From contig NZ_JACGLS010000001.1 in the NCBI RefSeq assembly GCF_014062345.1, positions 186,001 through 250,000 on the forward strand: 64,000 nt of DNA, given 5' to 3'. The first letter of the stretch is position 1; each line of letters starts with the position of its first letter. The position numbers and the translations under genes are program-made. Of this stretch, positions 1-64,000 are shown in pieces. Source of the stretch: Tenacibaculum pelagium. GTDB taxonomy: Bacteria; Bacteroidota; Bacteroidia; Flavobacteriales; Flavobacteriaceae. A model generated the notes under the pieces. The model saw only the letters and a list, made by a program, of their open reading frames with translations, searched no databases and was not told the origin of the DNA.

Positions 1-432
1 TTAATCGAGAATGCTCGTACACCATTTACAGACATTGCAAAAAAGTTACTAGTTTCAGCTGGTACCATTCACGTACGTGTAAAAAAGATGGAAGATGAAG
101 GTATTATTCAAGGTTCAACACTTACGTTGAATTATGAAAAAATGGGATATTCTTTTATTGCTCATGTGGGTGTATTCTTAGAAAAAACATCTATGACACA
201 ACATGTTTTAGATAATTTACGATTAATACCAAATGTTACCGTAGCCTATGTTACTGCTGGTAAGTATAATATTTTTTGTAAAGTAAGAGCAAAAAGTACT
301 AACGATGCAAAAGATATTATTTATCAAATAGATGATATTCATGGTGTTAACAGAACAGAAACTATGATTTCTTTAGAAGAAAGTATTAACGATAAAAAAC
401 GTTTAATGCACGCTATTTTTAAAGAGATATAA
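1..432 (+). CDS. Lrp/AsnC family transcriptional regulator (3' part)
   Basis: The reading frame is open from the first base, so the gene begins left of the window; the ATG at 88 is internal. The visible 143 residues cover the end of the winged helix-turn-helix (FTDIAKKLLVSAGTIHVRVKKM) and the C-terminal effector domain of the Lrp/AsnC family (RAM/AsnC fold), with the usual glycine-rich turn in the segment VTAGKYNIFCKV. Such proteins form octamers that bind DNA and respond to amino acids or related ligands; the ligand cannot be read here. A good intrinsic terminator follows, so it seems to end its transcription unit. Family call is firm, exact role unknown. Confidence 0.9.
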   Translation, partial: LIENARTPFTDIAKKLLVSAGTIHVRVKKMEDEGIIQGSTLTLNYEKMGYSFIAHVGVFLEKTSMTQHVLDNLRLIPNVTVAYVTAGKYNIFCKVRAKSTNDAKDIIYQIDDIHGVNRTETMISLEESINDKKRLMHAIFKEI

Positions 433-450
433 TCTTTTTATAGATTTTAG

Positions 451-478
451 AAAAGAGTTACAGAAATGTAGCTCTTTT
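451..478 (+). terminator. Intrinsic terminator after the Lrp/AsnC gene
   Basis: A stem of about ten pairs (AAGAGTTACA with TGTAGCTCTT, one G-U pair) closes a GAAA tetraloop and runs into eight T residues, 20 bp after the stop codon. Confidence 0.8.
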
Positions 479-511
479 TTTTGCATTTAATTTACTCTTA
501 ACTTTACTTAT

Positions 512-534
512 TTAGATTAATTCTAATATATTTG
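512..534 (+). promoter_or_regulatory. Palindrome plus -7 box before the PepSY-type gene
   Basis: TTAGATTAATTCTAA (512-526) is a perfect 5-bp inverted repeat around 5 bases. It is followed at once by TATATTTG (527-534), a full match to the Bacteroidota -7 consensus TAnnTTTG. A bound repressor would cover the space between the -33 and -7 elements. The palindrome resembles iron-regulator (Fur-type) sites of this phylum; that link is inference. Confidence 0.55.
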
Positions 535-555
535 AAAGCTGATAAACTATTTTAA

Positions 556-1098
556 ATGAAAATCACAAACCGTAGCTTACACAGAGATTTCGCTTACTTT
601 TATGTAGGTTTAATTATAGCTTTCTCTTTTTCTGGAATTATTTTAAATCATAGGCAAGATTGGTATCCTATGGATTATACTTATGAAAACCAAGATGTTG
701 AATTGAGTCTACCAGAAGACGCTAAAAATATTACAAAAGAGTTTTTAATTGAACAAACCAAAGGTCTTAATGTAAAATACGATGGTCATAGAGTTCGTAA
801 TGAAAAACTTAGAATTTACTTTAAAGATAATGCAGTTTTAGACGCTGATTTAAAAACAGGAAAAGGTAGTTTAGAGTTTAAACGAAAAGTACCAATTATT
901 GGTCATTCTATGTATTTACATAAATCAACAAATAGTTTTTGGATTTGGTATTCTGATATTTTCGGTTTGGCAATGTTATTAATAGCAATCACCGGAATTC
1001 TAATTCCAGTAGGAAAAAATGGATTTTCTAAAAGAGGGTGGAAGTTAGCTATAGTTGGCATGCTTTTTCCAATACTTTTTTTAGTTTTATTTTCTTAA
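556..1098 (+). CDS. PepSY-associated transmembrane protein
   Basis: A 180-residue inner-membrane protein. An N-terminal helix (about 14-32, FYVGLIIAFSFSGIILN) is followed by a periplasmic PepSY-like stretch of about 90 residues, then two further helices (about 130-150 and 163-179). The sequence around HSMYLHKSTNSFWIWYSDIFG, with its histidines and the W/Y-rich run before the second helix, is typical of the small PepSY_TM proteins often linked to iron or siderophore-reductase functions in Bacteroidota. The reaction, if any, is not known. It stands alone on the plus strand, meets truC tail to tail with a 4-bp overlap, and has a palindromic promoter that suggests repression by a metal or redox regulator (inference). 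Confidence 0.75.
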   Translation: MKITNRSLHRDFAYFYVGLIIAFSFSGIILNHRQDWYPMDYTYENQDVELSLPEDAKNITKEFLIEQTKGLNVKYDGHRVRNEKLRIYFKDNAVLDADLKTGKGSLEFKRKVPIIGHSMYLHKSTNSFWIWYSDIFGLAMLLIAITGILIPVGKNGFSKRGWKLAIVGMLFPILFLVLFS

Positions 1099-1790
1099 AT
1101 AGACCATTTAAAACGATCAAAAATAATAGACCAATCCATAGGAAATTCAGCTTTTATTAACTGATTTTCTTCTGAAAACGGATGTTTAAATTCAAGAGAA
1201 TAGGCATGTAAAAAAAGGTTTTTACAATCAAAATTATCAATAAACATTACATTGTGATTTTTATCTCCGTATTTAGGATCTCCTATTAGCGGGTGGCTAA
1301 TTTTATTTGTATGAATACGTAACTGATGTAATCTCCCAGTTTTGGGCTTCATTTCTACTAAACTATATCTTGAAGTATCATAAGGTTTTACAGGAATATC
1401 TACGATTGTTTTATCAATTGTTTTAAAATGAGTTTCTGCATCTTTATACACATTAGCATCTCTACCTTTAACAGGTGAATCTATAACTACCGATTCTGGT
1501 GAATGTCCTCTAACAACCCCATAATAAGTTTTCTGAATTTCATTATTTGTAAACAACTCTTGAAATTTAGAAACATATTTAGTTTCTTTTGCTAGCAATA
1601 TTATCCCTGAAGTTTTTCTATCTAAACGGTGAATAGGATAAAACTTCTTTTCAAAATTTTTAAAGAGCAATTGTAATAGCGATTCTTCATCAGCAACATT
1701 TCTAGAATGGTGAGCGTGATGTACAACTACATTGTTAGGTTTAGATACACAGATGATATACTCATCTTCATATAAAATATCAACAGTCAT
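1095..1790 (-). CDS. truC: tRNA pseudouridine synthase C-like (RluA family)
   Basis: A 231-residue pseudouridine synthase of the RluA family without an N-terminal S4 domain. The catalytic motif HRLDRKTSG is present near residue 54, with the aspartate that attacks uridine, and the family signature RYSLVEMKPKTGRLHQLRIH lies near 140-160. The insert between them (AETHFKTIDKTIVDIPVKPY) and the overall length match TruC, which makes pseudouridine 65 in tRNA. TruC is my best choice among RluA paralogues; the target base is inferred. The start lies 2 bp after the stop of the drug-exporter gene upstream on the same strand, so the two are probably co-transcribed. Confidence 0.8.
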   Translation of the reverse strand: MTVDILYEDEYIICVSKPNNVVVHHAHHSRNVADEESLLQLLFKNFEKKFYPIHRLDRKTSGIILLAKETKYVSKFQELFTNNEIQKTYYGVVRGHSPESVVIDSPVKGRDANVYKDAETHFKTIDKTIVDIPVKPYDTSRYSLVEMKPKTGRLHQLRIHTNKISHPLIGDPKYGDKNHNVMFIDNFDCKNLFLHAYSLEFKHPFSEENQLIKAEFPMDWSIIFDRFKWSI

Positions 1791-1792
1791 AA

Positions 1793-2998
1793 CTACTTAG
1801 TAAATGATTTTAAATAAACTAGATTAAATAAAATTAATGATAAAGTACCACAAATTAAAAACCCTACAAATAGAGGTAGAGTAGTGGTTACAACAAATTT
1901 ACCTATATATGTCGCAATGGGTACTGCCATAATTGTAGATACAAATCCATTGATTGCTGCACCAATTCCAGCAATATGACCAACTGGTTGCATTGCTAAA
2001 GCTCTTAGATTTCCAAAAAGGAAACCGATGGCAAAAAATTGCAATCCAAAAAAGGTTAATAATATTGTTATACTAGGGTTTTCTTTCTGATAAAAAAGAA
2101 AAATATAAGCAACAGGAATTAAGGTAAATACAATTAAAAAAATAGAAACTAACTTTTGCATTCCTAGTTTCATTACAAGTGTTCCGTTTAAAAAAGTAGC
2201 AAATCCAACTGAAATTGCTAAACCAGCAAATATGTATGGAAATTCATCAACTAGATTATATTGCTCTTGAAAAATTTGTTGTGAAGCGCTTAAGTACACC
2301 ATAAACGACCCTGTAATAAAACCAGAAATCAATGTAAAAACTATTGCCTGTTTATGTTTTACAAACTCTTTTGTTCCATCAACAAAAAGATTTAACGATA
2401 GTTTTATTTTATTCTCTTCTTTTAAAGTTTCCGGCTGACGTTTCCATAACCAAAACATTACTAAAACTCCAAAAATTAATTGACTATAAAATATTGATTT
2501 CCATCCATAAGCATCTAACATTAATTTACCTAAAGCTGGTGCTATTACCGGAACCAAAATAAAAATAACAACAATAAACGACATGATTTTCGCCATATAA
2601 TCACCACTAAAACTATCTCTAACCATAGCGATACTTATGGTTCTTGGAGCAGAAAGTCCGATACCTTGTAAAATACGTCCAAAAACCATCATTTCTAAAC
2701 TAGTAGCACTTACACATATAAAACTAGCGATGACAAAAAGTAAAAAACCTCCATAGATAACGGGTTTTCTTCCTAAACTATCAGAAACAGGGCCAGATAT
2801 TAATTGACCAAACCCTAATCCTAAAAAAATCATGGTTACTAATAGCTGATTATCATTAGAGTTTTGTTGAACACTAAGACTAATTCCTATTTGTTCTAAA
2901 GCAGGTAATAACGCATCGATAGACAAGGCTACTAACGACATTAAAGATGCCATTAAGGCAATAAATTCAAGCTTTGATTGCTCTTTTTGTTTTTGCAT
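1793..2998 (-). CDS. Bcr/CflA-type multidrug efflux MFS transporter
   Basis: A 401-residue protein with about twelve membrane helices. Motif A of the DHA1 drug:proton antiporters is clear (GFGQLISGPVSDSLGRKPV near 60-80), as is the arginine-containing helix 4 region (FGRILQGIGLSAPRTISIAM). Length and motifs fit the Bcr/CflA branch, which exports bicyclomycin, chloramphenicol or sulfonamides in other bacteria; the substrate here is unknown. It is the first gene of a short leftward operon with truC. A -7 box (TACATTTG on the minus strand) ends 4 bp before the start codon, which suggests an almost leaderless mRNA. Confidence 0.85.
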   Translation of the reverse strand: MQKQKEQSKLEFIALMASLMSLVALSIDALLPALEQIGISLSVQQNSNDNQLLVTMIFLGLGFGQLISGPVSDSLGRKPVIYGGFLLFVIASFICVSATSLEMMVFGRILQGIGLSAPRTISIAMVRDSFSGDYMAKIMSFIVVIFILVPVIAPALGKLMLDAYGWKSIFYSQLIFGVLVMFWLWKRQPETLKEENKIKLSLNLFVDGTKEFVKHKQAIVFTLISGFITGSFMVYLSASQQIFQEQYNLVDEFPYIFAGLAISVGFATFLNGTLVMKLGMQKLVSIFLIVFTLIPVAYIFLFYQKENPSITILLTFFGLQFFAIGFLFGNLRALAMQPVGHIAGIGAAINGFVSTIMAVPIATYIGKFVVTTTLPLFVGFLICGTLSLILFNLVYLKSFTK

Positions 2999-3002
2999 TC
3001 AG

Positions 3003-3010
3003 CAAATGTA
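3003..3010 (-). promoter_or_regulatory. -7 promoter box of the MFS transporter gene
   Basis: On the minus strand the bases read TACATTTG, an exact TAnnTTTG match. It ends at 3003 and the ATG begins at 2998, so transcription should start within a few bases of the start codon. Confidence 0.55.
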
Positions 3011-3045
3011 CTGCCTTTATTGCGACTAGAAAGTTATTCGCATAA

Positions 3046-3071
3046 AAAAGACCACTTTTACATGGTCTTTT
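3046..3071 (-). terminator. Intrinsic terminator of the DUF6438 lipoprotein gene
   Basis: AAAAGACCA pairs with TGGTCTTTT around an 8-base loop. It lies 15 bp past the stop codon of the minus-strand gene at 3086 and reads into a T-run on that strand. Confidence 0.8.
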
Positions 3072-3085
3072 AAAACAAACAAAAA

Positions 3086-3475
3086 TTATGACTTTATTTT
3101 TTCAAGCAATATCATTAAATTTTTAATCTTTTCTTTGTGCTGAGTAACTAACTTGTTTCCTTTTATTTTTAAAACTACATTAGGTACATCTCTTTTAATT
3201 TTCTCTTCAGATGAAAAAGCAATTGTTTCGAGCTCTTGTTTTATTTCTTCAATTTCTTTTGATGTTAGTTTAAACTCATGTTTACCTTTTAAATCAACAT
3301 TTTTAAGACCTTCATACATTACTTTTCCATCCTCAAAAATGTACATATCAAACACAGGGCATTTTCCTAAACACGCTGTTTTACCATAATATAGTAATGC
3401 GTCTTCTTTTAAGTGCTTTGAAGAAGAGCAGCTTACTATAAAAAAAGTGACTAATATTATAAATGAATATTTCAT
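3086..3475 (-). CDS. DUF6438 domain lipoprotein
   Basis: A 129-residue protein with a lipoprotein signal (MKYSFIILVTFFIVSC; the cysteine at 16 would be acylated) and then a single domain. The motif YYGKTACLGKCPVFDMYIFEDG near residues 29-50 marks the DUF6438 family, found mostly in Bacteroidota; its two cysteines four residues apart could form a disulfide outside the cytoplasm. Function is unknown. The strand-rich pattern (VMYEGLKNV, HEFKLT) suggests a small beta-rich fold. It has its own terminator and is separated from the neighbouring metallopeptidase lipoprotein by 90 bp. Confidence 0.75.
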   Translation of the reverse strand: MKYSFIILVTFFIVSCSSSKHLKEDALLYYGKTACLGKCPVFDMYIFEDGKVMYEGLKNVDLKGKHEFKLTSKEIEEIKQELETIAFSSEEKIKRDVPNVVLKIKGNKLVTQHKEKIKNLMILLEKIKS

Positions 3476-3565
3476 ATTTCTTTTTTAGATTAACGCCATC
3501 GAGAGCTTTTTAGTTAAGTTGAAGGGTAGAGGGGTTCTATACTCACTCTCAACAGCGTTTATTTT

Positions 3566-4582
3566 TTAATGTCTATGTCTACATTTAGTTTTTAATGGAT
3601 TTCCAAACGTATTAGCTTGTTTCCATTTACCTGCCTCAGGTAACTCAAAAGAAGTTGAATTTCCTTTTCCTCTAAGTTGCAAGTTTTTACGAATATGATC
3701 TCTAAACTCTACTAATTCACTTCTATTATACATTAGTAAAATTTTCTTCTCAGCACCTGTATTTCCTGCAGGTTTTTCTTTTTTAGTTACAAATGTGGCA
3801 AATACTTCAGCTACATCTTCTCCAGGATTTGTAGAAGCATACTGTGTTACATATCTGTCCTTATACTTATCATAAAATTTTTGCTGTGAACTCTGATCTT
3901 TTTTAGCTTCTTCATATTCAGACCAAATGTCTTTCCAATGCTTACTATGCAATTCATTTATATAAGAATTCTCTTTAGCGCAACCTTCGCCAGGATAATA
4001 ATTTTTACAATCTCCAGAACTAATAGAAGAGTCTAATTGAGTATTATCTAGCGTTAATACATGACCAAATTCATGAATAATTGTATACGCTAATTCTCCA
4101 TTAGCATTAAAGCTTCCTTCGAAGGCATAATTAATTGCAATTCCCATTTTCCAGCTAGATAAATCTTGCTTAATTTCAACTACAAAACCAGCACTTCCTG
4201 TTATATCACCATTGTATATAAGGAATTCGCCCATTTTAGATCTTTGATTTAAAGGGACAATCTTTTTTACCAAATCCCAAATTTGATTGTGCTTAGCAAC
4301 ATCTTTTTGATATTCTAAATCTTGTCCAGAAACTTTATAGTCTTTAATTTTAGAAATGTTATCACCTTCAACTTTGTATAACGTTATTTCTCCTTCACTT
4401 CCTTGTTCTTGGTTTCCTGAGTTAGAGGAGTCCCCAGAATTTGAATTTCCAGAGCCAGAATCTCCTGAATTTCCGACAGCATCAGTTGGAGATAAAACAA
4501 TTTCGTCTTTACTACACGAACTAACCACTAATATTGATAAAACAATGAAAAGAGGTATAATTAATCTTTTGATTTTTTTCAT
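3566..4582 (-). CDS. Zincin-type metallopeptidase lipoprotein
   Basis: A 338-residue surface or periplasmic lipoprotein (lipobox VVSSC, Cys23). Residues 35-63 form a linker made almost only of Ser, Gly, Asn, Asp and Gln. The core carries a zinc-peptidase motif HEFGH at 170-174; the third zinc ligand is probably a glutamate in the helix GEDVAEVFATF (254-264). Two cysteines (192, 201) flank a short insert after the active site and may form a disulfide. I cannot place it in a named peptidase family; it resembles the putative zinc-binding metallopeptidases of Bacteroidota. No type IX sorting tail is seen. Substrate unknown. The last residues are basic (TKCRHRH). Confidence 0.65.
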   Translation of the reverse strand: MKKIKRLIIPLFIVLSILVVSSCSKDEIVLSPTDAVGNSGDSGSGNSNSGDSSNSGNQEQGSEGEITLYKVEGDNISKIKDYKVSGQDLEYQKDVAKHNQIWDLVKKIVPLNQRSKMGEFLIYNGDITGSAGFVVEIKQDLSSWKMGIAINYAFEGSFNANGELAYTIIHEFGHVLTLDNTQLDSSISSGDCKNYYPGEGCAKENSYINELHSKHWKDIWSEYEEAKKDQSSQQKFYDKYKDRYVTQYASTNPGEDVAEVFATFVTKKEKPAGNTGAEKKILLMYNRSELVEFRDHIRKNLQLRGKGNSTSFELPEAGKWKQANTFGNPLKTKCRHRH

Positions 4583-4766
4583 AATGTTTAAGTTTTAAAT
4601 AGTTAAATAGTTCCGCGCGGCTATATTACTTAAACAGTGAAAGTTAAGATTACCCTCAAAAAATATTTCTGCATATTCATTGATTTATTTTACAATAAAA
4701 TTCTATAACTAGCGTTCTTGTTAAAACTTCTATTTAACATAATATTAATTATAGTACAAATATAGA

Positions 4767-4864
4767 GTAATTTCTGTATAGTCGTATTTCAGGCTATTTA
4801 CACATAATTGTAGATATAGTGCCTTTAGGTCTATATCGTCAACAATTATGTTAAAAGAAATTAC
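4767..4864. repeat. Nested inverted repeat, about 100 bp
   Basis: Three nested arm pairs share a centre near 4825: GTAATTTC (4767-4774) with GAAATTAC (4857-4864), ACATAATTGT (4802-4811) with ACAATTATGT (4842-4851), and GATATAG (4813-4819) with CTATATC (4831-4837). The word GGCTATTTA also occurs just inside the left outer arm (4792-4800) and just outside the right one (4865-4873). It could be a structured RNA, a replication or integration remnant, or a MITE-like element. Confidence 0.6.
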
Positions 4865-5384
4865 GGCTATTTAACTTGTAGGTTTATTTGATAGCTATAA
4901 TTCTCTATTATGTAAAATATCCCAGAAAGTTCTGTACTCTCTAATAAACTGTAGAACTTGGGTCATTAAACTGATAAGCGGTTTGCTTCGCAGAGTTGTT
5001 AAAACATTTGTATCTATAATTAGCCGTTATGTAAAATTGCCTCTTGCAAATGCTCGATTGCTTTTTAAAACTTAAAGCTAAAAAGCTTTTATTTTTAAAC
5101 ACAATTATCCAACGCTTGCCAACGCCAAAAAAAGCAAAACCTTTTAGCTTCTAATTAAATTCAGAAATTGCATTGAAGTTCTCGTTGTAAAAAAATCTCA
5201 TAAACATTTAGTAAGCTTCACGCAACAGTATAAAATTTTCCAACCGCATTATCCACGCCTTAAAATTTCTATACACTTGCTCGTTTAGTCTTTCAATTGA
5301 ACTTTTTTTAATAGTAACTTTTAATATTATGTAAAGTAGAATTCAATATTTTGAAGTTCTAATTGTTTAATTTTTATCTTTTTT

Positions 5385-5416
5385 TCTTGATAAAAAAAGA
5401 AACAAAAAAATCAAGA
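5385..5416. repeat. Short inverted repeat in poly-A/T context
   Basis: TCTTGAT (5385-5391) and ATCAAGA (5410-5416) flank an 18-base purine-rich loop (AAAAAAAGAAACAAAAAA). I recall very similar strings in intergenic DNA of other Flavobacteriia, so this is probably part of a dispersed family repeat; that is memory, not a search. Confidence 0.5.
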
Positions 5417-5587
5417 CTGCACAAAACTTTGGAAACAATTAACGGTTAGCTACGCTATATTTTAGGAAACATTGTAACAAACCAAGACTGTAAAGAACTT
5501 GTTTTGGTGTATAGAAATACTAAGAATAATAGTAACTAAACCCCTAAAATATGGTCGCTCCACTCACCTATTGTTTTAGCCAAAGTT

Positions 5588-7861
5588 TTATGAGGTCGGC
5601 AAATTCGAACTATTATAAAGATTTAAAAATTTCGAAGTATAACTTTCGCTTTTCATCTGAAGTTCTATTGGTGTTCCTTCAAAAATCAATTCTCCTCCAT
5701 TTTTACCGCCTTCAGGACCAATATCTATAATCCAATCTGCATTATTCATAATATCTAAACTATGCTCAATAACAATTACCGAATTTCCCTTATTCACTAA
5801 TTTTTCTAATAGTTCAATAATCTTGGTGATATCAGATAAATGCAAACCTGTTGTTGGTTCATCAAGAATATAAATGTTTCCTTCTTTATGCAGCTCACTT
5901 GCCAATTTTACACGTTGACATTCACCACCAGATAAAGTTGATAATGGTTGCCCTAATTGCAAATAACCCAATCCTACTTCTTGAAGGACATTTAGTTTTT
6001 TTAGAATTTTCCTGTCGTTAAAAAAATCGATTGCTTGATTTACTGTTAATTCTAAAACATCTACAATTGTTTTTGTATTCAATTTGTGATATAAAACGTC
6101 ACGCTTATAGCGATTTCCGTTACACTTTTCACAATTAGTTTTTATTGGATCCATAAATGCTAAATCCATTAAAATATATCCTAAACCTTTACAATTTTCA
6201 CATGCTCCATCTGCATTAAAACTATACAATGAAGCCATGGTTGTTGGATTTTCTTTTTCGAATAAATCACGAATTTGATCGAATACTCCTGTATATGTTG
6301 CTGGATTTGATCGAATAGATTTACCTACAGGAGATTGGTCGATAACTATTGCATCTGGGTGTGCTTTTAAAAACTCCTTATGAATTAATGAACTCTTACC
6401 AGAACCTGCAACACCAGTGACACAAACAAATACACCTTTAGGAATCTTAACATTTATATTCTTTAAATTATTAGCTGTGGCATTCTTAATCTCAAAAAAA
6501 TTAGACCAATTTCTAAAGTTCTTTTTTACTGGGATTTTTTGATTTATATATTTACCAGTTAGTGTTTTTGCTTTTAATAATTCATCAAAATTTCCTTGAA
6601 ATACGACTTCTCCTCCTCTACTACCTGCGTGTGGTCCCATATCGACAATGTAGTCGGCAATTTTTATTAAATCTGGGTCATGTTCAACCATTAAAATTGT
6701 ATTTCCTTGGCTACGTAACGCTTTTAACAAATCTGCAACTAAATCTACATCTCTTGGGTGCAAACCAACACTTGGTTCGTCTAAAACGTATAACATTTCA
6801 GTTAAACTATTCCCTAACTGCTTTGCTAATTGAATACGCTGTGCCTCACCACCTGACAATGTTCCAGTTGCTCTTGAGAGATTTAAATATCCAACACCAA
6901 TTCTTATAAGGTTGTCTGTTCGTTTTATAAGTTGTTCTAAAACTGTTTCTGCTTCTTGACTTTTAATAGACTTTAAAAAACTATGTAATTCTGTAAGTTG
7001 CAAAGTCCCTAATTCATAGATGTTTTTATCATTAATTCTACACTCTAAAGCTTCTTTCTTTAATCGTGCTCCATGACAATCTGTACAGATTGTAGTTTTT
7101 ACAAAATGTGTTATAATTTTTTGTCTTGATTTAGAAAGACTATTGAAATCTTTCTTTAAAAAACCTCTATTTATTTTTGTAACTATACCATTAAAGTTAG
7201 CATCAAATCCTTGTTCTCCTTCACTTAATTTAAACTTTAGACCATCTGCATAAAACAAGGTTTCCTTTTCTTTGGCAGTATACGCTTTTAATGGTTTATC
7301 AATATCAAAAAAGCCAGAGTTGACTATCAATTTCCAAGCTAAAGAATTGACTTTAAAATCTGGGAAGAGAATTGCTCCTTGCTTTAATGATTTGTTCCAA
7401 TCAATGATTCCGTTAATATCTAAATCATTTATCGAACCTGCTCCTCCACATTTGTGACACATCCCTTCTGGTGAATTTGGAGAAAAATGATTTGACATAC
7501 CAACTGTTGGAAAACCAATTCTTGAGAATAACAATCTTAAAAATGCAGAAATTTCAGATAATGTTCCAACATTTGAACGTGAATTACCTACAATTCGTTT
7601 CTGTTCTAATAGAATTACTGGAGAAAGGTTTTCAATTGAATCGTAGTCCGCTTGGTCGTATTTTGGCAAACGACTTCTTGCAAACGTGCTAAAAGTATCA
7701 TATAGCTGTCTTTGAGCTTCAGCAGTTATAGTTTCAAATACTAAAGAAGATTTTCCGGATCCTGATAATCCTGTAAAAACTACTATTTGATTTCTTGGGA
7801 TTTCAACATTGATATTCTTTAAATTATTTTGCCTCGCACCTTTTATCTTTATATGCTTCAT
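5588..7861 (-). CDS. UvrA2-like ABC ATPase (excinuclease A paralogue)
   Basis: A 757-residue UvrA-type protein with two ABC modules: Walker A motifs GLSGSGKSSL (31-40) and GVAGSGKSSL in the C-terminal half, and signatures LSGGEAQRIQLAKQL and LSGGECQRVKLASEL. Zinc-binding CxxC pairs are kept (CHKCGGAG, CENCKGLG, CEKCNG). UvrA of nucleotide excision repair is about 940 residues. Here the text jumps from LRLLFSRIG straight to FSPNSPEGMC, so the UvrB-binding domain is missing. That is the hallmark of UvrA2/DrrC-type proteins linked to drug or DNA-damage tolerance rather than canonical repair. It is the last gene of a leftward operon with a TetR repressor and a reductase. Confidence 0.85.
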   Translation of the reverse strand: MKHIKIKGARQNNLKNINVEIPRNQIVVFTGLSGSGKSSLVFETITAEAQRQLYDTFSTFARSRLPKYDQADYDSIENLSPVILLEQKRIVGNSRSNVGTLSEISAFLRLLFSRIGFPTVGMSNHFSPNSPEGMCHKCGGAGSINDLDINGIIDWNKSLKQGAILFPDFKVNSLAWKLIVNSGFFDIDKPLKAYTAKEKETLFYADGLKFKLSEGEQGFDANFNGIVTKINRGFLKKDFNSLSKSRQKIITHFVKTTICTDCHGARLKKEALECRINDKNIYELGTLQLTELHSFLKSIKSQEAETVLEQLIKRTDNLIRIGVGYLNLSRATGTLSGGEAQRIQLAKQLGNSLTEMLYVLDEPSVGLHPRDVDLVADLLKALRSQGNTILMVEHDPDLIKIADYIVDMGPHAGSRGGEVVFQGNFDELLKAKTLTGKYINQKIPVKKNFRNWSNFFEIKNATANNLKNINVKIPKGVFVCVTGVAGSGKSSLIHKEFLKAHPDAIVIDQSPVGKSIRSNPATYTGVFDQIRDLFEKENPTTMASLYSFNADGACENCKGLGYILMDLAFMDPIKTNCEKCNGNRYKRDVLYHKLNTKTIVDVLELTVNQAIDFFNDRKILKKLNVLQEVGLGYLQLGQPLSTLSGGECQRVKLASELHKEGNIYILDEPTTGLHLSDITKIIELLEKLVNKGNSVIVIEHSLDIMNNADWIIDIGPEGGKNGGELIFEGTPIELQMKSESYTSKFLNLYNSSNLPTS

Positions 7862-7870
7862 TTTGTTGTG

Positions 7871-8434
7871 TTATATTCTTCCAAGTATCCAATCAATACC
7901 TTTATAAAAATCATGGATAGTTAATACTCCTATATCTGTTTTTTCATTTTGAGAGGCAGCAGCTAATGCAAAACCATGTGTGTAATCAACAATCACATCT
8001 GCAAACAGAATACCTTCAGTTTCATCATTAACTAACAAAATGGCATGTTCTCTAATAGAATTTGTAAGACTAATTAACTCCTGATTAATTAATGAGTGGT
8101 CTCCTAATAGTAATCTTGATACATTAGGGTGTTTAAAAACACATTCGCAATAGCTTCCTAATAGTTTTCTAATTACATCTTTAGAATCTTTAGTTTTAGG
8201 AATATTATTTACGTTCTTATAAACAATTTCGACAAGGCTTTTTATAATATCTTGACGTGAACCTACATGATGTTTTAAAGCCATAGCAGTAACTCCAAAT
8301 ACACTCGCTAATTTTCTAAACGAAAGCCCAGTTTCTCCTTGTTCATCAAGAATTTTAAGCGCTCCTTTTAGAATGTCATCTTTTGACAATATTAATTTAT
8401 CATTTGTTGGCCTACCTAATGATTTACTTGTCAT
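7871..8434 (-). CDS. TetR/AcrR family repressor
   Basis: A 187-residue TetR-family regulator. The N-terminal helix-turn-helix is clear (ILKGALKILDEQGETGLSFRKLASVFGVTAMALKHHVGSRQDI, about 21-66). The rest is an alpha-helical ligand domain of TetR_C type. It lies 9 bp upstream of the UvrA2 gene and 3 bp downstream of the reductase gene, so all three should share one mRNA. A 13-bp palindrome 24-36 bp before the operon's first start codon is the likely operator. The likely model is repression relieved by a small molecule handled by the UvrA2-like protein or the reductase; the inducer is unknown. Confidence 0.85.
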   Translation of the reverse strand: MTSKSLGRPTNDKLILSKDDILKGALKILDEQGETGLSFRKLASVFGVTAMALKHHVGSRQDIIKSLVEIVYKNVNNIPKTKDSKDVIRKLLGSYCECVFKHPNVSRLLLGDHSLINQELISLTNSIREHAILLVNDETEGILFADVIVDYTHGFALAAASQNEKTDIGVLTIHDFYKGIDWILGRI

Positions 8435-8437
8435 ATT

Positions 8438-8989
8438 CTATGTATTTAATACTTTATAGTGATTTTGTATAAAGCCAAATTTCATAGGTTTTGAATTAAT
8501 TAATTCTAAATCAATATCCTTATCCAATGTTCCAAATAATCGTTTTCCTTTACCAATTAGAATAGGAATTTGTGTAAGCGTAATTTCTTTAATAAAACTA
8601 TCATTAATAAATGATTGCACTAGTTTTCCACCATCTATATAAGCTTTTTTAAGACCTTTCTTATAAAGCAGTTGCATTAAATCTTTAGGGTTTAAAGCCT
8701 TAATAGTTACTTGTTCTTGTAATGATTCTGGAACATTACCTTGAGTTAATGTTCTACTCAAAACATATACAGGTATTTTATAAGGCCATTGTTCAAAACC
8801 GAGTACAGTTTTAAACGTACCGCTTCCCATTACTAATACATCTATATTTTTTGTAAACTCCTCAAAACTATTATCATTCTCATCTATACCATACTTCATT
8901 AACCAATCTAAAGAGTTGTCTTGCCTCGCGACAAAACCATCTAAACTTGAAGCCATAAAGACGTAACCATTTGCATATTTATCTTCCAT
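8438..8989 (-). CDS. Dihydrofolate reductase-fold (RibD C-terminal) reductase
   Basis: A 183-residue protein of the RibD C-terminal/dihydrofolate reductase superfamily. Seen motifs are the N-terminal strand with ASSLDGFVARQDNSLDWL, the VLVMGSGTFKTVLGF region, the WPYKIPVYVLSRTL strand and KKAYIDGGKLVQSFIND, which matches the NADPH-site glycines. Such YyaP/YwjB-like proteins are NAD(P)H oxidoreductases of unknown substrate and are not the essential FolA. As first gene in an operon with a TetR repressor and UvrA2-like ABC protein it may help modify a toxic compound (inference). Confidence 0.8.
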   Translation of the reverse strand: MEDKYANGYVFMASSLDGFVARQDNSLDWLMKYGIDENDNSFEEFTKNIDVLVMGSGTFKTVLGFEQWPYKIPVYVLSRTLTQGNVPESLQEQVTIKALNPKDLMQLLYKKGLKKAYIDGGKLVQSFINDSFIKEITLTQIPILIGKGKRLFGTLDKDIDLELINSKPMKFGFIQNHYKVLNT

Positions 8990-9008
8990 ATTATTTGAAT
9001 TAAAAATG

Positions 9009-9025
9009 TAAATATACAGTGTATA
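9009..9025 (-). promoter_or_regulatory. Probable TetR operator over the operon promoter
   Basis: TATACAGTGTATA (9013-9025) is a 13-bp palindrome centred on one base. It overlaps the minus-strand -7-like box TATATTTA (9009-9016; 7 of 8 matches to TAnnTTTG) and lies 24-36 bp before the first start codon of the reductase-tetR-uvrA2 operon. Confidence 0.6.
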
Positions 9026-9160
9026 ATTTAAACATCAAAACTATACTTTCCATTCCACACATATTACACTTCCCTCCTACGTCGTCATGTAAAAAGTGTT
9101 CCATTAACATTGTAGAAGAAACTTTTAGAGAAGGTTTTTGAATAAAATTACATTAGTTAA

Positions 9161-9183
9161 ACTTTGCTTTACCCAAGCAAAGT
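9161..9183 (-). terminator. Hairpin downstream of the YdjM-like gene
   Basis: ACTTTGCTT and AAGCAAAGT form a 9-bp stem with a 5-base loop, 38 bp past the stop codon of the minus-strand gene at 9221. The T-run after it is poor, so it may be a weak terminator or a 3'-end stabiliser. Confidence 0.4.
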
Positions 9184-9220
9184 AACATAACGCAAAACAT
9201 TATAGAACAAATAAGAAACA

Positions 9221-10222
9221 TTAATTCCCTTTTATACGTAACCACAATTTTTTCATTAAAAACTGAGCATCACGTTTAGTTTTAGGAACTTCAGTAACTA
9301 ATAACTTATCATTATTCTCTTCTAATTTATAAGAAAATGAAAAGAAATGCTTGTCATCTTTTCTTGGAATTAATCCAAAACGTAAATCATTAAAAATCCA
9401 GTTCTCGTCCTTTTTTTCTATAATATACCATCCTTTACTAATAGCTAATAATCTTTTAGTATTTGGATATTTAAGTAAATGTTCTGATTGTTTACGTTGT
9501 TTTAAGAATGGCTTAAAACGTATTGGTTTGGTATCAAAAAAAGAATAATCTGCTATTAGGTATTCATTTGGAGTATCAATATTAGCATTCCATAATATTA
9601 TATTTAATGGTGATGGTCTTGTGCTAATTTGCGTATAATCTATCTTTTGATTTTCTAATGCCTCCTTAAATCTTTTTTCAACAATAATTTTTATTACTAA
9701 TGTTAAAACTAAGTAAGAAGTCGACATCAATAATCCAATAGTATTTAAACGGTGTCTTTTTTTAGAAGTACGCTTATAAAAAAGTACCGATATCGTAAAT
9801 ATTAAAAAAGGTAAAGTGTAAAAAGGATCAATTACAAATATTGAATTTAAGGCTAAACGTATTTTAAAAGGCCAAAATAATTGGGTTCCCCAAGACGTAA
9901 ATGTATCTAAAAGTGGATGTGTAAATAGTCCTAAAAAAAACAATTTAGTCCAAGGTTTCCATCCAAGATTATATTGTTTCTCTACCTTATTTACAATCCA
10001 GCCTAAAATTGGAGCTACCAATACACAAAAAAGTATGGAATGACTAAAGCCTCTATGCCACTCTAAAGCTGTAACAGTATCGGTAAAATTACCCAAAAGA
10101 ACATCTAAATCAGGAATAGTACCAGCGATAACTCCGTATAATAAAGCTTTATTCCCAACTTTTTTTCCTAAAATAGCTTCCCCTACGGCTGCTCCAAGTA
10201 CAATTTGTGTTAATGAATCCAA
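9221..10222 (-). CDS. YdjM/DUF457-type membrane-bound metal-dependent hydrolase
   Basis: A 333-residue membrane protein of the YdjM/YbcI family. The N-terminus has the family pattern: MDSLTQIVLGAAVGEAILG, then GVIAGTIPDLDVLLG with paired aspartates, then WHRGFSHSILF, and further on THPLLDTFTSWGTQLFWP. These His and Asp residues resemble the metal site of phospholipase C/P1 nuclease-like enzymes. About four or five membrane helices lie in the first 190 residues; the last 130 residues form a soluble tail. In E. coli YdjM is SOS-induced, but its substrate is not known. The gene appears monocistronic. Confidence 0.8.
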   Translation of the reverse strand: MDSLTQIVLGAAVGEAILGKKVGNKALLYGVIAGTIPDLDVLLGNFTDTVTALEWHRGFSHSILFCVLVAPILGWIVNKVEKQYNLGWKPWTKLFFLGLFTHPLLDTFTSWGTQLFWPFKIRLALNSIFVIDPFYTLPFLIFTISVLFYKRTSKKRHRLNTIGLLMSTSYLVLTLVIKIIVEKRFKEALENQKIDYTQISTRPSPLNIILWNANIDTPNEYLIADYSFFDTKPIRFKPFLKQRKQSEHLLKYPNTKRLLAISKGWYIIEKKDENWIFNDLRFGLIPRKDDKHFFSFSYKLEENNDKLLVTEVPKTKRDAQFLMKKLWLRIKGN

Positions 10223-10325
10223 ATGAAGTTAATTGAGGTACAAAAATAAGTCTTTTAAAATCTCTTTTCAATAAGACTTTCATATGTTTTGTTTACAACA
10301 TCTGATTCATTTTGCATAAAAAAAA

Positions 10326-10367
10326 TACGACTAAACAGTTAGTTTAAGCTAATTGCTTAGTCGTATA
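10326..10367 (-). terminator. Intrinsic terminator of the PsiD-like decarboxylase gene
   Basis: ATACGACTAA (10326-10335) pairs with TTAGTCGTAT (10358-10367); an inner stem CAGTTAG/CTAATTG with one mismatch extends it. On the minus strand it leads into a run of T residues, 26 bp after the stop codon. Confidence 0.8.
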
Positions 10368-10393
10368 GTAGATAAACAATATTATACTAAATA

Positions 10394-11644
10394 CTATTTT
10401 GGGCTATCTGGGCAACCGCTAATACTTGTTCCATAGTAGCGATATTTATTACAGTCATCTATTTTTGGTGCTTTTCCTTCTTGGAATAGTAATATAATAT
10501 CTGAACCTCCAAATAAAAAGTACCCAAACTCTTCTCCTTTAGCTATGTTTCTTCCTTGGGTAGCACTCATATGAACACCGGAGACTTGACACATTCCCAC
10601 TGGAACAACAGCAACTATTCCCATATCACCTTCACTACTTGAAGTAGTATCTATGGTAAGAATCCCTCTAGCTTGATTAAATTGATACCCCTCACCAGGT
10701 TCTCCTGGCGAATCTGAATTGTCTGGAGCGTCAAATTGGTTGTTATCATTGATGTTAACTTCTAAATACGTTAATCCATTAACAGCTCTACATTCATCTA
10801 CCATACCTGCTACAGGTGAATGAAAACGATGATAAGAATATGGTCCTAAAAAATAATGAACAAAAGTACCATTTGCAAACTTATCTGCATGTGGACTATC
10901 GTCTAACAACTTTTCAATATTACCTATAATATGAGTTTTCTTTAAAACTGTTTGAGTAATATTAGAGTCTGAACTTAAAATATTTGAATTTTCATCTATT
11001 TGATACATTTTTCTAAAAGTGCAATCTGCTGGAGCAGTTACTACTGCGCTATCGCTTGGAAAATCTATTGGTCTTAATCCTGGATTCAATTCTCTAGCAA
11101 AAAACTGATTGAACGTTAGCCAACCACTAGGACTATTAGGTTTTCCATTTACTAAAGAATCTTCAATTCTATAATAAGGTGCATACTGTTTAAAAGACTC
11201 CCAAATAGTATCGTTAAAAGACTCAGGGGTGTTTAAAAAATCTCCCCAAAGATTAGCATAAGCAACCAACCAATCATTAAAGCCATCTATATTTTGAACT
11301 ATAATATTTTCATCTGCCCCAACTTTTTGATCTAACAAGAAATAAAAATGACACAATCGGTCATAAACCTCTTGCGCATATCCAGTCTCTGGGTCTTGCC
11401 ATCCTTCGTGACCACTTTGATGAGGAATCCAACGACTAAACTCTGTGATAAAACTAATCCACCCAGGAATAGTCGTTGGCCAAGATAGTAAGTTAAATAG
11501 TTTTTCATTTAATCTTCCGTCAGCAAAGTTTTTTGCTTTGGTAATGGACTCTGTTAATAATTCTGAAAGAGAAGCATCGCTTTCTAGCCATTCTTTTATA
11601 AAAGCAATGGCATCATTTGTTGTTGAAAAGTTTTGAATTTTCAT
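10394..11644 (-). CDS. PsiD-like pyruvoyl decarboxylase (phosphatidylserine decarboxylase superfamily)
   Basis: A 416-residue decarboxylase of the PSD superfamily. The C-terminal catalytic domain keeps the Asp of the charge-relay (TAPADCTF, Asp207), the YHRFHSP histidine motif (271-277) and the self-cleavage site FGGSD, where Ser381 should become the pyruvoyl group. The N-terminal 180 residues (helical, Trp-rich, with RWIPHQSGHEGW and WLTFNQFFARELNPGLRP) match the extra domain found in PsiD-type enzymes, fungal L-tryptophan decarboxylases, and not in housekeeping Psd (about 220-320 residues). No membrane helix is seen. So an aromatic or other amino-acid decarboxylase is at least as likely as a lipid enzyme. 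It stands alone with its own terminator. Confidence 0.75.
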   Translation of the reverse strand: MKIQNFSTTNDAIAFIKEWLESDASLSELLTESITKAKNFADGRLNEKLFNLLSWPTTIPGWISFITEFSRWIPHQSGHEGWQDPETGYAQEVYDRLCHFYFLLDQKVGADENIIVQNIDGFNDWLVAYANLWGDFLNTPESFNDTIWESFKQYAPYYRIEDSLVNGKPNSPSGWLTFNQFFARELNPGLRPIDFPSDSAVVTAPADCTFRKMYQIDENSNILSSDSNITQTVLKKTHIIGNIEKLLDDSPHADKFANGTFVHYFLGPYSYHRFHSPVAGMVDECRAVNGLTYLEVNINDNNQFDAPDNSDSPGEPGEGYQFNQARGILTIDTTSSSEGDMGIVAVVPVGMCQVSGVHMSATQGRNIAKGEEFGYFLFGGSDIILLFQEGKAPKIDDCNKYRYYGTSISGCPDSPK

Positions 11645-11745
11645 AATACATAAATTTAGTTAGTTAATTTCTCTATAAGGTAAAGTACTCTTAAATGAAA
11701 ACCCAGAAGGTTTACCCTAATTTATATTGAGCTATATTCCTAAAT

Positions 11746-14700
11746 TTAATTGAGTTTTATCTCGTGATTATTTTCAAACAAATCAGAAATAATATACTGA
11801 TGTGAATCTAATGTAACCTCTCTAAAATATCCTAATAAATCTTGCGATGTGGAGTATCTATTTGTCGCTATCTTTAGTTTTCCATTTGCAGTATTCCAAT
11901 CTTCAAGAAAACGTCTTAATGCTTTATTTACGTTCTCCTCTCCTATCATTTTTTGCAATTCATACATATTAATAGCACCCTTAGCATAGTACACATAATC
12001 TTGGTTTTCTACTAACGCAAGTGAAGGCTCATCAATAACTACTCTCTCTTTTCCCTTCTTATAATCATCTTTTTGAATCTCTAAAAACTGAAGTATTTTT
12101 TCTTCAGAATAATGTTGCTTCAAAACCATCATCGCAGCGTACTGTGACAAAGTTTCTAAAATAAAATGTCTACCTTTTACATTAGCTGCTTCTACTTGCA
12201 TGCCAAACCATTGATGTGCAATTTCATGTGCAGTTACATAAAATGCCATATCAACCTCTTTTTCATCATCAATATCTAACACAAAACCTATAGATTCTGA
12301 AAAAGGAATCGTTCCTGGAAATGATTGAGCAAATTGTGCATAACGTGGAAACTCCATAATTCGTAATTGCTGGTATTGATAAGGACTGAAATTTTTACTG
12401 TAATAGTTTAAAGATGCTTTCATAGAAGCCATCATTCGATCAATGTTATACGTATGTTCTTTATGATAATAGATTTCAAGATCAACAGATTTTGCAATAG
12501 AATCTTGAATAGTATTCCATGTATCCTTCTTTACTTCATATGCAGCTGAAACTATAGAATAAAAATTAATTATTTGCTTTTCTGTTTTATAGTGAAAATA
12601 ATTACGATTGTTTTCAGACCATTGCTTTAATAAATTACCTGGTACTAAAGCTGTTTGATCTTTTGATGTACCAATAACCATCTCAAAATTAATCCCGTTT
12701 GAATCACTTCCTGATCTAGCATTCACTAATTCGTTAGCATTATTTCTATTCAATTTATTAGATCGCTTAGGTAAATTATAATCTTCTCGTTCACGATTAT
12801 CTTTAAGTTCATACTTGTTATTGTATCCTATCGTTGGTAAATCTGAGTTATTAAAAAATGTTCCGTTATTACTTATATTTACATTAGAGTCTCCTAATTC
12901 AAACCCTTTTGTAGTAAAACTTTGTTTAAAATACATTTTTACAGAGTCACCAGGTTTTAAAGCTGTATTTAGATTGAAAATTGAGTAACTAAATTTATTA
13001 TAGCTATCATCAATTGTAAAACCACTTTCAAAAGATATACTATCTAAAGCAACATTATCTTCAATAAGTTTTTGAATATGAATAGATGTTATGTCATCAG
13101 CTGTTGTATTTTTTAAAATGTAATATCCTTCAGCAGTGTAATCTCGTGTTTCAGGGTATAATTCTAGTTGTAAGTTTACATCTACTAATTTAGGTTGTGA
13201 TATGTATTCAAATTGCTTTAATTCTTTTTCATAATCTACTCTAAATGCTGTGGTCTCTGAACTAGTCCAATAGGTGTTTAAAATATTCGTATTATAAAAT
13301 ATAAAGCTTCCAAGAGCTATAAATCCAAGTAAAACTATACAAGTGAGTTTTAAAAGTGGACTACTCAATCTATCTTTAACAATTTTAATACGCTTTAATA
13401 AGTTTGTTTCAATTCCTCTAACTGAAACCAAAGATCCTATGATTAATAATAATAATCCGAAAAGAAACCAATACGATTTAATGAATAAATAAGGTTTTAA
13501 AAAATGATCGTAGCCATTCATGTCTGAATAAGTACCTAAAGAGTTCCCTCCAAACATATATAAATCGTGATTGAATCCGAATGCACCTAGAGTTATATTA
13601 GCTATAAAGAAGATAACAACTAACATAACACCAACAAACTTATGATTAACAACCGATTGAATAAAAAATGCGATGCACGTATATAATGACAAAAACGGTA
13701 AGATTTCTAGGAAGAAACCTGAAAAATAAACCTTAGGTTCATAGTTATAATAACCACTTAATGTTTGAAATATAATTCCTGAACAAATTAAGGCGAGTAT
13801 TAAGACGATATAAATTAAATTTAATCCAATATACTTACCTAGCAGCTTGATAAAACTTGACATTGGTGTAGCATCATAAATTAAATTCAACTTAGCTCCT
13901 CTCTCCTTCCAAACCAATTCTCCTGAATAAAAAACTAAAATGATAAGAAAGAAATAAATGGATGTTTCTTGAAGCTCTTCAACAATAAAATAGGTTGCAG
14001 GATAGCTATCAACACCATAAACAGTACCTAGATTTACTGAATTGAATAAGATTATAATCATACCACAAATTACAATACCCCAAAATGAAGCTTGTTTGCA
14101 AATACTTATAAAATAAAACCAAGAAAATTGTTTTAACTGTGTCCATTTTGATAATAATCCATATTGTTTTTTAGTAGCAGGTATAGTTATATTACTAGCT
14201 TCATATGATTTCTCAATATCTAATACCTTTACTCTCTTTCTTTTAATTTGCTTTTCTTTAACTACATTAAAATTGAACTTTTTATAACCATAAATAAGTG
14301 CTATAATTCCAAGAAAAATCCAAAACAATTTATTTAACATTAATGCTCCTAAAAAAGGAAGTTCTTCTGTGCTCTTCTCTATTGCTGACCAAGATTTGGT
14401 TGCAAAAGTTGTGGTGGTTAATGAAAATGGATCTAGAATGGCTTGCCAAAAATCATTAGTAATGGCTTTGGTTAACATAAATACAACAAATAAAATGATA
14501 CCTTGTGTATATACTACCACTAAATTTCGAGTTAAAGCACCAGTAACAAAAAATAGCGATGCTCCAAAAAATAAGGTTGGTAATGTTAATATTAGAAAGG
14601 TTTTTACATACAGAAAAGCATTAAATTCTAATAAATCCTCTGGAGTATTCCATGGCATAAATTCTCCCAACATCATACCAAATAAAATACCTGAAAATGC

Positions 14701-15039
14701 AAATAGTAAAACTGTAAAGGATCCTAAAAATCGACCTAATAAATAATCTTTTTTATGGATTGGTGTTGAAAAAACAAGAGATTCAATATTATACTCAAAA
14801 TCTCTCAACACTGAAACTCCCATAATCATTGAGGCAAGAATCATAAATATCCCTGTAATGGCACCCATTGTTTTTGCAATTACTAATGGAGAGTTTTTTT
14901 TCATAAGCCCTATATCTGAACCTTGAGTAATAAAATCAACCCCTACAATTGAGAATAGAAACAGGAATAAAAAGAATACATAAGTATCTGAACGTTTAAT
15001 TCTATATTGTATTTCGAACTTAAAAATTTGAAACCACAT
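11746..15039 (-). CDS. ABC transporter permease fused to M1-type aminopeptidase domain
   Basis: A 1097-residue fusion. The first part (about 1-600) has two ABC-2 type permease units: about six helices, a cytosolic KR-rich link (VKEKQIKRKRVKVLDIEKS), then six or more helices. The C-terminal 450 residues form an extracytoplasmic M1 gluzincin: HEIAHQW at 938-944 and glutamate 962 in ILETLSQY as third zinc ligand. The spacing is 19 rather than the 18 residues of classical M1 peptidases, which I recall as usual for this fused family. The exopeptidase GAMEN motif is replaced by the segment IPFSESIGFVLD. It pairs with the ATPase gene 2 bp upstream. Substrate unknown. Confidence 0.85.
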   Translation of the reverse strand: MWFQIFKFEIQYRIKRSDTYVFFLFLFLFSIVGVDFITQGSDIGLMKKNSPLVIAKTMGAITGIFMILASMIMGVSVLRDFEYNIESLVFSTPIHKKDYLLGRFLGSFTVLLFAFSGILFGMMLGEFMPWNTPEDLLEFNAFLYVKTFLILTLPTLFFGASLFFVTGALTRNLVVVYTQGIILFVVFMLTKAITNDFWQAILDPFSLTTTTFATKSWSAIEKSTEELPFLGALMLNKLFWIFLGIIALIYGYKKFNFNVVKEKQIKRKRVKVLDIEKSYEASNITIPATKKQYGLLSKWTQLKQFSWFYFISICKQASFWGIVICGMIIILFNSVNLGTVYGVDSYPATYFIVEELQETSIYFFLIILVFYSGELVWKERGAKLNLIYDATPMSSFIKLLGKYIGLNLIYIVLILALICSGIIFQTLSGYYNYEPKVYFSGFFLEILPFLSLYTCIAFFIQSVVNHKFVGVMLVVIFFIANITLGAFGFNHDLYMFGGNSLGTYSDMNGYDHFLKPYLFIKSYWFLFGLLLLIIGSLVSVRGIETNLLKRIKIVKDRLSSPLLKLTCIVLLGFIALGSFIFYNTNILNTYWTSSETTAFRVDYEKELKQFEYISQPKLVDVNLQLELYPETRDYTAEGYYILKNTTADDITSIHIQKLIEDNVALDSISFESGFTIDDSYNKFSYSIFNLNTALKPGDSVKMYFKQSFTTKGFELGDSNVNISNNGTFFNNSDLPTIGYNNKYELKDNREREDYNLPKRSNKLNRNNANELVNARSGSDSNGINFEMVIGTSKDQTALVPGNLLKQWSENNRNYFHYKTEKQIINFYSIVSAAYEVKKDTWNTIQDSIAKSVDLEIYYHKEHTYNIDRMMASMKASLNYYSKNFSPYQYQQLRIMEFPRYAQFAQSFPGTIPFSESIGFVLDIDDEKEVDMAFYVTAHEIAHQWFGMQVEAANVKGRHFILETLSQYAAMMVLKQHYSEEKILQFLEIQKDDYKKGKERVVIDEPSLALVENQDYVYYAKGAINMYELQKMIGEENVNKALRRFLEDWNTANGKLKIATNRYSTSQDLLGYFREVTLDSHQYIISDLFENNHEIKLN

Positions 15040-15041
15040 AA

Positions 15042-15929
15042 TTAGTTAGATTTAAAGTTGTTATTACTAAATATTTGAGAAAAATACATGTCTTCTAACT
15101 CTGCATTAATTAAAGAAAATCCGTTTCCGGGATTCACTTCACTTAAAATATGTATCGTAGGTTTTCCAAGAAATAACTTTTCACTGATTACTTGATAGTT
15201 TTGCTTGTAAAGATCTAATTCTGATTTTTCGATCGTCTTTTTATAGACTTTATCTTTTAAGCCTTCAAGAATTTGTAACGGATTTCCTTTTAAACAAACT
15301 TGTCCTTGATTAATAATCGCCATGTTAGTACAAAGCTCTTTAACATCATCAACAATATGTGTAGATAAAATAACTACGGTATGCTCTCCTAGCTCACTTA
15401 ATACATTGTAAAAACGATTACGCTCTAATGGATCCAAGCCAGCAGTTGGTTCATCTACAATAAGTAGTTTAGGATTATTAAGTAAAGCTTGTGCAATACC
15501 AAAACGTTGCTTCATTCCTCCAGAAAATCCTTTAAGGTTTTGCTTTCTTACGTCATATAAATTGGTTTTATGCAAAAGTGCTTTCACTAAATCTTTACGT
15601 TCTCCTTTATTTGAAATTCCTTTAAGCATTGCAAAATGATTCAGTAAAACTTCTGCCGATATTTTTGGGTATAATCCAAACTGTTGTGGTAAGTAGCCTA
15701 AAACCTGTCGCAATTCATTTTTTTGCTTTAACACATCAATATCTCCAAGAGTAATAGATCCTGTATCGGCTTCTTGTAATGTTGAAATAATTCTCATTAA
15801 AGTAGATTTCCCAGCTCCATTTGGCCCTAATAAACCAAACATTCCTGTAGGTATTTCTAACGACACATTTTGTAATGCTTTAACACCATTATCATAAGTT
15901 TTACTTAAGTTATCAATAATTAGTTTCAT
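15042..15929 (-). CDS. ABC transporter ATP-binding protein
   Basis: A 295-residue ABC ATPase: Walker A GPNGAGKSTLMRI near 34-46, Q-loop in YLPQQFGLYP, signature GFSGGMKQRFGIAQALL, Walker B LLIVDEPTAGLDP and the H-loop histidine in ILSTHIVDD. The C-terminal extension of about 80 residues is typical of ATPases that serve ABC-2 type exporters. Its stop codon lies 2 bp before the start of the permease/M1 fusion, so the two form one transporter. The promoter region is shared with the divergent LytS/LytTR pair, which probably regulates it. Confidence 0.9.
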   Translation of the reverse strand: MKLIIDNLSKTYDNGVKALQNVSLEIPTGMFGLLGPNGAGKSTLMRIISTLQEADTGSITLGDIDVLKQKNELRQVLGYLPQQFGLYPKISAEVLLNHFAMLKGISNKGERKDLVKALLHKTNLYDVRKQNLKGFSGGMKQRFGIAQALLNNPKLLIVDEPTAGLDPLERNRFYNVLSELGEHTVVILSTHIVDDVKELCTNMAIINQGQVCLKGNPLQILEGLKDKVYKKTIEKSELDLYKQNYQVISEKLFLGKPTIHILSEVNPGNGFSLINAELEDMYFSQIFSNNNFKSN

Positions 15930-16053
15930 TATATTCTATTTAAGATTGATGCTGACAAACGTACTTATGCTATTAAATACCTGAAAGAAAGTGGGCTGTA
16001 TAGAAATAAAGCTGGGATATACATATTTTAATAAGTGATGAAGTATGTTTATT

Positions 16054-16094
16054 TCGGTTTATAAAACGTTTATATACTGTTTTAGGTCGTTTAT
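16054..16094. promoter_or_regulatory. LytTR-type direct repeats between ABC operon and two-component genes
   Basis: Three nine-base words of the LytTR/AgrA kind lie in tandem: TCGGTTTAT (16054-16062), AACGTTTAT (16065-16073, full match to the published AgrA consensus) and GTCGTTTAT (16086-16094). The last two are 21 bp apart, the period expected for LytTR direct repeats. They sit 44-84 bp before the kinase gene and 125-165 bp before the ABC ATPase gene. Confidence 0.55.
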
Positions 16095-16137
16095 CAACTA
16101 ATTTGTGTACGGAGCTTTATTTAAGTATTATTGACCC

Positions 16138-16926
16138 ATGAATTTTAAATTTCTAAATAGAAAGAAAATAATTACGATACGTAATTTCCGCATAGTACTT
16201 ACTGTTATTGGGCTAATCATTGTTTTTTTTAATGATATTTTTGGTAAACTTGAAGGTTTTGTAGAATTTCTTGCCTTCTATTTTATTATTGTTATCATAA
16301 CAATTTTACATTGGTTATTTGTAAGTATAAGGTCTATTATCAACCTGAAAAATGAAAAACAGAAAACGGAATTAATGCATTTGCAATCGCAAGTGAATCC
16401 TCATTTTTTCTTCAATATGCTAAACAATTTATATGGGTTGGTTGACAAAGACAGTGAGAAAGCAAAAAAGCTGATTTTAAAACTATCAGACATGATGCGC
16501 TACAGTATATATGAAGGGCAAAAAGAATATGTAACTTTACAAGAAGAAGTAGATTTTATTAGTAACTATATTGAGTTACATAAAATGCGTTATCATAAAA
16601 ACATCAATATAAAATTTGATACTACGATTGATGATGAGAATTTAAAGGTATTACCCTTACTCTTTATTATTTTAGTAGAAAATGCTTTTAAACACGGAGT
16701 TGAAGTTTTAAGAAATAATGCTTTTATAAACCTTTCAATTACCTCAAAACAAAATGAGATTTTTTTGAAAATTGAAAACAATTTTGACAAAGAAGAAAAT
16801 AGTAAAAAAGGAATTGGTTTAGAAAATTTAAAAAGGAGATTAGAGTTAGTATATCCTAAAAAACATCAACTAACAAGTTCAATAAAAGATGATGTTTATA
16901 CAACAGAGTTAAAGCTAAAAGTATGA
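16138..16926 (+). CDS. LytS/YehU-type sensor histidine kinase
   Basis: A 262-residue membrane kinase of the His_kinase/HATPase pair typical of LytTR systems. Two membrane helices (about 19-34 and 42-64) leave almost no sensor domain. The phosphoacceptor box is SQVNPHFFFNMLNNLYGLVD with His89; the N-box is LVENAFKHG and the G-box KGIGLENLKRRLELVYP. With so little outside the membrane, the signal is probably sensed in the bilayer or via a partner such as the neighbouring transporter (inference). Its stop overlaps the response-regulator start by 4 bp, which implies translational coupling. Confidence 0.9.
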   Translation: MNFKFLNRKKIITIRNFRIVLTVIGLIIVFFNDIFGKLEGFVEFLAFYFIIVIITILHWLFVSIRSIINLKNEKQKTELMHLQSQVNPHFFFNMLNNLYGLVDKDSEKAKKLILKLSDMMRYSIYEGQKEYVTLQEEVDFISNYIELHKMRYHKNINIKFDTTIDDENLKVLPLLFIILVENAFKHGVEVLRNNAFINLSITSKQNEIFLKIENNFDKEENSKKGIGLENLKRRLELVYPKKHQLTSSIKDDVYTTELKLKV

Positions 16927-17615
16927 TTAACTATATAATTGTTGACGACGAACATATTGCACACGATATTATAAAAGGGTATTGTGATGCCTTACCTAAT
17001 TTAAGCTTTATACAGCATTGTTATGATGCTATAGAAGCGATGGAATCTTTGAGAAATAACAATGTTGATCTGATATTTTTAGACTTAAATATGCCCAAAT
17101 TAAAAGGTTTTGAGTTTTTAAAAGCATTACAAAATCCACCAAAAGTAATTGTTACAACTGCATATCAAGAGCACGCATTAGAAGGATACGAACTTAATAT
17201 TGTAGATTATTTACTAAAACCTTTTAGTTTTGAGCGTTTTATAAAAGCAATTAATAAAATCGATGTGTCAAATACAAAAGCTAGTGTAGCCTCTACTCTA
17301 ACTTCTAAATCTGATGAAAGAATTTTTGTGAAGTCTAGCAAAAAAATGATTCAAATTAATCTTAAAGATATTTTGTTTGTAGAAGCTATTGGGAATTATT
17401 GCAAAATAATCACAGTAGATGATGAGATTCAAATAAGAGAAAAAATTTCTGACTTTATCAATGTATTACCTACTGATAAATTCTTTCAAGTACACAAATC
17501 ATTTATCATCTCTAAGAATCATATCAATTCTATTGAAGGAAATAGAATATTTATAAACGACTTTATTATTCCAATAGGAAAAGTTTACAAAACAAACCTT
17601 AATAAAATATTTTAG
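16923..17615 (+). CDS. LytTR family response regulator
   Basis: A 230-residue regulator: receiver domain (acidic pair DDE at 8-10, phosphoacceptor Asp54 in FLDLNMP, Thr in VTTAY, Lys in LLKPF) followed by a LytTR DNA-binding domain from about residue 130 (FVKSSKKMIQINLKDILFVE, then FQVHKSFIISKNHINSI). LytTR proteins bind paired nine-base direct repeats; such repeats lie in the intergenic region upstream. Partner of the kinase that overlaps it. The likely targets are its own operon and the divergent ABC/M1 operon (inference from position). Confidence 0.9.
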   Translation: MINYIIVDDEHIAHDIIKGYCDALPNLSFIQHCYDAIEAMESLRNNNVDLIFLDLNMPKLKGFEFLKALQNPPKVIVTTAYQEHALEGYELNIVDYLLKPFSFERFIKAINKIDVSNTKASVASTLTSKSDERIFVKSSKKMIQINLKDILFVEAIGNYCKIITVDDEIQIREKISDFINVLPTDKFFQVHKSFIISKNHINSIEGNRIFINDFIIPIGKVYKTNLNKIF

Positions 17616-17641
17616 ATGAAATTTTGTTAATCCGTAAAAAA

Positions 17642-18193
17642 CTACGCTTTATCTGGAACATGAAATAATTCTGGTTTTGCTCCTTTAATCCCTCTATAAA
17701 AGTCATAGAAGTGATTAAAATCTTTTTTCATATCATCAGTTGTATAATAAGGTTCAGATAATTTTACTTGCTTGTTTTCAAAATCAAACGTAAACATTAC
17801 TATTGGTACATTAGCCCCTTTAGCAATATAGTAGAATCCTGTTTTCCATTCTGTAACCTTTTTACGAGTACCTTCTGGCGATAAAGCTAAACGAAACTCA
17901 TCATGCTTATTAAACACATCAACAATAGCATCTACTTTATTATTGCTTTTAGATCGATCTACAGGCGCACCACCTAAAGCTCTAAAAATGAATCCAAATG
18001 GAGGCTTAAATAACGATTTCTTTCCTATAAAGTTAATTTTAACATTCCACGAATTTCTAGCTAATACAGCAATAGGAAAATCCTTCCAGCTAGTGTGTGG
18101 CGCACCAATAACTATATATTTTTTTAAATCTCTAGGAAAATCACCTACTAGTTTCCATCCTAAAATTTTGGTGTATATAAATTTAGAAATCAT
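17642..18193 (-). CDS. 1-acyl-glycerol-3-phosphate acyltransferase family protein
   Basis: A 183-residue PlsC-type acyltransferase. The catalytic HX4D box is PHTSWKD (His33, Asp38); block II/III residues appear as LFKPPFGFIFRALGGAPVDR and SPEGTRKK. It is short and lacks an obvious membrane helix, as in the bacterial subgroup usually annotated as glycerol acyltransferases. It probably acylates a lipid precursor, but whether that is lysophosphatidate or another acceptor (for instance an ornithine or aminolipid) is unknown. It is convergent with the LytTR gene and divergent from rmuC. Confidence 0.8.
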   Translation of the reverse strand: MISKFIYTKILGWKLVGDFPRDLKKYIVIGAPHTSWKDFPIAVLARNSWNVKINFIGKKSLFKPPFGFIFRALGGAPVDRSKSNNKVDAIVDVFNKHDEFRLALSPEGTRKKVTEWKTGFYYIAKGANVPIVMFTFDFENKQVKLSEPYYTTDDMKKDFNHFYDFYRGIKGAKPELFHVPDKA

Positions 18194-18262
18194 TTACTTT
18201 TATTAAACGCCAATGATACGGTTTTCCTTATAAAAATCAAATAATTTTACCCTATCTTGTCT

Positions 18263-18270
18263 TATATTTG
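18263..18270 (+). promoter_or_regulatory. -7 box of rmuC
   Basis: TATATTTG matches TAnnTTTG exactly and ends 28 bp before the ATG at 18299. Because it overlaps the first codons of a longer possible frame (from 18257), it supports the later start. Confidence 0.55.
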
Positions 18271-18298
18271 TTTACTTAATAAATTTACTGAAAATCTA

Positions 18299-19642
18299 AT
18301 GAATACTACTCTTTTAATTGTATTAGTTGCTTTAACTACCCTAATTTTAGGTTTTATTATTGGCAACTTATTATCTAAATTAAAGCTAAAACAGTTTATT
18401 ACCGATTTAGAAAAAGAAATTTCTTCTTTAAAAAATAATCACTCAAATATCGAGATTCAGAAAAAGGATATTCAAAATAGATTAGAAGAAAAATCGAAAG
18501 AAACAGAAGAGATTAGAAGAGAAAAAGAATTTTCATCAATAGAGCTTGCGAGGAAAAATGAAGAATTGAAGAATTTGCAAATAAAATTGAATGAAAACAA
18601 AGATGAAGTTGAAAAATTACAAGAAAAATTCTCCAAAGAATTTGAAAATCTTGCTAATAAAATTTTAGACGAAAAATCAACAAAGTTTACAGCTCAGAAT
18701 AAAGAAAATATCCAAAATATTTTAAATCCATTACAAGAGAAAATCAAAACTTTCGAAAAGAAAGTGGATGATTCTCAAAAAGAAAGTATTTCGATGCACT
18801 CTGCCCTTAAAGAACAATTATTAGGTTTAAAGGAACTAAATACTCAAATGAGCAAAGAGGCTATCAACTTAACTAAAGCGTTAAAAGGAGATAGCAAAAC
18901 ACAAGGTAATTGGGGAGAGTTGGTATTAGAACGTGTTTTAGAAAAGTCAGGTTTAGAAAAAGACAGAGAATATTATGTGCAACAAAGCTTTACTAATGAT
19001 GAAGGTGCTCGTGTATTGCCAGATGTTGTAATCCATCTACCTGACAATAAGAAAATGATTGTCGATTCTAAAGTATCATTAACTGCTTATGAACAGTTTG
19101 TAAATACTGAAGATGAAAATGAACAAGAGCGTTTTTTAAAAGAGCATGTAAATTCTTTAAAACGCCATGTAGAGCAATTGTCAGAAAAGAAATACGAAGA
19201 TTTGTATAAAATTGAATCTCCTGATTTTGTTTTATTATTTGTTCCTATTGAACCTGCTTTTGCTGTGGCTTTAAATCAAGATAATACTTTATACAATAAA
19301 GCTTTTGAAAAGAATATAGTAATTGTTACTCCTACTACGCTATTAGCTACATTACGTACCATCGATACTATGTGGAATAACGAAAAACAACAACGAAATG
19401 CTATCGAAATAGCTCGTCAAGCAGGGGCTTTATATGATAAATTTGATGGCTTACTAAAAGATTTAATCGGAATTGGTAAGAAAATAGATGCTTCTAAAGC
19501 TGATTATAATTTAGCCATGAATAAATTAGTAGACGGACGAGGTAATCTAATTACAAGTGTAGAAAAGTTAAAAAAAATGGGAGCTAAAGCAAAAAAGGCA
19601 TTACCCCAAAATATAATAGAAAGAGCTCAAGATGAAGAATAA
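18299..19642 (+). CDS. rmuC: DNA recombination protein RmuC
   Basis: A 447-residue RmuC-family protein. An N-terminal membrane helix (LLIVLVALTTLILGFIIGNL) is followed by a coiled coil of about 100-150 residues rich in E, K, L and N, and then the conserved nuclease-like core: KGDSKTQGNWGELVLERVLEKSG, LPDVVIHLPDNKKMIVDSKVSL and PTTLLATLRTI. The D and K residues of the core resemble the PD-(D/E)XK fold. RmuC limits DNA inversions and rearrangements at short repeats and may act in DNA processing at the membrane. The ATG at 18299 is chosen over 18257 because the longer frame would overlap the promoter and begins with unlikely residues. Confidence 0.9.
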   Translation: MNTTLLIVLVALTTLILGFIIGNLLSKLKLKQFITDLEKEISSLKNNHSNIEIQKKDIQNRLEEKSKETEEIRREKEFSSIELARKNEELKNLQIKLNENKDEVEKLQEKFSKEFENLANKILDEKSTKFTAQNKENIQNILNPLQEKIKTFEKKVDDSQKESISMHSALKEQLLGLKELNTQMSKEAINLTKALKGDSKTQGNWGELVLERVLEKSGLEKDREYYVQQSFTNDEGARVLPDVVIHLPDNKKMIVDSKVSLTAYEQFVNTEDENEQERFLKEHVNSLKRHVEQLSEKKYEDLYKIESPDFVLLFVPIEPAFAVALNQDNTLYNKAFEKNIVIVTPTTLLATLRTIDTMWNNEKQQRNAIEIARQAGALYDKFDGLLKDLIGIGKKIDASKADYNLAMNKLVDGRGNLITSVEKLKKMGAKAKKALPQNIIERAQDEE

Positions 19643-19671
19643 AAAAAAGCGACCAAATGGTCGCTTTTTTT
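19642..19671. terminator. Bidirectional terminator between rmuC and the TIG/kelch gene
   Basis: A symmetric stem AGCGACC/GGTCGCT with an AAAT loop is flanked by A-runs on the left and T-runs on the right, so it can end both convergent transcripts. Confidence 0.85.
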
Positions 19672-19685
19672 ATTTTATATCAATG

Positions 19686-21692
19686 TTATTCAACGAGGTC
19701 TCCTATATATAAATTGTAATCTGTATAATAAGAATTTAATACTTTTGTTTCATAAATGTAGGGTATACTATTATGTTTAAAAGAAAAAACCCTTCTATGA
19801 TCATTATAAGAAATTCTTAAACCAGGTTTATACATTTCAGTCCAGCTATTAGCAGTAGTGTCGTATTTATAAACTTTATCACTTACATAATGAATTTCAT
19901 TATTAAAAACATAAGAGGCTGTTTTAGCTTTTGGATTAGGATTATCTGCTAATCGTTCCCAAATACCATTTTCTATATTTAATCTCCAAAAATCTGAATA
20001 TTGATTTCCATCAGCTCCATTATTAAAATATACAAAATTGTCTTTTACATCCATACATACATAACGTCCTCTATATCTTTCTTTATTAAAAGGGATGTCT
20101 GTAAATTTAGACCAACTATCTAAATCAACATTATATTTCCACAGTTGAGAAAAATCTTTTCCTGCGACGAAATAAATATCATTTTTGTAGGTAAAACCAT
20201 CACCAAAATTCGCATAATCATCCTTTTCTAAGGGGATATGACTTAGTTTAGTAACATTTCCTGTATTTATATCTAACTTAAAGAAATTTTCATGGGTTGC
20301 GGTTGATGTAACACCATAAATTTGATTTTGATATTCAGAATATACTAGTTTTTGGCTAAAACTATTAATTACTAAATCATCCTTAAATACGATTTTATGC
20401 TCAACATTCCATTTACGATCATTGAAGTTATAACTATAAAGGTATCTACCGTCAGTTGCTCTATCAGTAGCTAAAATATAAACTTTATCTTTTGAGGCGG
20501 TTAAATATGCGTCTCTAAAAGGAGGAAACTCTTTTTGCTTAATTTTATAAAAAGGATTGATTACTTTTATAGTAAAGTCTGAAACAATCTCTTTATCTGG
20601 AGAAACTTTCCAAACTAAAGGATGCTCTCTTTCTTCTCCTCCATAAATAGCTATTTCAGTTACTCCATTATTTTCAAAATAACCTATTTTCACACCACCA
20701 AAGTAAATAGAAGATCTAGCTTTAGATTCAGGTATTTTCCTATCAAAACTTACTACATGATTGTCCGCAAAATAAACTTCTCTAGGGAAATTGGTGAATT
20801 TCGGTTCATATAAAGAAAATCCATCATAAGAGGAATAATCATCTTGACTAAATACTCTAATTTTGGTGTTATTATAAACGGCATCATTAGGAACTATAAT
20901 TCTCATGCTATCTCTATAAACCTTTACTATTTCTGCTCTAGCAGTTCCAATATAAGCCTTGCTATGGTAATTGTATGAAACATTATCAAAATGTTTTCCA
21001 ACTACAGTAATGGTATCTGAATAAAACGCTGACTTTGGTTCTACACCTGTAATAATTGGCTTATAGAGCTGTAATATACCATCTTTAGCATATTCTTTTC
21101 TATAGGCTTCTATAGTAATAGTTGATCTTTCTTTTTCCGGTTTTGGAACTATAAACTCGATTTCATTTTCTGTTACCGATAATATTTTGGCATAAGAATA
21201 TCCATATCTCAATTCTAAAGCTCTCATATCTTCAGCAGGAAAGTTCTCCCCTACAAGCTTTACGGTATCACCAATATGTGCTACGTTTGGTAAACAAGAG
21301 TTTAAGTTTATTTTAGCACTACCCTTAGACAGAAAAGAGAAACGCTCTCCTTGATACGTCTCATTTTCTGTCTCTATATATGCATTGTAAAAATATTCAA
21401 CGTCAGGATATAAACCATGATTAATCCTGAGTGTGTATCTTCCATTCTTTATTTTGGTGTCAACCAAGTGATTTACATTATAATATATGTTGTTTGAATT
21501 AGCAAATAGCTCAAAACCATAGCTAACAACACTCTCTTTACCCATATCAACAATATTACCAGTTAAAATAACACCCCCTCCTGAAGGAATTGCTGCTGGT
21601 AATGTTTCAATAATCGGAATTAACGAGCCTTCTTCTTCATCCTTACATCCAATTAGTAATGTAAGAGCAATCAATAAAATACTCTTTCTCAT
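19686..21692 (-). CDS. IPT/TIG and kelch-repeat lipoprotein
   Basis: A 668-residue lipoprotein (signal with LLIGC; Cys16). An N-terminal fibronectin-like region contains SYGFELFANSNN, and two IPT/TIG-like domains follow (about 130-210, with GDTVKLVGENFP, and 213-295, with PKSAFYSDTITVVGKHF). The C-terminal half has at least four kelch-like blades, seen as YSYNFNDRKWNVEH, WKYNVDLDSWSKFTDIP, WRLNIENGIWERLADNP and YKYDTTANSWTEM. This design suits binding to glycans or protein partners on the outer membrane surface. No enzyme motif is visible. It is a single gene lying just downstream of glyA on the same strand (26 bp gap). Confidence 0.75.
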   Translation of the reverse strand: MRKSILLIALTLLIGCKDEEEGSLIPIIETLPAAIPSGGGVILTGNIVDMGKESVVSYGFELFANSNNIYYNVNHLVDTKIKNGRYTLRINHGLYPDVEYFYNAYIETENETYQGERFSFLSKGSAKINLNSCLPNVAHIGDTVKLVGENFPAEDMRALELRYGYSYAKILSVTENEIEFIVPKPEKERSTITIEAYRKEYAKDGILQLYKPIITGVEPKSAFYSDTITVVGKHFDNVSYNYHSKAYIGTARAEIVKVYRDSMRIIVPNDAVYNNTKIRVFSQDDYSSYDGFSLYEPKFTNFPREVYFADNHVVSFDRKIPESKARSSIYFGGVKIGYFENNGVTEIAIYGGEEREHPLVWKVSPDKEIVSDFTIKVINPFYKIKQKEFPPFRDAYLTASKDKVYILATDRATDGRYLYSYNFNDRKWNVEHKIVFKDDLVINSFSQKLVYSEYQNQIYGVTSTATHENFFKLDINTGNVTKLSHIPLEKDDYANFGDGFTYKNDIYFVAGKDFSQLWKYNVDLDSWSKFTDIPFNKERYRGRYVCMDVKDNFVYFNNGADGNQYSDFWRLNIENGIWERLADNPNPKAKTASYVFNNEIHYVSDKVYKYDTTANSWTEMYKPGLRISYNDHRRVFSFKHNSIPYIYETKVLNSYYTDYNLYIGDLVE

Positions 21693-21718
21693 TTTTTATT
21701 TAAAAACCTTTTTGAAGT

Positions 21719-22993
21719 TTACATTACAAATAATCTCTTATCATGCATTAAATCATATACCTTCTCTCCTATTTCTTCTAATTTTTCATCATTAGAGGCA
21801 TTCATTAAAACTTCATCAATTAAATCTACAACTGTTTGCATGTCTTCTTCAACTAAACCACGAGTAGTAACTGCAGCAGTACCAACTCTAATTCCTGAAG
21901 TTACAAACGGACTCTGAGTATCAAATGGCACCATGTTCTTGTTAACCGTAATTTCAGCTTTACCTAAAGCTTCTTCAGCTTCTTTACCAGTAATATCTTT
22001 ATTACGTAGATCAATTAACATACAGTGGTTGTCTGTTCCACCAGAAATAATATCATATCCTTTAGCTACAAATGCTTTTGCCATCGCTTGTGCATTTTCT
22101 TTTACTTGAATTTGATACTCTAAAAACTCATCAGTTAATGCTTCACCAAAAGCCACTGCTTTTGCTGCAATAACGTGCTCTAATGGTCCACCTTGATTTC
22201 CTGGAAAAACTGCTGAGTTAATCAATGTTGACATTTTCTTTAATTTTCCAGATTTTAATTTTAATCCAAACGGATTTTCAAAATCTTTACCAATCATAAT
22301 CATTCCTCCACGAGGTCCACGTAAGGTTTTGTGTGTAGTTGTAGTTACAATATGACAATGAGGTAATGGATCAGATAAAATTCCTTTTGCTATTAAACCA
22401 GCTGGATGTGAAATGTCAGCCATTAAAACTGCACCAACACTATCAGCTACTTCTCTAAACTTTTTAAAATCTATATCTCTAGAATAAGCAGAAGCTCCTG
22501 CAATAATTAACTTTGGTTTGTGCTCTTTAGCTTGTTGCTCTAAATGATTATAATCAATGATTCCTGTTTCTTTATCTACTCCGTAAAAAACAGGATTGTA
22601 TAATTTTCCTGAAAAATTTACCGAAGAACCATGGGTTAAATGCCCTCCATGTGATAAATCGAATCCTAAAATAGTATCACCAGGATTTAAACAAGCTGCA
22701 AAAACAGCCGTATTTGCTTGAGAACCTGAATGTGGTTGTACATTAACATATTCAACTCCGAACAACTCCTTAGCTCTATCAATAGCGATTTGCTCTACAA
22801 TATCTACCACTTCACATCCACCATAATAACGTTTACCTGGATATCCTTCGGCATATTTATTAGTTAAAATAGAACCCTGAGCTTGCATTACTTGCTCGCT
22901 TACAAAGTTTTCAGAAGCAATCAATTCTAAACCGTTTAGTTGACGCTCTTTTTCTTCTTGAATTAAATCGAATATTTGATGATCTTTTTGCAT
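21719..22993 (-). CDS. glyA: Serine hydroxymethyltransferase
   Basis: A 424-residue PLP enzyme converting serine and tetrahydrofolate to glycine and methylene-tetrahydrofolate in the cytoplasm. Typical blocks: [49 protein letters not shown] and the PLP lysine in [14 protein letters not shown]. The C-terminus has [14 protein letters not shown]. The frame extends 15 codons further upstream (to 23038), but a minus-strand -7 box at 23018-23025 lies inside that extension, so the ATG at 22993 ([10 protein letters not shown]) is preferred. Divergent from the fumarylacetoacetase gene. Confidence 0.95.
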
Positions 22994-23017
22994 CTGTATG
23001 TGTTGTTTATAAGTAGC

Positions 23018-23025
23018 CAAATGTA
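23018..23025 (-). promoter_or_regulatory. -7 box of glyA
   Basis: On the minus strand it reads TACATTTG (TAnnTTTG), ending 25 bp before the chosen ATG at 22993. Confidence 0.55.
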
Positions 23026-23136
23026 CTAATTTTATCAATCAAACTTTATGCAAAAACTGCATTATTTTTAACCAAAACAATTCATTTATTAACTATGTAA
23101 ATTTTAAGTAATCATTTAAAATTTCTAGTCTTTAAA

Positions 23137-23169
23137 TTGATTAAAATTGAAAAAAAATATGTAGGTTTG
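23137..23169 (+). promoter_or_regulatory. Promoter of the fumarylacetoacetase gene
   Basis: TTG at 23137-23139, a 22-bp spacer, and TAGGTTTG at 23162-23169 match the Bacteroidota -33/-7 layout. The start codon follows 26 bp downstream. Confidence 0.6.
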
Positions 23170-23194
23170 GTATATAAAACAACAAACAATTTCA

Positions 23195-24475
23195 ATGGAG
23201 ATAACAGCTAATAATCCTAAAAGAAAATCTTGGTTACAAGTAAATAGTAACTCAGATTTTCCTATTCAAAATATTCCTTTCGGTGTATTTATAACTAAAG
23301 ATGATATTATTACTATTGGTACTAGAATTGGTGATTTTGCTATAGATTTAGGGGCATTACATCAATTAGGGTATTTTGAAGGAATTCCACTTACTGATGA
23401 TATTTTCTTACAAGATACTTTAAACGATTTTATTGCAGATGGTCGTAAAACATGGCGTTTAGTACGTAATAGAATTGCTGAAATTTTTGATGTAACTAAC
23501 GGGAAGTTACGTGATAATGCAGAACATAAAGATAAAATTATCTTCAGAATGGAAGATGTTGAAATGCAACTTCCGGTTTCTGTTGGAGATTATACCGATT
23601 TCTACGCAAGTAAAGAGCATGCTACCAACGTAGGTTCTTTATTTAGAGATCCTGAAAATGCTTTATTACCAAACTGGTTACACATTCCAATTGGTTATCA
23701 TGGTAGAAGTTCTTCTATTGTACCTTCTGGAACGCCTATTCATCGTCCAATTGGGCAACAAAGACCAAGTGAAGGTGAAACTACACCAAACTTCGGACCT
23801 TCAAAATTATTAGATTTTGAATTAGAAATGGCTTTCATTACTACAGTTGCGAATGATTTAGGTGATAGAATCCCTATCGAAGAAGCTGACGAATACATCT
23901 TCGGATTAGTATTATTTAACGATTGGTCTGCTCGTGATATTCAAGCGTGGGAATATGTTCCTTTAGGTCCTTTCTTAGGGAAGAACTTTGCATCTACTAT
24001 TTCTCCTTGGATTGTGACTTTAGATGCTTTAGAGCCTTTTAGAGTTGATAACCCGAAGCAAGTACACGAGCCTTTACCATATTTAAAGAAAGAAGGTAAA
24101 GACAGTTTAGATATTAATTTACAAATGGCTATAAAACCAGAAGGTAAAGAAGAAACCGTTGTTTGTAATTCTAACTTTAAATATATGTATTGGACAATGG
24201 CACAACAATTAGCGCATCATACTGTTAATGGTTGTCCTGTAAACGCTGGAGATATGATGGGATCTGGTACAATTTCTGGACCTACAAAAGATAGTTTTGG
24301 TTCTATGTTAGAATTAACTTGGAGAGGTCAAAACCCAATTAAAATGAATGATGGTTCTGAGCGTAAATTCATAAATGATAACGATACTGTTATCATGAGA
24401 GGATACTCTCAAAACGACCAAGTTCGTATTGGTTTTGGAGAATGTACTGGTAAAATATTACCTGCTAAAGAGTAG
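23195..24475 (+). CDS. fahA: Fumarylacetoacetase
   Basis: A 426-residue enzyme splitting fumarylacetoacetate to fumarate and acetoacetate, the last step of tyrosine breakdown. Family marks: DYTDFYASKEHATNVG, WLHIPIGYHGRSSSIVPSG, the metal-binding FELEMAFI region, FNDWSARDIQAWEYVPLGPFLGKNF and NAGDMMGSGTISGP. Length matches the eukaryotic-type enzyme. Other tyrosine-pathway genes (hmgA, hppD) are not in this window. It has its own promoter and a strong terminator, so it appears monocistronic. Confidence 0.95.
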   Translation: MEITANNPKRKSWLQVNSNSDFPIQNIPFGVFITKDDIITIGTRIGDFAIDLGALHQLGYFEGIPLTDDIFLQDTLNDFIADGRKTWRLVRNRIAEIFDVTNGKLRDNAEHKDKIIFRMEDVEMQLPVSVGDYTDFYASKEHATNVGSLFRDPENALLPNWLHIPIGYHGRSSSIVPSGTPIHRPIGQQRPSEGETTPNFGPSKLLDFELEMAFITTVANDLGDRIPIEEADEYIFGLVLFNDWSARDIQAWEYVPLGPFLGKNFASTISPWIVTLDALEPFRVDNPKQVHEPLPYLKKEGKDSLDINLQMAIKPEGKEETVVCNSNFKYMYWTMAQQLAHHTVNGCPVNAGDMMGSGTISGPTKDSFGSMLELTWRGQNPIKMNDGSERKFINDNDTVIMRGYSQNDQVRIGFGECTGKILPAKE

Positions 24476-24497
24476 TAAAATAATAAAATTAGTTTTT

Positions 24498-24528
24498 AAA
24501 AAGATGTTCGTTTCGAGCATCTTTTTTT
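24498..24528 (+). terminator. Intrinsic terminator of the fumarylacetoacetase gene
   Basis: AAAAAGATG pairs with CATCTTTTT; an inner TTCG/CGAG stem closes on a TTT loop, and the T-run extends to 24528. Confidence 0.85.
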
Positions 24529-24661
24529 ATTTACAAAAATATCTAAAACCTATATAAATACTGTGCATATACCGTATTTGTACGCTTCTACCCTCTATAT
24601 TTTTGATTCGAAACTGATTTCCTCATTTATTTGTTTTTGTAATTAATAAACATTTAATTTT

Positions 24662-25348
24662 ATGAAAAAATCAGTATTATTTCTATTCACATTTATTTTG
24701 GTTAATGTCTATAGTCAACAAAATGTCAAATCTTTTAATTTCAAAAAAGGAGAAGTACTAGATATAATTTTACTAACTGGTAGTCCAGAATTTAAAGAAG
24801 GATTTGAAAAATATAAGAAAACTATATTACCTGTTGGATTTGAATATGGGTATCAACCCCAACCAGGTTTTAAAGCATCTAAATTAATTTTAGGTAATTA
24901 TTTACCTAAAAGTTTTCTTATAGGTAAATGGGGAAATAAAGAAAAACGAGAAAATTTTCTCGAAAATATCGTAAATAGAGTTCCTGACTTTCATAAGCAA
25001 CGTAGAAGCACATTTGCTTATTTTGGATTAAGCTATTATACTTTATCAAAAGATTTAAAATTTACCGTGAATTTAAATACATATAATGTGGTAACTTCTT
25101 TTTGGAAAAAAAATAATACAGATTTTTATACTTTTACTAAACAATGGGAAAAAGATGTTTTTGCTACTGGAGGTAAATTTATTTTAAAACTACCTAAAGG
25201 AATTTCACCAGTCGGTTATAATTATAATCCTGATTTATTTACCATTATTGAATGGAAAAATAAATCTGATTATGAGAAGTTTGTAGAAAAACATCCTCTA
25301 GGTTTTTATTCTAAATTAAAAAACGTTCATCAATTTATCATTGATTAA
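24662..25348 (+). CDS. Exported protein with two ferredoxin-like halves (unknown function)
   Basis: A 228-residue protein with a type I signal peptide (MKKSVLFLFTFILVNVYSQQ). I do not recognise the family with certainty. Two related-looking halves can be seen: FLIGKWGNKEKRENFLENI in the first and FTIIEWKNKSDYEKFVEKHP in the second. Both resemble the closing strand-helix of dimeric alpha-beta barrel (DUF1330 or ABM-like) domains. So it may be a periplasmic two-domain barrel that binds a small ligand. It precedes an AraC-type membrane regulator by 26 bp and a DUF2911 protein after that; the three may be co-transcribed. Confidence 0.6.
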   Translation: MKKSVLFLFTFILVNVYSQQNVKSFNFKKGEVLDIILLTGSPEFKEGFEKYKKTILPVGFEYGYQPQPGFKASKLILGNYLPKSFLIGKWGNKEKRENFLENIVNRVPDFHKQRRSTFAYFGLSYYTLSKDLKFTVNLNTYNVVTSFWKKNNTDFYTFTKQWEKDVFATGGKFILKLPKGISPVGYNYNPDLFTIIEWKNKSDYEKFVEKHPLGFYSKLKNVHQFIID

Positions 25349-25374
25349 CTTGCCTAAAAAATCAGCTTATTTTT

Positions 25375-26487
25375 ATGCTAACTATTTTAAATCAATTAGT
25401 CTATTTTGGATTCTTTCAAAGCCTTTTTTTACTAGTAATTTACCTTTTTTCTTCTAAAAAAAGGACAAAAATAAATGGATTTATGGCTTTTTTAATAGCG
25501 ATACTTTTTATTGGTCTATTAGGAAAAGTAGTTCATAACACTGAGGTTTTTGGCAAAAATTTTAGACTTATTGCGCTTTCTGAATTTTCAGCTTTACTAT
25601 TTGGTCCTACAATCTATCTTTTCACGAGTAGTGTTTTAGAAAAGAAATATTATACTTTTAAAAGGCTTGTACATTATATACCTGGTTTTATGTACTCTGT
25701 ATTTATTCTGATCTATTTTATAATTCCATCAGATGCAATTATTATAGAGCGCTCTAAAACAGGCGAATTAATGCGTGTAATTTATATGTGTCATGCAGTA
25801 GGATTAATAGTTAACCTAACCTATTGGTTTTTAAGCTGGAGTATTTTTAAAAATTTTTCTAAAAAAATGAAAAATGAAATTTCTTATGAAATACAAAATC
25901 AGTTTCTTTTTAGGTTTTTAATCATTATTGGTTGCTGTCTATTCATTTGGTCGGTATTATATATAACTAGCTTATTAGGTATTGATATGATTGAACGAAA
26001 AGCGCGTCCATACATATGGATTGTTTTAACTTTAATTATTCTTTTTATTACTTACTACTCTATGATATCTCCACAGGTCTTACAAATAATACCTGAAGAA
26101 TTAGAAAATAAAAAGTACAATAAATCTAAACTAAGTTATCAAGATCTAAATACGTTAAAGCATGAGTTAGAACTTATAATGATAGAAAAAAAACCGTATT
26201 TAAATAGTAAGCTTTTAAAAAGTGAGTTAGCACAATTATTAGGCGTAAATAATCCTGAATTAGCACGTTTGTTAAATGAAAATATTGGCATGAACTTTTT
26301 TGAATATGTTAATTATTATCGTATTAAAGAGTTTGTAACCTTAGCCCAAACAGAAAAAGCTAAACAATTTACTTTTTTTGGTTTAGCCCAAGAATCAGGT
26401 TTTCATTCAAAAACTACTTTTAATAAATCTTTTAAAAAATTGATGGGAAGTTCACCTTCTGAATATTTTAATAAAAATTTACAATAA
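25375..26487 (+). CDS. Membrane-anchored AraC family regulator
   Basis: A 370-residue protein: about seven membrane helices in the first 235 residues, starting LVYFGFFQSLFLLVIYLF, a linker, and a C-terminal AraC/XylS DNA-binding domain (about 275-368) with ELAQLLGVNNPELARLLNENIG and FGLAQESGFHSKTTFNKSFKKLMGSSPSEYF. This layout is common in Flavobacteriia. It should sense something in or across the membrane and act on nearby genes, probably the flanking exported proteins. Its stop overlaps the DUF2911 start by one base (TAATG), which implies coupling. Confidence 0.85.
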   Translation: MLTILNQLVYFGFFQSLFLLVIYLFSSKKRTKINGFMAFLIAILFIGLLGKVVHNTEVFGKNFRLIALSEFSALLFGPTIYLFTSSVLEKKYYTFKRLVHYIPGFMYSVFILIYFIIPSDAIIIERSKTGELMRVIYMCHAVGLIVNLTYWFLSWSIFKNFSKKMKNEISYEIQNQFLFRFLIIIGCCLFIWSVLYITSLLGIDMIERKARPYIWIVLTLIILFITYYSMISPQVLQIIPEELENKKYNKSKLSYQDLNTLKHELELIMIEKKPYLNSKLLKSELAQLLGVNNPELARLLNENIGMNFFEYVNYYRIKEFVTLAQTEKAKQFTFFGLAQESGFHSKTTFNKSFKKLMGSSPSEYFNKNLQ

Positions 26488-27320
26488 TGAAAAAATATAT
26501 AATTCTTCTTAGTTTAATTTTATCCAATGCAATTACTGCACAATTAAAAATTCCGCAACTAAGCCCGACTGCAACAATTACTCAAAATATAGGATTAACT
26601 GAAGTAACAATAAACTATTCGAGACCAAGCGTCAGAAATCGTGTTATTTTTGAAAAAAATGCATTACTTCCATTCAATGAAATATGGAGAACTGGTGCAA
26701 ATACAGCCACCAAAATAAGCTTTTCTAATGATATTAATATTCAAGGTGATACATTAAAAAAAGGAAATTACAGTATTTTAAGTATTCCGAAATTAAATTC
26801 ATGGGAAATAAGATGGTATTCTTATGATAGTGGGAACTGGAATACTTATGTTGATAAAACTCCTCTATTAACTATCGATGTTAATGTTAAAAAAGTACCG
26901 CAATTAATAGAAACTTTTGAAATAAGTTTTCAAGATATAACTTTAAAAAGTGCTTCTTTAGTTTTACAATGGGAACATACTGTTTTAAAGATTCCATTAA
27001 CAATTAACGAAAAAGAAAAGATATTAAATTCAATTAAAAAAACTTTAGCTGGTGCCTCAAGTTTCGATTATTACCAAGCTGCTTTATATTTACATGAAAC
27101 AAAAACAATGCTTCCAAAAGCTTTAGAATATATTAAAAAAGTAACCAAATCTAAAAAAGCTTTATTTTTTCAAGTTACAAGAGAAGCTTTAATACTAAAA
27201 GATTTAGGGGAAAATAAAGAAGCAGTAAAAGTAGCTAAAAGAGGGTTACTGCTTTCTAAAAAAGCAAAAAACAATGATTTTATAAAACTTAATAATAAAA
27301 TAATAAAAGGACTTAATTAG
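26487..27320 (+). CDS. DUF2911 domain exported protein
   Basis: A 277-residue protein with a signal peptide (MKKYIILLSLILSNAITAQ) and the DUF2911 domain: SPTATITQNIGLTEVTINYS, RPSVRNRVIF, PFNEIWRTGANTATKISFS and a GNWNTY stretch. The last 100 residues are helical and TPR-like (ALEYIKKVTKSKKALFFQ, LGENKEAVKVAKRGLL). Function of DUF2911 is unknown; it is frequent in Bacteroidota. Translationally coupled to the AraC-type gene and followed by a very strong terminator. Confidence 0.85.
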   Translation: MKKYIILLSLILSNAITAQLKIPQLSPTATITQNIGLTEVTINYSRPSVRNRVIFEKNALLPFNEIWRTGANTATKISFSNDINIQGDTLKKGNYSILSIPKLNSWEIRWYSYDSGNWNTYVDKTPLLTIDVNVKKVPQLIETFEISFQDITLKSASLVLQWEHTVLKIPLTINEKEKILNSIKKTLAGASSFDYYQAALYLHETKTMLPKALEYIKKVTKSKKALFFQVTREALILKDLGENKEAVKVAKRGLLLSKKAKNNDFIKLNNKIIKGLN

Positions 27321-27325
27321 GAAAT

Positions 27326-27360
27326 AAAAAAGCTCATTTCGTTAAGAAATGAGCTTTTTT
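27326..27360. terminator. Bidirectional terminator between DUF2911 and helicase genes
   Basis: A perfect 15-bp stem, AAAAAAGCTCATTTC with its complement, around a GTTAA loop, with A and T runs at the two ends. It serves both convergent genes. Confidence 0.9.
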
Positions 27361-27367
27361 ATTTTAT

Positions 27368-28924
27368 TTATTCCTCCTCTGGTGGTGGATGACCATGAAT
27401 TTCTTCATAAATCTCATCAAAATTATTTCGTAAGTGTGAATTTAACTTTTTACGATAATCATCTTGCAACCAATCTATAAAGTTATGCGTACTCTTACAA
27501 ATACATTTAGAATATCTAAAAATTCTATCATCTATTTCTCCTCCCAGCTTTTTTGCTAAAATTAATGCATCAAAAACATCCTCACTATTTTCAATACACA
27601 TTTTTGCATGATGAACTATCGACTTCTCTAACACTTTTTTTGATGATTGTCCAGCTTGAATCGTATCAATATAAACTCTTTTAACATCAAAATATAAATC
27701 TTTAGAATTTGAAAATTCAGCTTTTACCTCTGCTGGTAATTCATATCTAAAATCACTCTCAATTTCTTCGTCAGATAATAAGTTGTCTAAATAGAAATTC
27801 GGAGCTCTAAACATTTTTTGCCAATCTAAATCAGCTCCCCAAGGACCAAAACGATGGAAATTATTACCTAAATCAATAACATTAAATTCTGATTTCCCAG
27901 GTAAAATACGAGACCCTCTACCAATCATTTGATAATATAAAGTCAATGATTTTGTTGCTCTATTCAAAATAATTGATTTTACAGAAGGTTCATCAAAACC
28001 AGTAGTTAAAATACTTACTGATGTTATAATTGCATTTGGAGTTTTATGAAACCATTTTAAAATAAAATCACGTTCCTTTTTAGTGTTTGTATTATCTAAA
28101 TGAGCAATTGGGTATCCAGCCTTTTTAAACGTATCAAATACGTGCAATGAAGTATTGATACCGTTATTAAATATCAACGTTTTAGTTCCCTTAGCACGTT
28201 CTTCATAAGCTTGTAAAAGCTTAGAAAGCATATCTGTATTGGTATATAAATCTTCAGAAGATTTAACTGTATAATCACCATTCGCTCCAATTTCTAAAGA
28301 TGTTAAACCAACATTGTATGAAAATACATTTGCTTTAGCTAAAAACTCATTCTCAATCAAAGTCCCAATACTTTCTCCTGCAATTAACTCATTGTAATTG
28401 TCTCTCATCGGAAGTTTAATATTTGAACTTAATGGTGTAGCTGTTACACCAAGTACAAATGACTTATCGAAAAACTTGAATAATTTAGTAAATGAATTGT
28501 AATGAGCCTCATCAATAATAACTAAACCAACATCAGAAATATCAAGCATATCGTCATTTAAACGATTGTTTAATGTTTCAACCATTGCAACGAAACAATC
28601 ATATTGATTTTGATCATCTAAACTTGCTTTAGAATCAATAATTTTATTATCAACTCCAAACTCTCCCAACATTTTAGCCGTTTGCTTACAAAGCTCAATT
28701 CTGTGGGTCATTATCAATACTTTCTTTTGATAATGCTTTAAATACTGACGAGTAATTTCAGAAAAGATTACCGTTTTACCACCACCAGTTGGTAACTGGT
28801 ATAGTAAATGGTAATTTTCAGGTGCATTCTCAAAACTTTTAAAAATTCTGTGCAATGCCTCTTTCTGATAATTGTATAGATTTTTTCCTTTAGTTTCTTG
28901 TGAAGTTGTTGTCTCGTTACTCAA
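27368..28924 (-). CDS. DEAD/DEAH-box superfamily 2 helicase
   Basis: A 518-residue SF2 helicase of the type often annotated as type III restriction Res-like. Motif I LPTGGGKTVIFSEI (about 46-59), motif Ia IMTHRIELCKQ, motif II IIDEAHYNSF, motif III VTATPL, and motifs V/VI SVSILTTGFDEPSVKS and YYQMIGRGSRI. The last 120 residues are unassigned; they include one cysteine pair (KCICK). No methylase, nuclease or defence partner is adjacent, so a housekeeping nucleic-acid role is more likely. Single gene with its own -7 box. Confidence 0.85.
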   Translation of the reverse strand: MSNETTTSQETKGKNLYNYQKEALHRIFKSFENAPENYHLLYQLPTGGGKTVIFSEITRQYLKHYQKKVLIMTHRIELCKQTAKMLGEFGVDNKIIDSKASLDDQNQYDCFVAMVETLNNRLNDDMLDISDVGLVIIDEAHYNSFTKLFKFFDKSFVLGVTATPLSSNIKLPMRDNYNELIAGESIGTLIENEFLAKANVFSYNVGLTSLEIGANGDYTVKSSEDLYTNTDMLSKLLQAYEERAKGTKTLIFNNGINTSLHVFDTFKKAGYPIAHLDNTNTKKERDFILKWFHKTPNAIITSVSILTTGFDEPSVKSIILNRATKSLTLYYQMIGRGSRILPGKSEFNVIDLGNNFHRFGPWGADLDWQKMFRAPNFYLDNLLSDEEIESDFRYELPAEVKAEFSNSKDLYFDVKRVYIDTIQAGQSSKKVLEKSIVHHAKMCIENSEDVFDALILAKKLGGEIDDRIFRYSKCICKSTHNFIDWLQDDYRKKLNSHLRNNFDEIYEEIHGHPPPEEE

Positions 28925-28947
28925 TTACTTATAAATTTTGGAATACG

Positions 28948-28955
28948 CAAAAATA
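28948..28955 (-). promoter_or_regulatory. -7 box of the helicase gene
   Basis: Minus-strand TATTTTTG, an exact TAnnTTTG match, 24 bp before the ATG at 28924. Confidence 0.45.
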
Positions 28956-28995
28956 CGAGCTATTTCTAGAAAAACCAGTGAAAACAGCATCTTTT

Positions 28996-29388
28996 TTAGA
29001 ATTTTCTCAAATCAATTTGTGCAATATCATAATGTGATGCATGCGCAATCGCTTCTCCGTTTTTAATCACCAATAACTGAGGAGATTGGTGTAAAACTTG
29101 AAACTCATACCCTATTTCATTAGAAATCTCTCTGTAGTTTAACAAGTCTAAATAATAGACTTTAAAATCTTTTAGTTCTTCATCAAAACTACTTACAAAG
29201 CGCTTAATCACCATACTACTAATTCCACATCTCGTAGAATGTTTAAAAATAGCTACAGGTTCATTTTTAGATTGACTTTTAATCTGTGCTATTTGCTCTA
29301 AAGAAGTTAATGGAATCCATTTAATAAATGATTCTTGTTCTTCTTTTTTAACTGTTTTATTTCCAAATATTGAGTTTAATAATCCCAT
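28996..29388 (-). CDS. ytxJ: Bacillithiol-system monothiol protein YtxJ
   Basis: A 130-residue thioredoxin-fold protein of the YtxJ family, thought to act as a monothiol bacilliredoxin-like partner in bacillithiol redox chemistry. The active-site region is FKHSTRCGISSMVIKRF with a single cysteine (Cys54); downstream the YYLDLLNYREISNEIG and cis-Pro HQSPQLLVIKNG segments fit the fold. The protein is cytoplasmic. It implies that this organism makes bacillithiol. Divergent from clpB, with an inverted repeat between the two genes. Confidence 0.85.
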   Translation of the reverse strand: MGLLNSIFGNKTVKKEEQESFIKWIPLTSLEQIAQIKSQSKNEPVAIFKHSTRCGISSMVIKRFVSSFDEELKDFKVYYLDLLNYREISNEIGYEFQVLHQSPQLLVIKNGEAIAHASHYDIAQIDLRKF

Positions 29389-29434
29389 TTAATGTTTTTT
29401 TACTCTGTCGATTTATTATTCAAAACCTTTCAAT

Positions 29435-29499
29435 CAGTCAAAAAGTCAGCAAAAACAACTCCTTAGCGACATTTTGACTGTTTCTGTTCTTTAAATTTG
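29435..29499 (+). promoter_or_regulatory. clpB promoter region with 9-bp inverted repeat
   Basis: CAGTCAAAA (29435-29443) and TTTTGACTG (29472-29480) are perfect inverted copies 28 bp apart. A -7 box TAAATTTG lies at 29492-29499, and the right repeat arm contains a TTTG that could serve as the -33 element (spacer 15, rather short). This may be a heat-shock control site. It is not a CIRCE element. Confidence 0.5.
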
Positions 29500-29528
29500 G
29501 TTGGTATTAATTTTGACTTTAGCCAAGT

Positions 29529-32132
29529 ATGAATTTTAACAATTATACAATAAAATCACAAGAAACCATTCAACAAGCGCAACAATTAGTGCAAGCAAAT
29601 GGAAATCAGCAAATAGAAAATGAGCATATTTTCAAAGCTTTATTTACAGTTGATGAAAATGTGTTACCATTTATATTAAAGAAACTCAACATTAATATTG
29701 ATGTTGTTCAACAAATTTTAGACAAACAATTAGAAAGTTTTTCTAAAGTTTCTGGTGCAGAATTAATGCTTTCTCGTGAAGCAAGTAAAACGCTTAATGA
29801 AGCGTCTATAATAGCTAAAAAAATGAACGATGAATATGTTTCTATCGAACATTTAATTTTAGCAATTTTTAAATCAAAAAGTAATATTGCTCAAGTTTTA
29901 AAAGATCAAGGTGTAACTGAGAAATCATTAAAATTAGCAATAGACGAATTACGTAAAGGAGAAAGAGTTACTTCACAAAGCGCAGAAGAAACTTATAATT
30001 CTTTAAATAAATACGCTAACAATTTAAACCAACTAGCACAAGACGGAAAATTAGATCCAGTTATTGGTCGCGATGAGGAGATTCGTAGATTATTACAAAT
30101 TTTATCTCGTAGAACTAAAAACAATCCAATTTTAGTTGGTGAACCTGGAACAGGTAAAACCGCTATCGCAGAAGGTTTAGCACATAGAATCATCCGTGGT
30201 GATGTTCCTGAAAATCTAAAAGATAAAGTAATTTTCTCCTTAGATATGGGTGCTTTAATTGCCGGAGCTAAATTTAAAGGAGAATTTGAAGAACGATTAA
30301 AATCAGTAGTAAAAGAAGTAACAACTTCTGATGGAGACATTGTATTATTTATCGATGAAATTCACACTTTAGTTGGTGCTGGTGGCGGTCAAGGTGCTAT
30401 GGATGCTGCAAATATTTTAAAACCTGCTTTGGCTCGTGGAGAATTACGCGCAATTGGTGCCACTACCCTAGATGAATATCAAAAGTATTTTGAAAAGGAC
30501 AAAGCTTTAGAACGACGTTTTCAAAAAGTAATTGTTGATGAACCAGATACAGAAAGTGCTATTTCTATTCTTCGTGGAATTAAAGATAAATATGAAACAC
30601 ACCATAAAGTTAGAATTAAAGACGAAGCTATTATTGGCGCGGTAGAATTATCGCAACGTTATATTACCAATCGTTTTTTACCAGATAAAGCTATTGATTT
30701 AATGGATGAAGCGGCTTCTAAACTTAGAATGGAAATCAATTCTAAACCAGAAGAATTAGACGTTTTAGACCGTAAAATAATGCAACTAGAAATTGAAATT
30801 GAAGCGATTAAACGTGAAAATGATGAAGTCAAACTAAAATCTCTAAACGCAGATTTAGCCAACTTAAAAGAAGAACGTAACGAGATTAATGCTAAATGGC
30901 AATCAGAAAAAGCTGTAGTAGATACTGTTCAGAAATTAAAAACTGATATTGAAAACTATAAGTTAGAAGCTGATAAAGCTGAGCGCCAAGGTGATTATGG
31001 AAAAGTAGCCGAGTTACGCTATGGTAAAATAAAAGAAGCGCAAGAAGTACTTGAAAAGCAACAAGAGGTATTAGCCAATCAAAGTGAAAATGCTTTAATA
31101 AAAGAAGAAGTAACTTATGATGATATTGCGGAAGTAGTTGCAAAATGGACAGGTGTACCTGTAACAAAAATGTTACAATCTGAACGTGAAAAATTATTAA
31201 AGCTAGAAGACGAATTACACAAACGTGTGGTTGGACAAGAAGAAGCTATTGAAGCGGTATCTGATGCAGTTCGTAGATCAAGAGCTGGATTACAAAATCC
31301 GAATAAACCAATTGGTTCTTTTTTATTCTTAGGAACGACTGGTGTTGGTAAAACAGAATTAGCAAAAGCATTAGCAGATTATTTATTTGATGATGAAAAT
31401 GCAATGACTCGTATTGATATGAGCGAGTACCAAGAGCGTCATTCAGTAAGTCGTTTGGTAGGAGCTCCTCCAGGATATGTAGGTTATGATGAAGGTGGAC
31501 AATTAACAGAAGCGGTTCGTAGAAAACCATATTCAGTAGTATTGTTAGATGAAATAGAAAAAGCACATCCAGATACTTTTAATATTTTATTGCAGGTATT
31601 AGATGAAGGTAGGTTAACAGATAATAAAGGGCGTGTTGCAGATTTTAAAAACACTATAATTATCATGACTTCAAATATGGGAAGTCATATAATTCAGGAA
31701 AAATTTGAAAATATGAAAGGTGATATCTATACAACTATGGATTTAGCCAAAACAGAAGTTCTTGGTTTATTAAAGCAAACGGTTCGTCCTGAGTTTATTA
31801 ATAGAATTGATGATATTACTTTGTTCGCTCCTTTATCTCAAGATAACATCAAACAAATTGTAAAATTACAATTGAATAGTGTTAAGAAAATGATAGCAGA
31901 ACAAAACATTACACTAGATGCAACGGATGAAGCTGTTGATTATTTAGCAAAAAAAGGATATCAACCAGAGTTTGGAGCGAGACCTGTTAAACGTGTTATT
32001 CAAAAAGAAGTATTGAATCAGTTATCTAAAGAAATATTATCAGGTAAAGTAACAACTGATAGTATCATTTTACTAGATGCTTTTGATGATAAGCTCGTGT
32101 TTAGAAATCAATCGGATTTAGTAGAGAATTAA
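29529..32132 (+). CDS. clpB: ATP-dependent disaggregase ClpB
   Basis: An 867-residue Hsp100 disaggregase that works with DnaK to rescue aggregated proteins. An N-terminal Clp repeat domain (1-150) is followed by AAA1 with Walker A GEPGTGKTAIAEG and Walker B VLFIDEIHTLVGAG, the ClpB-specific coiled-coil middle domain (about 410-530), and AAA2 with GTTGVGKTELAKAL and VVLLDEIEKAHPD. The C-terminus has the D2 small domain (GYQPEFGARPVKRVIQKE). Length is as usual for ClpB and the long middle domain separates it from ClpA/ClpC. Probably heat-induced. It ends in a strong terminator. Confidence 0.97.
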   Translation: MNFNNYTIKSQETIQQAQQLVQANGNQQIENEHIFKALFTVDENVLPFILKKLNINIDVVQQILDKQLESFSKVSGAELMLSREASKTLNEASIIAKKMNDEYVSIEHLILAIFKSKSNIAQVLKDQGVTEKSLKLAIDELRKGERVTSQSAEETYNSLNKYANNLNQLAQDGKLDPVIGRDEEIRRLLQILSRRTKNNPILVGEPGTGKTAIAEGLAHRIIRGDVPENLKDKVIFSLDMGALIAGAKFKGEFEERLKSVVKEVTTSDGDIVLFIDEIHTLVGAGGGQGAMDAANILKPALARGELRAIGATTLDEYQKYFEKDKALERRFQKVIVDEPDTESAISILRGIKDKYETHHKVRIKDEAIIGAVELSQRYITNRFLPDKAIDLMDEAASKLRMEINSKPEELDVLDRKIMQLEIEIEAIKRENDEVKLKSLNADLANLKEERNEINAKWQSEKAVVDTVQKLKTDIENYKLEADKAERQGDYGKVAELRYGKIKEAQEVLEKQQEVLANQSENALIKEEVTYDDIAEVVAKWTGVPVTKMLQSEREKLLKLEDELHKRVVGQEEAIEAVSDAVRRSRAGLQNPNKPIGSFLFLGTTGVGKTELAKALADYLFDDENAMTRIDMSEYQERHSVSRLVGAPPGYVGYDEGGQLTEAVRRKPYSVVLLDEIEKAHPDTFNILLQVLDEGRLTDNKGRVADFKNTIIIMTSNMGSHIIQEKFENMKGDIYTTMDLAKTEVLGLLKQTVRPEFINRIDDITLFAPLSQDNIKQIVKLQLNSVKKMIAEQNITLDATDEAVDYLAKKGYQPEFGARPVKRVIQKEVLNQLSKEILSGKVTTDSIILLDAFDDKLVFRNQSDLVEN

Positions 32133-32154
32133 TAGTAAGTTTTTATAGTTAAAC

Positions 32155-32184
32155 AAAAGCCAAAACCTTAGTGTTTTGGCTTTT
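32155..32184 (+). terminator. Intrinsic terminator of clpB
   Basis: AAAAGCCAAAAC and GTTTTGGCTTTT form a perfect 12-bp stem around a CTTAGT loop, 22 bp after the stop codon. Confidence 0.85.
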
Positions 32185-32241
32185 ATCATTAAAAGAAATG
32201 CTAAATATTTCTTATTTTAGTAGAAATAACACAACCAAACT

Positions 32242-32802
32242 ATGAACGAATTTTTACTTAAATTGGTTATTAACATTATTATATCTGTTATAATAATTCG
32301 TTTTATCTACTACAAATCAACAAAAAACAGTGATTATGTCTTTACGTATTTTGTTATTGGTTTAATTGTTTTTTTACTGTGTTATTTACTTAAAAGCATA
32401 GAACTTCAATTAGGTTTTGCATTAGGGTTATTTGCTATTTTTGGGATTCTTCGTTATCGTACTTCTGCTATTAGCATTAAAGAGATGACTTATCTTTTTT
32501 CGATAATAGGCTTATCAATAATCAATTCATTAACAGAATGGTCTTATTATAAAGAGCTTTTAGTTTCTAATATTATAGTGATTGTTTTTATTGGAGTTTT
32601 AGAAAATATTTTCACCCATAAAAAACTAAAATCTACTACAATCACATATCCTAATTCAAATCAACTTAATTTAAAAAATCAAAGAGAATTAATAAAATCT
32701 ATTGAGAATGATTTAAATGTTACTATTCAAAAAATTGACGTGAAGAAGATAGATTACCTTAATAACACTACGGATATAACGATACACTATTCCACAGCTT
32801 AA
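32242..32802 (+). CDS. DUF4956 membrane protein
   Basis: A 186-residue inner-membrane protein with about four helices in the first 120 residues and a soluble C-terminal domain of 65 residues that looks ferredoxin-like (ESIENDLNVTIQKIDVKKID is the key stretch at 150-175). The hallmark FALGLFAIFGILRYRTSAIS (about 56-75) identifies DUF4956. In other bacteria this family often sits beside VTC-type polyphosphate polymerases or CotH-like proteins; its function is unproven. Here it starts a three-gene plus-strand unit: its stop overlaps the start of the dikinase-like gene (32802), and a phosphatase lipoprotein follows. Confidence 0.85.
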   Translation: MNEFLLKLVINIIISVIIIRFIYYKSTKNSDYVFTYFVIGLIVFLLCYLLKSIELQLGFALGLFAIFGILRYRTSAISIKEMTYLFSIIGLSIINSLTEWSYYKELLVSNIIVIVFIGVLENIFTHKKLKSTTITYPNSNQLNLKNQRELIKSIENDLNVTIQKIDVKKIDYLNNTTDITIHYSTA

Positions 32803-34703
32803 TGAACTATAAACTTGTAATATTAGCTTTTTTATTATGCTCGCTTGGTGTAAACTCACAAAGCTATAAAAGTAGTTTAGCCTCCAAAGCTGATTTTGAC
32901 AAACTATCATATAAACCTTTGTCTAATAAATACGGTATTGTTAAATCTTTAAAAGTTGTCTATGATTTAAAAAACAAAAAGCTTTATTACACTAATAGTG
33001 AACAATATAAATATCATTATGAATTTGTTATAAATTATTTAGGAATAACTCAAGAGCTTCAAAACTTCAACAACTATAACTATAATGAGGCTCATAAAAA
33101 TAAACGCTATTTATTAGCTAATATAAATTACTACAATAACCTAAACACTTACACCTTAGAGCTCTCACCTGCTGATGAAATGAATATAAAAGACATTTCA
33201 TTTTTATATAAAGAAATTAAAAGTACTTCTTATTTTAAAAAATTTAAGTTTTTTTTAAACACCTCAAGATTAGTCGCAGAAAAACAAAATTTAACTATAC
33301 CCTTTATAACTGTAGATAAAATCTATGGAAATCAGATATATCAACCTATTTCATTAAATAAATCTTATGGAAAACTACGTTTTATCGATATTGATAATCT
33401 AAAAAATGAGAATATAATTAAAACAGATATTGTTGTTGTAAATAAACCAGTGTTAAGCTTACCTATTGTAAATGGGATTATAACAACTAGAATGCAAACT
33501 CCATTGAGCCATATTTCTGTTTTAGGAATTAACAGAAAAATTCCAGTAGCTACTTATAAAAAAGCATACACAAATAATCATCTTAAAAAGTTAAAGAATC
33601 AATATGTTTCATTTGAGGTAAAACTAGATACTTTTTACGTTAAACCTATTTCAGAAAAGAAATTTGAAAGAAAAACTAAACCCAAAAAGAAAAGGTTGAA
33701 AAACCTAAAAATAAGAGGAGATATTGACTCATTAATTTCAGGTAAATACCTAAATTATAAAATGATTGATATCGTTGGTGGTAAAGCAGCTAATTTTGGA
33801 GAATTATATAAACTTGCTCAAACAAATAATTTTAAAGTTCCTGAATGTTCATTTGCCATACCTTTCCATTATTATTTACAACACATTAAAAATCAAAACA
33901 TTTACGAGTTAATAGACAAAACCATCAACGATTATAATACCAACAAAAATGATAGCCTTCTTTTTATCAATTTAAAAAACATTCGAAAGAAAATTAAAAA
34001 AGCTCCCATAAATACTTCCTTAATTACCAACACAAATAATAGAATTAGTAAAAATTGTGCATATAAAAGAATCCGATTTAGAAGTTCTACTAACGCAGAA
34101 GATATTATTGGTTTTAGTGGTGCTGGCTTATACACTTCGAAAACAGGTATTTTAAACGACACTAAAAAAACTTTTGAAAAAGCCATTAAAAAAGTATGGG
34201 CTAGTTTATGGAACAAAGAAGCATTTTTAGAAAGGGAATTATTTAATATAAATCAAAAAACTGTAGCAATGGGTATTTTAGCACATCGTTCTTTTCCTAA
34301 TGAAATTGCTAACGGAGTCGCTATAACCAAAAATTTATATAGAAAAGATTTTTATGGAAATGTAATTAATATGCAGCTAGGAGAAGAACCTGTTGTGAAT
34401 CCTAATAAAGATATTACGAGTGAGCAAATTTTGTGTTATGAAGGTGCTGATGTTGAGCTTTATAATAAAAAGAAAGCAATAGAAATAATAACTTATTCGA
34501 GCTTAAGTAAGAATAAATTAATACTTAATGATCAAGAGATTTTAAGTTTAGCAAAACAATTGAATGTTATAAAAAAGCACTTTTATAAAAAAGTATACAA
34601 AAGACGAAAATCCTTTCTTAATTTTGGTTTAGATATAGAATTTAAAATTGATGGAGACAATAGAGATTTATATATCAAACAAACCAGATACTTTAACGAT
34701 TAG
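32802..34703 (+). CDS. Exported glucan-water-dikinase-like protein (His domain + PPDK-type ATP-grasp)
   Basis: A 633-residue protein with a signal peptide (MNYKLVILAFLLCSLGVNSQ). Residues 21-200 are unassigned. A PEP-utiliser swivelling domain follows (about 205-275), with the phosphohistidine motif TPLSHISVLGINRKIPVA (His237). Then comes a complete PPDK/PEP-synthase ATP-grasp domain (about 318-633): VGGKAANFGEL (Lys328), RFRSSTNAEDIIGFSGAGLY (Arg427, Glu433), AIKKVWASLWNKEAF, and DIEFKID with LYIKQTR at the end. PEP synthase has the opposite order plus a TIM barrel. His domain before a C-terminal ATP domain, and the phrases SNGED-GAGLY-like and KKVWASxWN, are as I recall in plant alpha-glucan water dikinases. 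No carbohydrate-binding module is recognised. Export makes the ATP source a puzzle. Confidence 0.75.
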   Translation: MNYKLVILAFLLCSLGVNSQSYKSSLASKADFDKLSYKPLSNKYGIVKSLKVVYDLKNKKLYYTNSEQYKYHYEFVINYLGITQELQNFNNYNYNEAHKNKRYLLANINYYNNLNTYTLELSPADEMNIKDISFLYKEIKSTSYFKKFKFFLNTSRLVAEKQNLTIPFITVDKIYGNQIYQPISLNKSYGKLRFIDIDNLKNENIIKTDIVVVNKPVLSLPIVNGIITTRMQTPLSHISVLGINRKIPVATYKKAYTNNHLKKLKNQYVSFEVKLDTFYVKPISEKKFERKTKPKKKRLKNLKIRGDIDSLISGKYLNYKMIDIVGGKAANFGELYKLAQTNNFKVPECSFAIPFHYYLQHIKNQNIYELIDKTINDYNTNKNDSLLFINLKNIRKKIKKAPINTSLITNTNNRISKNCAYKRIRFRSSTNAEDIIGFSGAGLYTSKTGILNDTKKTFEKAIKKVWASLWNKEAFLERELFNINQKTVAMGILAHRSFPNEIANGVAITKNLYRKDFYGNVINMQLGEEPVVNPNKDITSEQILCYEGADVELYNKKKAIEIITYSSLSKNKLILNDQEILSLAKQLNVIKKHFYKKVYKRRKSFLNFGLDIEFKIDGDNRDLYIKQTRYFND

Positions 34704-34706
34704 AAA

Positions 34707-35204
34707 ATGAAATATTTTAAACTTTTTATACTATTATTCTTAGTAAGTTCATGTACTCAAAAAGAGACTGAAACAACTACTTACTATTTAATTCGTCATG
34801 CAGAAAAAGATAGGACTGATAAAACGAATAAAAATCCAGATTTAAATAATAAAGGATTAGAAAGAGCTAAAAAGTGGTCGGAAATATTAAAAAATGTAGA
34901 ATTTGATATGATTTATTCCACTAACTATAATAGAACCCAACAAACGGCTAAACCAACTGCAGATAGTAATAACCTAGAAGTTTTATCATATAATCCAAAT
35001 GATATGTATAATCTTAAGTTTCAAAAAGAAACTATAGGAAAAACAGTTTTAATAGTTGGGCATAGTAACACTACTCCATTTTTTGTCAATAAAATTTTAG
35101 AAAAAGAAAAACATCAACAAATAGATGATCGCAATAATGCTAACTTATATATTGTTAATGTTCAAAATGGTATAAAAACCGATATTCTATTAAAAATAGA
35201 GTAA
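34707..35204 (+). CDS. SixA/PGAM-like histidine phosphatase lipoprotein
   Basis: A 165-residue lipoprotein (signal MKYFKLFILLFLVSSC; Cys16). The histidine-phosphatase core has the nucleophile motif LIRHAEKDRTD (His31), a substrate-loop region DMIYSTNYNRTQQTA with the second arginine, and the second catalytic histidine in VGHSNTTPFFVNK. Small size and sequence place it nearest the SixA/SixA-like group, some of which remove phosphate from phosphohistidine; others act on phosphate esters. It starts 3 bp after the stop of the dikinase-like gene, and a functional link (removing phosphate that the dikinase adds, or resetting its His) is inference. Confidence 0.8.
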   Translation: MKYFKLFILLFLVSSCTQKETETTTYYLIRHAEKDRTDKTNKNPDLNNKGLERAKKWSEILKNVEFDMIYSTNYNRTQQTAKPTADSNNLEVLSYNPNDMYNLKFQKETIGKTVLIVGHSNTTPFFVNKILEKEKHQQIDDRNNANLYIVNVQNGIKTDILLKIE

Positions 35205-35207
35205 TAT

Positions 35208-35930
35208 TTACTCTAGCTTAATATTTTCTAAAACAATTTCTGAAACTTTTTTAAGCTTTCCTTCTTCGTATAACTTATCAATAGTATAAAAATCTATCTC
35301 TTTGTTTAAAGGCTTGTAGTTATTGTAATCAACAAATCGAATTCCATCAATAAAATTCTCCTTTTTAACATCTCTAAAACGAATTCCTCCTCCGTTTGTA
35401 TGATATTTATAGGCTAAATAATCTAGTTGAAAATTATCTTTAGCAAACCAATAAATAAACACGTCGTCAAAATCATCTCCTCCACCCTCTTCTGCAAAAG
35501 TTATTTGAATTTTAAAATATTCTTTTCCTTTTATTACTACTTCTCCAAGTAATTTTTTATAAACTGCATTATCGTTTAACCCAACAGGAAGAATAGAAAA
35601 ATAATGTACCGAATTAACTGAGTTTCCATACCTATTTTGGTCTTTCTCAGACAATTCTACTAAACTATCATTTATAAATCGTTGAAATCCGTTATTTGAT
35701 AGAATATCTTTTATTTTTATTGAATCTCTATCAATAAATCTTGTAAACTCATAATTTCCTTGACTCCTTTCAGCTTCATAATGATTTTTTCTAAAATCAA
35801 AAGACATCTTTGAGTTTAGGACTTTATTTAATTTCGAATGATTTATTGAATTGTCAACGATTTGCTGAGCTGTATATTCTGACTTGCAAGCCATAAATAA
35901 TACTATTATTAGTAGAGAAAAATATCGCAT
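35208..35930 (-). CDS. DUF6503 family lipoprotein
   Basis: A 240-residue lipoprotein (signal MRYFSLLIIVLFMACKS). It belongs with the DUF6503 proteins of Bacteroidota: the text has MSFDFRKNHYEAERSQGNY, IDRDSIKIKDILSN, a Gly/Asp-rich loop EEGGGDDFDDVFIYWFAKDNFQLDYLAY and IRFVDYNNYKPL. The pattern is like LolA/LppX-type outer-membrane lipoprotein folds that bind lipids. The frame could start at 35966, but a minus-strand -7 box (35964-35971) covers that codon, so the ATG at 35930, which also gives a normal lipoprotein signal, is chosen. It meets the phosphatase gene tail to tail, 3 bp apart. Confidence 0.75.
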   Translation of the reverse strand: MRYFSLLIIVLFMACKSEYTAQQIVDNSINHSKLNKVLNSKMSFDFRKNHYEAERSQGNYEFTRFIDRDSIKIKDILSNNGFQRFINDSLVELSEKDQNRYGNSVNSVHYFSILPVGLNDNAVYKKLLGEVVIKGKEYFKIQITFAEEGGGDDFDDVFIYWFAKDNFQLDYLAYKYHTNGGGIRFRDVKKENFIDGIRFVDYNNYKPLNKEIDFYTIDKLYEEGKLKKVSEIVLENIKLE

Positions 35931-35963
35931 AAAATTTGTTTGTTTTAGTCGTTTAATATTTCT

Positions 35964-36004
35964 CAAATTTACATTTCACAACACAAACTAAAGCTTTATA
36001 TTTG
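35964..36004. promoter_or_regulatory. Divergent -7 boxes: DUF6503 gene (-) and smpB (+)
   Basis: Minus strand TAAATTTG at 35964-35971 and plus strand TATATTTG at 35997-36004, both exact TAnnTTTG matches. They set the starts of the two flanking genes at 35930 and 36030. Confidence 0.55.
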
Positions 36005-36029
36005 TTAATATTATGTGAACCCCCAGAAG

Positions 36030-36488
36030 ATGCAGAAAAACATTAACATCCAAAATAAAAAAGCTCGTTTCGAGTTTGAAATACTCGACAAATACACGGC
36101 TGGAATTCAATTAACTGGGACAGAAATAAAATCTATTCGTCAAAGTAAAGCTAGAATTACAGAGAGCTTTTGTGAGTTTAACGATCGCGGAGAGCTTTTT
36201 GTTGTTAATATGTATATTGAGGAATATGCTTTTGGAAATCACTACAATCATAAGCCAAAAAGTGAACGTCGTTTACTATTAAATAAGCGTGAATTAAAAA
36301 AGTTACATCGAGAAGTTGAAGCTAAAGGAAATACAATAGTTCCTTTGCGTTTATTTCTTAACGAAAATGGATGGGCTAAATTAGATATAGCTTTAGCAAG
36401 AGGAAAAAAGACGCATGACAAGCGTCAAACAATGAAAGATAGAGATAACAAAAAAGATTTAGCACGAATTAAAAAATCTTTCAATTAA
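36030..36488 (+). CDS. smpB: SsrA-binding protein SmpB
   Basis: A 152-residue tmRNA partner that brings SsrA RNA to stalled ribosomes. Family blocks: NKKARFEFEILDKYTAGIQL, TGTEIKSIRQ, YIEEYAFGNHYNHKPKSERR and the basic C-terminal tail ARGKKTHDKRQTMKDRD. The open frame reaches a GTG at 36015, but the -7 box ends at 36004, so a start at the ATG 36030 leaves a normal short leader and gives the usual N-terminus (MQKNINIQNKKA). The stop codon overlaps the next start by one base. Confidence 0.93.
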   Translation: MQKNINIQNKKARFEFEILDKYTAGIQLTGTEIKSIRQSKARITESFCEFNDRGELFVVNMYIEEYAFGNHYNHKPKSERRLLLNKRELKKLHREVEAKGNTIVPLRLFLNENGWAKLDIALARGKKTHDKRQTMKDRDNKKDLARIKKSFN

Positions 36489-37381
36489 TGTTCGCTGTTT
36501 TTTTTAACATTATAAAATGGAAAAGACTTTTATATTTTTCATTTGTTTTATTTTTATTTAAGTACTGCTTTTTACATGGTTACGGTTTTAAAACTGCTCT
36601 TTCTTTTTTCGATTTAAGTCTTTTAACTCTTTCTTTTTCTTCATTATTTGCTTCTGGGCATTTAATTAATTACTCTTACCGGAAACATATTAAAAAAGTT
36701 TTTTCTGTAAAAAATTCTAAAATTGCAGCTTACACTTTAATGGCAACAGGTTTATGCTTTGGTATATTATTATCATTTAAAATCAATAAACCTTATTATA
36801 GTTTAATTTTTGTTTTTTTAGCCTTTATAGAATACATGTATTCTTTTAGTTTTTTTAAAAAGAACTTCTTCAATAACCTATTCAAATCTTTTTTAATTCC
36901 GTTTGCTTTAATTTGCCTTTTATGGTTTGATTCTCCTATAAATTTAAATTCTTCTCAGTGGGATTTATTCTTTCAGCTCGAGTTAACAGTAATTATATAT
37001 GCTATAATTTCTTTTTTAAGCAATCTAGCTAAAGACTTACTAATGGATGTTAAAAATATTGATGAAGATAATTTTAAAAAGCATGAAACTATACCTATTT
37101 TATTAGGGAGAAAAAGAGCTAAAAACATAACTCTTTTATCATTAGTATTTTTATGTGTTATTGTATTTACTGTTGCTTTGATTTTTAGTCATAATAAATA
37201 CATTTTCTATACTATTATTTTTCTAGGAACAGTTCCTGAACTATATCTTATATATCGTTTATTAAATTCATCTTCTTCTAAAGATTATGAATCTTTATAT
37301 AAAATTGCAAACATTATCTATTTAATAGGAGTATTAAGTGTTCCTATTATTGCTTACTACTTTAAATATGTTATCGGATAA
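36488..37381 (+). CDS. UbiA-type prenyltransferase-like membrane protein with degenerate first Asp motif
   Basis: A 297-residue protein with about eight membrane helices. The second UbiA motif is readable: LAKDLLMDVKNIDEDNFKKHETIPILLG (about 180-207) has the DxxxD-type aspartates and the downstream T-x-P, as in geranylgeranylglycerol-phosphate transferases. The first motif, normally NDxxD, is replaced by LINYSYRKHIKK, with no aspartate. So it is a UbiA relative that may have lost, or shifted, pyrophosphate-Mg binding. Such a gene beside maf is familiar in Flavobacteriia. It overlaps smpB by 1 bp and maf by 14 bp, so the three are one operon. Confidence 0.65.
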   Translation: MFAVFFNIIKWKRLLYFSFVLFLFKYCFLHGYGFKTALSFFDLSLLTLSFSSLFASGHLINYSYRKHIKKVFSVKNSKIAAYTLMATGLCFGILLSFKINKPYYSLIFVFLAFIEYMYSFSFFKKNFFNNLFKSFLIPFALICLLWFDSPINLNSSQWDLFFQLELTVIIYAIISFLSNLAKDLLMDVKNIDEDNFKKHETIPILLGRKRAKNITLLSLVFLCVIVFTVALIFSHNKYIFYTIIFLGTVPELYLIYRLLNSSSSKDYESLYKIANIIYLIGVLSVPIIAYYFKYVIG

Positions 37382-37949
37382 ACTATCAAACTATAATATA
37401 ATTCTTGCTTCTAAATCTCCTAGACGACAACAACTTTTAGCAGATTTAGATATCCCTTTTGAAGTTAAAACTAAAGAGGTTGAAGAAATTTATCCAAACG
37501 AACTTGAAGGTTCAGAAATAACTGATTTTTTAGCAGATTTAAAATCTAAACCTTTTATAAATGATTTATCTGAAAATGATCTTTTAATAACTTCTGACAC
37601 TATTGTTTGGGCAAACAATAAAGCTTTAGGAAAACCTAAAGATTATACACAGGCCTTTAATATGCTTAAAGAACTATCTGATAATACTCATAAAGTTATA
37701 ACTTCAATATGTATTACTGGTGAAAAATTTAAAAAAGTGATTAACGATACTACAATTGTTACATTTAAAGAATTAACCGATAATGAGATTGATTATTATA
37801 TAAATACCTATAAACCTTTTGATAAAGCGGGGGCATATGGAATTCAAGAATGGATAGGTAAAATAGCAATTACTAAAATTGAAGGAAGTTATTTTAACGT
37901 CATGGGCTTTCCTGTTCATAAATTATATAAAGAATTAATAAAATTGTAG
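37368..37949 (+). CDS. maf: Maf family nucleotide pyrophosphatase
   Basis: A 193-residue Maf protein, which hydrolyses non-canonical or excess nucleoside triphosphates (dTTP/UTP type by its motifs) to the monophosphates. Seen: NIILASKSPRRQQLL at the N-terminus, the catalytic aspartate in LITSDTIVW, KALGKPKDYTQAFNML and KPFDKAGAYGIQEW. The frame extends to 37338, but the ATG at 37368 (MLSDKLSNYNI) places the conserved ASKSPRR block at the usual distance. It overlaps the UbiA-like gene by 14 bp. Confidence 0.9.
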   Translation: MLSDKLSNYNIILASKSPRRQQLLADLDIPFEVKTKEVEEIYPNELEGSEITDFLADLKSKPFINDLSENDLLITSDTIVWANNKALGKPKDYTQAFNMLKELSDNTHKVITSICITGEKFKKVINDTTIVTFKELTDNEIDYYINTYKPFDKAGAYGIQEWIGKIAITKIEGSYFNVMGFPVHKLYKELIKL

Positions 37950-37978
37950 TTGTACATTTTTATAAAAGATTATTTTTG
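37950..37978 (+). promoter_or_regulatory. Promoter of the transketolase C-half gene
   Basis: TTG at 37950-37952, an 18-bp spacer and TATTTTTG at 37971-37978 match the phylum -33/-7 pattern; the ATG is 24 bp further on. Confidence 0.6.
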
Positions 37979-38002
37979 ACACGTATTTACACAACATAAC
38001 TG

Positions 38003-38953
38003 ATGAAAAAATATACATATACAGAAAAGAAAGATACCCGATCTGGGTTTGGTGACGGTTTAACTGAACTAGGTAAAATAAATCCTAACGTAGTAGCATT
38101 ATGTGCTGACTTAACAGGGTCGTTAAAAATGGGAGATTTTAAAAACAATCACCCTGAGCGTTTCTTTCAAATAGGAATTGCAGAAGCTAACATGATGGGG
38201 ATTGCTGCTGGTTTAACCATTGGAGGTAAAATTCCTTTTACAGGAACTTTTGCTAACTTTTCTACTGGTAGAGTTTACGATCAAATTCGTCAATCTATTG
38301 CCTATTCTGATAAAAATGTAAAAATATGTGCATCTCACGCTGGTTTAACGCTTGGTGAAGATGGAGCTACACATCAAATACTAGAAGATATTGGATTGAT
38401 GAAAATGCTACCTGGTATGACAGTTATTAATACTTGTGATTATAGTCAAACAAAAGCAGCTACTATTGCTATTGCTGATTATGAAGGACCTGTATATTTA
38501 CGTTTTGGTAGGCCAAAAGTACCTGTTTTCATGACTGATGAGCCTTTTGAAATAGGTAAAGGAATTAAATTAACCGAAGGAGCTGATGTAACTATTGTAG
38601 CAACTGGTCATTTAGTATGGGAAGCTTTACAAGCTACTGAACAACTTGAGGCTAAAGGTATTTCTGCTGAAGTTATAAACATCCATACAATTAAACCTTT
38701 AGATGAAGACATCATATTAAAATCTGTAGCTAAAACTGGTTGTATTGTTACTGCTGAAGAACATAATAAATATGGAGGTTTAGGAGAAAGTGTTGCTCGT
38801 TGTTTAGCTACCAACAACCCTACTCCACAAGAGTTTGTTGCTGTAAACGATAGTTTTGGTGAATCTGCTACTCCAGCTGAATTAATGGAAAAATATGGTT
38901 TAAATGATAAAGCAATAATTAATGCTGTAGAGAAAGTAATTTCTAGAAAATAA
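38003..38953 (+). CDS. Transketolase, C-terminal subunit
   Basis: A 316-residue protein equal to the C-terminal half of transketolase (the pyrimidine-binding and C-terminal domains). The catalytic glutamate lies in FFQIGIAEANMMGIAAGL (Glu near 62); other blocks are GKIPFTGTFANFSTGRVYDQIR, SHAGLTLGEDGATHQ and TAEEHNKYGGLG. The N-terminal half (thiamine pyrophosphate domain) is needed for activity and is not next door: the gene upstream is maf and the one downstream a barrel protein. The partner must be elsewhere in the genome. It has its own promoter and terminator. Confidence 0.93.
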   Translation: MKKYTYTEKKDTRSGFGDGLTELGKINPNVVALCADLTGSLKMGDFKNNHPERFFQIGIAEANMMGIAAGLTIGGKIPFTGTFANFSTGRVYDQIRQSIAYSDKNVKICASHAGLTLGEDGATHQILEDIGLMKMLPGMTVINTCDYSQTKAATIAIADYEGPVYLRFGRPKVPVFMTDEPFEIGKGIKLTEGADVTIVATGHLVWEALQATEQLEAKGISAEVINIHTIKPLDEDIILKSVAKTGCIVTAEEHNKYGGLGESVARCLATNNPTPQEFVAVNDSFGESATPAELMEKYGLNDKAIINAVEKVISRK

Positions 38954-38978
38954 TTTTATTTTTCAATATTATAAGAAG

Positions 38979-39009
38979 CATCATTTTACAAGTTAAAATG
39001 ATGTTTTTT
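38979..39009 (+). terminator. Intrinsic terminator of the transketolase gene
   Basis: CATCATTTT and AAAATGATG form a 9-bp stem with loop ACAAGTT, followed by six T. Confidence 0.8.
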
Positions 39010-39069
39010 AATTTTTACTCAATAATTTAATTAAAAATAAGTTTTAATAACACACTTAAATCAATAAAC

Positions 39070-39696
39070 ATGAAAAAAGTAATTTTAATAGTATTTCTAT
39101 TTTTAGGAGGAATGCAATTAGCACAAAGTCAAATTCAATTTGGTATTAAAGGAGGTATAAACTATAACTCAGATTCTTTTCAAGACGTAAAAACTGATGT
39201 TCTTGAGGGTGCAAAAAGCAAAACAGGTTTTCATGCAGGTGTTTGGACTCGTATAAAAATTCCTGTTATAGGTTTATACTTAAGACCAGAATTAGTTTAT
39301 ACTCAATTAAGTAATAGTGCTACATTTTATCCAGAAGGGAAAAGTGTAAACGTAGCAAACAAAACGACAACTACTTTCGATTTTAAAAAAATTGATATTC
39401 CTGTTTTACTTGGTAAAAAGGTATTTAAAGTTGCACATATTTTTGCGGGTCCGTCATTTCAATACATTTTAAATTCAGATTTTGATATTAATGATTTAAA
39501 AGAAGTTGATTCTGAAGGTTTTTCACTAGGACTGCAGTTTGGTGCTGGAGTAGAATTAGGAAAATTAGGATTAGATGTACGTTGGGAAAGAGCACTATCT
39601 GATACTGAAATGAAATTTGTAGATAGTAATTCTTCTAATGTAAACTTTGATACTCGCGTTAATCAAATTATATTAGGTTTATCATATAGGTTTTAA
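39070..39696 (+). CDS. PorT-family outer-membrane beta-barrel protein
   Basis: A 208-residue outer-membrane protein with a signal peptide (MKKVILIVFLFLGGMQLAQS) and an eight-strand OmpA/PorT-type barrel: IQFGIKGGINYNSDSF at the start, FHAGVWTRIKIPVIGLYLRPELVYTQ, IDIPVLLGKKVFKVAHIFAGPSFQYIL, then LGLDVRWERALSD and IILGLSYRF as the closing aromatic-ended strand. Such outer_membrane_beta-barrel_2 proteins are many in Flavobacteriia; PorT itself is the T9SS member, but paralogy is large and I do not assign it. Monocistronic. Confidence 0.8.
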   Translation: MKKVILIVFLFLGGMQLAQSQIQFGIKGGINYNSDSFQDVKTDVLEGAKSKTGFHAGVWTRIKIPVIGLYLRPELVYTQLSNSATFYPEGKSVNVANKTTTTFDFKKIDIPVLLGKKVFKVAHIFAGPSFQYILNSDFDINDLKEVDSEGFSLGLQFGAGVELGKLGLDVRWERALSDTEMKFVDSNSSNVNFDTRVNQIILGLSYRF

Positions 39697-39712
39697 ACTA
39701 AATATTAAACCT

Positions 39713-39747
39713 AAAAAAACCGAAGTTTATAAACTTCGGTTTTTTTA
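39713..39747. terminator. Bidirectional terminator between barrel and FKBP genes
   Basis: A perfect palindrome centred at 39729/39730 (ACCGAAGTTTA with its complement) with seven A before and seven T after, placed between convergent genes. Confidence 0.88.
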
Positions 39748-39763
39748 AATCTAGAAAATATAA

Positions 39764-40642
39764 TTATCTAATATTTCTATTTAAGTAATCTGGTAATGTT
39801 GGGTTATTAGGATCGCTAAAATCATTTCTTGGATCTCCATCTCCGTTTGCATCTTCATCTTTGGTTAATTTACCATCACCATCATCATCTGTATCCCTAT
39901 AATTTGCAATTCTATCTTCATCTGTATCATCATTTCTAGGATCACCATCTTCATCAACATCTTCAAATATTGAAGGTACCCCGTCCTGGTCGTCATCTGT
40001 ATTTTCTACAAAATCCCATAATTCAATATAAAATAATAAGTTTTCATTAGGTGCTATAGAACCATCTCTACTACCTAAATTTCTATAACCCAATCCAGAA
40101 GGTATAAAAATAATTCCTTTCCCTCCATTAACATAAGTGATTGGTCCATTATTTGTAACATTTTCACCTCCTTTAAAATGAACAAAACTATGAGTCCATC
40201 CTCTAATTACTCCACTTAAAGAAAACCAAGTTGTATTATTATCAAAATCAGGACTTAAACTGTCTTTTTTAATAATTCTTTGTCCTCTATATTTAGAGTA
40301 AACAGAGTCCATAACAGTAGGGTTCCCGTTTGGTGTAGGACTTACTGGAGTACCTACTCTATTTACATAATAATATAATGTATAATCTATATCATTTTCT
40401 TTAACTTCTTTAGTCACTAACTTTGGATCATCAAATAATGAAGTTTGACCATTATCAATTACTTTAACAGAATCTAAAGTAGCATTATAATAATTGTTCT
40501 TTAAAAAAGTAATTAAAGAATCTTTATCTTTCACCGCTTGAGCTTCGTGATCGAAATTAACTACAGAACCATTATCACTTCCACATGAATATAATAAAAC
40601 ACTAACTATAGCGAAATAAAAAATATGCTTAATTTTTATCAT
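39764..40642 (-). CDS. FKBP-type prolyl isomerase lipoprotein with acidic calcium-binding-like tail
   Basis: A 292-residue lipoprotein (lipobox LLYSC, Cys20). Residues about 85-212 fit an FKBP-type peptidyl-prolyl isomerase: TWFSLSGVIRGWTHSFVHFKGGE, then GKGIIFIPSGLGYRN and LLFYIELWDFV. Unusually for this group, the last 78 residues (215-292) consist of acidic repeats of the thrombospondin type-3/dockerin kind, such as DDDQDGVPSIFEDVDEDGD and TDDDGDGKLTKDEDANGDGD, each a likely Ca2+ loop. The protein should help fold exported proteins, perhaps in a calcium-dependent way in seawater. GldI is a shorter relative without this tail. Confidence 0.8.
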   Translation of the reverse strand: MIKIKHIFYFAIVSVLLYSCGSDNGSVVNFDHEAQAVKDKDSLITFLKNNYYNATLDSVKVIDNGQTSLFDDPKLVTKEVKENDIDYTLYYYVNRVGTPVSPTPNGNPTVMDSVYSKYRGQRIIKKDSLSPDFDNNTTWFSLSGVIRGWTHSFVHFKGGENVTNNGPITYVNGGKGIIFIPSGLGYRNLGSRDGSIAPNENLLFYIELWDFVENTDDDQDGVPSIFEDVDEDGDPRNDDTDEDRIANYRDTDDDGDGKLTKDEDANGDGDPRNDFSDPNNPTLPDYLNRNIR

Positions 40643-40680
40643 TTAATCTTGAAATTTTAACGCGCAATTTACCATTTTTA

Positions 40681-40688
40681 TACCTTTG
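40681..40688 (+). promoter_or_regulatory. -7 box of the S4-domain gene
   Basis: TACCTTTG matches TAnnTTTG, 33 bp before the ATG at 40722. Confidence 0.5.
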
Positions 40689-40721
40689 TAAAAAACGAAA
40701 AGATAAATTTTAACTTTTTAT

Positions 40722-41111
40722 ATGAGAATCGATAAATATTTATGGTGCATTCGTTTATTTAAAACGCGAAGTATAGCTACAGAAGCTTGTAAAAAAGGAC
40801 ATATTAAGATAGATGGTACTAATTTAAAACCTTCAAAAGAGATTTTTGGAAATGAAGAAATTACTGTTCGTAAAAACCAGATTAACTATAAAATAAAAGT
40901 TTTAGACATTCCTCCTAACCGAGTTGGAGCTAAATTAGTTGATTTATACCGAAAAGATTTAACTCCTAAAGAAGAATTTGAAAAAACAGAATTATTAAAA
41001 TATTCTAAAGATTATTATCGCAAAAAAGGAACTGGAAGACCTACTAAAAAAGATCGACGTGATATAGACGATTATTATGAGGATTCTGATAAAAATGATG
41101 TTAATTTGTAA
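40722..41111 (+). CDS. S4-domain RNA-binding protein (Hsp15-like)
   Basis: A 129-residue protein whose first 65 residues are an S4 RNA-binding domain of the Hsp15 type (MRIDKYLWCIRLFKTRSIAT, GHIKIDGTNLKPSKEI). The rest is a basic then acidic tail (KKGTGRPTKKDRRDIDDYYED), as in Hsp15 homologues that rescue 50S subunits carrying a stuck nascent chain. Cytoplasmic. A phosphoribosyltransferase gene follows after 26 bp; possibly one transcript. Confidence 0.85.
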   Translation: MRIDKYLWCIRLFKTRSIATEACKKGHIKIDGTNLKPSKEIFGNEEITVRKNQINYKIKVLDIPPNRVGAKLVDLYRKDLTPKEEFEKTELLKYSKDYYRKKGTGRPTKKDRRDIDDYYEDSDKNDVNL

Positions 41112-41137
41112 TATCTTTCAAAAAAATAATAACAGAT

Positions 41138-41641
41138 ATGATTGCTTCTGATACTATTATACTTAACAACACAGAAATTGAACAAAAAACTCGTCGAATA
41201 GCGTTTCAAATATACGAAAGCAATAGTAACGAATCAGAAATAATTATTGCTGGTATTGCTGATAACGGTTATTTGTTTGCTGAAAAAATCGCTACAGTTT
41301 TATCACAAATATCTCCATTACAAATACAATTATGTAAAGTTTCTATAGATAAGAAGAATCCGATCAATTCTATCTCTACTTCTTTAGAAGTAGGACAATA
41401 CGAAAACAAGTCATTAGTATTAGTTGATGATGTATTAAATTCAGGAACTACATTAATATATGGAGTAAAGCATTTTTTAAATGTTCCTTTAAAACGATTT
41501 AAAACAGCTGTTTTAGTGAATAGAAACCATAAAAAATATCCTGTTAAAGCTGACTTTAAAGGAATTTCTTTATCTACATCTATCAAAGAACATATTACAG
41601 TTCATTTTGATAAAAAAGAAACTATTGCTTACTTAACATAG
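41138..41641 (+). CDS. PyrR-like phosphoribosyltransferase family protein
   Basis: A 167-residue type I phosphoribosyltransferase. The PRPP-binding loop is SLVLVDDVLNSGTTLIYGVKHFL (near 88-110), and the N-terminal IIIAGIADNGYLFAEKIA resembles the pyrophosphate loop. It resembles PyrR/hypoxanthine-guanine transferases but lacks clear uracil- or purine-site signatures, so the base is not assigned. It overlaps aroK tail to tail by 9 bp. Confidence 0.75.
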   Translation: MIASDTIILNNTEIEQKTRRIAFQIYESNSNESEIIIAGIADNGYLFAEKIATVLSQISPLQIQLCKVSIDKKNPINSISTSLEVGQYENKSLVLVDDVLNSGTTLIYGVKHFLNVPLKRFKTAVLVNRNHKKYPVKADFKGISLSTSIKEHITVHFDKKETIAYLT

Positions 41642-42151
41642 TAGTTCATATATTTCTGTTATAGTCTCTTCTACAGTTTTATTATCGCTACCAACAATTA
41701 TAACCGATTGATTGTAATAAAAGCTTCTTTCAAATAAATGTTTGGCTATATATTCTGGTATATCAGTATTTTTTAACTCTGCTACCAACGGTCTTTTAGA
41801 TTTTTCATTTATCAATCGATCAACCAAAGTAGGAATTTTCAACCTTAAATAAATAGATCTTACTGATTTATTCTCGTTAATTAGATGCATATTTCCTGCA
41901 TAACAAGGTGTCCCTCCTCCTAGTGCCAAAATAAAATCATCTTCTAAATTTAAAAGCTCTTTTAAATAGAAATGCTCTTTTTTTCTGAAATAAATCTCTC
42001 CGTTTATTTTAAAGATATCAGAAATTGATTTTCCTTCTTTCTTTTCAATATAATCATCTAAATCAATGAAACGAAGTTCCATTTTTTTTGCTAATAATCT
42101 CCCAATTGTAGATTTTCCACTGGCCATATAACCCACCAAAACTATTTTCAT
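41633..42151 (-). CDS. aroK: Shikimate kinase
   Basis: A 172-residue kinase that phosphorylates shikimate at O3 in aromatic amino-acid synthesis. P-loop GYMASGKSTIGRLLA (7-21), shikimate-binding DLDDYIE (31-37), the RKKEHFYLKELL arginine region and the GGGTPCYAGN motif. The LID stretch KRPLVAEL contains the usual arginine. Length and motif order are standard. Single gene on the minus strand upstream of the tRNA genes. Confidence 0.93.
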   Translation of the reverse strand: MKIVLVGYMASGKSTIGRLLAKKMELRFIDLDDYIEKKEGKSISDIFKINGEIYFRKKEHFYLKELLNLEDDFILALGGGTPCYAGNMHLINENKSVRSIYLRLKIPTLVDRLINEKSKRPLVAELKNTDIPEYIAKHLFERSFYYNQSVIIVGSDNKTVEETITEIYELLC

Positions 42152-42226
42152 AAACTAATAATTAAGCAATTACAAATATGAGTAAAAATTTTATAAAAAA
42201 ACCTTTTCTCATTTAAAGAACAGTTG

Positions 42227-42234
42227 TATATTTG
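42227..42234 (+). promoter_or_regulatory. -7 box of the tRNA-Lys gene
   Basis: TATATTTG is an exact TAnnTTTG match, 24 bp before the tRNA 5' end. Confidence 0.55.
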
Positions 42235-42258
42235 CAACCGCTTTCACAAAGAAGCAAT

Positions 42259-42331
42259 GACCGGGTAGCTCAGTTGGTAGAGCATCTCCCTTTTAAGGAG
42301 AGGGTCCTGGGTTCGAGCCCCAGCCCGGTCA
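42259..42331 (+). tRNA. tRNA-Lys (anticodon TTT)
   Basis: A 73-base cloverleaf: acceptor GACCGGG with CCCGGTC and discriminator A; D arm with AGCTCAGTTGGTAGAGC; anticodon stem TCTCC/GGAGA around loop CTTTTAA (anticodon TTT); T arm CTGGG-TTCGAGC-CCCAG. CCA is not encoded. A terminator follows 4 bp later, so it is transcribed alone or with partial read-through to tRNA-Leu. Confidence 0.97.
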
Positions 42332-42335
42332 CTAT

Positions 42336-42363
42336 AAAAAGTTAAGCTTCTGCTTAACTTTTT
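42336..42363 (+). terminator. Terminator between tRNA-Lys and tRNA-Leu
   Basis: AAAAAGTTAAGC and GCTTAACTTTTT form a perfect 12-bp stem around TTCT, ending in T residues. Confidence 0.8.
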
Positions 42364-42371
42364 TAGTTTTA

Positions 42372-42455
42372 GCACATATGGCGGAATTGGTAGACGCGCA
42401 GGCTTGAGGGGCTTGTGTTCGTAAGAACGTGCAAGTTCGACTCTTGTTATGTGCA
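42372..42455 (+). tRNA. tRNA-Leu (anticodon GAG)
   Basis: An 84-base class II tRNA: acceptor GCACATA with TATGTGC and discriminator A; anticodon stem CAGGC/GCTTG around loop TTGAGGG (anticodon GAG); long variable arm TGTTCGTAAGAACG; T arm GCAAG-TTCGACT-CTTGT. CCA is not encoded. Confidence 0.95.
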
Positions 42456-42468
42456 CTCATTAATTATC

Positions 42469-42498
42469 AAGCGCCTATTCTTTTAGAGCGCTTTTTTT
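42469..42498 (+). terminator. Terminator after tRNA-Leu
   Basis: AAGCGC pairs with GCGCTT around a 13-base loop and runs into seven T. Confidence 0.7.
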
Positions 42499-42590
42499 GT
42501 ATAAAATATTTACGGAATAGTATTTGCATTTCATAAGCAATTTCACAGTTTATTAACTTGTTTCGTTCTAATAATTCTTATTATTGCATT

Positions 42591-43382
42591 ATGCAGAAAA
42601 CATACTTACCCCTACTAGTACTTTTATTTATATCTTTTATTGGTTTTTCTCAAAATCAAAAACTAAAAGGTCAAATTATTCACGCAGAAACTAAAAAACC
42701 TTTAAGTGCTGCTCATATATTGAATTTAAATACTGTTACTGGTACCATTACTAACGAAAAAGGGCTATTTGAATTAACCTCAAAAGCTAATGATACAGTT
42801 TTAGTATCCTTTCTTGGATTCTCTTCTATCAAGCTAAAAGTTACAAACGATCTTTTAAAAGGAAATGAAGTTGTTATTTCTTTAGAGGAAAAACCTGAAG
42901 AAGTAAAAGAAGTTGTTATTAAATCTACCAAGTTAATTGGTGTTTTAGAAGTAGATGTTAAGCAAGTACCTAAAGACCGTTTTACAAGAATTCATATTAA
43001 TGGATTACCACAAACCTATGAAATTGGTAAACCTCAAAAAATATCATCTCCTATAGCTAAACTCTTAAATCCAGTTGATTTAGTTTATAATCTCTTTGGG
43101 AACAAACCAAAACAGCTCAAGAAGCTAAAAAAACTAAAAAAAGAAGATGACTTGCGTAAAATGCTAGCCGGTAAATTTGATAGAGAAGTAATGATGGAGT
43201 ATCTAGAGATGGATAAACAGGAGTTAACCAAATTACTTTCTGACTGTAATTACTCTGAATACTTTATCAAAAAAGCAAGTGATTTACAGCTAATTGAAGC
43301 AGTACTTAACTGCTATGAAAATTATAAAGCTTTACAAAAAGGGAAAATAGAACGAGATAGAATTCCAGCGAATAGAAATTAA
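42591..43382 (+). CDS. Carboxypeptidase-regulatory-like domain exported protein
   Basis: A 263-residue protein with a signal peptide (MQKTYLPLLVLLFISFIGFSQ). Residues 24-95 form a CarbopepD_reg_2 (CNA-B like) domain: LKGQIIHAETKKPLSAAHIL, TITNEKGLFEL and VLVSFLGFSSIKLKV. This is the domain that precedes many TonB receptors; here there is no barrel after it. The rest is helical and lysine-rich (PKQLKKLKKLKKEDDLRKML). Location is likely periplasmic. Function unknown. The ATG at 42591 is chosen because the upstream extension (from 42558) would precede the signal peptide with polar residues. Confidence 0.8.
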   Translation: MQKTYLPLLVLLFISFIGFSQNQKLKGQIIHAETKKPLSAAHILNLNTVTGTITNEKGLFELTSKANDTVLVSFLGFSSIKLKVTNDLLKGNEVVISLEEKPEEVKEVVIKSTKLIGVLEVDVKQVPKDRFTRIHINGLPQTYEIGKPQKISSPIAKLLNPVDLVYNLFGNKPKQLKKLKKLKKEDDLRKMLAGKFDREVMMEYLEMDKQELTKLLSDCNYSEYFIKKASDLQLIEAVLNCYENYKALQKGKIERDRIPANRN

Positions 43383-43384
43383 AA

Positions 43385-43416
43385 TAAAAAGTAGCAAATT
43401 TTGCTGCTTTTTTTAT
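43385..43416 (+). terminator. Intrinsic terminator after the regulatory-like domain gene
   Basis: AAAAGTAGCAA with TTGCTGCTTTT (one G-U pair) and a run of seven T. Confidence 0.7.
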
Positions 43417-43481
43417 GCTTTTATTTCATTTTAAAAAACTAAATTTACGCTCTTAAAACAACACACAAACACAACAACATA

Positions 43482-46400
43482 ATGATTCATTTCTTCGGAA
43501 ACCAAAACAGTAAAGTTTTTGCTGTTCAAGCAACAAAAGAATTATCTACTGAAACAATTTCTAAGTTATCTTGGTTATTTGGCAACCAATCTAAAATAAA
43601 CACGGCGTCTCTTGACGCCTTTTTTATTGGCCCAAGAGCAGCTATGATAACTCCTTGGAGTACGAACGCAGTAGAAATTACACAAAACATGGGGATTTCT
43701 GATATTATCAGAATTGAAGAATTTGAAGCTGTAAATGCTGATTTTTCTGATTTTGACCCTATGATTTCTCAGAAATTTAATGGTTTAAATCAAGATACTT
43801 TTACAATTGATATTCAACCTGAACCTATTATAGAGATTGATGATATTAATGCATACAATCAACAAGAAGGATTAGCATTAAACACTGAAGAAGTTGAATA
43901 TTTAGAAAGTGTAGCAGTAAAAATAGGAAGAAAATTAACGGATTCTGAGGTTTTTGGATTCTCTCAAGTAAATTCTGAACATTGTCGTCATAAAATATTT
44001 AACGGTACATTTATCATTGATGGAGAAGAAATGCCTACTTCTTTATTCAAGTTGATTAAAGAAACGTCAAAACAACATCCTAACGATATTGTTTCTGCAT
44101 ATAAAGATAATGTTGCCTTTGTAAAAGGACCAAAAGTGGAACAGTTTGCACCTAAAAGTGCAGATAAGCCAGATTTTTATGAAACAACAGACTACGAATC
44201 TGTTATTTCTTTAAAAGCGGAAACACATAACTTCCCTACTACGGTAGAACCTTTCAATGGAGCAGCAACAGGGTCAGGAGGAGAAATCAGAGATAGATTA
44301 GCTGGAGGAAAAGGTTCTTTACCTTTAGCTGGAACAGCTGTTTATATGACTTCGTATTCTCGATTAGAAGAAAACCGTCCTTGGGAACAAGGAATGGATG
44401 AACGCAAGTGGTTATACCAAACTCCAATGGATATTTTAATTAAAGCTTCTAACGGAGCTTCTGATTTTGGAAATAAATTTGGACAACCTTTAATTTGTGG
44501 CTCTGTATTAACTTTTGAGCATGAAGAGGAAGCTAGAAAATTAGGCTTTGATAAAGTAATTATGCAAGCTGGAGGTATTGGCTATGGTAAAAATGAACAA
44601 GCTTTAAAAGATACTCCAAAAGAAGGTGATAAAATTGTAATTCTTGGTGGAGAAAACTATCGTATTGGTATGGGAGGTGCAGCAGTTTCTTCAGCTGACA
44701 CCGGTGAATTTGCTTCAGGAATTGAATTAAATGCTGTACAACGTTCTAACCCAGAAATGCAAAAACGTGCTGCCAATGCAGTTCGTGGTATGGTAGAAAG
44801 TAAAGAAAACTTTATTGTTTCTATACACGATCATGGTGCAGGCGGACATTTAAATTGTTTATCTGAATTAGTGGAAGATACTGGTGGTAAAATTGATTTA
44901 GACAAATTACCTGTTGGAGACCCTACCTTATCTAATAAAGAAATTATTGGTAACGAATCTCAAGAACGTATGGGATTGGTTATTGCTGAAAAACATATTG
45001 AAACATTAAATAAAATTGCTGACCGTGAACGTTCTCCAATGTACACTGTTGGTAATGTAACAGGCGATCATCGTTTTACTTTTGAATCTGAATCTAACGG
45101 AAATAAACCGATGGATTTAGCTTTAGAAGATATGTTTGGTAGTTCACCTAAAACAATTATGAATGACAAAATTGTAGTTCGTAATTATGAAGAAGTAAAT
45201 TATTCAAAAGAAAATTTCACCAACTACCTAGAACAAGTTTTACAGCTAGAGGCTGTTGCTTGTAAAGATTGGTTAACTAATAAAGTAGACCGATGTGTTG
45301 GTGGTAAAGTAGCAAAACAACAATGTGTTGGTCCATTACAAATTCCACTGAACAATGTTGGGGTTATGGCATTAGATTATAAAGGTAAAGAAGGAGTTGC
45401 GACCTCTATTGGACACTCTCCTATTTCTGGTTTAATAAATCCAGAAGCAGGAAGTAAAAACTCTATTGCTGAAGCTTTAACTAATATTGTTTGGGCACCA
45501 TTAAAAGACGGTTTACAATCGGTATCATTATCAGCAAACTGGATGTGGCCTTGTAAAAATGAAGGAGAAGATGCTCGTTTGTATAAAGCTGTTAAAGCTA
45601 TTTCTGACTTTGCAATTGATTTAGGAATCAATGTTCCAACTGGGAAAGACTCTTTGTCAATGAAGCAAAAGTACCCTAATGAAGAAGTTATTTCCCCAGG
45701 TACTGTAGTAATCTCAGCAGCAGCCAACTGCAATGATATAACTAAAGTAATAGAACCGGTTTTAAAACCAAATAATGGAAGCATTTACTATATCAATTTA
45801 TCGCAAGATAAGTTTAAGTTAGGAGGAAGTTCTTTTGCTCAAATTGTAAATAAAATAGGAAACACTACTCCTACTATTACTAATAACGACTTCTTTAAAT
45901 CTGCTTTCAATGTAATTCAAAATCTAATTAAGGAAGATAAGATTGTTGCAGGTCATGATGTAGCTTCAGGAGGATTGATTACGACTTTATTAGAATTATG
46001 TTTTGCTGATGTAAATGTAGGAGCTGATGTTGATTTATCTCAAATCAATGAAAATGATAGTATCAAATTATTATTTGCTGAGAATTCAGGAATTGTATTC
46101 CAGGCTGATGCTTCCGTAGAAAATATCTTATCAGAAAATAATATTCAATTCTTTACTATTGGTACAGCTAATAATTCTGAAAAAATAACTATCAAAAACA
46201 ATGAAGACAATTTCTCTTTTGATGTTGCTGAAATGAGAGATGTATGGTATAAAACTTCCTATTTATTAGATAATAAACAAACAGCAAACGGTTTAGCTAA
46301 AGATAGATTCGATAACTATAAAGTTCAACCTTTAAAATATACCTTTCCTACTAACTTTACTGGTAAGTTAAAAGATACGGTTGGTAGTGTAAGTAAAAGA

Positions 46401-47147
46401 CCTAAAGCAGCCATTATTCGTGAAAAAGGTTCAAATTCTGAACGAGAAATGGCTAACGCTATGTATCTGGCAGGTTTTCATGTCAAAGATGTTCATATGA
46501 CGGATTTAATTTCTGGTCGTGAAACTCTAGAAGATATTCAGTTTATTGGTGCTGTTGGTGGTTTCTCTAATTCTGATGTATTAGGTTCTGCTAAAGGATG
46601 GGCTGGTGCATTTTTATACAATGAAAAAGCCAATACAGCTTTAAAGAATTTCTTTAATAGGAAAGACACTTTATCTGTAGGTATTTGTAATGGTGCTCAA
46701 TTATGGATGGAATTAGATTTAATTAACCCTGATCATAAAGTACACGGTAAGTTAGTTCATAACGATTCTAAGAAGCATGAAAGTTCATTTACCTCTGTCA
46801 AAGTACAAGAAAACAACTCTGTAATGCTATCATCATTAGCAGGAACAGAATTGGGTGTTTGGATTTCTCATGGTGAAGGAAAATTTGATTTACCTGAAGC
46901 TGAAGAAAATTATGATATAGTTGCTAAATATGGATATGAAGGCTACCCCAATAATCCAAATGGTTCTGATTATAATACAGCAATGTTATGTGACAAAACT
47001 GGTCGTCATTTAGTAACGATGCCACATATAGAGCGTTCTACTTTCCAATGGAACTGGGCTAATTATCCTGATGGTAGAAAAGATGAAGTTTCTCCTTGGT
47101 TAGAAGCTTTTGTAAATGCTCGTAAATGGGTAGAAAACGTTAAATAA
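43482..47147 (+). CDS. purL: Phosphoribosylformylglycinamidine synthase (large, single-chain)
   Basis: A 1221-residue FGAM synthase catalysing the fourth purine step, FGAR + glutamine + ATP to FGAM. It is the long form: N-terminal PurS-like region, FGAM synthase core with FSQVNSEHCRHKIFNG, KAETHNFPTTVEPFNGAATGSGGEIRD and CVGGKVAKQQCVGPLQ, and a C-terminal glutamine amidotransferase with the nucleophile SVGICNGAQLW and His/Glu region VTMPHIERSTFQWNW. Cytoplasmic; no separate PurS or PurQ is needed. Single gene. Confidence 0.97.
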   Translation: MIHFFGNQNSKVFAVQATKELSTETISKLSWLFGNQSKINTASLDAFFIGPRAAMITPWSTNAVEITQNMGISDIIRIEEFEAVNADFSDFDPMISQKFNGLNQDTFTIDIQPEPIIEIDDINAYNQQEGLALNTEEVEYLESVAVKIGRKLTDSEVFGFSQVNSEHCRHKIFNGTFIIDGEEMPTSLFKLIKETSKQHPNDIVSAYKDNVAFVKGPKVEQFAPKSADKPDFYETTDYESVISLKAETHNFPTTVEPFNGAATGSGGEIRDRLAGGKGSLPLAGTAVYMTSYSRLEENRPWEQGMDERKWLYQTPMDILIKASNGASDFGNKFGQPLICGSVLTFEHEEEARKLGFDKVIMQAGGIGYGKNEQALKDTPKEGDKIVILGGENYRIGMGGAAVSSADTGEFASGIELNAVQRSNPEMQKRAANAVRGMVESKENFIVSIHDHGAGGHLNCLSELVEDTGGKIDLDKLPVGDPTLSNKEIIGNESQERMGLVIAEKHIETLNKIADRERSPMYTVGNVTGDHRFTFESESNGNKPMDLALEDMFGSSPKTIMNDKIVVRNYEEVNYSKENFTNYLEQVLQLEAVACKDWLTNKVDRCVGGKVAKQQCVGPLQIPLNNVGVMALDYKGKEGVATSIGHSPISGLINPEAGSKNSIAEALTNIVWAPLKDGLQSVSLSANWMWPCKNEGEDARLYKAVKAISDFAIDLGINVPTGKDSLSMKQKYPNEEVISPGTVVISAAANCNDITKVIEPVLKPNNGSIYYINLSQDKFKLGGSSFAQIVNKIGNTTPTITNNDFFKSAFNVIQNLIKEDKIVAGHDVASGGLITTLLELCFADVNVGADVDLSQINENDSIKLLFAENSGIVFQADASVENILSENNIQFFTIGTANNSEKITIKNNEDNFSFDVAEMRDVWYKTSYLLDNKQTANGLAKDRFDNYKVQPLKYTFPTNFTGKLKDTVGSVSKRPKAAIIREKGSNSEREMANAMYLAGFHVKDVHMTDLISGRETLEDIQFIGAVGGFSNSDVLGSAKGWAGAFLYNEKANTALKNFFNRKDTLSVGICNGAQLWMELDLINPDHKVHGKLVHNDSKKHESSFTSVKVQENNSVMLSSLAGTELGVWISHGEGKFDLPEAEENYDIVAKYGYEGYPNNPNGSDYNTAMLCDKTGRHLVTMPHIERSTFQWNWANYPDGRKDEVSPWLEAFVNARKWVENVK

Positions 47148-47155
47148 TTACTAAG

Positions 47156-47171
47156 TGTAACAAATGTTACA
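47156..47171. promoter_or_regulatory. Perfect palindrome TGTAAC-N4-GTTACA
   Basis: TGTAACAAATGTTACA is a perfect 6-bp inverted repeat around AAAT, 9 bp after the purL stop codon. It fits the GTAAC-N4-GTTAC class of Crp/Fnr-family (HcpR-like) sites; that link is from memory. It is upstream of a terminator, so its target transcript is unclear. Confidence 0.5.
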
Positions 47172-47257
47172 TTCAATTATATGAATATTTATTAATTTAG
47201 TATTATAACTATTCTTAGTATAGAATTGAAGGGCTATATTAAAAATACTAAAGTTAG

Positions 47258-47290
47258 AAGGACACATTTTTAATGTGTCCTTTCTTTTTT
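47258..47290 (+). terminator. Intrinsic terminator between purL and the P450 gene
   Basis: AAGGACACATT and AATGTGTCCTT form a perfect 11-bp stem with a TTT loop, followed by a T-rich tract. It is 110 bp from the purL stop, so it may end purL mRNA or a small RNA from this gap. Confidence 0.85.
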
Positions 47291-47353
47291 TGCTATATAT
47301 AAATAAGTGTCAAAAACTTTACATTATATTGTTACCTTATTATATATAAGGAT

Positions 47354-48772
47354 ATGAATACACCCGATACTACTCTAATTTCATTAAAAGATTTAAAAAC
47401 TCCTAAAGGAAGTTTTCTTTCAGGAAATTTAAATGACTTTAAGAAGAAGAATAAACATCGTATTCTTGAAGAGTGGGTTAAGGAGTATGGCGAACTTTTT
47501 ACTATAAAATTAGGTCCTATAAAAGCTTTAGTTTCAGCAAATCCGGATATTAACAACACTATTTTAAAACAGCGTCCTGAAAAATTCAGGCGACTTTCTA
47601 AAATCAATGAAGTCTTTATTGAAATGGGCTTTCATACAGTTTTTAATGCTGAAGGAGAACATTGGAAAAAACAACGTAAACCCGTTGCTGAAGCTTTAAA
47701 TGTTAGAAAAGTTAAAGGCTACTACCCTATTATTAAAGAAAAAACTTCAAATTTAATTTCAAAAATTAACGGCTATAGTAATTCTAATAAAGATTCAATT
47801 GAAATAATTAATGACTTTATTGCTTTTACAATTGATGTTACTACCGAAATAGCTTTTGGTTATAAATTAAATACAATACATAATAAGGAAGATAGTTTTC
47901 AAAATCATTTAGAATTAATTTTTCCAATGATTAATGAAAGGATTACAGCCCCGATACCAATGTGGCGTATTCTACCAAATAAAAGAGATAAAAAATTAAA
48001 AGAATCTCTTAAATCTATTGAAGTTATTATTTATCAATTTATTAAAGAAGCTAAGCAACGTTTAATTGAAAACCCCGAATTAAAAGAAAATCCTTCCAAC
48101 TTTTTAGAAGCTTTATTAGTTGAAAGCGAAAAAGAGGATACTGTGTTTGATGAGAAAACATTATACGGAAATGTTATTGCAATGCTTTTAGCGGGTGAAG
48201 ACACTACTTCAAATACTTTATCTTGGACTCTTTACTACTTAGCACAACATCCTAAAATAGTTGATAAAATTAGAAAAGAGTCTATTAATTGTTATTCAGG
48301 TAATGTTGCTGACGAACATAATCAGTTAGTTAATTTAAAATATACTAATGCTGTAATTCAAGAAGCCATTAGACTTAAACCTACTACTCCAATATTATTT
48401 TTTCAAGCTAATGAAGATACTGTAATAAATAATTTATCTATCCCTAAAGACACTAGAATCATTTTACAGAATAGCCACGCATCAATGCAAGACAATAATT
48501 TCTCTAATGCTAAACAATTTAATCCTAATCGTTGGATAACTTCAGAGTGTCCATATAAAAACCACAATCCAAAAGTTATCAAAGCTTTTGGTGGAGGTTC
48601 TAGACTTTGTCCTGGAATGTATTTATCTATGATTGAAATGACAACTGTAATTTCTAGTATATGTAAACAGTTTGATTTAAATCTTTCTGTAAATCCTTCT
48701 AAGGTTGAAGAAAATTTTGCTTTTACCGTATTTCCTGAAAATTTATTAGTTAAGTTTACAAAAGTAAACTAA
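47354..48772 (+). CDS. Cytochrome P450
   Basis: A 472-residue P450 monooxygenase without a membrane anchor. Signature parts: I-helix oxygen-binding motif MLLAGEDTTSNTLSW, K-helix EAIRLKP (ExxR), the PERF-like FNPNRW region and the haem-binding loop FGGGSRLCPGMYLS, with the axial cysteine. It resembles the eukaryote-like, fatty-acid or drug oxidising bacterial P450s, but I cannot name a CYP family. No ferredoxin or reductase gene is nearby, so electrons must come from partners elsewhere. The next gene is a small XRE regulator. Substrate unknown. Confidence 0.9.
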   Translation: MNTPDTTLISLKDLKTPKGSFLSGNLNDFKKKNKHRILEEWVKEYGELFTIKLGPIKALVSANPDINNTILKQRPEKFRRLSKINEVFIEMGFHTVFNAEGEHWKKQRKPVAEALNVRKVKGYYPIIKEKTSNLISKINGYSNSNKDSIEIINDFIAFTIDVTTEIAFGYKLNTIHNKEDSFQNHLELIFPMINERITAPIPMWRILPNKRDKKLKESLKSIEVIIYQFIKEAKQRLIENPELKENPSNFLEALLVESEKEDTVFDEKTLYGNVIAMLLAGEDTTSNTLSWTLYYLAQHPKIVDKIRKESINCYSGNVADEHNQLVNLKYTNAVIQEAIRLKPTTPILFFQANEDTVINNLSIPKDTRIILQNSHASMQDNNFSNAKQFNPNRWITSECPYKNHNPKVIKAFGGGSRLCPGMYLSMIEMTTVISSICKQFDLNLSVNPSKVEENFAFTVFPENLLVKFTKVN

Positions 48773-49182
48773 CATTATACATTAAATTGTAACTACACAT
48801 TGTTTTTAGCCGTATAAAACATCTAATTTATACATAAAAAGGTAAAATATATCCTTATAATTAAACTTTTAGCTTATAAAGAGTTGTTTACACTACTAAA
48901 TCAGCTATAAATACAAATGTAAACACTATTTATTACTTAAAAAATCAGTTACATTTGTAAAAACCAATTGTTTCTTAATCTAACCTAAAAGAATAAGCTT
49001 TTTCTATTAAAACCACTTAAACAATTGTTTATTAGTTATTTAAGTGTTATCATCTCTAGCTCTTATTGGTGTTATTTCGGCTTTTTTTGAAAATAATTGC
49101 AATTTTATTTGTTTACAATTATAAAAACACATATCTTTACAATCGTAAACAGCAATTATCTGTTTACATATATAAACAACAA
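48773..49182. other. 410-bp intergenic region with operator-like repeats
   Basis: No coding frame is credible. Besides the three sites listed next, it holds further TGTTTAC or GTAAAC words (48887-48893, 48920-48926) and TTACATTTGTAA (48952-48963), so the whole gap is enriched in one half-site. The rest is plain AT-rich sequence. Confidence 0.5.
49112..49176. promoter_or_regulatory. Three tandem TTTAC-N4-RTAAA operator-like sites
   Basis: TTTACAATTATAAA (49112-49125), TTTACAATCGTAAA (49136-49149) and TTTACATATATAAA (49163-49176) share one 14-base inverted layout and lie 24 and 27 bp apart. The last ends 6 bp before the ATG of the XRE regulator. Autoregulation by that protein is the simplest reading. 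Confidence 0.6.
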
Positions 49183-49605
49183 ATGATTGAACGTTTAAAA
49201 ACAATATTAGATTATTACAATTTATCTGCTTCAAGTTTCGCTGATATAATTGATGTACCAAGATCAAGTATTTCTCACCTGCTCTCTGGAAGAAATAAAC
49301 CGAGTTTAGATTTTATAATTAAAGTTGAGAAAGCTTTTGATGAAATTGAATTGAATTGGTTAGTGTATGGTAAAGGAAGTTTTCCTAAAAGTGCCCTACC
49401 TCAAATAAATGAAGATTCTATAAAAAAAGACAAACCTTCATTGTTTTCTGAAAATAACGCATTTGAACAAATACCCGAAAAAAAATCAAATACGCGATTG
49501 TCAGAGACTCCTAAAAAAAAGGAAGAATCGGCTCATTTTAAAGAAATTAAAAATATTGTGGTTCTTTATGAAGATGGAACCTTTCAAGATTATAATAAAA
49601 GATAA
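49183..49605 (+). CDS. XRE family (helix-turn-helix) transcriptional regulator
   Basis: A 140-residue protein with an N-terminal HTH_3 domain (residues about 5-60: LKTILDYYNLSASSFADIIDV, RSSISHLLSGRNKPSLDFII), close to phage- and toxin-type repressors but common as chromosomal genes in Flavobacteriia. The rest is a polar linker with a conserved-looking end, FKEIKNIVVLYEDGTFQDY. The frame runs upstream to 49066, but that part covers the operator array and is very odd in composition, so the ATG at 49183 is the start. Probably regulates itself and perhaps the P450 gene. Confidence 0.8.
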   Translation: MIERLKTILDYYNLSASSFADIIDVPRSSISHLLSGRNKPSLDFIIKVEKAFDEIELNWLVYGKGSFPKSALPQINEDSIKKDKPSLFSENNAFEQIPEKKSNTRLSETPKKKEESAHFKEIKNIVVLYEDGTFQDYNKR

Positions 49606-49811
49606 ATAAAAATGATTCCCTAAAACCCCTAACCCCTCTTTAATAAGGTATAAAATTCAAAAACCCCTTATTATTTGTTCCCCCGGCAAGTATTTGAATT
49701 TTATAATTTATTAAAAAACTAAACTCCCCTAGCTTTTCCCCTAAAGTTATGTTTAGTAATTGTCCCCCAGACAAACCCCTCATGCTTGCCCTTACAAGCA
49801 CAAAACCTCTT
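49606..49811. repeat. C-rich intergenic element with long hairpin
   Basis: In this AT-rich genome the plus strand carries about eight runs of four or five C (for example at 49627, 49633, 49664, 49680 and 49764). Within it lies a stem of 8 + 13 pairs separated by a 2-base mismatch: left arms 49639-49646 and 49649-49661, right arms 49693-49705 and 49708-49715, loop of 31 bases. It resembles the dispersed C-rich repeats I recall from other Bacteroidota; no coding. Confidence 0.6.
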
Positions 49812-49816
49812 AAGTA

Positions 49817-49854
49817 AAAAAAGTCTGTATCAAAATTTTGATACAGACTTTTTT
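49817..49854. terminator. Bidirectional terminator between XRE gene and fabG
   Basis: A perfect palindrome centred at 49835/49836 (AGTCTGTATCAAAA with its complement), flanked by A and T runs, between convergent genes. Confidence 0.88.
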
Positions 49855-49876
49855 ATATAATTTATGTTTTGAAATA

Positions 49877-50623
49877 CTATGTTAACATTCCTCCGTCTAC
49901 AGATAAAGTTTGTCCTGTTACATAAGCACTCATATCAGATGCTAAAAACACACAAGCATTTGCAATATCTTTAGGAGTTCCTCCTCTTTTTAAAGGAATT
50001 TCGTTTCTCCATCCTTCAACAACTTTTTCATCTAATTTAGCTGTCATTTCAGTTTCAATAAATCCTGGAGCAACAACGTTACTACGGATATTTCGAGAAC
50101 CTAATTCTAAGGCAACAGATTTTGAGAATCCTAAAATACCAGCTTTTGATGCTGCGTAATTTGCTTGACCAGCATTACCTTTTAATCCAACAACAGAACT
50201 CATATTGATAATAGATCCTGCTCTTTGTTTCATCATCGGACGAATTACAGCTTTTGTTAAATTAAAAACTGATTTTAAATTTACTTCGATTACTTTATCA
50301 AAATCATCTTCAGAAATACGCATTAATAAATTATCTTTAGTAATACCTGCGTTGTTTACTAATACATCGATTGTACCGAATTCAGTTAAAACATTTTTTG
50401 CCAATTCTTGAGCTGCATCAAAATCAGCAGCGTTAGATTGATATCCTTTTGCTTTTACTCCTAAATCTTTCAATTCATTTTCTAAAGCCGTTGCAGCATC
50501 TACAGATGAACTGAAAGTAAATGCAACATTACATCCTTGATTTGCGAACTCTAATGCAATTCCTCTACCAATTCCACGAGTGGCTCCAGTAATAATTGCT
50601 GTTTTATTTTCTAAAAGTTTCAT
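49877..50623 (-). CDS. fabG: 3-oxoacyl-[acyl-carrier-protein] reductase
   Basis: A 248-residue short-chain dehydrogenase of the FabG type, which reduces 3-oxoacyl-ACP with NADPH in fatty-acid elongation. Cofactor motif TGATRGIGRGIAL (12-24), NNAG near 90, catalytic Ser in INMSSVVGLKGNAGQANYAASKAG with the YxxxK pair, and the C-terminal VTGQTLSVDGGML, typical of FabG. Other SDRs are possible, but the match to FabG is close. Own -7 box upstream. Confidence 0.93.
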   Translation of the reverse strand: MKLLENKTAIITGATRGIGRGIALEFANQGCNVAFTFSSSVDAATALENELKDLGVKAKGYQSNAADFDAAQELAKNVLTEFGTIDVLVNNAGITKDNLLMRISEDDFDKVIEVNLKSVFNLTKAVIRPMMKQRAGSIINMSSVVGLKGNAGQANYAASKAGILGFSKSVALELGSRNIRSNVVAPGFIETEMTAKLDEKVVEGWRNEIPLKRGGTPKDIANACVFLASDMSAYVTGQTLSVDGGMLT

Positions 50624-50644
50624 TTATTAGTTGTTTTAATGGGT

Positions 50645-50652
50645 CAAATATA
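50645..50652 (-). promoter_or_regulatory. -7 box of fabG
   Basis: Minus-strand TATATTTG (TAnnTTTG), 22 bp before the ATG at 50623. Confidence 0.5.
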
Positions 50653-50657
50653 AAAAG

Positions 50658-50693
50658 AAAATCCCGCTAAAAATTAATCTTTAGCAGGATTTT
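50658..50693 (-). terminator. Intrinsic terminator of the M16 peptidase gene
   Basis: AAAATCCCGCTAAA pairs with TTTAGCAGGATTTT (one mismatch) around an 8-base loop, 25 bp past the stop codon. It partly overlaps the fabG promoter region. Confidence 0.75.
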
Positions 50694-50717
50694 AATATGA
50701 TTTATAATTAAATCAAC

Positions 50718-53687
50718 TTATGATTTAATCTTCTTTTTATCTACATAGTTAAATAAGTAATCAACATCTAGCTCTTTAATCTTACCTAACTTTTGTAAAG
50801 ATTTTACATTTAAATCTTTCTTATTACCAATAACCATTACGTTATATGACTCTCCTTTTACGTTTTTATCGAAAAACGATTTTAAATCTTCGATAGTCAT
50901 ATCTTTAATAGTATTGTACATTGCTTCTCTATTGTCATTATCAATTCCTAATTTCTTTAATCTTTCGTAAGACCAAAAGATATTAGATTTTGTAATTCTT
51001 TGAGCAGCTAACTTTTTTAATGTTGCATTTTTAGCGGCATTAAATTGCTTTTCTGCTTCTGGCATGTTATTCATTAACTCCATCATAGCATCTACAGCCT
51101 GCTCTAATTTATTAGCCTGAGTACCAACATATGCCATAACATAATTTGGATCGTCTTTTTTTCTTGCATTACTATAAGATGCAAATGCAGAATATGCTAA
51201 AGATTTACTCTCTCTAATTTCTTGGAATACAATTGAAGATAATCCGCTACCAAAATAAGTATTGAATAATGTTGAAGCTGCTAAGTTTTCTGGTTTAAAA
51301 GGCTCTCCTTTTGCTAAAAATAACATTTCAGTTTGCACCATATCGTAATCAGTAAAGAAAACATTACCTCCTGTTTCAGACTCTGTATATTTTTTAGCAG
51401 CAGGATAATCTTTAAACTCTCCATAAACTTTATGAGATTTATTTAAAGCAGCTACAGCCGCATCAACATCTTTACCGTAGTAAAAAATACGTTGCTTATA
51501 GTTTTTAAGTCCCTTAATTACGTTAACTAAATCTGTTGGATCTATTGCTTTTAATTCATCAACTTGAAAAATATCTCTTAATGGTGAATTCTCTCCATAC
51601 TTTCCATAGTTCATTAAACCTCCCCAAAGAATATTTCCTTTTTGAGTTTTACCATCTTGACGTCCTTTATAAATTTTTTCTACATACTTATCGTAAGCTT
51701 CTTGGTCTGCTTTTGCATTGTCCCATAAATCTTCTAATAATTCAAGTCCTTTAGGTAAATTTTCTTTTAAACCTCTTAAACCTACATATGTTTTATCATC
51801 TTGAGCACTAACATAATAATCTACTCCTAACTTATAAAACTCTTTTTTAATTTCTTCAGCAGAATATTTATCAGTTCCAATATATTCAAGATAACCAGCA
51901 GCTAAACTTAACTTCTTGTCATTATCTTTACCCATATCGAAAATAATGTTCAAATCAAATAAATCATTATTTTCATTTAAAACATAAGAAACTTTAATAT
52001 CATTATCTGTTTTAGTTTCTTTAATTGCAGTTTTATAGTCTACAAATTTTGGTTGTAATGGCTCAGATTTTACTTTATTAAAAGCTGTAATAAATTCAGA
52101 ACTCTTATCTCTATTTAACTTAACTGGAGTAATTCCTGGGTTTGATACTTTAACAATATTCTTATCTTCTCCCTTACGCTTATAAGTAACAACGTAATTA
52201 TCTTGGTAAAACTTGTTTGCAAAGTCCACTAATTCTTGCTTAGATACTTTCTTTAGATCATCTAAAAATTTCACTTTATCTGCCCAGTTTTCATGGTGAA
52301 TAAATGCATTAAAGTAAGCACCAGCTAAAGCAGTATTGTTTTCATATTGACGTGTTTGACTTAACTTTAAATCATTAACTACAGCCTCAATCATCCACTC
52401 ATCAAACTCACCTTTCTTTAACTTTTCAATTTGCTCTAATAATAATGCTTTTACTTCGTCTAAAGTTTGACCTGATTTTGGACTACCAGTAAATGAATGG
52501 TAACCATAATCATTTAAAAATGTTGGTGAACAACTAGCTCTCTGAACTGCTTGTTTTTGATTTAAATTTAAATCAATTAAACCTGCATTACCATTAGCCA
52601 TAATCATATCAACTAATGTAACTAACTTTTCATCTTTAGTATTTACTCCTCCAGATCTGAATGCAATAGAGATTGATTCAGAAGTTGGTCCAAAAACTTC
52701 TTTAATAATTGGTTGAGTTATTGGATCTTCTTTTGGTAATACTGGATGTTCTAATTCTTTCTTTTCAAATTTTCCAAAAGTTTCATTTACTTTTTTAATG
52801 GTAGCATCAAAATCTAAATCTCCAACTAAAACTACTGCCATATTATTAGGCACATAATATTTGTCGAAATAATTATTGATATCAATCATTGAAGGATTCT
52901 TTAAATGCTGTGCCGTACCAATAGTAGACTGCTGTCCGTAAGGATGTTTAGGAAATAAACCATCTAACATTGCTGCATAACGCTTACGCCAATCATTATC
53001 CTGACCTCTATTAAATTCTTCAAAAACAGCTTCTAATTCTGTATGAAATAAACGTAAAACTAACGTACTAAAACGCTCAGATTCTAAATCTAACCATTTG
53101 TTTAATTCGTTAGCAGGTATTTTATTTTTATATACTGTTTCTTCAAACCAAGTATGTGCATTTGTACCTGTTGCTCCTAAAGAAGCAGTCATTTTATCAT
53201 ACTCATTCGCAACAGAATAGTTAGATGCTTCTAAAGAAACTTTATCAATTTCTTTATAAAGTGCTAATTTTTTATCTGCATCTTCTTCTGTTCTATGCTG
53301 TTCATATAAATCAGAAATTTTCTTTAAATATTCTTTTTCTTTCTCCCAATCAGCAGTACCAATTTTATGAGTTCCTTTAAAAACCATGTGCTCTAAATAG
53401 TGCGCTAATCCTGTTGATTCTTTTGGGTCATAGTTTGAACCTGCACGAACTGCAATATAAGTTTGAATTTTAGGTTCATCAGTGTTTTTACTTAAGTATA
53501 CTTTTAAACCATTGTCTAAAGTATACAAACGTAATCCTGTTGGGTCGTTTGTAACAGTTTCGTATTTAAAACCGTTTGCACTTGTGTGCTCTTCTGTTTT
53601 TACTTCATTATTTGAAGTTGTACTTTTTTTACAACTAACAACAGAAATAAATAACAAGCTAAGTAATAGCAATTTAAATGTTTTCAT
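50718..53687 (-). CDS. M16 (insulinase/pitrilysin) family zinc peptidase lipoprotein
   Basis: A 989-residue M16 peptidase with a lipoprotein signal (LLFISVVSCKKS). The inverted zinc motif HYLEHMVFKGT (about 94-104) and the distal glutamate in FHTELEAVFEEFNRG mark the active N-terminal half. The C-terminal half is a second M16 unit without the zinc motif and has the usual R-Y pair region (SIVFQEIRESKSLAYSAFASYS). So this is a single-chain clamshell peptidase in the periplasm or outer membrane that should digest short peptides. Own terminator; no obvious partner. Confidence 0.9.
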   Translation of the reverse strand: MKTFKLLLLSLLFISVVSCKKSTTSNNEVKTEEHTSANGFKYETVTNDPTGLRLYTLDNGLKVYLSKNTDEPKIQTYIAVRAGSNYDPKESTGLAHYLEHMVFKGTHKIGTADWEKEKEYLKKISDLYEQHRTEEDADKKLALYKEIDKVSLEASNYSVANEYDKMTASLGATGTNAHTWFEETVYKNKIPANELNKWLDLESERFSTLVLRLFHTELEAVFEEFNRGQDNDWRKRYAAMLDGLFPKHPYGQQSTIGTAQHLKNPSMIDINNYFDKYYVPNNMAVVLVGDLDFDATIKKVNETFGKFEKKELEHPVLPKEDPITQPIIKEVFGPTSESISIAFRSGGVNTKDEKLVTLVDMIMANGNAGLIDLNLNQKQAVQRASCSPTFLNDYGYHSFTGSPKSGQTLDEVKALLLEQIEKLKKGEFDEWMIEAVVNDLKLSQTRQYENNTALAGAYFNAFIHHENWADKVKFLDDLKKVSKQELVDFANKFYQDNYVVTYKRKGEDKNIVKVSNPGITPVKLNRDKSSEFITAFNKVKSEPLQPKFVDYKTAIKETKTDNDIKVSYVLNENNDLFDLNIIFDMGKDNDKKLSLAAGYLEYIGTDKYSAEEIKKEFYKLGVDYYVSAQDDKTYVGLRGLKENLPKGLELLEDLWDNAKADQEAYDKYVEKIYKGRQDGKTQKGNILWGGLMNYGKYGENSPLRDIFQVDELKAIDPTDLVNVIKGLKNYKQRIFYYGKDVDAAVAALNKSHKVYGEFKDYPAAKKYTESETGGNVFFTDYDMVQTEMLFLAKGEPFKPENLAASTLFNTYFGSGLSSIVFQEIRESKSLAYSAFASYSNARKKDDPNYVMAYVGTQANKLEQAVDAMMELMNNMPEAEKQFNAAKNATLKKLAAQRITKSNIFWSYERLKKLGIDNDNREAMYNTIKDMTIEDLKSFFDKNVKGESYNVMVIGNKKDLNVKSLQKLGKIKELDVDYLFNYVDKKKIKS

Positions 53688-53710
53688 TCTTTTTTGGGTT
53701 TGATTAAATT

Positions 53711-53744
53711 AAAAAATCCGTTGAATTTACAAATTCAACGGATT
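53711..53744 (-). terminator. Intrinsic terminator of sucD
   Basis: AATCCGTTGAATT and AATTCAACGGATT form a 13-bp stem with a short loop (TACA), and a T-run follows on the minus strand. It lies about 50 bp past the stop codon. Confidence 0.8.
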
Positions 53745-53792
53745 CTAAAGAAATATATTTTATTCTTTTAACAGTTTTTTATCATAAAAAAA

Positions 53793-54665
53793 CTAAGCTA
53801 AAACTTTTGCTACCATTTCCCCAATTTTAGCTGGAGAACTCACTACGTGCACTCCGTTTTCTGCTAAAATTTTCATTTTTGCTTGTGCTGTATCATCTGC
53901 TCCACCTACAATTGCTCCGGCGTGCCCCATTGTACGACCAGCTGGTGCAGTTTGACCTGCGATAAAACCAACAACTGGCTTACGGTTACCATCAGCTTTA
54001 ATCCATTGAGCAGCTTCTGCTTCTAAGTTACCTCCGATTTCACCAATCATAACGATTGCTTCAGTATCCTCATCATTCATTAATAACTCAACAGCTTCTT
54101 TAGTAGTTGTTCCAATGATTGGATCTCCACCAATACCGATAGCTGTAGTAACTCCAAATCCTTGTTTTACAACTTGATCAGCAGCTTCATAAGTTAAAGT
54201 ACCTGATTTAGAAACGATACCTACTTTTCCCTTTTTGAAGATAAATCCTGGCATAATACCAACTTTAGCTTCATCAGGAGTAATAACTCCTGGGCAGTTA
54301 GGACCTACTAAAGTACAATCTAATTGATCGATATAAGCTTTTACTTTTACCATATCAGCAGTAGGAATTCCTTCAGTAATACAAATAATTACTTTGATTC
54401 CTGCTTCTGCAGATTCCATAATAGCATCAGCAGCAAAAGCTGGTGGTACAAAAATAATAGAAGTATCTGCTCCTACTTTTTGTACAGCTTCATCAACTGT
54501 ATTAAAAACTGGTTTACCTAAATGCTCTTGCCCTCCTTTACCTGGAGTAACACCACCAACAACGTTGGTACCATAATCAATCATTTGACCAGCGTGGAAA
54601 GTTCCTTCGCTACCAGTAAAACCTTGTACAATAATTTTTGAATCTTTATTTACTAAAACACTCAT
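53793..54665 (-). CDS. sucD: Succinate-CoA ligase, alpha subunit
   Basis: A 290-residue TCA-cycle enzyme subunit that carries the phosphohistidine. CoA-binding N-terminal domain ([29 protein letters not shown]), the PNCPGVITP strand, and the active histidine in [20 protein letters not shown]. The beta subunit (sucC) is not adjacent, as often in Bacteroidota. It ends the leftward lipid A/EF-P gene cluster, but a -7 box in the 62-bp gap before it suggests its own promoter. Confidence 0.95.
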
Positions 54666-54691
54666 GGGTTTTTATTTTAATTTTTGCATCA

Positions 54692-54699
54692 CAAAAGTA
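54692..54699 (-). promoter_or_regulatory. -7 box of sucD
   Basis: Minus-strand TACTTTTG (TAnnTTTG), 27 bp before the sucD ATG. Confidence 0.5.
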
Positions 54700-54727
54700 A
54701 TCGTTTGATATTGATTTGTGAAAATTT

Positions 54728-55654
54728 TTATTTGTTTTTTTGCTCTTTTAAAAATCGTTTGATTCCTGCTATTTCTTTTAGCTTTTCTCTCGACTCTGAA
54801 ATTGGAGTTCCGAAGTAGGTTTTTCCACCTTCTACAGACTTTGTTACTCCTGTTTGTCCAAGTATAACAGCTTTTTTCCCAATGGTTATTCCGCTGTTTG
54901 TTCCTACTTGCCCCCAAATAGTTACTTCATCTTCAATAATAACACAACCTGCAATACCTGTCTGCGAAGCGATTAAACACTTTCTACCAATAACAGTATC
55001 ATGACCTACATGAACTTGGTTGTCTATTTTTGTTCCTGCTCCAATAGTTGTATCTCCAGTTACTCCTTTATCAATCGTACAAGATGCTCCTAAATCTACA
55101 TTATCTTCTAAAATAACTCTTCCTCCAGAAATTAATTTATCAAATCCTTCTAGTCTGTTTTTATAGTAAAAAGCATCAGCTCCTAAAACAGTATTTGCAT
55201 GAATAGTTACATTATTACCTATAACTGAATTACTATAAATTGTAACGTTTGGGTGGATAACACAATTCTTTCCTATAATAACATTATCTCCAATAAACAC
55301 ATTGGGTTGAATAATTGTTCCTTCTCCAATAATAGCAGATTCAGAAATACTTGCTTTTGAAGCTATAAATGGATTGAAATGTTTTGTTATTTTATTAAAA
55401 TCACGAAAAGGATCATCAGAAATCAATAAAGCTTTTCCTTCTGGACAATCAACTTTTTTATTAATTAAAACTGTTGTTGCTGCAGAGTTTAAGGCTTTAT
55501 CGTAATACTTAGGATGATCAACAAAAACAATATCTCCTGCTTCAACTACATGTATTTCGTTAATACCTGTAATTGAAAAATTTTTATCACCAACAAAATC
55601 TACATCCAATAATGTAGCTATCTGTTGTAAAGTTTGTGCTTGTTTAAATTTCAT
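54728..55654 (-). CDS. Second LpxD-like UDP-acylglucosamine N-acyltransferase
   Basis: A 308-residue LpxD paralogue. N-terminal uridine-binding domain (LQQIATLLDVDFVGDKNFSI, ISDDPFRDFNKI) followed by a left-handed beta-helix made of hexapeptide repeats (IGEGTIIQPNVFIGDNVIIG). The catalytic histidine is in KIDNQVHVGHDTVIG. It is about 40 residues shorter than LpxD at the C-terminus, where the acyl-carrier-binding helices normally are. Having two LpxD-type genes in one cluster is known in Bacteroidota; this one may add a different acyl chain or act on another nucleotide sugar. Lies between efp and sucD. Confidence 0.8.
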   Translation of the reverse strand: MKFKQAQTLQQIATLLDVDFVGDKNFSITGINEIHVVEAGDIVFVDHPKYYDKALNSAATTVLINKKVDCPEGKALLISDDPFRDFNKITKHFNPFIASKASISESAIIGEGTIIQPNVFIGDNVIIGKNCVIHPNVTIYSNSVIGNNVTIHANTVLGADAFYYKNRLEGFDKLISGGRVILEDNVDLGASCTIDKGVTGDTTIGAGTKIDNQVHVGHDTVIGRKCLIASQTGIAGCVIIEDEVTIWGQVGTNSGITIGKKAVILGQTGVTKSVEGGKTYFGTPISESREKLKEIAGIKRFLKEQKNK

Positions 55655-55666
55655 TTAAAAAAAGAA

Positions 55667-55686
55667 ATTCCCGCTACTGCGGGAAT
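55667..55686 (-). terminator. Hairpin terminator between efp and the lpxD paralogue
   Basis: ATTCCCGC and GCGGGAAT, loop TACT; on the minus strand it leads into a T-rich tract. It lies only 6 bp after the efp stop codon, so it may reduce read-through to the downstream genes. Confidence 0.7.
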
Positions 55687-55691
55687 AATGT

Positions 55692-56258
55692 TTATTCTTT
55701 TATACGCTCTTGGTAAGTACCTTTAGTCGTTTCAATTTTAATTTTATCACCTTCATTAATAAATAAAGGAACATTTACACGAGCTCCTGTTTCTACAGTT
55801 GCTGGTTTTGTTGCATTTGTAGCTGTATTACCTTTAACTCCTGGTTCTGTGTGCGTAACTTCTAATATTACACTTGTTGGCATCTCTACAGATAGAGGCA
55901 TCTCATCCTCTGAATTGATGATTATAGTAACGATCTCTCCTTCTTTCATTAATTCTGGAGCATCTAATGCATTTTTTTCCAATGTAATTTGAGAATAATC
56001 AACTTGATTCATGAAGTGAAACGTATCTCCTTCACTATATAAGTATTGAAATTTGTGAGTTTCAACTCTAACTGCATCAATTTTTCTTCCTGAAGGAAAT
56101 GTATTATCTACAACCTTACCACTGGTAACACTTTTTAATTTTGTTCTTACAAAAGCAGGTCCCTTTCCTGGTTTAACATGTAAAAATTCAACAACTTTAT
56201 AAATATCGTTGTTGTATCTCATGCATAATCCATTTTTTATATCTGATGTTGTTGCCAT
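55692..56258 (-). CDS. efp: Elongation factor P
   Basis: A 188-residue translation factor that helps ribosomes through polyproline stretches. KOW-like domain I with the loop VKPGKGPAFVRTK, whose tip lysine is the usual modification site; two OB domains follow, ending GDKIKIETTKGTYQERIKE. No poxA or other modifying enzyme is in the window. Located within the lipid A cluster after lpxA (52-bp gap), an arrangement I recall as common in Flavobacteriia. Confidence 0.95.
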   Translation of the reverse strand: MATTSDIKNGLCMRYNNDIYKVVEFLHVKPGKGPAFVRTKLKSVTSGKVVDNTFPSGRKIDAVRVETHKFQYLYSEGDTFHFMNQVDYSQITLEKNALDAPELMKEGEIVTIIINSEDEMPLSVEMPTSVILEVTHTEPGVKGNTATNATKPATVETGARVNVPLFINEGDKIKIETTKGTYQERIKE

Positions 56259-56310
56259 TTTTATTTGTTATTATTTTTTAAAATTTACTATATATCTATT
56301 AGTAATTTTA

Positions 56311-57096
56311 TTAGTTAGATTTAAAATATCCTTTCATAATTCCACGATGTGAATCTTTTATAAACTGAATTACTTCATCACGTTCTGAAGTAGCTTCCAT
56401 TTCAGCCTCAATAATATCTATCGCTTGGGAATTATTGTAATTTTTTTGAAATAAAATTCTATATATATCTTGAATTTCTCTAATCTTCTCAGTAGTATAA
56501 CCTCTTCTTCTTAAACCTACAGAATTGATACCTACATATGATAAAGGTTCACGTGCAGCTTTTACATAAGGAGGTACATCTTTACGAACCAATGAACCAC
56601 CGGTAACAAATGCATGATTACCTACTGAAGCAAATTGGTGTACCGCTACCATACCCGCTAAAACTACATTATCACCTACATTTACATGCCCCGCTAAAGT
56701 TGTATTATTTGAAAAAATACAATTATTACCAACAAAACAATCATGAGCTACGTGACAATACGCCATAATTAAACAATTGTCCCCAATTACAGTTTTCATT
56801 CGGTCTGTAGTTCCTCTATTTATAGTAACACATTCACGTATTGTTACGTTATCACCAATCTCTACAGTTGTATCCTCATCATTATATTTTAAATCTTGAG
56901 GAATTGCTGAAATTACAGCTCCTGGAAAAATTCGACAGTTTTTACCAATCCTTGCTCCTTCCATTATAGTTACATTAGAACCAATCCAAGTTCCTGAGCC
57001 AATTTCAACATTTGCATGTATTGTTGTAAATGGTTCGATAACTACATTTCGTGCAATTTTTGCTTGTGGATGTACGTATGCAAGTGGTTGATTCAT
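56311..57096 (-). CDS. lpxA: UDP-N-acetylglucosamine O-acyltransferase
   Basis: A 261-residue enzyme for the first lipid A step, moving 3-hydroxyacyl from ACP to the O3 of UDP-GlcNAc. Hexapeptide beta-helix from residue 5 (VHPQAKIARNVVIEPFTTI), catalytic histidine in LIMAYCHVAHDCFVGN, and a helical C-terminal domain (VGINSVGLRRRGYTTEKIREIQDIYR). Length and motifs standard. Stop-start gap of 4 bp to the fusion gene upstream, so co-translated within the lpx operon. Confidence 0.95.
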   Translation of the reverse strand: MNQPLAYVHPQAKIARNVVIEPFTTIHANVEIGSGTWIGSNVTIMEGARIGKNCRIFPGAVISAIPQDLKYNDEDTTVEIGDNVTIRECVTINRGTTDRMKTVIGDNCLIMAYCHVAHDCFVGNNCIFSNNTTLAGHVNVGDNVVLAGMVAVHQFASVGNHAFVTGGSLVRKDVPPYVKAAREPLSYVGINSVGLRRRGYTTEKIREIQDIYRILFQKNYNNSQAIDIIEAEMEATSERDEVIQFIKDSHRGIMKGYFKSN

Positions 57097-57100
57097 AGTC

Positions 57101-58492
57101 TTATTTTACTTTTGAAATTTGCGCCATTAATTCTGCTTCACATACTAATTTCCCATTAGCATATGTATAAGCTTGCATATGACAAATACCTCTTCTTATT
57201 GGTGTTATTAATTCAGCTTTAAAAGTTAAAGTGTCTCCTGGTAATACTTTTTGTTTGAACTTAACATTATCCATTTTCATGAAATATGTTAAATAGTTTT
57301 CTGGATCTGGCACTGTATTTAAAACTAAAACTCCACCACACTGCGCCATCGCTTCAACTTGTAAAACACCTGGCATTACTGGTGCTCCTGGAAAATGTCC
57401 CACAAAGAAATTTTCATTCATTGTAACATTTTTCATTCCCACTACATGCCTATCTGACAACTCTAAAATTCTATCAATCAATAAAAATGGAGGTCTATGA
57501 GGTAAAATATCCATTATTTGATGGATATCCATCAATGGAGGTAAGTTTAAATCATATTTAGGAACGTTGTTACGTTTTTCTTGCTTTATAATTTTAGCTA
57601 ATTTCTTAGCGAATAAAGTATTAACTAAATGCCCAGGTTTGTTTGCTATTACTTTACCTCTAATTCGAGTACCTACTAATGCTAAATCCCCAATAACATC
57701 TAATAACTTATGTCTTGCAGCTTCATTAGCCCAATGCAATTCCAGGTTATCTAAAATTCCATTAGATTGAATTTTGATATCATCTTTATTAAAAGCCTTC
57801 TTTAATTTTTCTGTAGTAGAAGTAGATAATTCTTTATCTACATAAACAATTGCATTGTTTAAATCTCCACCTTTAATTAAATCATTTTCAAGTAGCATTT
57901 CTATTTCATGCAAAAAACTAAAAGTTCTTGCTGCAGAAATATGCTCTTTAAAATCAGACATTTTATTTAAAGTAGCATTTTGTGTTCCTAAAATTTTAGT
58001 TCCAAAATCTACCATTGTTGTTACTTGATACTCATCTGAAGGCATTAAAATAATTTCGCTTCCAGTAGCTTCATCTTTATATGAAATTATTTCTTTAACA
58101 ACATATTCTTCAATTTCAGCTTCTTGCTCTACAATTCCTGCTTGCTCTAATGCTTCAATAAAAAATTTAGATGAACCATCCATAATTGGAGGCTCTGATG
58201 CGTCAATCTCAATAATTAAGTTATCAATATCTAAACCTACTGCTGCTGCTAAAACATGCTCAGAAGTTTGAATTTGTACTCCTTTCTTCTCAAGATTTGT
58301 TCCTCTTTGAGTATTTGTAACATACTCCGCTTTTGCTTCAATTACTGGCTTTCCTTCTAAATCAACACGTACAAACGCAAATCCATGATTTATTGGAGCT
58401 GGTTTGAAAACCATTGTTACCTCATTACCAGTATGTAAACCTACACCAGATAATGTAATTTCATTTTGTATTGTTTTCTGTTGTTTACTCAT
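57101..58492 (-). CDS. lpxC-fabZ: LpxC-FabZ fusion: UDP-3-O-acyl-GlcNAc deacetylase / 3-hydroxyacyl-ACP dehydratase
   Basis: A 463-residue bifunctional protein. Residues 1-305 are LpxC, the zinc deacetylase that commits to lipid A: TSEHVLAAAVGLDIDNLIIE, then the second zinc site HWANEAARHKLLDVIGDLAL. Residues 315-463 are FabZ, a hot-dog dehydratase: ILPHRPPFLLIDRI, GHFPGAPVMPGVLQVEAMAQ (catalytic His and Glu). The fusion joins lipid A and fatty-acid synthesis and is normal in Bacteroidota. It overlaps lpxD by 8 bp and lies 4 bp before lpxA. Confidence 0.95.
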   Translation of the reverse strand: MSKQQKTIQNEITLSGVGLHTGNEVTMVFKPAPINHGFAFVRVDLEGKPVIEAKAEYVTNTQRGTNLEKKGVQIQTSEHVLAAAVGLDIDNLIIEIDASEPPIMDGSSKFFIEALEQAGIVEQEAEIEEYVVKEIISYKDEATGSEIILMPSDEYQVTTMVDFGTKILGTQNATLNKMSDFKEHISAARTFSFLHEIEMLLENDLIKGGDLNNAIVYVDKELSTSTTEKLKKAFNKDDIKIQSNGILDNLELHWANEAARHKLLDVIGDLALVGTRIRGKVIANKPGHLVNTLFAKKLAKIIKQEKRNNVPKYDLNLPPLMDIHQIMDILPHRPPFLLIDRILELSDRHVVGMKNVTMNENFFVGHFPGAPVMPGVLQVEAMAQCGGVLVLNTVPDPENYLTYFMKMDNVKFKQKVLPGDTLTFKAELITPIRRGICHMQAYTYANGKLVCEAELMAQISKVK

Positions 58493-59525
58493 TGTTTGTT
58501 TTTTGAGTATTTAACTCTTTTTCAATTTTATGTATTGTTGATGCTAATTTAGGTAAGTTTTTAAAGTAAACATATGATTTACTATAATCTGAATACCCAA
58601 AAGCAGGTGTACCTTGTACTACTTCTCCTTCTTTTAAACTCTTGCCAATACCAGATTGTGCTTGAATTCTAACATTATTGCCTATTGTTATATGGCCAAC
58701 AATACCTACTTGACCGCCAATCATACAATTCTCGCCAATTTTTGTAGATCCTGCAATACCTGTTTGTGAAGCTATTACGGTGTTTTTACCAATCTCAACG
58801 TTATGCGCTACTTGAATTTGGTTATCTAACTTTACTCCTTTTCTGATAATTGTTGAACCTAACGTAGCTCTGTCTATTGTTGAATTAGACCCTACATCAA
58901 CATTATCTTCGATAATAACGTTTCCAATTTGAGGTATTGCCTTGTACTCTCCATCTTCATTGGGTGCGAAACCAAATCCATCAGAACCAATTACTGTTCC
59001 TGAATGAATCTTACAATTTTTTCCTATTTGAGATTCTGAATATACCTTAACACCTGCAAAAATTACTGAATTATCTCCAATTACTGAATTATCTCCAATA
59101 TAAGAATTAGGATAAATTTTTACATTTTTACCTAAAACAACATTTTCACCAATATAAGCATAGGCTCCAACATATTCGTTTTCTCCTATTGTAGCAGAAG
59201 AAGCAATAAAATGAGGATTTTCTCTACCAGATTTATTATTCTTTACTTCATTATAAAACTCTAAAAGCTTTGAAAATGCTTTATATGCATCGTCAACTTT
59301 AATCAGAGTCGATTCAATTTCTTTTTCTGGCTGAAAGCTTTTATTTACTATGGTAACTGAAGCCTTTGTAGTATATATAAAAGAATTATACTTTGGGTTT
59401 GAAAGAAAGGTTAAAGAACCAACCGTTCCTTCTTCTATTTTTGAAAGTTTAGATACTTCAGCATCTGGATTACCCACAATGTTTCCTTCTAAAATATCGG
59501 CTATTTGTTTTGCTGTAAATTTCAT
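58485..59525 (-). CDS. lpxD: UDP-3-O-acylglucosamine N-acyltransferase
   Basis: A 346-residue acyltransferase, third step of lipid A synthesis. N-terminal uridine domain (KFTAKQIADILEGNIVGNPD), beta-helix with many IGxN repeats, catalytic histidine in LDNQIQVAHNVEIG and a C-terminal helical part (YFKNLPKLASTIHKIEKELN). The frame could begin with TTG at 59534, but the ATG at 59525 is normal, and a -7 box ends at 59532, only 6 bp before it. First gene of the lpx cluster apart from the HD gene 57 bp upstream. Confidence 0.93.
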   Translation of the reverse strand: MKFTAKQIADILEGNIVGNPDAEVSKLSKIEEGTVGSLTFLSNPKYNSFIYTTKASVTIVNKSFQPEKEIESTLIKVDDAYKAFSKLLEFYNEVKNNKSGRENPHFIASSATIGENEYVGAYAYIGENVVLGKNVKIYPNSYIGDNSVIGDNSVIFAGVKVYSESQIGKNCKIHSGTVIGSDGFGFAPNEDGEYKAIPQIGNVIIEDNVDVGSNSTIDRATLGSTIIRKGVKLDNQIQVAHNVEIGKNTVIASQTGIAGSTKIGENCMIGGQVGIVGHITIGNNVRIQAQSGIGKSLKEGEVVQGTPAFGYSDYSKSYVYFKNLPKLASTIHKIEKELNTQKTNNE

Positions 59526-59531
59526 CAATTG

Positions 59532-59539
59532 CAAAAGTA
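59532..59539 (-). promoter_or_regulatory. -7 box touching the lpxD start
   Basis: Minus-strand TACTTTTG (TAnnTTTG) with its G at 59532; the ATG begins at 59525. This implies a leader of only a few bases. Confidence 0.55.
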
Positions 59540-59582
59540 ATTATTTTTGTTTAATTACTTATTATTACATCATTTTTAAAGA

Positions 59583-60818
59583 TTAATTAATCATTTTTTT
59601 AGGGTAACATAAGAAATACTTTACCACAGGTTTGGTTAAAGCTTTTAAGTTCAACTGATCTGAAGCCTTTGCTATATCTTTTAATTTCCCTTTCTTTGTG
59701 TAAATTTTTATTGGCTTATCTGTATTATAAGCCTGATTTTTAATTTTATTTGAAAAAACAAAATAGTTTAAATCCTCTTCTTTAATTTCTAAATGACTTT
59801 TAACAGAGTCATTTACTTCTTTTAAGTATTTCTCTGTAAAAGGCTTCTCTTGAATTTCAATTTTAAAAAGATTTCTATGAATAATCATTTTAGCTAATGA
59901 GGACAAAATAAAATCATCGTGATGTACCCATTCTTTTATCGCTGACAATACATCATAATCATCTAACTGAGAAAAAACATCTAATGTATCATTCGAAAAA
60001 TTACTTTCTGAAATTGGCGTATATAAAAAGTATTTAAAAGCGGAACTGGCTGGTAATTCAATACCTTTCATTGCTAATTCTTTCGCTCTTCTTAAAACAT
60101 TTACCAAAATGTTTTCGGCTACTAATCCTGTTTTGTGCAAATAAACTTGCCAATACATTAAACGACGTGCAATGATAAATTTTTCTACAGAATAAATTCC
60201 TTTTTGCTCTATAACTAACTCATCGTTTACAACATTCATCATGGCTATTAAACGATCTGAAGATATATTTCCTTCTGTTACTCCTGTGTAGAAACTATCT
60301 CTTTTTAAATAATCTAACCGATCAATATCTAATTGACTAGAAATTAGTTGATATAAAAACTCTCTATGGTAATTCCCTTCAAAAATCTTGATTGCTAAAC
60401 TTAATTTTCCATCAAATTCATCATTTAAAGCCTTCATAAACTTTAACGAAATCTCTTCATGAGTAATACCATTAACAATACTGTGCTCTAAAGCATGAGA
60501 AAATGCCCCGTGACCAATATCATGTAATAAAATAGCAATGTATAATGCGTTAGCTTCATCATCAGAAATTTCAACGTTTTTCATTCTAAGCACTCGTACT
60601 GCTTTCTGCATTAAATGCATACAACCTATAGCGTGATGAAAACGTGTATGATTTGCTCCTGGATACACTAAATTAGACAATCCCATTTGTGTAACCCTTC
60701 TTAATCGCTGAAAGTAACGATGTTCGATTATATCAAAAATTAATGAATTTGGTATGGTTATAAATCCATAAATAGGATCATTAATTATCTTTTGTTTATT
60801 CGTTTTTCTGCTTTTCAA
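59583..60818 (-). CDS. HD-domain phosphohydrolase (dNTPase-like)
   Basis: A 411-residue cytoplasmic HD protein. The metal site is complete: RFHHAIGCMHLM, then LLHDIGHGAFSHALEHSI, and the distal aspartate in SSQLDIDRLDYLKRDSFYTG. Length and motif spacing are those of the YwfO/SAMHD1-like group that cuts deoxynucleoside triphosphates; substrate is not proven. It precedes the lpx operon on the same strand with a 57-bp gap and is divergent from porX; it is regularly found next to lpxD in Bacteroidota. Confidence 0.85.
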   Translation of the reverse strand: MKSRKTNKQKIINDPIYGFITIPNSLIFDIIEHRYFQRLRRVTQMGLSNLVYPGANHTRFHHAIGCMHLMQKAVRVLRMKNVEISDDEANALYIAILLHDIGHGAFSHALEHSIVNGITHEEISLKFMKALNDEFDGKLSLAIKIFEGNYHREFLYQLISSQLDIDRLDYLKRDSFYTGVTEGNISSDRLIAMMNVVNDELVIEQKGIYSVEKFIIARRLMYWQVYLHKTGLVAENILVNVLRRAKELAMKGIELPASSAFKYFLYTPISESNFSNDTLDVFSQLDDYDVLSAIKEWVHHDDFILSSLAKMIIHRNLFKIEIQEKPFTEKYLKEVNDSVKSHLEIKEEDLNYFVFSNKIKNQAYNTDKPIKIYTKKGKLKDIAKASDQLNLKALTKPVVKYFLCYPKKMIN

Positions 60819-60966
60819 AATTTATAAATACTACTATTCTAAACAAAAGAATCATAATTAATCTACAAAAGCAAATTAACAAAAGCTTTATTAACGTATT
60901 TTTAGCTTTTAAAACACAACAAAAACACTTTTCAGCGTTATTTTAGTGTAAATACATGAAAGCTAT

Positions 60967-62514
60967 ATGAGAAACATAGAAATACTTTGGGTAGATGATG
61001 AAATTGATTTACTAAAACCACATATTTTATTTTTAGAAAAGAAAAACTATTCCGTTACTACTTGCACAAACGGAACAGATGCTATTGACTTGGTTGAAGA
61101 ACAAAATTTTGATATTGTTTTTTTAGATGAAAATATGCCAGGTATTACCGGTTTAGAAACACTTTCTGAAATCAAACAGAAAAACACTAACCTTCCTGTG
61201 GTTATGATTACCAAAAGTGAAGAAGAGTATATTATGGAGGAAGCAATTGGTTCTAAAATTGCTGATTATTTAATAAAGCCTGTAAACCCAAATCAAATAT
61301 TATTAAGCTTAAAAAAGAGTTTAGATCATTCTCGTTTAGTTTCTGAGAAAACTACTTCAAACTATCAACAAGAGTTTCGAAAAATCTCTATGGATTTAGC
61401 CATGGTAAACTCCTATGAAGAATGGAATGACGTATATAAAAAGTTAGTACACTGGGAGCTTGAACTTGAAAACATTAATGACACTGGAATGTTAGAGATT
61501 TTAGAATCTCAAAAAGCAGAAGCAAATTCACTTTTTTTCAAGTTTATAAAAAAGAATTATCAAGATTTTTTAACTAGTGATGATAAACCCACTTTTTCTC
61601 ATACGCTATTTAAAGATTATGTAGTTCCCAATCTATCAAAAGACAAAGGAGTTTTATTGGTTGTTATTGACAACCTTAGATTTGATCAATACAGAGTTTT
61701 AGAACCTTTTATTAACAACTACTATAAAAAAGAAGAAGAATATTCTTACTACAGTATTTTACCAACTGCAACCCAATATGCAAGAAATGCTATTTTCTCA
61801 GGTTTAATGCCTTCTGAAATGGAGAAAAGGCATTCTAATTTTTGGAAAAATGATACTGATGAAGGAGGTAAAAATTTATTTGAAGCTGACTTTTTAGATG
61901 CTCAAATTAAAAGGTTGAGTTTAAATATTCAACATGAATATTATAAAATAACTTCATTAAAAAGTGGAAAGGATTTAGCTGATAATTATAACGGAACAAA
62001 ACAAAATGATTTAACTGTTGTTGTTTATAATTTTGTTGATATGCTTTCGCATGCTAAAACCGAAATGGAGGTAATTAAAGAACTTGCTGGAGACGATAAA
62101 GCTTACAGATCATTAACAGTTAGTTGGTTTAAAAATTCTCCTTTATTCGATATTATTCAAAAGGCACAAAAGCTAGGTCAAAAATTAATTATAACTACCG
62201 ATCATGGAACCATTAACTCTAAGAATCCTACAAAAGTAATTGGTGACAAAAACATCAGTTCTAACCTTCGTTATAAAACTGGCAGAAGCTTAAGTTATGA
62301 GGATAAAGATGTGTATGCTATTAAAAATCCTAAAGACATATTTTTACCAACAATAGCTATAAATAGTCCATTCATTTTTGCTAAAGAGGATTTGTTTTTT
62401 GCCTATCCAAACAACTATAATCATTTTGTTAAATATTATAAGAATACTTATCAGCATGGGGGTGTTTCTTTAGAAGAAATGATTATTCCATGTGCTGTAT
62501 ATAATCCTAAGTAA
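60967..62514 (+). CDS. porX: Type IX secretion response regulator PorX (REC + PglZ domain)
   Basis: A 515-residue regulator: receiver domain with phosphoacceptor Asp54 (IVFLDENMPGITG), Lys in YLIKPVNP, a helical linker, and a C-terminal PglZ domain of the alkaline-phosphatase superfamily (LLVVIDNLRFDQYR, PTATQYARNAIFSGLMP, ITTDHGTI). In other Bacteroidota PorX works with PorY/SigP in controlling type IX secretion, and its PglZ domain cuts cyclic or linear oligonucleotides. Its partner kinase is not in this window. Stop overlaps the next start by one base. Confidence 0.93.
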   Translation: MRNIEILWVDDEIDLLKPHILFLEKKNYSVTTCTNGTDAIDLVEEQNFDIVFLDENMPGITGLETLSEIKQKNTNLPVVMITKSEEEYIMEEAIGSKIADYLIKPVNPNQILLSLKKSLDHSRLVSEKTTSNYQQEFRKISMDLAMVNSYEEWNDVYKKLVHWELELENINDTGMLEILESQKAEANSLFFKFIKKNYQDFLTSDDKPTFSHTLFKDYVVPNLSKDKGVLLVVIDNLRFDQYRVLEPFINNYYKKEEEYSYYSILPTATQYARNAIFSGLMPSEMEKRHSNFWKNDTDEGGKNLFEADFLDAQIKRLSLNIQHEYYKITSLKSGKDLADNYNGTKQNDLTVVVYNFVDMLSHAKTEMEVIKELAGDDKAYRSLTVSWFKNSPLFDIIQKAQKLGQKLIITTDHGTINSKNPTKVIGDKNISSNLRYKTGRSLSYEDKDVYAIKNPKDIFLPTIAINSPFIFAKEDLFFAYPNNYNHFVKYYKNTYQHGGVSLEEMIIPCAVYNPK

Positions 62515-63077
62515 TGAGGTTTTTACTTTTCTTTTTATTAGTATCTCAACTTAGCTTTACTCAAGAGGACAAGTTAAGTTTAGCTGGTTTAGAATTAACA
62601 CATCAAAAAGTAACTTATGATCCTAGTTATTTTTCAATTCCCTATCCTAATGGAGACGTACCAAAAAACAAAGGTGTATGTACAGATGTGGTAATTCGCG
62701 CTTATCGAAAATTAGGAATTGATTTACAAAAAGAAGTTCATGAGGATATGAAGAAAAATTTCTCTTTATATCCTAAAATTTGGGGATTAAAAAGAACTGA
62801 TAAAAATATTGATCATAGAAGAGTTCCTAATTTAATGACTTTTTTCAGTAGAAAAGGTATTGTAAAATCAAAAACTCAAAACACCAAAGATTATATTCCT
62901 GGAGATATTGTTTGTTGGAATTTACAAGGTGGGATTACTCATATCGGTATTGTAGTCAATAAAAAGTCTAAAGATGGGTTACGATACATGATAGTTCACA
63001 ATATCGGCGCAGGTCAAGTAATTGAGGATTGTCTTTTCGATTTTAAAATCATTGGACATTACAGGTACAAAAACTAA
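62514..63077 (+). CDS. DUF1287 family exported protein (NlpC/P60-like)
   Basis: A 187-residue protein with a signal peptide (MRFLLFFLLVSQLSFTQ). DUF1287 marks: GVCTDVVIRAYRKLGIDLQKEVHEDM, with the likely catalytic cysteine, DHRRVPNLMTFFSRKG, PGDIVCWNLQGGITHIGIVV with the histidine, and IVHNIGAGQVIEDCLF. The Cys-His arrangement and fold resemble NlpC/P60 cell-wall peptidases, but the true substrate is not known. Coupled to porX by a one-base overlap; tsaE follows. Confidence 0.8.
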   Translation: MRFLLFFLLVSQLSFTQEDKLSLAGLELTHQKVTYDPSYFSIPYPNGDVPKNKGVCTDVVIRAYRKLGIDLQKEVHEDMKKNFSLYPKIWGLKRTDKNIDHRRVPNLMTFFSRKGIVKSKTQNTKDYIPGDIVCWNLQGGITHIGIVVNKKSKDGLRYMIVHNIGAGQVIEDCLFDFKIIGHYRYKN

Positions 63078-63102
63078 ATTTTCTTAACATTTTATAGTTC
63101 AT

Positions 63103-63110
63103 TATTTTTG
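63103..63110 (+). promoter_or_regulatory. -7 box touching the tsaE start
   Basis: TATTTTTG (TAnnTTTG) ends at 63110 and the ATG begins at 63117, so the mRNA should start at or very near the start codon. Confidence 0.5.
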
Positions 63111-63116
63111 CATTCT

Positions 63117-63530
63117 ATGAACAAAAATTACTCTTTAAACGAATTAACTACAATAGCTCAAGAAGTTGTAAAAAAAGCTCAAAACAAAGTATTACTTTTT
63201 AATGGTGATATGGGGGTTGGTAAAACAACTTTAATAAAAGAGATTTGTAAAATTCTTGGTGTTGATGATGTTGCCCACTCTCCTACTTTTTCTTTAGTAA
63301 ATGAATATAAAACGAATGATAATGAGACTGTTTATCATTTTGATTTTTATAGAATTGAAGATGAAGAAGAAGCTTATGATATGGGAGTTGAAGACTATCT
63401 TTATAGCAATAATTGGTGTTTAATTGAATGGCCCGAAAACGTTAAAAATTTACTACCTTTAGATGCTGTTGAAGTAAAAATCATGCTTTTAGATGATGGT
63501 CAACGTAATATCCAACTAAAAACCAACTAA
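63117..63530 (+). CDS. tsaE: tRNA threonylcarbamoyladenosine biosynthesis ATPase TsaE
   Basis: A 137-residue P-loop protein that works with TsaB and TsaD to make t6A at position 37 of ANN-decoding tRNAs. Walker A NGDMGVGKTTLIKEI (about 32-46), the switch segment HSPTFSLVNEY, then YHFDFYRIED and WCLIEWPENV, all standard. ATG 63117 is taken because the upstream TTG at 63108 lies in the -7 box. The alanine dehydrogenase gene begins 4 bp after its stop, so they are likely one operon. Confidence 0.93.
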   Translation: MNKNYSLNELTTIAQEVVKKAQNKVLLFNGDMGVGKTTLIKEICKILGVDDVAHSPTFSLVNEYKTNDNETVYHFDFYRIEDEEEAYDMGVEDYLYSNNWCLIEWPENVKNLLPLDAVEVKIMLLDDGQRNIQLKTN

Positions 63531-63534
63531 TTAA

Positions 63535-64000
63535 ATGGGGTCTATCTCACCTTTTACCAAAGAACAGTTAATGCCACAGCCTGAAATGCTTGAAATACAA
63601 AAGCAAAAAGGTGAATTATTTATAGGGCTTCCAAAAGAAACTCATTTTGAAGAAAAACGTATTAGTTTATCTCCAGATGCTGTTTCAGCTTTAGTAGCTC
63701 ATGGTCATAGAATTGTTATTGAAACTGGTGCTGGTGACGGGGCAAATTATAGCGATAAGGAATATTCTGATGCAGGAGCAAAAATATCATATGATATAAA
63801 AGAAGCTTTTGCGTGTAATATTGTGCTTAAAGTTGAACCACCATCGTTAGATGAGATTGAAATGATAAACCCACAAGCAATTTTAATTTCTGCTTTACAG
63901 CTTAAAACTCAGGATAAAAAATACTTTGAAGCTCTAGCTAAAAAACGAATTACAGCTATTGCTTTTGATTATATAAAAGATGAACACGGTGTATACCCAA
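63535..64000 (+). CDS. ald: Alanine dehydrogenase (5' part)
   Basis: An ATG at 63535 opens a frame that runs to the window end (155 codons seen). After a 35-residue lead (MGSISPFTKEQLMPQPEMLE) it reads IGLPKETHFEEKRISLSPDA, the N-terminus of alanine dehydrogenase/transhydrogenase-alpha family proteins, with the basic residues that bind pyruvate, followed by VIETGAGDGANYSDKEYSDAGA. The long N-terminal lead is as I recall for flavobacterial alanine dehydrogenases. The NAD-binding half is outside the window. Product: L-alanine to pyruvate and ammonia. Confidence 0.85.
   Translation, partial: MGSISPFTKEQLMPQPEMLEIQKQKGELFIGLPKETHFEEKRISLSPDAVSALVAHGHRIVIETGAGDGANYSDKEYSDAGAKISYDIKEAFACNIVLKVEPPSLDEIEMINPQAILISALQLKTQDKKYFEALAKKRITAIAFDYIKDEHGVYP

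Follow-up and report, generated by a model that had tools for sequence, protein, structure and literature searches.

A two-gene unit of a marine bacterium that probably adds phosphate to a component of the cell envelope

Two adjacent genes of the marine bacterium Tenacibaculum pelagium probably form a unit that adds phosphate to a component of the cell envelope. They lie in the 64,000-nucleotide stretch of DNA analysed here (the window, whose first letter is position 1). In the reading that we prefer, to which we give a probability of about 0.6, they are a cassette for envelope phosphorylation composed of an exported dikinase and a DUF4956 partner in the inner membrane, with a surface polysaccharide as the most plausible acceptor. 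The dikinase would belong to the superfamily of PPDK, plant glucan water dikinases (GWD) and rifampin phosphotransferase (RPH). Its ATP-grasp domain would hand a phosphoryl group to His237 on a swivel domain. Either in the periplasm or on the outer surface of the cell, the swivel domain would then deliver it to an acceptor, which the conserved N-terminal domain probably binds. The DUF4956 protein would dock the enzyme, supply the donor or regulate the reaction. How phosphate is transferred outside the cytoplasm has long been puzzling, since little donor is expected to be available there. The family described below is widespread and predicted to be exported, and it combines an intact His-relay dikinase core with one recurring membrane partner.

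The gene trio and the dikinase-like protein

The initial annotation placed three coupled plus-strand genes at positions 32242-35204, and the ORF coordinates and both junctions agree with this. Gene 1 (32242..32802, 186 aa) encodes the DUF4956 inner-membrane protein, gene 2 (32802..34703, 633 aa) the predicted exported dikinase-like phosphotransferase, and gene 3 (34707..35204, 165 aa) a SixA-like histidine phosphatase lipoprotein. Genes 1 and 2 overlap by one base in the sequence TAATG, and 3 bases separate genes 2 and 3. The trio is beyond chance as judged from sequence comparison: the window dikinase is 68-78% identical to three close members of its family (and 91% to a fourth, L014), and the order DUF4956-dikinase-SixA is kept in five Tenacibaculum loci. 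A terminator-like inverted repeat, AAAGCCAAAAC...GTTTTGGCTTTT, was seen by eye between clpB and gene 1 (32156..32184, no strand assigned) and is absent from the output of the consensus scan. The scan for promoter consensus sites gave 37 sites against a shuffle mean of 27.2 and was uninformative. No polysaccharide gene was recognised by eye among the ORFs at 28-40 kb of the window, a point against the preferred reading.

The dikinase belongs to a large family, predicted to be exported, in Bacteroidota and Fibrobacterota, from which 80 of at least 516 loci were kept. Some loci end at contig ends, and 3 kb of flank is present on both sides in only 53 of the 80. Residue conservation was read from an alignment of 68 rows. 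Besides the window protein it contains 62 contig loci (out of the 80) and a further five, L180-L182, L185 and L186; near-duplicates, one truncated sequence, the 800-aa forms and some others were left out.

The signal peptide that had been proposed for the middle protein is borne out as a prediction. The N-terminus (...GVNS followed by QSYK) satisfies the Q-rule for signal cleavage before Gln, as formulated in the available text of PMC5837995; the predicted signal peptide spans approximately residues 1-19 (32802..32858, plus strand), and Gln20 would be the new N-terminus. An N-terminal hydrophobic stretch is present in 60/60 ATG-starting dikinases, compared with 63/114 other ORFs of 500-900 aa from the same loci, and a Q-rule or lipobox signal in 48/60 compared with 41/114. 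The export signal is thus conserved in the family, and export itself is predicted. Two dikinase relatives that were scanned carry a T9SS tail (Por_Secre_tail).

Residues 20-176 (32859..33329, plus strand) form an N-terminal domain in which K51, H72, N90, Y94 and N109 are invariant in all 68 aligned members. It had no Pfam match and no PDB sequence match; the fold search listing for the dikinase was filled by the other domains, and the fold of this one was barely probed. We regard it as a candidate acceptor- or partner-binding domain. The swivelling phosphohistidine domain and complete PPDK-type ATP-grasp recognised earlier are both upheld by the predicted structure. The AlphaFold model (pLDDT 92.9, pTM 0.90) matches the swivel His domain of rifampin phosphotransferase over residues 177-283 (Z 12.5, rmsd 2.5, 99 aligned) and its ATP-grasp over residues 307-633 (Z 30.4, rmsd 2.2, 289 aligned). 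The swivel domain extends over residues 177-290 (33330..33671, plus strand), with the codon of His237 at 33510-33512. The ATP-grasp occupies residues 307-633 (33720..34700, plus strand), of which 323-629 match PF01326 (PPDK_N) with 98.2 bits against a cut-off of 27, the only PPDK_N match found in the T. pelagium genome. The ORF ends with the ATP-grasp, and neither the ORF nor the Pfam matches leave a PEP-binding barrel, as had been noted.

Little ATP is expected outside the cytoplasm, which would fit an exported protein that is catalytically dead and structural or sensory in function. This is very improbable, as the active-site residues are invariant in 68/68 aligned members: His237 together with the Lys, Arg, Asp, Glu and Gln of the ATP-grasp (K328, R427, E433, D434, D611, E613 and Q627).

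The preferred reading, of a working exported dikinase, can be set beside three known systems. In GWD a swivel phosphohistidine domain is followed by a C-terminal PPDK-type ATP-grasp, with no PEP barrel, and the window protein and the related PWD share this layout, with the His domain directly before the ATP-grasp. It differs from them in being bacterial, predicted to be exported and about 630 aa long, with another N-terminal domain and no matched carbohydrate-binding module (no Pfam match to CBM45 or CBM20 at E <= 1). The GWD1_pHisD profile (PF22973) is sub-threshold on the window dikinase (20.6 bits, cut-off 27); it matches 23/68 family members at E <= 0.01, and among those whose bit scores were inspected one, L050, exceeds the curated cut-off with 30.7 bits. 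Of the proposed resemblance to plant GWD, only the architecture stands. RPH has the same ATP-grasp and swivel folds, and according to the accessible part of PMC4844700 it moves His-carried phosphate from ATP onto a non-pyruvate acceptor. Its order, however, is ATP-grasp, acceptor domain and His domain, where ours is N-terminal domain, His domain and ATP-grasp, and the curated RPH model NF041857 gave 47.9 bits, over residues 320-509 only, against a cut-off of 999. The ATP-grasp and swivel His domains are likewise homologous to those of PEP synthase and PPDK, but the window protein lacks the pyruvate/PEP barrel, has another domain order and is predicted to be exported; the PEP synthase model TIGR01418 scored 94.1 bits, below its cut-off of 739.75.

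Recurrence of DUF4956 with the dikinase

The product of gene 1 matches PF16316 (DUF4956) over the whole profile (1-169 of 169; 157.6 bits, cut-off 30.6). Its AlphaFold model (pLDDT 76.9) has five helices within residues 2-125 and a small alpha/beta domain at approximately residues 127-186. R71 and R73, with codons at 32452 and 32458, are invariant in 31 aligned sequences. A fold search with the model gave no PDB match at E <= 0.001; the weak matches were mostly to the small C-terminal domain and a few to the helices. Yeast VTC and MgtC entries were not among the fold matches listed, which is no argument against kinship. Pfam found no MgtC domain in the gene 1 product at E <= 1; a pel-linked protein with four TM segments and an ACT domain carries an MgtC domain, according to the available text of PMC12345266.

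To examine the pairing we used a phylum sample of 395 genomes, in which a dikinase match was called strong at E < 1e-100 (9 of the 67 genomes among the matches listed; the weaker matches include PEP-synthase-like ATP-grasps and a family of 970-1041 aa). DUF4956 was found above its cut-off in 9/9 genomes with a strong dikinase and in 76/386 others (Fisher p 7e-7, kinship ignored), and it adjoins the dikinase in 8 of the 9. Among 59 relatives the corresponding counts were 4/4 and 10/55. In genus g21, among the genomes listed, DUF4956 was present in all six with the dikinase and in none of the 15 others; because the two genes are adjacent, joint gain or loss within a genus is trivial. Related genomes in all these counts are non-independent. 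In a further set of 50 genomes, those best matching among the 80 dikinase loci, 44 contained DUF4956; the six in which it was not detected are the isolate Olleya sediminilitoris and five MAGs, by title. The pairing is thus not obligate.

Three arrangements of the two genes were observed: in the same direction, tail-to-tail, and in a dikinase-VTC-DUF4956 operon (L070 and L083). On the dikinase tree these arrangements lie apart from one another, although about three gains are enough to account for them. The conserved recurring unit, as far as gene order and content indicate, is the first two genes, and the proposal that DUF4956 is a membrane partner gene is strengthened by its recurrence. The expectation, set beforehand, that all three genes would co-occur in other genomes was borne out for DUF4956 and the dikinase; a three-gene module that includes SixA was not supported in the form proposed. 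We found no description of the DUF4956-dikinase pair in the literature searched, which was mostly titles and the openings of abstracts. A MORN_2 gene was considered as a third partner and rejected, since the profile found MORN_2 in only 2/80 loci.

The dikinase might instead sit at the surface or in the periplasm and phosphorylate glycans that the cell scavenges, or other substrates from outside, so that they can be taken up, with DUF4956 a mere genetic neighbour. The T9SS tails of the relatives fit this, as does the distance between the genes: DUF4956 lies close to the dikinase in only 10/80 loci (8 adjacent, 2 with VTC between; 3 more are about 9 kb away) and is not close by in the other 70. 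Its presence in 44/50 dikinase genomes as against 76/386 others, and the three separate arrangements, make scavenging unlikely. Adjacency also follows VTC: in the phylum and 50-genome sets together, DUF4956 adjoins the dikinase in 16/17 genomes without VTC and in 0/36 with it; contig positions were also used for the count with VTC, as some loci are truncated. We retain the two-gene cassette, with DUF4956 as the probable partner of the dikinase.

The SixA-like gene

Gene 3 had been described as a lipoprotein of the SixA/PGAM family, and it matches PF00300 with 56.3 bits and carries a lipobox by pattern test. It is a member of the histidine phosphatase superfamily, as SixA is, but differs from SixA in being a lipoprotein and in falling below the cut-off of the SixA equivalog model TIGR00249 (31.7 bits, cut-off 74.5). 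The initial annotation made it the reversing phosphatase of a three-gene module that adds and removes phosphate, dephosphorylating the dikinase or its product. As a conserved unit this module was rejected after a survey of the genus. Thirty-five genus-mates, all without the dikinase, were compared; 27 carry a close homologue of the SixA-like gene, and ClpB lies within 1.5 kb of it in 19 of the 27. Since it occupies the same clpB-smpB region in most of the genus-mates searched, SixA is a resident neighbour. It adjoins the dikinase in only 5/80 loci, all titled Tenacibaculum, and lies 2.6-5.1 kb away in 3/80 (Olleya).

The three-gene reading is kept as a rival because of two genomes of a separate lineage, G042 and G055, in which a predicted exported SixA-like gene directly adjoins a T9SS-tailed relative. 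Two separate juxtapositions of a once-per-genome gene look unlikely to arise by chance, and the 3-base gap between dikinase and SixA is identical in the window and the five Tenacibaculum loci (the listed distance of 7 includes the stop codon). Against the genus counts these points leave a three-gene module rather unlikely. We consider that SixA has been at this locus for longer and now lies downstream in the gene unit; its membership of a module is doubtful, and it may or may not have been recruited.

VTC, CotH and the role of DUF4956

DUF4956 also accompanies other genes, which we followed with CotH, VTC and DUF2490 profiles whose seeds were picked by eye and one of each confirmed with Pfam. 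In the phylum sample CotH is present in 75/85 genomes with DUF4956 and in 59/310 others. The dikinase is present in 7/10 of the DUF4956 genomes that lack CotH and in 2/75 of those with it, and a CotH kinase or the dikinase is found in 82 of the 85. That the dikinase replaces CotH is only half true: the two are not exclusive, because CotH also occurs in 39 of the 50 genomes that were selected by their dikinase. DUF4956 accompanies VTC in 56/56 VTC genomes of the phylum sample, and VTC adjoins DUF4956 in 20/20 of the dikinase-genome regions fetched. VTC is absent from 29 of the 85 DUF4956 genomes, 8 with the dikinase and 21 without, and 20 of these 21 have CotH; the idea that DUF4956 without VTC always signifies a dikinase was rejected on the 21. 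Some VTC genes have a neighbour that encodes a protein of about 630 aa; these proteins proved unrelated to the dikinase.

Clusters of CotH, a VTC polyphosphate polymerase and DUF4956 are pel-linked in streptococci and clostridia and occur with DUF2490 in Bacteroidota. They resemble the window in that the same DUF4956 family adjoins an exported phosphotransferase, but here the kinase is of PPDK/GWD type, and the T. pelagium genome gave no match to VTC or CotH. Because the same family accompanies a VTC-type polymerase and exported CotH in other Bacteroidota, DUF4956 is most readily interpreted as the membrane part shared by several envelope phosphorylation systems, with a surface polysaccharide as the most plausible acceptor. 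In our reading of these gene neighbourhoods, DUF4956 would be a membrane partner of exported phosphotransferases, its partner here being a GWD/RPH-like dikinase that acts on an envelope acceptor. DUF4956 thereby gains a testable role and the dikinase is tied to exopolysaccharide-linked CotH/VTC clusters. The natural comparisons (with and without VTC, tail-to-tail and operon) should be useful for identifying donor and acceptor.

DUF4956 might itself carry polyphosphate or a nucleotide through the inner membrane, as a channel or by handing it on, and so provide exported phosphotransferases with their phosphoryl donor, as in the yeast VTC channel, where the accessible portion of PMC9911596 describes polyphosphate synthesis as coupled to translocation. 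The constant company and adjacency of VTC, the dikinase-VTC-DUF4956 operon, the presence of CotH or dikinase in nearly all DUF4956 genomes and the invariant Arg71 and Arg73 speak for such a conduit. The absence of a VTC match in T. pelagium and the five-helix model, with no PDB match at the threshold given above, speak against it. To our knowledge PPDK-type ATP-grasps work with ATP, not polyphosphate, a further point against, and we think the conduit improbable. We give equally little credence to its extended form, in which DUF4956 would pass the donor (polyphosphate from VTC, or a nucleotide where VTC is lacking) to exported phosphotransferases with two unrelated folds, CotH and the new dikinase family, for phosphorylation of surface polysaccharides.

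A polysaccharide acceptor for the preferred cassette, with DUF4956 as partner, is favoured by the pel clusters. In the available text of PMC7112168, pel operons are adjoined by CotH, a polyphosphate polymerase, DUF4956 and DUF4832. According to the accessible part of PMC12345266, deletion of the CotH gene or the four-TM and ACT gene of S. intermedius alters Pel amount and aggregation. Against the link, deletion of SIR_1592 raised Pel, and SIR_1591-1594 are dispensable for Pel production itself. From gene order and topology we infer that SIR_1592 is DUF4956.

Locus organization and the sixA neighbour

In the window's genome (2.62 Mb), the DUF4956 gene (32242-32802, +) lies 3′ of clpB and overlaps the following dikinase-like gene (32802-34703, +) by one base (TAATG). 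A SixA-like lipoprotein gene (34707-35204, +) begins three bases past the end of the dikinase gene, and beyond it are a DUF6503 gene on the opposite strand and then smpB; clpB and smpB were named by eye. A terminator-like hairpin 3′ of clpB was also read by eye, and is absent from the consensus scan listing. The minus-strand interval 29993-31566, antisense to clpB, contains three ORFs (91-115 aa) that are most likely mechanical.

The initial annotation grouped all three genes into one module that adds and removes phosphate. Of 35 genus-mates, all lacking the dikinase, 27 carry a homologue of the SixA-like gene; ClpB is encoded within 1.5 kb at 19 of these loci, and SmpB or DUF6503 at 23. Thus sixA is resident, and the dikinase pair sits between clpB and sixA. 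In Olleya the dikinase is likewise 3′ of clpB, with sixA 2.6-5.1 kb further along. Five genus-mates (L122, L127, L128, L140 and L145) carry 1.2-1.4 kb of other DNA between clpB and sixA, so this interval may be an insertion site for differing genes. A role for SixA is not wholly dismissed, because genomes G042 and G055 show a second juxtaposition, an exported SixA-like gene directly adjoining a dikinase with a type IX secretion (T9SS) tail. An exported SixA-like gene immediately next to a 1.3-kaa T9SS-tailed dikinase relative occupies L008:9298-13834 and L009:5068-9602, in two genomes of one family.

Domains, predicted export and proposed reaction of the dikinase

The dikinase-like protein matches the Pfam family PPDK_N (98.2 bits, residues 323-629) and, below threshold, the phosphohistidine domain of GWD1 (residues 223-287). 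An AlphaFold model built from a 68-row alignment (pLDDT 92.9, pTM 0.90) shares two folds with rifampin phosphotransferase (RPH): the ATP-grasp (Z 30.4, rmsd 2.2, 289 residues) and the swivel His domain, matched by residues 177-283 (Z 12.5, rmsd 2.5, 99 residues). H237, K328, R427, E433, D434, D611, E613 and Q627 are invariant across the 68 aligned dikinases. According to the excerpt of PMC4844700, the two-step reaction of RPH involves Lys22 and Arg117 of the ATP-grasp, plus His825, and we infer that K328, R427 and H237 are their counterparts. In the N-terminal domain K51, H72, N90, Y94 and N109 are invariant in 68/68 sequences, and this conservation suggests a binding site there.

The relay chemistry proposed here follows what is established for the superfamily. 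Most likely, outside the cytoplasm, a phosphoryl donor would bind the ATP-grasp, His237 would then receive phosphate, and the swivel domain would carry it to a putative acceptor located on the N-terminal domain. The DUF4956 protein would be the inner-membrane partner.

An N-terminal hydrophobic stretch was found in all 60 ATG-starting dikinases, compared with 63 of the 114 control ORFs (500-900 aa) taken from the same loci. In a stricter test, with the Q-rule for signal peptides as described in part of PMC5837995, the 60 dikinases comprised 31 of Q-rule type, 17 with a lipobox, 10 with a hydrophobic stretch only and two that failed; the 114 control ORFs gave 31 and 10 of the first two classes. 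A laxer first test discriminated poorly (77/79 dikinases versus 245/458 others). A type IX sorting domain is present at the C-terminus of the dikinase relatives in L009 and L010. From these sequence features, export of the family is predicted, through different signals within one family.

Association of the dikinase with DUF4956

In a phylum sample of 395 genomes, nine had a strong dikinase match (E < 1e-100). DUF4956, counted above cut-off, was present in 9/9 of these and in 76/386 others (Fisher p 7e-7, kinship ignored), and adjoined the dikinase in eight; seven of these pairs are tail-to-tail, and that of the window's genome is co-directional. Among 59 relatives, DUF4956 occurred in 4/4 strong-match genomes versus 10/55 others. 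In one genus (g21) it was found in 6/6 dikinase genomes versus 0/15 others listed, but given the adjacency of the two genes in that genus, the contrast may reflect one linked gain. The co-directional, tail-to-tail and operon arrangements occupy distinct positions in the dikinase tree, with four changes in total, a number as low in 0/200 shuffles. The genes were therefore probably joined on some three occasions. Adjacency seems to have been lost in the Olleya clade, and a search of two Olleya genomes detected no DUF4956. Neither this gene pair nor a family of exported dikinases was found described in the literature searched, which included few subscription papers.

The 50 best-matching named dikinase genomes contained DUF4956 in 44, a VTC-type polyphosphate polymerase in 36 and the exported kinase CotH in 39. 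Where VTC was absent and DUF4956 present, a dikinase-adjacent DUF4956 was found in 8/9 genomes of this set and 8/8 of the phylum set; where VTC was present, in 0/35 and 0/1, respectively (a species may occur in both sets). These counts do not include L070 and L083, in which dikinase, VTC and DUF4956 form a single tight run (L070 Pfam-checked). VTC adjoined DUF4956 in all 20 DUF4956 regions fetched from VTC-bearing dikinase genomes, with CotH (own profile) at most four genes away in one.

A MORN_2-repeat gene lies near DUF4956 in tail-to-tail loci (L058:12435-13268 and L180-L185; L058 and L181 Pfam-checked), and L019:11946-12311, adjoining a dikinase, has a weak MORN_2 match.

DUF4956 with VTC and CotH, and the wider dikinase family

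In the phylum sample DUF4956 was present in 56/56 VTC genomes, and CotH in 75/85 DUF4956 genomes versus 59/310 others (kinship ignored). Seven of the 10 DUF4956 genomes without CotH have the dikinase; therefore 82/85 have one or the other (kinship again ignored). In 14 DUF4956 regions from relatives, read by eye, VTC adjoined in 12, CotH was near in seven and all three were together in six, as also in L205; Pfam confirmed a single example each of VTC, CotH and the DUF2490 barrel. VTC-DUF4956 pairs are frequent in Bacteroidota (L166, L168, L169, L171-L179, L189-L208); a DUF2490 barrel often accompanies them, and CotH sometimes does.

In the portion of PMC7112168 available, the pel operon of streptococci and clostridia is adjoined by CotH, polyphosphate polymerase, DUF4956 and DUF4832 genes. 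Extracts of PMC12345266 describe Streptococcus intermedius SIR_1592 as four TM segments plus an ACT domain, and SIR_1594 as CotH. In one medium, aggregation fell to less than half on deletion of either gene; the two deletions shifted Pel level in opposite directions, Pel still being produced. Gene order and topology point to SIR_1592 as the DUF4956 gene; in the model of the window's DUF4956 protein, a small alpha/beta domain likewise comes after a helical bundle. In the same extracts, the authors found no CotH/VTC/four-TM synteny outside the Pel locus, in contrast to the six regions and L205 noted above and to the frequent VTC-DUF4956 pairs. In sections of PMC6848847 and PMC10434189, DUF4956 genes figure only among those differentially expressed, and in one of PMC11677781 a single Clostridium perfringens locus is listed with both CotH and polyphosphate polymerase genes.

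The boldest reading, that DUF4956 supplies donor through the inner membrane to exported CotH kinases and dikinases that phosphorylate surface polysaccharides, seems to us improbable. It is weakened in the window's genome because an own-profile search found no VTC match there; a donor other than the VTC product could serve.

A scan of species genomes confirmed at least 516 dikinase stretches. Of the best 80 loci, which were kept, nearly all are titled Bacteroidota and three Fibrobacter or Chitinispirillaceae (L069, L075, L081); among these 80, the closest named relatives of the window's dikinase are from Tenacibaculum (Flavobacteriaceae), with five other loci of that genus. The dikinase is rare in the genus (0/35 genus-mates searched), the sole match (E 8e-9) covering only the ATP-grasp in an 802-aa frame.

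A longer family has a PPDK_N ATP-grasp near the C-terminus (L101:1369-4281, −), with similar frames of 970-1041 aa in L100-L107, L109, L113 and L120. L101, the one read, begins with a signal-like stretch and contains an upstream LVSH motif, so Bacteroidota may have two or more architectures of exported dikinase-like proteins. L085, L087 and L089 carry dikinase variants of about 805-810 aa; the N-terminal extension gave a CarboxypepD_reg-like match below cut-off in both variants scanned (L087, L089). One or several small membrane-protein genes (93-153 aa) lie directly 5′ of the Chitinophagaceae-type dikinase (L070:25-1573, L071:9564-9881, L083:8893-9743).
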